Shown in pieces: positions 1-21,114 of a stretch of 21,114 nucleotides of DNA. Positions within the stretch are counted from its first letter, which is position 1; each line of letters begins with the position of its first letter. The stretch is from a virus, in the IMG/VR virus record IMGVR_UViG_3300006847_000129, positions 1 through 21,114 of that record. One strand, 5' to 3'. The notes below the pieces were generated by a model. The model was not told where the DNA came from. It ran no database searches and saw only the letters and a list, made by a program, of their open reading frames with translations. The translations under genes were made by a program, and so were the position numbers.

Positions 1-6207: not shown

Positions 6208-7317
6208 GTGCAGCGCATCTGTCTAACAATGATCGTGCGCAACGAGGCGCACGTTATCGGCCGACTGCTGGCCTCGGTCAAGCCCTACATCACCCATTGG
6301 GCGATTGTAGACACGGGATCGACCGACGGAACGCAGGAGCTTATCCGGCGCGAGCTTGGCCCGTTTCCGGGCAGGCTTGAGCTTGAGCACTGGGTCGACT
6401 TCTCGACGAACCGCAACCAAGCGCTAACGCTAGCCCGTAAGCTCGGCGCCGACTACGCATTTGTTATCGACGCCGACGAAGAGCTCGTCCGGTTCGACAA
6501 CGGCGCGGCATGGGGACCATTCGAGGCCGACGCCTACGCGATCCGGCTCCGCCTCACCGGTACCGACAACGTTTGGTGCCGGCGGCAGCTATTCAAGCTC
6601 TCGTGTGATTGGCACTACGAGGACGAGATACACGAGCGGTCGGTAAGCTCGAACGCCAAGACGACCGGCAACATTCTCGGTTTCGAGATTGTTAGCCACA
6701 ACGATAGCGCACGCAACCGCGACGGCGCACAAGCCAAGGCGAAACGCGACGCCAAGACGCTTAGGCGCCTGCTGAAGCAACGCCCAGACGATCCGCGACT
6801 CGTCTACTACCTCGCCCAAACGCTAATGACGGCGGGCGAGATAGACCGCGCCATTGAGCTGCACGAGAAGCGGTTGACCCTCGGCGGGTTCGGCGAAGAG
6901 ATTTACGTCTCCGCCGCGCAGATAGCGGCTCTCAAAGAATTCCGCGGCGACCACGTTGACGACGTGATAGCCGCATATCAACGAGCCTACGAGCTCCGAC
7001 CCACGCGGGCCGAGCCGTTGTGGGCGATCGCGGCGTTGCTCAACGACCGCGGCAAGCCGGCACTCGCCGAGGTTTACGCCCGCGCGTCGTGTCGGGTCCC
7101 GCGGCCGAGTGACAGCCTCGTGGTGAACGAGTCGGTATACAAGTACCGCTGCGCCGACGAGCTAGCCGGCGCGCTTGCAAGGCTCGGACGCCTCGAGGAG
7201 GCGCTTCCGATACTCAAGCGGCTCGAGACCTTCCCGGAGTTGCCTCCGGAAGAGCTGCCACGGGTCAAAGAAAACCTAGCGTTCGTCGAAGCCGGCCTAG
7301 CCAAGGCGGCCGAGTGA
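6208..7317 (+). CDS. GT2-family glycosyltransferase with TPR-like C-terminus
   Basis: The start is a GTG at 6208 with GGAG just upstream (6197-6200). The 369-residue protein opens with LTMIVRNEAHVIGRLLASV (residues 6-24), followed by VDTGSTDGT (34-42) and the DxD-type motif IDADEE (87-92), with D88 and D90 expected to bind a metal and the nucleotide-sugar. These are hallmarks of GT-A, family 2 glycosyltransferases. From about residue 185 to the end come helical pairs resembling tetratricopeptide repeats (YLAQTLMTAGEIDRAIELH, then a second and third similar pair). The combination recalls SunS-like S-glycosyltransferases and related GT2-TPR proteins. It has no membrane segment, so it should act in the cytoplasm. 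Acceptor unknown; virion proteins are plausible given the position. Confidence 0.88.
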   Translation: MQRICLTMIVRNEAHVIGRLLASVKPYITHWAIVDTGSTDGTQELIRRELGPFPGRLELEHWVDFSTNRNQALTLARKLGADYAFVIDADEELVRFDNGAAWGPFEADAYAIRLRLTGTDNVWCRRQLFKLSCDWHYEDEIHERSVSSNAKTTGNILGFEIVSHNDSARNRDGAQAKAKRDAKTLRRLLKQRPDDPRLVYYLAQTLMTAGEIDRAIELHEKRLTLGGFGEEIYVSAAQIAALKEFRGDHVDDVIAAYQRAYELRPTRAEPLWAIAALLNDRGKPALAEVYARASCRVPRPSDSLVVNESVYKYRCADELAGALARLGRLEEALPILKRLETFPELPPEELPRVKENLAFVEAGLAKAAE

Positions 7318-7916
7318 ACGCCGCGCAGATCAAGAAGCTCGGCGCCATCTGGGGCGGCCAGCATGGGCTGCTCAGTGTGGCTGAGCTCGACGAGCTGATG
7401 CGGCTCGTCTTTCTCGCTTACGCCGACGCCAGCGGTACGCTAAGAGTTCTAGAAATCGGCCACTACCACGGTCTGTCTACGTGTGGGATTGTTCACGCGC
7501 TGCAGGGCGGGTGCGGCGACTGGCTCCTCGACACGCTAGACGCGCATTGCGCCGACCAGTGGGTGGGCAAGACCGAACCGCAAGACTTTCTCCGCAACAT
7601 GGCGGAGCACTTCGACGACCCCCGCGTAACGCCGCTGTTTGCGCGTAGCGAGACGTTCACAAGCGTCGACGGCTACGACGTCGTATTCTACGACGGCGAC
7701 CACGGCGGCGAGCAGATGCGCTTTACGCGCCTAGTCGACGCCTCGCCCCGAACCAAGCTTTTCATATTCGACGATCGCGACTTTTCGGTACCCGAGCTCT
7801 GTTGCGGGTACCTGCTAGCCAAGGGCTGGCGCGACGAGTCGCTACCGTTCGCCCGTCTCCCGGGCGACAAGACGAACCCCGAGACTATGACACTCGGAGT
7901 GTTTCGCCGTGACTGA
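7314..7916 (+). CDS. Class I SAM-dependent methyltransferase-like protein
   Basis: The GTG start overlaps the glycosyltransferase stop (GTGA), so the two are coupled. Motif I of the Rossmann methyltransferase fold is LRVLEIGHYHGLST (43-56), with the acidic E47 and a G-x-x-x-G loop that binds S-adenosylmethionine. Motif VVFYDGDHGGEQ (123-134) matches the 'iDGdHsye' strand-turn of the Methyltransf_24-type family, with D127, D129 and H130. The 200-residue length fits a minimal catalytic domain. Members near glycosyltransferases often methylate sugars, but the substrate cannot be read from sequence. It is flanked on both sides by sugar-transferring enzymes, which supports a combined glycan synthesis and capping role. 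Confidence 0.82.
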   Translation: MNAAQIKKLGAIWGGQHGLLSVAELDELMRLVFLAYADASGTLRVLEIGHYHGLSTCGIVHALQGGCGDWLLDTLDAHCADQWVGKTEPQDFLRNMAEHFDDPRVTPLFARSETFTSVDGYDVVFYDGDHGGEQMRFTRLVDASPRTKLFIFDDRDFSVPELCCGYLLAKGWRDESLPFARLPGDKTNPETMTLGVFRRD

Positions 7917-8853
7917 CGAGCGCGTCTACCTCGGACATGCTCGAGCACTTGCGCAACACGGTATCGGTCGCGGGTTTCGGCTTAACGCCGACCGGTTTCT
8001 CGAAAACGCCGACGCTAGACACTACCCGTCGCCGATTCGTTGGCTGTGGTTGCTCGCGTTGCGGCTCACGCTACGGGCTCCGCTTGCGGTTCCGGTAGCC
8101 TCGGCGCTAGCGATTGCGCCGGCCGCGTGGTGGGCGTTTGGCCTGCCGTGGTGGTCGCTTCCGCTTCTCGTCTCTTCGCCGCTTCTCTGGATTACGGCTC
8201 GCCGAGTGTGGGTTGACGCGCCGGTCGCGTTGCTCACTATCCTGGGTCTCGGGTTCGCCTCTCGTGGGGAGCCTACGGGCTTAGCCGCTTGCGTGTTCGG
8301 GGCACTCGCTTTACGCGAGGCTTCGGCGCTTGCGGTCCCGGCGCTCGCGGTTGCGTGGTTATTGGGTGGGCACGCGCTGTTACCGCTGGGCGCCTCGCTA
8401 GCTTTTGCAAGCGTGGCGTACTTAATCGGTTGCCGGTTGGTTGTCGGTCCCAAGTGGTTTCGCGTGATGCGAGCCGCCTCCGGCGGGCACGCTACCGAGT
8501 ACACGCGGCAGCATCAGAGTGGCGGCGCACACCGGTTGCTAGTTGACCTGGTGTTGTTATCGCCGGTCGCTTGTTTCCTGTCCGTTGTGCCGATGGTTTG
8601 GCCTGACGTGCTGTTCACGCTCCTGGCCCTGCTCGTCTTCCACGGGCTTGCTCCGGTCAACAATATCCGCACGGTCCTAGCTCTCGACGTTTTCGTTAGA
8701 GCTCAAGCGCTGCACTACGCCGTCGACGCTCGCGTCGTCTGGCTCCTCTGCTGGTTAGTGGTCGACGCCCTCGTCCTCTACGCCACTCGAAAAATCTACG
8801 ACCCAGTCACCGCCAATCTGACCGCGGCGCTGGGGATGAGTCCGAGAACATAG
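7909..8853 (+). CDS. Multi-spanning membrane protein, GT-C glycosyltransferase-like
   Basis: The GTG start overlaps the methyltransferase end by 8 bases. The 314-residue product has about eight hydrophobic helices between residue 43 and 297 and very high Leu/Ala/Val content. It begins TDERVYLGHARALAQHG, matching the acidic 'D-E ... Y ... A..L...G' first-loop motif of GT-C (ArnT/PMT-like) enzymes, and contains ARRVWVDAPVALLT, the second conserved GT-C region. Such enzymes move sugar from a polyprenyl-phosphate donor onto an acceptor at the outer face of the membrane. The protein lacks a transmembrane helix before the acidic motif, and a TGA at 7888 in frame leaves no room for one. It is shorter than the usual 450-550 residues. 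An unrelated membrane protein cannot be excluded. Confidence 0.75.
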   Translation: MTDERVYLGHARALAQHGIGRGFRLNADRFLENADARHYPSPIRWLWLLALRLTLRAPLAVPVASALAIAPAAWWAFGLPWWSLPLLVSSPLLWITARRVWVDAPVALLTILGLGFASRGEPTGLAACVFGALALREASALAVPALAVAWLLGGHALLPLGASLAFASVAYLIGCRLVVGPKWFRVMRAASGGHATEYTRQHQSGGAHRLLVDLVLLSPVACFLSVVPMVWPDVLFTLLALLVFHGLAPVNNIRTVLALDVFVRAQALHYAVDARVVWLLCWLVVDALVLYATRKIYDPVTANLTAALGMSPRT

Positions 8854-8870
8854 GTCAGAGCACTCCTACA

Positions 8871-8884
8871 CGTCCGACGGGACG
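8871..8884 (+). other. Short hairpin upstream of scaffold gene
   Basis: CGTCC (8871-8875) and GGACG (8880-8884) form a 5-base-pair stem with a 4-base loop, in the 58-base gap before the scaffold gene. On the + strand it is followed by an A run, so it is not a terminator for these genes. It may only be chance. Its position, 15 bases before the AAGGAG ribosome binding site (8900-8905), would allow a role in mRNA stability. Confidence 0.25.
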
Positions 8885-8911
8885 GCAAAAACACGGTTGA
8901 AGGAGAGCAAC

Positions 8912-9565
8912 ATGCCCGAAGCTGAAGGGACCGTTACCCCTGCTGTTACCGCGACGCCTGCAGTACCAGCTCCAGTTGTCGCACCGCCGGCGCAAGCCAG
9001 GGCGGACGAAGCTAGCCCCGCATGGCTCCCCGAACGACTCGCCCGAGCCGCGGAAGCCGAGAGGGCCAAGGTCCTCCAAGAGCTCGGCGTCGACGACGCG
9101 AGCAAAGCGAAAGCGGCAATCGCCGCCGCTAAAAAGGCCGAGGACGAGGCGAAAACGGTAGCCGAGAAAGCCGCCGAAGCCGCCGCCGAAGCCAAGAGCG
9201 CAAAGAAACAGGTCGAGCGGCTTAGCGCAATCACGACCGAGTACGCCGCGCGCATGATGGTTGGGCTCACGGAAGCCCAGCAAGCCGCGGTTAAGAAGAT
9301 TGCCGGCGACGACCCGGGGGCACAGCTCCAGGCGATCACGGTCCTCGCCCCGACGTGGGCCAAGGACGAAGCGGAGCTAGCGAAGATCGCGGCGGCCGCG
9401 GCCCCTCCCGCCAACACGGCGCCCCCGCCCACAGCTCCCCCCGCAACCTCTCCCGGCGCACCGCCGGACCATCGAACCAACTACACGGCGCTAGCGGAGA
9501 AAAATCCGTTTGCAGCAGCCGCTTACGGCCAAGCCAACCCGGCGGCCTACGAAATCAAGCAGTAG
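8912..9565 (+). CDS. Probable capsid scaffolding protein
   Basis: The start is ATG 8912, chosen because AAGGAG at 8900-8905 sits at ideal spacing. The 217-residue protein has a Pro/Ala/Val N-terminus (residues 1-35), a long Ala/Glu/Lys-rich coiled-coil core (about 40-120), a second helical part, and a Pro-rich segment of repeated APP/TAPP type near 155-180. It ends with a short tail rich in Asn and Ala (NPFAAAAYGQANPAA). Scaffolds of HK97-fold capsids have exactly this profile and lie directly before the capsid gene, as here. A head-associated minor protein is the main alternative. Confidence 0.8.
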   Translation: MPEAEGTVTPAVTATPAVPAPVVAPPAQARADEASPAWLPERLARAAEAERAKVLQELGVDDASKAKAAIAAAKKAEDEAKTVAEKAAEAAAEAKSAKKQVERLSAITTEYAARMMVGLTEAQQAAVKKIAGDDPGAQLQAITVLAPTWAKDEAELAKIAAAAAPPANTAPPPTAPPATSPGAPPDHRTNYTALAEKNPFAAAAYGQANPAAYEIKQ

Positions 9566-9585
9566 CTCCGGAAACTAGTCGGAGC
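9565..9585 (+). promoter_or_regulatory. Hairpin between scaffold and capsid genes
   Basis: GCTCCG (9565-9570) and CGGAGC (9580-9585) make a perfect 6-base-pair stem with a 9-base loop directly after the scaffold stop codon, 9 bases ahead of the capsid AAGGA site. It has no T tract, so it is not a terminator. It could help mRNA stability or the scaffold-to-capsid protein ratio. Confidence 0.35.
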
Positions 9586-9605
9586 GCAAACGTCAAGGAT
9601 AATCA

Positions 9606-10697
9606 ATGCCCGCTTTTAGCCGCGCCGACTACCCGTCCAATTTCTACGACATCACGAGCGACATGCTCTTGACGGCCCCGGAGCCGCAGTTTCTGTATGC
9701 CGATTTCTTCCTTGGCGCGCTGTCGCTGAGCCTCTCCGTTCCCGGCGAGCTGGGCTTGCCCGGACGTGGCGTCGGCGGCGCGGGCGCACAGTACGCGCAG
9801 CCCGAGCGCGATCGGCTCATGCTGCAGGGCTCGAGCCTTCCCGGCGAGCTCGTCGCGGCTAAGGTCGACTTCTCCGGCAAGCCCGGTAACACGGTCCGAA
9901 TCAACCGGCCCGTCTTCACGAACACGACCTACACCGAGCTTTCGCGACGCATTCCGAGCGGGTCGACCATCTCGACGACCGGTATCACGCCGAGCGGCGC
10001 GCAGACTAACCTCACGCTGTTCCGTTACGGCGGCCCGTACGACTCGGCCAACAGCCGCGTGGCTCCGTTCGCGATCGAGGCGTTCGACGCGCAGACCGGC
10101 GTTCATCGCGCCGCGTCGATTGTCGGCACGCATCACAAGCGCGACTTCCACGCTTTCTGCGACGCGGTTCCGCGCGACCTCCTGAACCTCGCCTCCGCTA
10201 CCGACTACCCCGAAGGCATGTCGGCGGATAACGACGCGACGGCGGCCGGCTCGTTCCCGTTCACCTACGAGCAGATGGTTCGTGTCGAGAAGAACATGGA
10301 CGACGCCAACCTGCCGACCCTGGCGGACGGCTTCCGCGTCCTCGTGCTGCATCCGACGCAGCTCGCGCAGCTCAAGAACGATCGGCAATACCAACGCGCC
10401 GCGCAGGTGTTTCCGCAGTACTCGATCCTGTTCCCGGGCTACGTGGCGAGCGTCAACAAGTTCCACATCTTCAAGAGCACGACTCTCACAACGGCGTCGA
10501 ACTCCTCGAGCGTTACGATCTACCGCGGACACGCTATTGCCCCGGGCGCATTGCTCGCCGGCATGGGTCGTCGGCCGCGCATCGCGCCGAACACTAACGA
10601 TAACTACGGCGAAACGTGCTTGACCATCTGGCTCGCCGACCTCGCGTTCGGTCTTGCTAACAACACGTTCGTCCGCCTCGTCTCGTCCAGCGCCTAA
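9606..10697 (+). CDS. Major capsid protein, HK97-fold
   Basis: Placed directly after the scaffold with AAGGA (9595-9599) six bases before the ATG, this 363-residue protein has the expected size and layout. An N-terminal arm (residues 1-70, with hydrophobic FLYADFFLGALSL) leads into a beta-strand extended loop region (GKPGNTVRINRPVFTNTTY around 97-115). Then come a helical spine (FTYEQMVRVEKNMDDANLP near 220) and a domain with VLHPTQLAQLKNDRQYQ (around 246-262), the phrase typical of HK97-like capsids. A C-terminal A-domain includes IFKSTTL and strands up to FVRLVSS. No protease gene is visible upstream, so maturation may not depend on a separately encoded protease in this region. Confidence 0.93.
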   Translation: MPAFSRADYPSNFYDITSDMLLTAPEPQFLYADFFLGALSLSLSVPGELGLPGRGVGGAGAQYAQPERDRLMLQGSSLPGELVAAKVDFSGKPGNTVRINRPVFTNTTYTELSRRIPSGSTISTTGITPSGAQTNLTLFRYGGPYDSANSRVAPFAIEAFDAQTGVHRAASIVGTHHKRDFHAFCDAVPRDLLNLASATDYPEGMSADNDATAAGSFPFTYEQMVRVEKNMDDANLPTLADGFRVLVLHPTQLAQLKNDRQYQRAAQVFPQYSILFPGYVASVNKFHIFKSTTLTTASNSSSVTIYRGHAIAPGALLAGMGRRPRIAPNTNDNYGETCLTIWLADLAFGLANNTFVRLVSSSA

Positions 10698-10730
10698 TTA
10701 GCGCCTTTATTACCCGAAAGGGCTATCGTC

Positions 10731-11594
10731 TTGGGTTACCTTAGGTTTAACGCTCACGCTGCTTCCGGAAACGCTACCGGGGTTGCCCCCGGCGGGCAGG
10801 TCAACGGCAATGCGCTGTTCATCGGCCCGTCCTGGCTCGACAAGGAGCATGCGTCGGCGCTCGTCACGGTTGACGCCGAGACAAATACGATCACGCTGGC
10901 AGCAAAGTGGCAGGTAGCCGACAAGATCGGGACCTGGTTCGACGTCGCGCATGCGCCGCAGAACCCGGCCGCGGTTGTGTTGGCTACCGGTACCGCGGGC
11001 GCCGACGCCGCGGTTACCAAAACCATCCCGGCTCCCGAGGCGATCTACGGCTACCGGTTCGCGCGCGCCGCCGTTACGGTCGGCGTCGTGACCGGAACCA
11101 ACAACGACACTTATTCGATCGCATACAACTATCGCCAGCTCGACAAGGGCGAGAGCACGGACGGTCACGTCCAGTTTGCCAAGCACCTGCTCACGGGTAC
11201 CGCAACGGGCGTCGCGCCCGCCGGACAGGTCAACGGTAACGCCCTGTTCATGGGCGGGATCAACCAGAAAGTAACCTTCGTCTCCGCGCTGGTTACGGTT
11301 GACGCCGAAACCGACACGATCACAACGACGGCAAAGTGGCAAGGCTCGGACGACAAGTCGACTTGGTTTGACTTGGCGCACGAGCCCCAGAACCCGGCCG
11401 GCGTTGCGCTTGCTACGGGAACGTCGGGCTCCGACGCGGCGGTTACCAAGGCGATTCCGGCTCCGCCGAGCGCTTACGGATACCGCTACGCGCGTTGCTC
11501 GATTGTGATTGGCGTTGTGACGGGTACCGATAACGATACGTACTCAATCGCTTACAGCTACCGGCAGGTTGACGCAGGTGGCGGGCGGGAGTAA
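10731..11594 (+). CDS. Virion protein built of two tandem 134-residue domains
   Basis: The start is the TTG at 10731 with AAAGGG (10717-10722) upstream. No ATG or GTG is available nearby. The 287-residue product contains two gapless copies of a beta-rich domain, residues 5-138 and 148-281, with about two thirds identity by hand alignment (89 of 134). Conserved blocks include TGVAPxGQVNGNALF, ALVTVDAET, AKWQ, TWFDxAHxPQNP and NDTYSIAYxYRQ. The connecting linker (139-147) is short. Directly after the capsid gene this is the usual place for a head decoration protein. The 'W-Q ... W-x-D' signature recurs in the protein at 4588-5028. Function is inferred. Confidence 0.8.
   Translation: MGYLRFNAHAASGNATGVAPGGQVNGNALFIGPSWLDKEHASALVTVDAETNTITLAAKWQVADKIGTWFDVAHAPQNPAAVVLATGTAGADAAVTKTIPAPEAIYGYRFARAAVTVGVVTGTNNDTYSIAYNYRQLDKGESTDGHVQFAKHLLTGTATGVAPAGQVNGNALFMGGINQKVTFVSALVTVDAETDTITTTAKWQGSDDKSTWFDLAHEPQNPAGVALATGTSGSDAAVTKAIPAPPSAYGYRYARCSIVIGVVTGTDNDTYSIAYSYRQVDAGGGRE
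10743..11573 (+). repeat. Tandem in-gene duplication, two 402-base units
   Basis: Unit 1 spans 10743-11144 and unit 2 spans 11172-11573, both exactly 402 bases with no net indel between the translated copies and a 27-base spacer. Protein identity is about two thirds, so the duplication is old enough for divergence but not for length change. Confidence 0.85.
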
Positions 11595-11600
11595 CCCGCC
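11580..11600 (+). promoter_or_regulatory. Hairpin holding SD and stop codon at the connector start
   Basis: GGCGGG (11580-11585) pairs perfectly with CCCGCC (11595-11600), which abuts the GTG start at 11601. The 9-base loop carries both a Shine-Dalgarno-like GGGAG (11587-11591) and the TAA stop of the upstream gene (11592-11594). A ribosome finishing the upstream gene would open the stem, which points to translational coupling. Confidence 0.5.
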
Positions 11601-12194
11601 GTGCTAACCGACAGTGAGGTTCTGCGGATAAGGTACGAGCTCGGATTTAATCTCCTTAACGCCGACGCCGCCTACTGGATAGGCGTAACCCAAGCGTTTG
11701 AGCAGATTATCCAGCCGTTTCTAGAGTCGGGCGCTTCCACAACCAGCTCGACGGCGGTAGTAGCGTCGACAACGCCCGCGGTTGTCACGATCACGCTTGC
11801 AAGCGCCGCCGGGTTCTCCGCATTCGACCGCGCGGTTGTCGACGTCGACTCGTTCCAGGAGATTTCGACGATCCGAGCCGTCTCGGGATCGACGATCACA
11901 CTCGTTCTGAGCAAAGCCCATACGGGCACCTACCCGGTTCTCGTCGAGGGTGGTGAGTCGATCGTCCGGGAGATTCTCAACCGGATTCGAGAGGTCAAAA
12001 CGCAGCTCTCGACGGTGTTTGGTACGGGCGCACTCAAGAAGGTCGATGAGATCGAGTGGTACCAGTCCGGCGCTAGCACCCAGTTCGGCATGCTAGGCGA
12101 CCAACTCACGCACTGGCGCAACGAGCTCGCTTCCGCGCTTGGTATTCCTAACATGTGGGCTAGCCGCGGCGGAGCACGACTAGCCGTCTACTGA
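11601..12194 (+). CDS. Putative head-tail connector protein
   Basis: The GTG at 11601 starts a 197-residue protein just after the duplicated virion protein. Its first 30 residues, LTDSEVLRIRYELGFNLLN and a following Tyr-Trp helix, are helical as in HK97 gp6-type adaptors. A beta-rich insert (about residues 45-115; TLASAAGFSAFDRAVVDVDS, then two similar strand pairs) separates this from a second helical part (SIVREILNRIREVKTQL, about 121-137). The end is Trp/Gly-rich. Position directly downstream of capsid and decoration genes, and upstream of completion-type genes, supports an adaptor or neck role. The insert is unlike a minimal adaptor, so the family call is tentative. Confidence 0.6.
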   Translation: MLTDSEVLRIRYELGFNLLNADAAYWIGVTQAFEQIIQPFLESGASTTSSTAVVASTTPAVVTITLASAAGFSAFDRAVVDVDSFQEISTIRAVSGSTITLVLSKAHTGTYPVLVEGGESIVREILNRIREVKTQLSTVFGTGALKKVDEIEWYQSGASTQFGMLGDQLTHWRNELASALGIPNMWASRGGARLAVY

Positions 12195-12634
12195 TGAGTT
12201 TCGCCGACTCGCTCAAAACCCTCGCTTACAATGCGCGGGCAATACCGGGTCAACTCGGCATCAGACCATATTCCGTCTCCATCCGCCTCTCCACCTGGGC
12301 CGGCGACCACGTCGGCGACGGCGTCGAAACCGTCACGGTGACGCCGATACTCGAGGCCAACGGGCAAAACCCCAAGGTCCGGTTCCTGAACGAGGAACAG
12401 ACGGCGCTAGGCGGTTTGGTCCGAGGCTCCCTCACGGTCGGGCCTATCACTCCCGACCCGGCCGGCTCCCCGTTCTCGACGCTGACCCAACAGGGCGCGC
12501 AGGACGGCTCGACGTTGCTCTACATCGTGACGGGCCCTGAGTTTCCGACGGGCGCGCGTTACCAGCTCGTTTCCGCAACGAGTGACCGGGCCCTGCACTA
12601 CACACTCACACTCTCCCCGATCGCCGATAAGTGA
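12194..12634 (+). CDS. Putative head completion (stopper or neck) protein
   Basis: The ATG at 12194 overlaps the connector stop (TGATG). The 146-residue product is mostly beta: SVSIRLSTWAGDHVGDGVE (about 28-46), then VTPILE and PKVRFLNEE, and a final strand YTLTLSPI. Small beta-barrel proteins at this point usually plug the connector after DNA filling and receive the tail. I do not see a diagnostic motif, so the role is by position and fold type only. Confidence 0.6.
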   Translation: MSFADSLKTLAYNARAIPGQLGIRPYSVSIRLSTWAGDHVGDGVETVTVTPILEANGQNPKVRFLNEEQTALGGLVRGSLTVGPITPDPAGSPFSTLTQQGAQDGSTLLYIVTGPEFPTGARYQLVSATSDRALHYTLTLSPIADK

Positions 12635-13407
12635 CACTTGCTAACTCGGCTTACCAGAAGTTCGGGGCTCTCGACCTACCGCTAAACCCGGACGACTTTA
12701 CCGACGGGCTTTCGCCGTTAGACCCGGCGAAGCACACGCTAACCGAGCTCTTCAAAGCCGCCATCAACGCCGAACTCGGCGAGGTTTGGGACAAGCTGGT
12801 CGGCTTGACGAACGGGGCCGGCCTGGTTGCCGACCACATTCTCAAGGATACCGAGCCGGTCGAGTCGACGCTAGAGCTTGAGCCGTCCCCGACGGTAATC
12901 AAGGAGTGGAAGGCCGATTGGCCGCTACTCGTTGTGCACCGCACCGGGACCGGGACTTACGAGCAGGTCACGCTGCAGGAAGAGCGGCTCACGCAACAGT
13001 GGCTCGTTCACTACATCCTGGCCCCGGGCTTGGACGTGGGCGACGCCCGCAAGTTCGTCGACGCCTTGACGGCCGCGGCGAAGATTATCCGGATGGTCAT
13101 CCGGGACCGCGGGCATCGGGCTTACCAGTCCGGCGCGCTGCAGTTTTTCGACGATACAACCTCAATCGCGAGCATTGAGCTCAAGAGCCAAGAGGGTCCG
13201 GGCCAAGCTCAATTCGCGGGCGAGGGCGGCCCCGTCTACTACGCGATCACGCTGACCCTCGAGACCGTCGAGCGCTGCACGGACAAGACGGATCAATTCG
13301 AAGAGGGCAAGGGGCTCGAGATCGACGTGGGCGTGGGGAGCCAAGACGAGATTCTGCCCTCGCTTATCCAGGGCGATTCGGAAGCGGACCCGTATCAGTA
13401 TGGGTGA
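12631..13407 (+). CDS. Putative tail terminator/neck protein
   Basis: The GTG at 12631 overlaps the preceding TGA. The 258-residue product has a helical N-terminus (ELFKAAINAELGEVWDKLV around 37-55), a beta core beginning WPLLVVHRTGTGTYEQVTL (about 96-114), then QQWLVHYILAP, a helix (KFVDALTAAAKIIRMVIRD) and a beta return (YYAITLTLETVE). Alternating strand-helix order with one central helix after two strands is the layout of tail terminator proteins, which end the tail and bind the head. It is longer than usual, mostly through its N-terminal and acidic C-terminal extensions. It is followed four bases later by the next gene. Confidence 0.55.
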   Translation: MTLANSAYQKFGALDLPLNPDDFTDGLSPLDPAKHTLTELFKAAINAELGEVWDKLVGLTNGAGLVADHILKDTEPVESTLELEPSPTVIKEWKADWPLLVVHRTGTGTYEQVTLQEERLTQQWLVHYILAPGLDVGDARKFVDALTAAAKIIRMVIRDRGHRAYQSGALQFFDDTTSIASIELKSQEGPGQAQFAGEGGPVYYAITLTLETVERCTDKTDQFEEGKGLEIDVGVGSQDEILPSLIQGDSEADPYQYG

Positions 13408-13410
13408 GAG

Positions 13411-13569
13411 ATGCGCATTCGCGAGTACCAAAAGTTTCCCGTAGTCGTAGACATCACACCGCGTGACTTTCCGAGTTCCGGTAAGAACGCCGTTAAGGTC
13501 GATTACGGAGCATTCGCTGACGCTGCGCTGCAAGAGTTCAGCGCCAACGCATACAACATTCGAATCTGA
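13411..13569 (+). CDS. Small neck-region protein, first half of an interrupted frame
   Basis: The ATG at 13411 lies 3 bases after the previous stop, with GGGTGAGAG directly upstream as ribosome binding site. The 52-residue product (MRIREYQKFPVVVDITPRDF..., ending AYNIRI) is followed by an in-frame TGA at 13567. The same frame then stays open without stops from 13570 to the TAA at 13789-13791, with normal-looking coding sequence. Joined, the two parts would give about 126 residues. The family is not recognised; position between terminator and gp10-like genes suggests a head-tail joining protein. Confidence 0.6.
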   Translation: MRIREYQKFPVVVDITPRDFPSSGKNAVKVDYGAFADAALQEFSANAYNIRI

Positions 13570-13608
13570 ATTATCGACGGGCAGACGAGGGCTTTCATAA
13601 CCTGCCAA

Positions 13609-13791
13609 TTGGTCGTTGGCGAGACCATGGACGACATGGAAGCCAAGCGCACGCGGTTGCTTGAGCGGTTCGAGACCAAATGGCTTAGCCCCAGCACCAG
13701 GTCCGAACGCCTGCAGTCCGAGGTGTTCAAGCTAAGGGCAAAGCTCGAAGAGCGCGATGATCAACCTCGGCAAGGTCAAGGCGTCGCATAA
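13609..13791 (+). CDS. Second half of the frame interrupted by TGA at 13567
   Basis: Same frame as the gene starting at 13411. The first usable start is a TTG at 13609, or ATG at 13627, but neither has a convincing Shine-Dalgarno sequence. The 60-residue segment (GETMDDMEAKRTRLLERF onward) is a charged amphipathic helix ending in LRAKLEERDDQ. It overlaps the next gene by 35 bases. It is probably the C-terminal part of one gene with the 13411 segment, read by stop-codon readthrough, or a remnant left by a nonsense mutation. Residues between TGA and 13609 (IIDGQTRAFITC) also look like genuine coding sequence. Confidence 0.4.
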   Translation: MVVGETMDDMEAKRTRLLERFETKWLSPSTRSERLQSEVFKLRAKLEERDDQPRQGQGVA

Positions 13792-14206
13792 GCGGTTCCT
13801 TAACGCACATAACGCTATGGTGCGGACGGAGCTCGAGGCCGCCGCTAAGGTTGGCGAGGCTCACCCCGGTAAGCACGCGACCTTCACACACCGGACACAC
13901 AAGCTAGAGAAGTCCACTAAGGGACAGGTAATCCGCACATCCAAAGGCGGGTTCCGTGTCCGGCTGTCTAACGCACGCAAGTACGCCGCCGCCATCGACC
14001 TCGGGGCTAAGCCACACACCATCACGGCGCGGCGAGCCAAGAACCTACGCTTTATCGTCGGCGGAAAGCTCATGTTCCGTAAGACGGTGCAGCATCCCGG
14101 AAACCGACCTTACCGGTTTCTCTACCGCGCAACGCAAGCCGCGGCGCGTGTAGCCGGCGCCAATCTCGAGAGTGGAATGGCTCGCGCGGCTAAGGCTTTT
14201 AAATGA
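13757..14206 (+). CDS. HK97 gp10-like tail completion protein
   Basis: The ATG at 13757 overlaps the previous frame. The 149-residue, strongly basic product shows the layout of HK97 gp10-type proteins: a helical N-terminus, a central beta region with VRLSNARKYAAAIDLGAKPH (about 68-87), and a C-terminal HPGNRPYRFLYRATQAA (113-129), the 'HPG...pFl..A' ending seen in that family. These proteins act in tail completion or head-tail joining. It is the last protein gene before two tRNA genes. Confidence 0.75.
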   Translation: MINLGKVKASHKRFLNAHNAMVRTELEAAAKVGEAHPGKHATFTHRTHKLEKSTKGQVIRTSKGGFRVRLSNARKYAAAIDLGAKPHTITARRAKNLRFIVGGKLMFRKTVQHPGNRPYRFLYRATQAAARVAGANLESGMARAAKAFK

Positions 14207-14222
14207 ATACCCCAAATCACAA

Positions 14223-14298
14223 TGCGGGGTAGCTCAGTTGGCAGAGTCCGCGGCTGTTAACCGCGTTTGCGCTGGTTCGAGTCCAGCCCCCGCAGCCA
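14223..14298 (+). tRNA. tRNA-Asn, anticodon GTT
   Basis: Full cloverleaf: acceptor TGCGGGG (14223-14229) pairs CCCCGCA (14288-14294); D stem GCTC (14232-14235) pairs GAGT (14244-14247, one G-T); anticodon stem CGCGG (14249-14253) pairs CCGCG (14261-14265) around CTGTTAA, giving GTT; T stem GCTGG pairs CCAGC around TTCGAGT. Discriminator G at 14295 and an encoded CCA (14296-14298). It lies 16 bases after a neck gene, inside the structural operon. Confidence 0.93.
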
Positions 14299-14302
14299 CT
14301 GT

Positions 14303-14376
14303 TGCGGATTAGTGAAACAGCATCACAACGGGCTCATAACCCGTTATTCCGAGTGCAATTCTCGGGTCCGCTACCA
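14303..14376 (+). tRNA. tRNA with anticodon CAT (Met or Ile2), atypical arms
   Basis: The anticodon stem ACGGG (14328-14332) pairs CCCGT (14340-14344) around CTCATAA, anticodon CAT. The D stem GTGA/TCAC and T stem CCGAG/CTCGG are perfect. The acceptor GCGGAT pairs GTCCGC, but the first position is a T-T mismatch (14303/14372). CCA is encoded (14374-14376). The D loop (AACAGCA) lacks the usual GG and the T loop is TGCAATT rather than TTCRAAT. It may still be functional, as elongator Met, or Ile2 if lysidine-modified, or be degenerating. Confidence 0.75.
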
Positions 14377-14394
14377 GTTCAAGGGTGAGTCCAC

Positions 14395-14799
14395 ATGCTT
14401 AAGTTCCACGCTAAGGCCGACCTCTTAGTCAACGTCCCCGGCGTCTTGCCCTCAAAGGGCCAGCCGGTTCGGCGTGTCGGTCGCAAGTTCATTCCGGCTA
14501 AGAAAGACGCTAAGGGCGTCGTGATTGAGCCCGCGTCTTACCCGGCAACTAAAGAGCCGCACGAGTGTGAGGCGGACAGTCCCGCCGCGTGTGCACTCGC
14601 AAAGCAGTGTCGTCGTGGCGTTCTGTACGCCGCCGACCGCGAGACGGCCGAGTACTGCCAAGTTGATTTCGTAGATATCGAATTGAAGGACGGCGCCTGG
14701 GGTGAGCGGGCTCCGGTTGCCGTGATTGTCGAGCAGGGCAAGCGCGGCGCGAAAGAGATCCGCGACATGGCCAAAGCCTGGCCGAAGGAATCCGCTTAA
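14395..14799 (+). CDS. Small pre-sheath protein, unknown function
   Basis: The ATG at 14395 is preceded by AAGGGTGAG (14380-14388). The 134-residue product starts MLKFHAKADLLVNVPGVLPS, then G-Q-P-V-R-R-V-G-R-K-F (about 22-32), a basic region, and three Cys residues (58, 66 and 72, with further Cys at 88). The C-terminal helix is AKEIRDMAKAWPKE. It sits directly before the sheath gene where Mu-like phages carry a DUF2635-type protein, and the opening is loosely like that family, but the Cys-rich middle is not. I would not name it. It ends 3 bases before the sheath ATG. Confidence 0.65.
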   Translation: MLKFHAKADLLVNVPGVLPSKGQPVRRVGRKFIPAKKDAKGVVIEPASYPATKEPHECEADSPAACALAKQCRRGVLYAADRETAEYCQVDFVDIELKDGAWGERAPVAVIVEQGKRGAKEIRDMAKAWPKESA

Positions 14800-14802
14800 C
14801 AC

Positions 14803-16347
14803 ATGGGCGCATTAATCCCGATCACCGGCATCGGGCCGGATTTCAAAACCCCCGGCGCATACGCAGAGATCGTATTCGCACAGGGTCCCGCCTCCGCCGC
14901 GGCCGGCACTCGCGAGGTCGTGTTCGTTATGCCCAAGCTCAGCTCGGGCAGCTGGACGGCGGCGACTCTCTACGGTCCGATCGCAAACGAGGCCGAGGTT
15001 TCCGCGGGCGCCGGCAACGGTTCGCCGTTGCACCGAGCCGCACGCATCTTTCTCCAGGAGAACAAGGACGCCAAGGTTTGGGCGCTGCCCGTTGCTGAAA
15101 CTTCCGGCGGCTCGCCGGTAGCGGCAACCGCAACGGCCGTGCTGGCCACGACCGCTACGGGAACCGGCATCGCTACGGTGACCATCTGTGGCGAAGACTG
15201 CTCCTACACGTTCGAGAGTGGCGAGACCCCGACTAACATCGGCGACGGACTCGTCGAGGCAATCAACGGCAAAACCTGGCTGCCGGTCACGGCCGCCAAC
15301 GTCACGGGAACGGTAACCCTTACCGCCAAGCTGCTCGGCGCGAGCCAGGGCACGGCGACTGTACGAGTAATTGGTACCCGCGGCAGCATCACGGCGGGTG
15401 TGGGCACGACCCTCACGGTTTCGACACACCTCGGCGCGGTGGTTGCCGGGGCCGACGGAACAACGACCGAGCCCGCCTCGTTCCTGACGGCTCTTTCGAC
15501 GATCGACTCGGTACGTAAGTACTACATCGTTTCTAGTGGCAACACCGCCACGTACTACACGAACCTCCAGACGCACATCACGACCAAGTCGGCGCCTAAG
15601 CGTGGCTATCGGTCGATCGGTATCGTGGCCTACGTAGGCACGCAAGCCGCCGCGGTAACGCTGGCGACGGGCCGGAACTACGAACGGCTGAACCTCATCA
15701 ACCAAGCCAACTCGGACCACGACTGTGCCGAGCTCGCCGGTTGGTGGGCCGCCAAGCGTCAAGAGGGCGAGGGCGTCGACACGGCGAAGAACTTCGACTC
15801 GACGACCGGGCCCATGCTTAAGCGAGCGTTCAACCCCGCCGACTGGCCCGACCCCGACGAGCAGAGCGACGCCATCAATGATGGCGTTACCGTGGTTGCG
15901 ACCAACGACACCACGGCTTACGTGGTCATGTCGGTCAACACCCGTTCGAAGAACTCGACCGGTACGGTTGACGACTTCCGCGCGACCGAGACACACCGCG
16001 TGTCCGTTGCCGACGAGTTCGTTGACGAGACGCTGATCGACTGGGCGCTCAACCACGCGCAAAAGAAACTCTCCGACGACGAGCGGTTGGCGAACGGACA
16101 GGTCAACCCGGTCCAGCGTTTGCGCCGTGGCGTGATCACTCCCTCGAGCTACGCGCCGACACTCAAAAAGCGCATTCAGGATTTCGTCGACGCCGAGAAG
16201 CTGCAAGAGGCGGAAGCCTCGAAGGCTAGTGTCCGCGTTGTTAAGAGCCCCGTGAACAGCGGGCGGCTCGAGGCGGGGTTGGACATCCGGGCGATCGATC
16301 ACGCGCATCAACTCACATTGAGAGCCGCGGAAGTTTCCACCGGTTAA
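14803..16347 (+). CDS. Tail sheath protein (contractile tail)
   Basis: The ATG at 14803 follows AAGGAATCC of the upstream gene end. The 514-residue product starts with the 'tPGaY' motif (residues 17-21). It carries an Ig-like insert (about 125-190; GIATVTICGEDCSYTFESGE and later VTGTVTLTAKLLG) typical of Mu/P2-type sheaths. The central domain includes VRKYYIVSSGNTATYYTNL, and the conserved C-terminal domain (about 380-500) includes DTTAYVVMSVNTRSKN, RVSVADEFVDE and LRRGVITP. Sheath proteins polymerise around the tube and contract on host contact. This is the strongest evidence for a myovirus. Confidence 0.93.
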   Translation: MGALIPITGIGPDFKTPGAYAEIVFAQGPASAAAGTREVVFVMPKLSSGSWTAATLYGPIANEAEVSAGAGNGSPLHRAARIFLQENKDAKVWALPVAETSGGSPVAATATAVLATTATGTGIATVTICGEDCSYTFESGETPTNIGDGLVEAINGKTWLPVTAANVTGTVTLTAKLLGASQGTATVRVIGTRGSITAGVGTTLTVSTHLGAVVAGADGTTTEPASFLTALSTIDSVRKYYIVSSGNTATYYTNLQTHITTKSAPKRGYRSIGIVAYVGTQAAAVTLATGRNYERLNLINQANSDHDCAELAGWWAAKRQEGEGVDTAKNFDSTTGPMLKRAFNPADWPDPDEQSDAINDGVTVVATNDTTAYVVMSVNTRSKNSTGTVDDFRATETHRVSVADEFVDETLIDWALNHAQKKLSDDERLANGQVNPVQRLRRGVITPSSYAPTLKKRIQDFVDAEKLQEAEASKASVRVVKSPVNSGRLEAGLDIRAIDHAHQLTLRAAEVSTG

Positions 16348-16363
16348 GGGAGATTGATTCCAA

Positions 16364-16735
16364 GTGGCTATGCAGGATTATGGCAGACTCGGGGTCTTCT
16401 ACAATGACTCCCTGCTCACTCAGGTTACGAGTATCAATCACACTACGACCTCCGGTAACCAGCGCGTCGACCTTCTGAACGAGGGTCTCGGCGGCTTCAC
16501 TCCCGGTAGCGGCGAGTGCTCGATCGAGGTTGGTTTCGTTGTCCCCGCGGGCGGCACGGAAGAAGAGTTTCAACAGGACTGCGCTAACCGCGCATTCGTG
16601 AAGATGCAGATTCCGATCGGTAGCAAGGACTACATCGGAACCGGCAAGCTCGAGACCGTGTCGTTTCAGCAAAGCGTTAACGGCACCCTCGAGGGCACCC
16701 TGAACTGGATCGGCGAGCTCGCGCCACTCGAATAA
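16364..16735 (+). CDS. Tail tube protein
   Basis: The GTG at 16364 has AAGGGAGA (16346-16353) upstream; an ATG at 16370 is an alternative. The 123-residue product follows the sheath directly and is beta-rich (YGRLGVFYNDSLLTQVTSIN, then FVVPAGGTEEEF and a helix, and ETVSFQQSVNGTLEGTLNW). This order is normal for contractile-tail tube proteins, which form the inner hollow cylinder. The gene is followed by a 149-base intergenic region with a terminator. Confidence 0.88.
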   Translation: MAMQDYGRLGVFYNDSLLTQVTSINHTTTSGNQRVDLLNEGLGGFTPGSGECSIEVGFVVPAGGTEEEFQQDCANRAFVKMQIPIGSKDYIGTGKLETVSFQQSVNGTLEGTLNWIGELAPLE

Positions 16736-16769
16736 CCTAAAACGAAAACAACTTAACGGCGGTCGCCGC

Positions 16770-16785
16770 GCGACGGGTGAGTCGC
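16770..16785 (+). promoter_or_regulatory. Hairpin with loop complementary to downstream terminator loop
   Basis: GCGAC (16770-16774) pairs GTCGC (16781-16785) around the 6-base loop GGGTGA. That loop is the exact reverse complement of TCACCC (16839-16844) in the terminator loop. Over a longer stretch, 16775-16784 is perfectly complementary to 16835-16844 (10 bases). The loop resembles a Shine-Dalgarno sequence, but no gene follows. The 16736-16820 region holds no credible gene. Confidence 0.5.
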
Positions 16786-16820
16786 CAACGGCAGTAGAGG
16801 CGCACCGCTAGACTTGCAGG

Positions 16821-16871
16821 CCCCCGTGCGCGCTCGACTCACCCCGAGCCGTGACGGGGGTTTTGCTTTTT
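16821..16871 (+). terminator. Rho-independent terminator after tail tube gene
   Basis: CCCCCGT (16821-16827) pairs ACGGGGG (16854-16860). Inside, three further pairs (16829-16831 with 16851-16853) and GCTCG (16832-16836) with CGAGC (16845-16849) extend the stem to about 15 pairs with single-base bulges at 16828 and 16850. The loop is ACTCACCC. A T-rich tract, TTTTGCTTTTT, follows at 16861-16871. It could lower expression of genes after the abundant tube. Confidence 0.85.
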
Positions 16872-16884
16872 GAAGGGTGAGCAA

Positions 16885-17685
16885 GTGCAGAAACAACCGT
16901 ATCTCCCGCCCAAGGACGTCCCTGCTAGCGAGCTGTTTCTAAAGTTGATGGAGTCTCCGGCTCCGTCGGAGATTGTTGACCTCCCGCGCCGCGACAAGGA
17001 AGGAAATCCGGTAGGCAGAATCCGGATTCGCGTCCTGTCGATGCTCGACCACGACCGGGCGCGGGTCGAGGCACACAAGCGCGTCAAGCGCCTCGGTATC
17101 GCCACCGAGGACATGAGCGCCGAGCTCATCAAAGAGGTTCTTGGGGACGCCGCGGCTAAGGAAATCTTAGCCATGGCGTGCATGACGGAGGGCGAAGACG
17201 GCGCGCTGTCGGGGCGCGTGTTTCGCAACGCGGACGACGTTGAGAAGCTCCCGGCCGACGAGGTTGCGGCGCTGTTCAATGCGTACATGATTATTCAGCA
17301 CAAGTACGGTCCACTCGAGCACTTGATCTCGACGCCGGAAGAGCTGAACGCCTGGATCAAGCGGCTCGGGGAGGGAGCCGCTTCCGTAAGCCCTTTACAT
17401 CTCTTCACCTTGCCAGCATTGGCGGAGTTAGCGTCGTCGTTGGGGGCAAGGACCTATTTGCTATCCCGCACCCTGGCGTCCCTGTGGTCGACCTTGCCCG
17501 ATTCTTTGAAGTCCGACCTCAAGGACTACTCTTTGGACACCGACTTTTATGGCTCGCCTGCCGCGAGTACCACCGCGGAACCCTCTTCGGGAAGCTCTGA
17601 GAACTTCGACGACATGATCGACCTGATGCCCGGAGAGACGCTGTCGGCTGAAGATGCGATGGCGTTGGCGCGAGAGCGTAAGTAA
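16885..17685 (+). CDS. Probable tail assembly chaperone
   Basis: The chosen start is GTG 16885, with AAGGGTGAG (16873-16881) as ribosome binding site; a TTG at 16870 lies inside the terminator T tract and is unlikely. The 266-residue product lies between tube and tape measure, the standard place for tail chaperones that hold the tape measure during tail assembly. It contains RIRIRVLSMLDHDRARVEAH (about 45-64), a region often seen in these proteins, and long helices. A Ser/Thr-rich linker (SPAASTTAEPSSGSS near 220-234) precedes an acidic C-terminal helix. I saw no clear frameshift product, though many such genes use one. Confidence 0.72.
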   Translation: MQKQPYLPPKDVPASELFLKLMESPAPSEIVDLPRRDKEGNPVGRIRIRVLSMLDHDRARVEAHKRVKRLGIATEDMSAELIKEVLGDAAAKEILAMACMTEGEDGALSGRVFRNADDVEKLPADEVAALFNAYMIIQHKYGPLEHLISTPEELNAWIKRLGEGAASVSPLHLFTLPALAELASSLGARTYLLSRTLASLWSTLPDSLKSDLKDYSLDTDFYGSPAASTTAEPSSGSSENFDDMIDLMPGETLSAEDAMALARERK

Positions 17686-17689
17686 CTAA

Positions 17690-19828
17690 GTGGCGATTCT
17701 TGAATATGATTTCCGTGTAGTTGGCGCCAACGTTGTCGACAAGGCGCTATCCGGCGTTGAACGGAGAATCGTTACACATAATCAGCGCCTGTCTAGGCAG
17801 CTTGGGACCAGTCCGACAACCTCCAAGCGGACCCCGGGTGTAGCCAAGGCGACAATCGATCGGAACATTGGCCGCCAATACGAGCAGATTGGCCGTGCCG
17901 CTAGGGCGGCCGACCTCAAGGTTCACCGCGACCGCATGGCGCACCAGCGCCGCGAGGAGGCGGCGTATCTCAGGGGTTGGGGAGAAATTGCCCGGGCGGC
18001 TCAAGCGGCGGAACGGCAGAGACACCAAGCGTCGCTAAGGGCCGCAAAGTCCGAGGCGAGAGCCCGAGCGCGCTTTGCCGTGGCCACGAGTGGCCGCATT
18101 GGTCGTAGCGCCGGAGACACAATTCGCGGGGCCGGAATGCTCGCCGGTGGGGCTCTGTCTTTGGCCGGCGGCTTCGCTGTCGCGGGTGCGCTGCAGACTC
18201 AGTCCCGGGAACAAGCCCTCGCCAGCCAGCTCGCCAACCAGGCGGGACGGCCGGGCATGAAGGGGCAACTTCTCGCCGAGTCTCGCGGGGTCCGCGGGTT
18301 CACGGGAGAGGAGGCACTCAACGCCATGTCGGGTTTCGTCGCCAAGACGGGCGACCTCGACATGGCGCGGAAGATGATTCAGCCGCTAGCGGACCTGTCG
18401 CTAGCTACCGGTGCCAACCTCGACGACCTCGGCAACACGGCCGGCCACGTGTTCAACGTGCTCTCGGATCAAATCAAGGATCCGGTCGAGCTCATGAACC
18501 AGATGAACGAGATCATGGGCGTCTTGGCTCAGCAGGGCGCCATGGGTGCGGTTGAGATCAAAGACCTAGCCCAGGAGTTCGGAAAGCTCGGAGCCGCAAC
18601 CCGAGCCTTCGAGGGCGGCGCGCCGGAGCTCCTCCGCATGGCCGGCGCACTCGGTCAGATGGCGGTCAAGCGAGGCGGCGCCCCCGACGCGGCGGAAGCG
18701 GCAACGGCCGTTATGCGCATGTCGGGCGACATCGCCGAGCACCGCAAAGACTTCGCCGGACTCGGCGTCAACATCAAGTCGTCGACCGACCCGACCAAGC
18801 TACGTAACCCGGTCGAGATCATGCTCGACGCCCTCGAGAAGACGGGCGGCGACGTGCTCAAGACGGCACCTCTGTTTGGGGAGCGTGCCGACAAGGTGTT
18901 TCGCGGCGTAGGCGCCGTGTTCGGAGAGGCGGAGAAAAAGCAAAAGGGCAGCGGTCGAGCCGCGGCGATGGCCGAGTTCAACCGGTTTGCCGGTGCCAAA
19001 CTCAACCCAGCGGATGTTCAGGCGCGGGTCGCCAGTCGGCTGGACGATGCCGATATCCAGTTCAAAGAGGCGTTGAAGCAATTCAACACCATCCTTGGGA
19101 CGAGCCTGCTCCCGACACTGACCCGTCTCATCCCCGAGTTTGCCAAGCTGCTCCCGTACGTCGAGAGAGCCGCGGTCCTATTCGCTAAGTTCGTCCAGGG
19201 CTTTATCGACAACCCGGTTGCCGGGATTGGCAAGTTGATTGCTCTCAAGCTGGCGGCCGATATTGCGATGGCGAATATAAGTTCCGTCATCACCAAGGGT
19301 ATGACGGCGTTGTTTGCTAAGGTTGGCGGCGTCGGTGGCGGTGTGGGTGGCGGAATGGGCGGAGCGGCCGGTCTCGGTGCTCAAATTGGTTTGACGGCGG
19401 CAACCGTCATCCTCACCGCTGGTATCGTCAACTTCGAGAAGAACGAGGCCGAAACCACGGCGGCTGGACATAGGGTTTTGCGCGCCGAGCAGTCGATGGA
19501 CAAGGATGAGGTTAGGGCTGCGCTGGTTGAGCAGAGAAGAGCGGTAGAGACGGTTAGCAAGCCCGGACTCGTTGAAGGCGTGTTCGGCAGAGAGGCCGCG
19601 GAGTTCACGACCGCTAGAGACACGTCGGCTATAGCGACCCAAGAAGAGTTTGCTAGGCGGCTCGAGTCCAGGCTTGCGAAACTGGAGGCACTGGAAAAGT
19701 TTGGCGAGCAGCTTGCTAAAGCCGGAGTATCTCAGGAGTCGGCAGCGAAACAGCTCTCGGACGCCGCTGTAAAGCTGGGACTAGCCGCCCCCAACCGCGG
19801 CAACGCGCCGAGCCCCATCAAGGGCTAA
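17690..19828 (+). CDS. Tail tape measure protein
   Basis: The GTG at 17690 lies 4 bases after the chaperone stop. The 712-residue product has a basic N-terminal coiled coil (1-145). A hydrophobic Gly/Ala segment follows (about 147-168, LAGGALSLAGGFAVAGAL), then the conserved helical tape-measure domain (170-390) with GFTGEEALNAMSGFVAKTGD and MNEIMGVLAQQGAMGAVEI. A second hydrophobic part (about 505-525), Gly repeats (GGVGGGVGGGMGG around 546) and a further hydrophobic helix (560-582) come after. At about 0.15 nm per residue the length predicts a tail near 107 nm, a family rule of thumb. It is the largest gene in the window. Confidence 0.92.
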   Translation: MAILEYDFRVVGANVVDKALSGVERRIVTHNQRLSRQLGTSPTTSKRTPGVAKATIDRNIGRQYEQIGRAARAADLKVHRDRMAHQRREEAAYLRGWGEIARAAQAAERQRHQASLRAAKSEARARARFAVATSGRIGRSAGDTIRGAGMLAGGALSLAGGFAVAGALQTQSREQALASQLANQAGRPGMKGQLLAESRGVRGFTGEEALNAMSGFVAKTGDLDMARKMIQPLADLSLATGANLDDLGNTAGHVFNVLSDQIKDPVELMNQMNEIMGVLAQQGAMGAVEIKDLAQEFGKLGAATRAFEGGAPELLRMAGALGQMAVKRGGAPDAAEAATAVMRMSGDIAEHRKDFAGLGVNIKSSTDPTKLRNPVEIMLDALEKTGGDVLKTAPLFGERADKVFRGVGAVFGEAEKKQKGSGRAAAMAEFNRFAGAKLNPADVQARVASRLDDADIQFKEALKQFNTILGTSLLPTLTRLIPEFAKLLPYVERAAVLFAKFVQGFIDNPVAGIGKLIALKLAADIAMANISSVITKGMTALFAKVGGVGGGVGGGMGGAAGLGAQIGLTAATVILTAGIVNFEKNEAETTAAGHRVLRAEQSMDKDEVRAALVEQRRAVETVSKPGLVEGVFGREAAEFTTARDTSAIATQEEFARRLESRLAKLEALEKFGEQLAKAGVSQESAAKQLSDAAVKLGLAAPNRGNAPSPIKG

Positions 19829-19831
19829 CCC

Positions 19832-20983
19832 GTGGCCACCCTCTCCACCCTCCCGACGCTACCGGTACCGAACCGTGATTTGCGCGTGGTGTTCACGCTG
19901 CTTGGCGCGGGTAGTAACTTCGTGCGCGTCTGGTGCACCAATGCGCCGCCCGGTAGCGAGCTCCGCAAAAAGATCGACGACAGCACACAGAACCGGGTCG
20001 AGGTTCACGCCGGAGACGGCGGCGACAACAACCCGTGGTTGACACAGCTCGACCTCGGTGGCGCCTACACATTTGTAAACCAAGAGTATATAAAGGGTGC
20101 AGCGGCTTACGGTGGCGGCTACGAGGGCGCGCCGGCATCTTACCCAACCGAGACCAAGAACGGCGACGAGTCGACGGTAACGCTTCAGGTAATGAAGCGG
20201 CTCACGTTTCCGCTTGGTACGGGACCGGACCGGGCGACGCTTGTTGTATGGTCTAACTTCGGTTTCGTAAGACCGACAACGCTTGCGACGCACGGGGAGG
20301 AGTCTCCGGTAATCAAAGACCCAACCTCGGACCGCATGCGGACACTCGCCGAGACGGCGGCGGTGCGGACCGCGGTGGACGCGCTTGCGTCAACGGCGGC
20401 CGGGCAACCCTGGGATACGGTTATTAGCGCCAACCCGCAACTACTCTTTTCCGAGTTCCGCGCGCCTATCAACGCGCACCTCACGCAAGCCGGAGTCCAC
20501 GCCAACAACGACGGCGATAACGACATGGCAATTGCGTGGAACACGGCCGCCTCCGGGGCCGACTTGGTTGCCGGCGTAAACCTGTTGCTAAAGCTCATGC
20601 GGCAGCACCGCACGAACGACGCGGTCGAGGGCGGGACGGTTTCCGGAGTGGGCTCGGGCGACTACCACGAGAACCCGGGTAGCGGACTGAACAAGGCCGA
20701 CCTCGAGAACGCCGCGCTAGTCCAGTCGGTCGGGACGCCGGGCGAAGCCTACGCCGCACTCGGAGACATCTGGCGCGCACACGAGGCGCACCGGATTGAC
20801 ACGGACTACCACACCGCAGCCGACAACACGAACGCGCTAACCGCATTCGGGTCGTTGCCGCTGTTGCTACAGCTTCACGTCCGAATCTTCCAAGCGTTGG
20901 CAACGCTGAGTCCGTCGGTACCGACCGAGAACGATGGCGTGGCTAAGGCCCTGGGCGTTGGTTTCGAGGAATCTCCACTTTGA
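19832..20983 (+). CDS. Tail protein with repeated His/Asp/Asn motif
   Basis: The GTG at 19832 begins 3 bases after the tape measure stop. The 383-residue product has a beta-rich N-terminal half (about 15-155, RDLRVVFTLLGAGSNFVRVW; PLGTGPDRATLVVW) and a helical C-terminal half. The latter contains the motif H-x6-H-x3-D-x2-N twice: H216/H223/D227/N230 and H320/H327/D331/N334. Between them lies YHENPGSGLNKAD. I recall similar His/Asp-spaced repeats in other phage virion proteins but cannot name a family. A metal-bound structural role is possible. Confidence 0.7.
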   Translation: MATLSTLPTLPVPNRDLRVVFTLLGAGSNFVRVWCTNAPPGSELRKKIDDSTQNRVEVHAGDGGDNNPWLTQLDLGGAYTFVNQEYIKGAAAYGGGYEGAPASYPTETKNGDESTVTLQVMKRLTFPLGTGPDRATLVVWSNFGFVRPTTLATHGEESPVIKDPTSDRMRTLAETAAVRTAVDALASTAAGQPWDTVISANPQLLFSEFRAPINAHLTQAGVHANNDGDNDMAIAWNTAASGADLVAGVNLLLKLMRQHRTNDAVEGGTVSGVGSGDYHENPGSGLNKADLENAALVQSVGTPGEAYAALGDIWRAHEAHRIDTDYHTAADNTNALTAFGSLPLLLQLHVRIFQALATLSPSVPTENDGVAKALGVGFEESPL

Positions 20984-21114
20984 CCGATGTCCTTCGAGCT
21001 CTCGCGCGCTTCGAATGGCGCGGGCGGCAGTACCCCATTTCGTCTAGGTCGGTATCGTTTGCGCATGCCGCGGCGAAGCACCCGATCCAGTATCGTAATG
21101 GTCGCTTTGTTGAG
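20980..21114 (+). CDS. Partial baseplate or DNA-circularisation-type protein, N-terminus
   Basis: The TTG at 20980 overlaps the previous TGA and has GAGGA (20966-20970) at proper spacing. The frame is open to the window end. The visible 45 residues contain RFEWRGRQYPISSRSVSF and a later KHPIQYRNGRFVE, a pattern loosely like the N-terminus of phage tail proteins of the Mu gpN (DNA circularisation) class. A second frame starting with ATG at 20987 is also open to the end, but its start spacing is worse. The family call is tentative. Confidence 0.5.
   Translation, partial: MTDVLRALARFEWRGRQYPISSRSVSFAHAAAKHPIQYRNGRFVE

Follow-up and report, generated by a model that had tools for sequence, protein, structure and literature searches.

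Covarying pairings of a terminator loop with an upstream hairpin and with the next gene's ribosome binding site behind the tail-tube gene of a phage group

The window, that is, the whole 21,114-nt stretch of viral DNA analysed here, comes from a contractile-tail phage and carries its tail genes in the order sheath, tube, a 266-aa protein and tape measure. The tail sheath gene (14803-16347) was recognized by a PHROG tail sheath match and is preceded by a pre-sheath gene (14395-14799, plus strand), the ribosome binding site (RBS) of which is GGGTGAGTC at 14383-14391. The next gene (16364-16735, plus strand; 123 aa), whose 3' UTR is the RNA element described below, is supported as the tail tube by a model-based fold match, with which the sheath gene upstream agrees: the AlphaFold model (pLDDT 70.5) matches tail-tube and related tail proteins of the PDB (GTA virion protein 6tba, Sf11 tail, monocin MttP and SPP1 tube), and one member of the tube family gave a weak match to PHROG tail tube. 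The stretch from the tube stop to the next start (16736-16884) is followed by the gene for the 266-aa protein (16885-17685, plus strand; GTG start) and by the tape-measure gene (from 17690). Homologs of the 266-aa protein occupy the same place in relatives, where it is kept between tube and tape measure. The name "tail assembly chaperone", given to it in an earlier note on this DNA, agrees with its position; from family or fold the name gained no support, as the protein matched no Pfam or PHROG family and no PDB fold.

Other features of the window were noted in passing. Two tRNA genes (14223-14295 and 14303-14373) stand among the structural genes, shortly before the pre-sheath gene. An ORF at 1764-2432, between the terminase and portal-position genes, shows by eye an HNH endonuclease-type pattern (CxxC...LDHIRPVSSGG...CxxCN). 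Among the head genes, the stretch 6055-8853 encodes, on a by-eye reading, glycosyltransferase/TPR-like, methyltransferase-like and multi-span membrane proteins, which are probably accessory genes.

Behind the tube gene the element consists of three pieces, all on the plus strand. The decoy or kissing hairpin, read from sequence and fold and here called hairpin I (GCGACGGGTGAGTCGC, 16770-16785), has a 5-bp stem and the loop GGGTGA; the first motif copy, GGGTGAGTCG (16775-16784), was identified by sequence and covariation as complementary to the terminator loop. The terminator hairpin (16821-16860), found by folding and by a terminator scan, carries an 8-nt apical loop ACTCACCC (16837-16844) closed by CTCG/CGAG; this loop is part of the anti-Shine-Dalgarno-like anti-motif CGACTCACCC (16835-16844; below, TERM), and the stem is followed by the U-rich tract of the terminator, the T-rich sequence GTTTTGCTTTTT (16860-16871). 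The second motif copy, GGGTGAG (16875-16881), is the RBS of the next gene, ahead of its GTG start at 16885. The three complementary pieces and the terminator had been proposed in the earlier note and were borne out: read directly from the sequence, GGGTGAGTCG is the exact reverse complement of CGACTCACCC, the small hairpin is present, the RBS is complementary to the terminator loop where it had been placed, and the fold of 16736-16900 gave the same terminator hairpin and loop. Moreover, the scan predicted a terminator-like site at the same place, and the window has the GC-rich hairpin followed by a T-rich tract that is typical of Rho-independent terminators. Of the 4227 Rfam models, the matches in the window were two tRNAs only; none fell at the element at the gathering score, nor at up to E=1 within 16700-16950.

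Relatives were found with the tube and sheath proteins, which yielded about 44 distinct tube 3' regions. The full element follows the tail-tube gene in some 14 distinct lineages among these diverged relatives, which account for 20 rows of the tube tree. The hairpin I-TERM pairing is present in every element-bearing lineage and occurs alone in 3-4 of them (L050, L074, L099 and perhaps L093), in which the next gene has no matching Shine-Dalgarno (SD) site; in the remaining tube 3' regions there is a plain terminator, a different spacer or none at all. Spacing is steady, at about 55-70 nt from hairpin I to the terminator loop and about 29-47 nt from there to the RBS. The sequence differs from phage to phage while the order of hairpin I, terminator loop and RBS is retained: GGGTGAG, CTCACCC and GGGTGAG in the window; CATGGGAG, CTCCCATG and CATGGGAG in L005; TGGATAGG, CCTATCCA and TGGATAGG in L019; AGTGGG, CCCACT and AGTGGG in L036; CATGGGGA, TCCCCATG and CATGGGGA in L071; GGGAGGA, TCCTCCC and GGGAGGA in L004; and GTGGGAGACGA, TCGTCTCCCAC and GGGAGA in L015. 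The kissing motif of L074, AGCTGTGG, is not SD-like; the terminator of this locus (5960-6167) is followed by a 27-codon ORF that encodes a hydrophobic stretch and lacks a visible SD. In another relative, L081 (MW202476.1), a tail sheath gene lies at 4989-6548 in a record described as "Siphoviridae sp."; because it carries this gene, L081 is probably a contractile-tailed phage.

The element is dispensable, since many relatives lack it, among them L002 (65% tube identity) and L008 (63%), which are two of the closest by tube sequence and keep the gene order; both have plain terminators, no hairpin I and a loop that is not complementary to the RBS. Such absence in close relatives had been named beforehand as evidence against the element; it was indeed found, and it does not conflict with a function where the element is kept. 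A genome-contig scan with the sheath alignment gave one relative, a Chloroflexi MAG contig whose spacer is without the element, and a rescan of IMG/VR with the tube alignment gave no new loci.

Compensatory change across relatives, the check that the earlier note had proposed, was found for both pairings. In the in-register alignment of 15 lineages, which was set by complementarity and so carries a register bias in its pair counts and its outside-core test, both-side changes were seen at 9 of 11 pairs (28 cells) for hairpin I-TERM and at 7 of 11 pairs (24 cells) for RBS-TERM, and outside the GGGAG core the permutation counts were 0/50000 and 16/50000, respectively. The scores were 0.359 for hairpin I-TERM (0.173 shuffled, 0/500; slid registers at most 0.156) and 0.347 for RBS-TERM (0.157 shuffled, 0/500; slid registers at most 0.184). 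Because the in-register alignment was chosen by complementarity, the claim rests on permutation tests in windows defined by position only. One of these took every spacer of 100 nt or more, 26 in all after near-identical groups had been reduced to one member each, without selection for the element and with windows fixed by distance from the stop and the start: for hairpin I-TERM and for RBS-TERM, pairing with a phage's own partner exceeded pairing with the partner of another phage in 20000 of 20000 permutations, and the identity between hairpin I and RBS was likewise greater within than between phages in 20000 of 20000. When the position-only windows were taken from the element-bearing lineages only, 0 of 20000 permutations reached the own-partner pairing; spacers without the element showed no excess of RBS-TERM pairing.

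The tube tree gave the same picture at finer scale: the motif switches inside well-supported clades with all three pieces following, as in L072 (CATGGGAG) versus L076 (CATGGGGA), and in L106, which has GGGAGGA beside a group with CATGGGAG. Because related viruses changed all three pieces together, the RNA pairings at these sites appear to be real and, as judged from comparison of sequences, are very probably under selection.

None of 2000 dinucleotide shuffles of the 152-nt spacer matched the observed joint pairing score. When 767 kb of related loci were scanned agnostically for the pattern w, reverse complement of w, T-run and w before a start codon, long triples turned up solely at the tube junction (the window and homologous spacers), besides a handful of short matches, as in shuffled sequence. 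Pattern scans of the whole of IMG/VR with two motif versions, GGGAGR and ATGGGAG, both found the element solely at the tube junction of this phage group; as the patterns covered just these two, other motif versions may occur elsewhere in IMG/VR. Matches outside the group (L120, L124, L126, L127 and L129) were rejected on reading as unrelated low-complexity or coding sequence.

Several relatives have an extra gene between the terminator and the chaperone-position gene (L004, L048, L072/L130, L015, L021, L019 and L081). In these it is the RBS of the inserted first gene that carries the match to TERM, though the gene is unrelated, and the chaperone-position gene's own RBS, examined in L004 and L048, has no match. 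In L047 and L048, moreover, the tube end and the RNA module are the same as far as the RBS, and the genes that follow differ; here a swap at the RBS has occurred naturally. Because the RBS of the inserted gene carries the match, the target would be the first gene after the terminator, whichever that is, and a role limited to the chaperone/tape-measure ratio is not supported. The earlier suggestion that competing pairings set the ratio of tube to chaperone and tape measure is thus upheld by covariation as far as the competing complementarity is concerned, and not for that specific ratio. A possible extra target is the pre-sheath RBS (14383-14391, plus strand), with a 9-nt match to the terminator loop; the homolog in L015 has the RBS GGGAGACG, with an 8-nt match to its own terminator loop. 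This pre-sheath match was not significant across relatives (p about 0.11), and other RBSs of the same phages showed no general match to their own terminator loop and no enrichment.

Predicted folding places the pairing bases in loops. With local folding, the unpaired probability of the TERM loop core was 1.00 in the window and on average 0.85 over 16 loci (0.34 for the segments), and that of the upstream motif copy in its hairpin loop was 0.76 (0.46 for the segment). Relatives have a hairpin with a G-rich loop at the hairpin I position; in the window, hairpin I is less clean than in relatives, the least clean of the set, because an alternative hairpin competes when a shorter segment is refolded. 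Predicted duplex energies, which leave out kissing-loop and pseudoknot geometry, were strongest for hairpin I with TERM (about -20 kcal/mol), followed by RBS with TERM (about -15) and by RBS with the 16S anti-SD (about -7.5), a ranking that holds in 15 of 16 loci and is reversed in L108. Because the same TERM bases are used, the hairpin I-TERM and RBS-TERM pairings are mutually exclusive; as the pairing bases sit in loops, neither would need to break the terminator stem.

These features can be assembled into a cis-acting three-way RNA switch on the read-through mRNA that gates translation, a mechanism for which we see an even chance. Most transcripts would stop at the terminator and serve to make tube protein, while read-through transcripts would carry the RBS, which the TERM loop could mask as an anti-Shine-Dalgarno sequence. 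Since hairpin I is transcribed first and pairs more strongly, by default it would presumably hold TERM by kissing, leaving the RBS free; if hairpin I were unavailable (bound, cleaved or melted), TERM would take the RBS and the downstream gene would be shut. Expression of the gene after the tube would in this way be lowered and tuned at two levels, termination and translation, and terminator and switch together would set the amount of the next protein per tube protein. Translation gating cannot be the whole function, because L050, L074, L099 and perhaps L093 keep hairpin I-TERM without a matching SD.

For the same reason, that some lineages keep the hairpin I-TERM pairing alone, a role in termination or 3'-end stability is the serious and main rival: kissing at the end of the tube mRNA would tune terminator efficiency or protect the 3' end of an abundant mRNA, with RBS complementarity secondary. 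The hairpin I-TERM pairing is the longer and stronger one, no element-bearing lineage lacks it, L050, L074 and L099 included, and the L074 motif does not resemble an SD. We nevertheless regard this reading as rather unlikely, given that the covariation of RBS-TERM is just as clear in about 14 lineages and extends beyond the SD core, and that the pairing bases lie in loops and do not compete with the terminator stem. Action in trans is less probable still: terminated tube transcripts or their 3' fragments would behave like small RNAs, the terminator loop masking RBSs on other phage mRNAs, as the CUCCC terminator loop of the listerial sRNA LhrC does with GGGAG (PMC4132741). The pre-sheath match (9 nt in the window, 8 nt in L015) fits such a role, but that match is not significant across relatives, other RBSs of the same phages generally have none, and the match follows the first downstream gene whatever its identity.

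The remaining explanations meet the covariation head-on. A protein, either a phage translational repressor or a CsrA-like one, might bind both the G-rich loop of hairpin I and the RBS that resembles it, as the sequence shared by hairpin I loop and RBS within each phage would allow; yet the shared sequence varies among phages and the terminator loop tracks it as its complement, which protein binding does not need. The consensus of CsrA sites includes GGA, which the motifs of the window and L009 lack, and we consider a protein-based explanation very unlikely. The direct repeats, 7-9 bp long and spaced by about 100 bp, look like the target-site duplications of an inserted element, or might be operator repeats, but the inverted copy between them changes in step with the repeats and is placed in RNA loops by predicted folding, and in these loci the agnostic scan gave no further long triples of this kind; a cause at the DNA level is accordingly most improbable. 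The covariation led us to reject all three of target-site duplication, operator repeats and CsrA-type sites. Chance together with the shared SD consensus is scarcely credible: all RBSs are G-rich, which raises the background complementarity seen in the off-diagonal values, but the excess of own-partner over other-phage pairing in all 20000 unselected permutations refutes it, and since the signal persists outside the GGGAG core, the consensus is no explanation.

Known systems share parts of the arrangement, and none of LhrC, the corrinoid riboswitch and pAD1 par matches it. In LhrC of Listeria, CUCCC in a terminator loop pairs with GGGAG at the Shine-Dalgarno site and blocks translation in trans (PMC4132741). 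The phage element resembles this type of Gram-positive sRNA (UCCC/CUCCC terminator-loop motif) in its C-rich anti-SD loop complementary to an SD; LhrC is a separate RNA with targets in trans, whereas the phage loop is placed in cis, between two genes, together with a competing hairpin of its own that has the RBS sequence. In the corrinoid (cobalamin) riboswitch, whether an RBS hairpin or terminator forms depends on the L5-L13 kissing loop (PMC10653944), and complementarity and covariation suggest a similar kissing of an upstream hairpin loop with an expression-platform loop here; the phage element differs in that it has no aptamer and no Rfam match, the cobalamin covariance models included, in that the kissing bases themselves pair with the RBS, and in its location between two genes behind a tail gene. 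The type I toxin-antitoxin system pAD1 par (fst / RNA II) combines terminator-loop kissing with repeats that mask the Shine-Dalgarno site (PMC7472228). It comprises two convergent RNAs and a toxin gene, whereas the phage element lies on one strand in one operon without a toxin; in place of the convergent antisense RNA and toxin peptide gene of a type I system, the next gene encodes the conserved 266-aa protein on the same strand. Ordinary read-through terminators, of which L002 and L008 have the plain form, share a Rho-independent-type terminator behind a structural gene, but lack hairpin I and the RBS-complementary loop. A literature search, which covered open-licence papers only and is thus weak evidence, found no description of the arrangement. 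We therefore put forward, with slightly less assurance than the switch itself, that this may be an undescribed class of phage regulatory RNA, in which the terminator loop would be the next gene's anti-Shine-Dalgarno sequence and would itself be under the control of a decoy hairpin further upstream with a copy of the RBS; a short, freely changing sequence would in this way link read-through to translation of the next gene.

Long-tailed phages need many copies of the tube protein and few of the next proteins encoded in the same operon. The element would offer an RNA-only step-down of expression at one such junction, through a terminator, a decoy hairpin and RBS masking, and its three-way covariation makes it directly testable. 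A design in which any 7-10-mer would do, provided that its three copies match, might be used as a part for genetic circuits, and the element would add a structured RNA family that is absent from Rfam.
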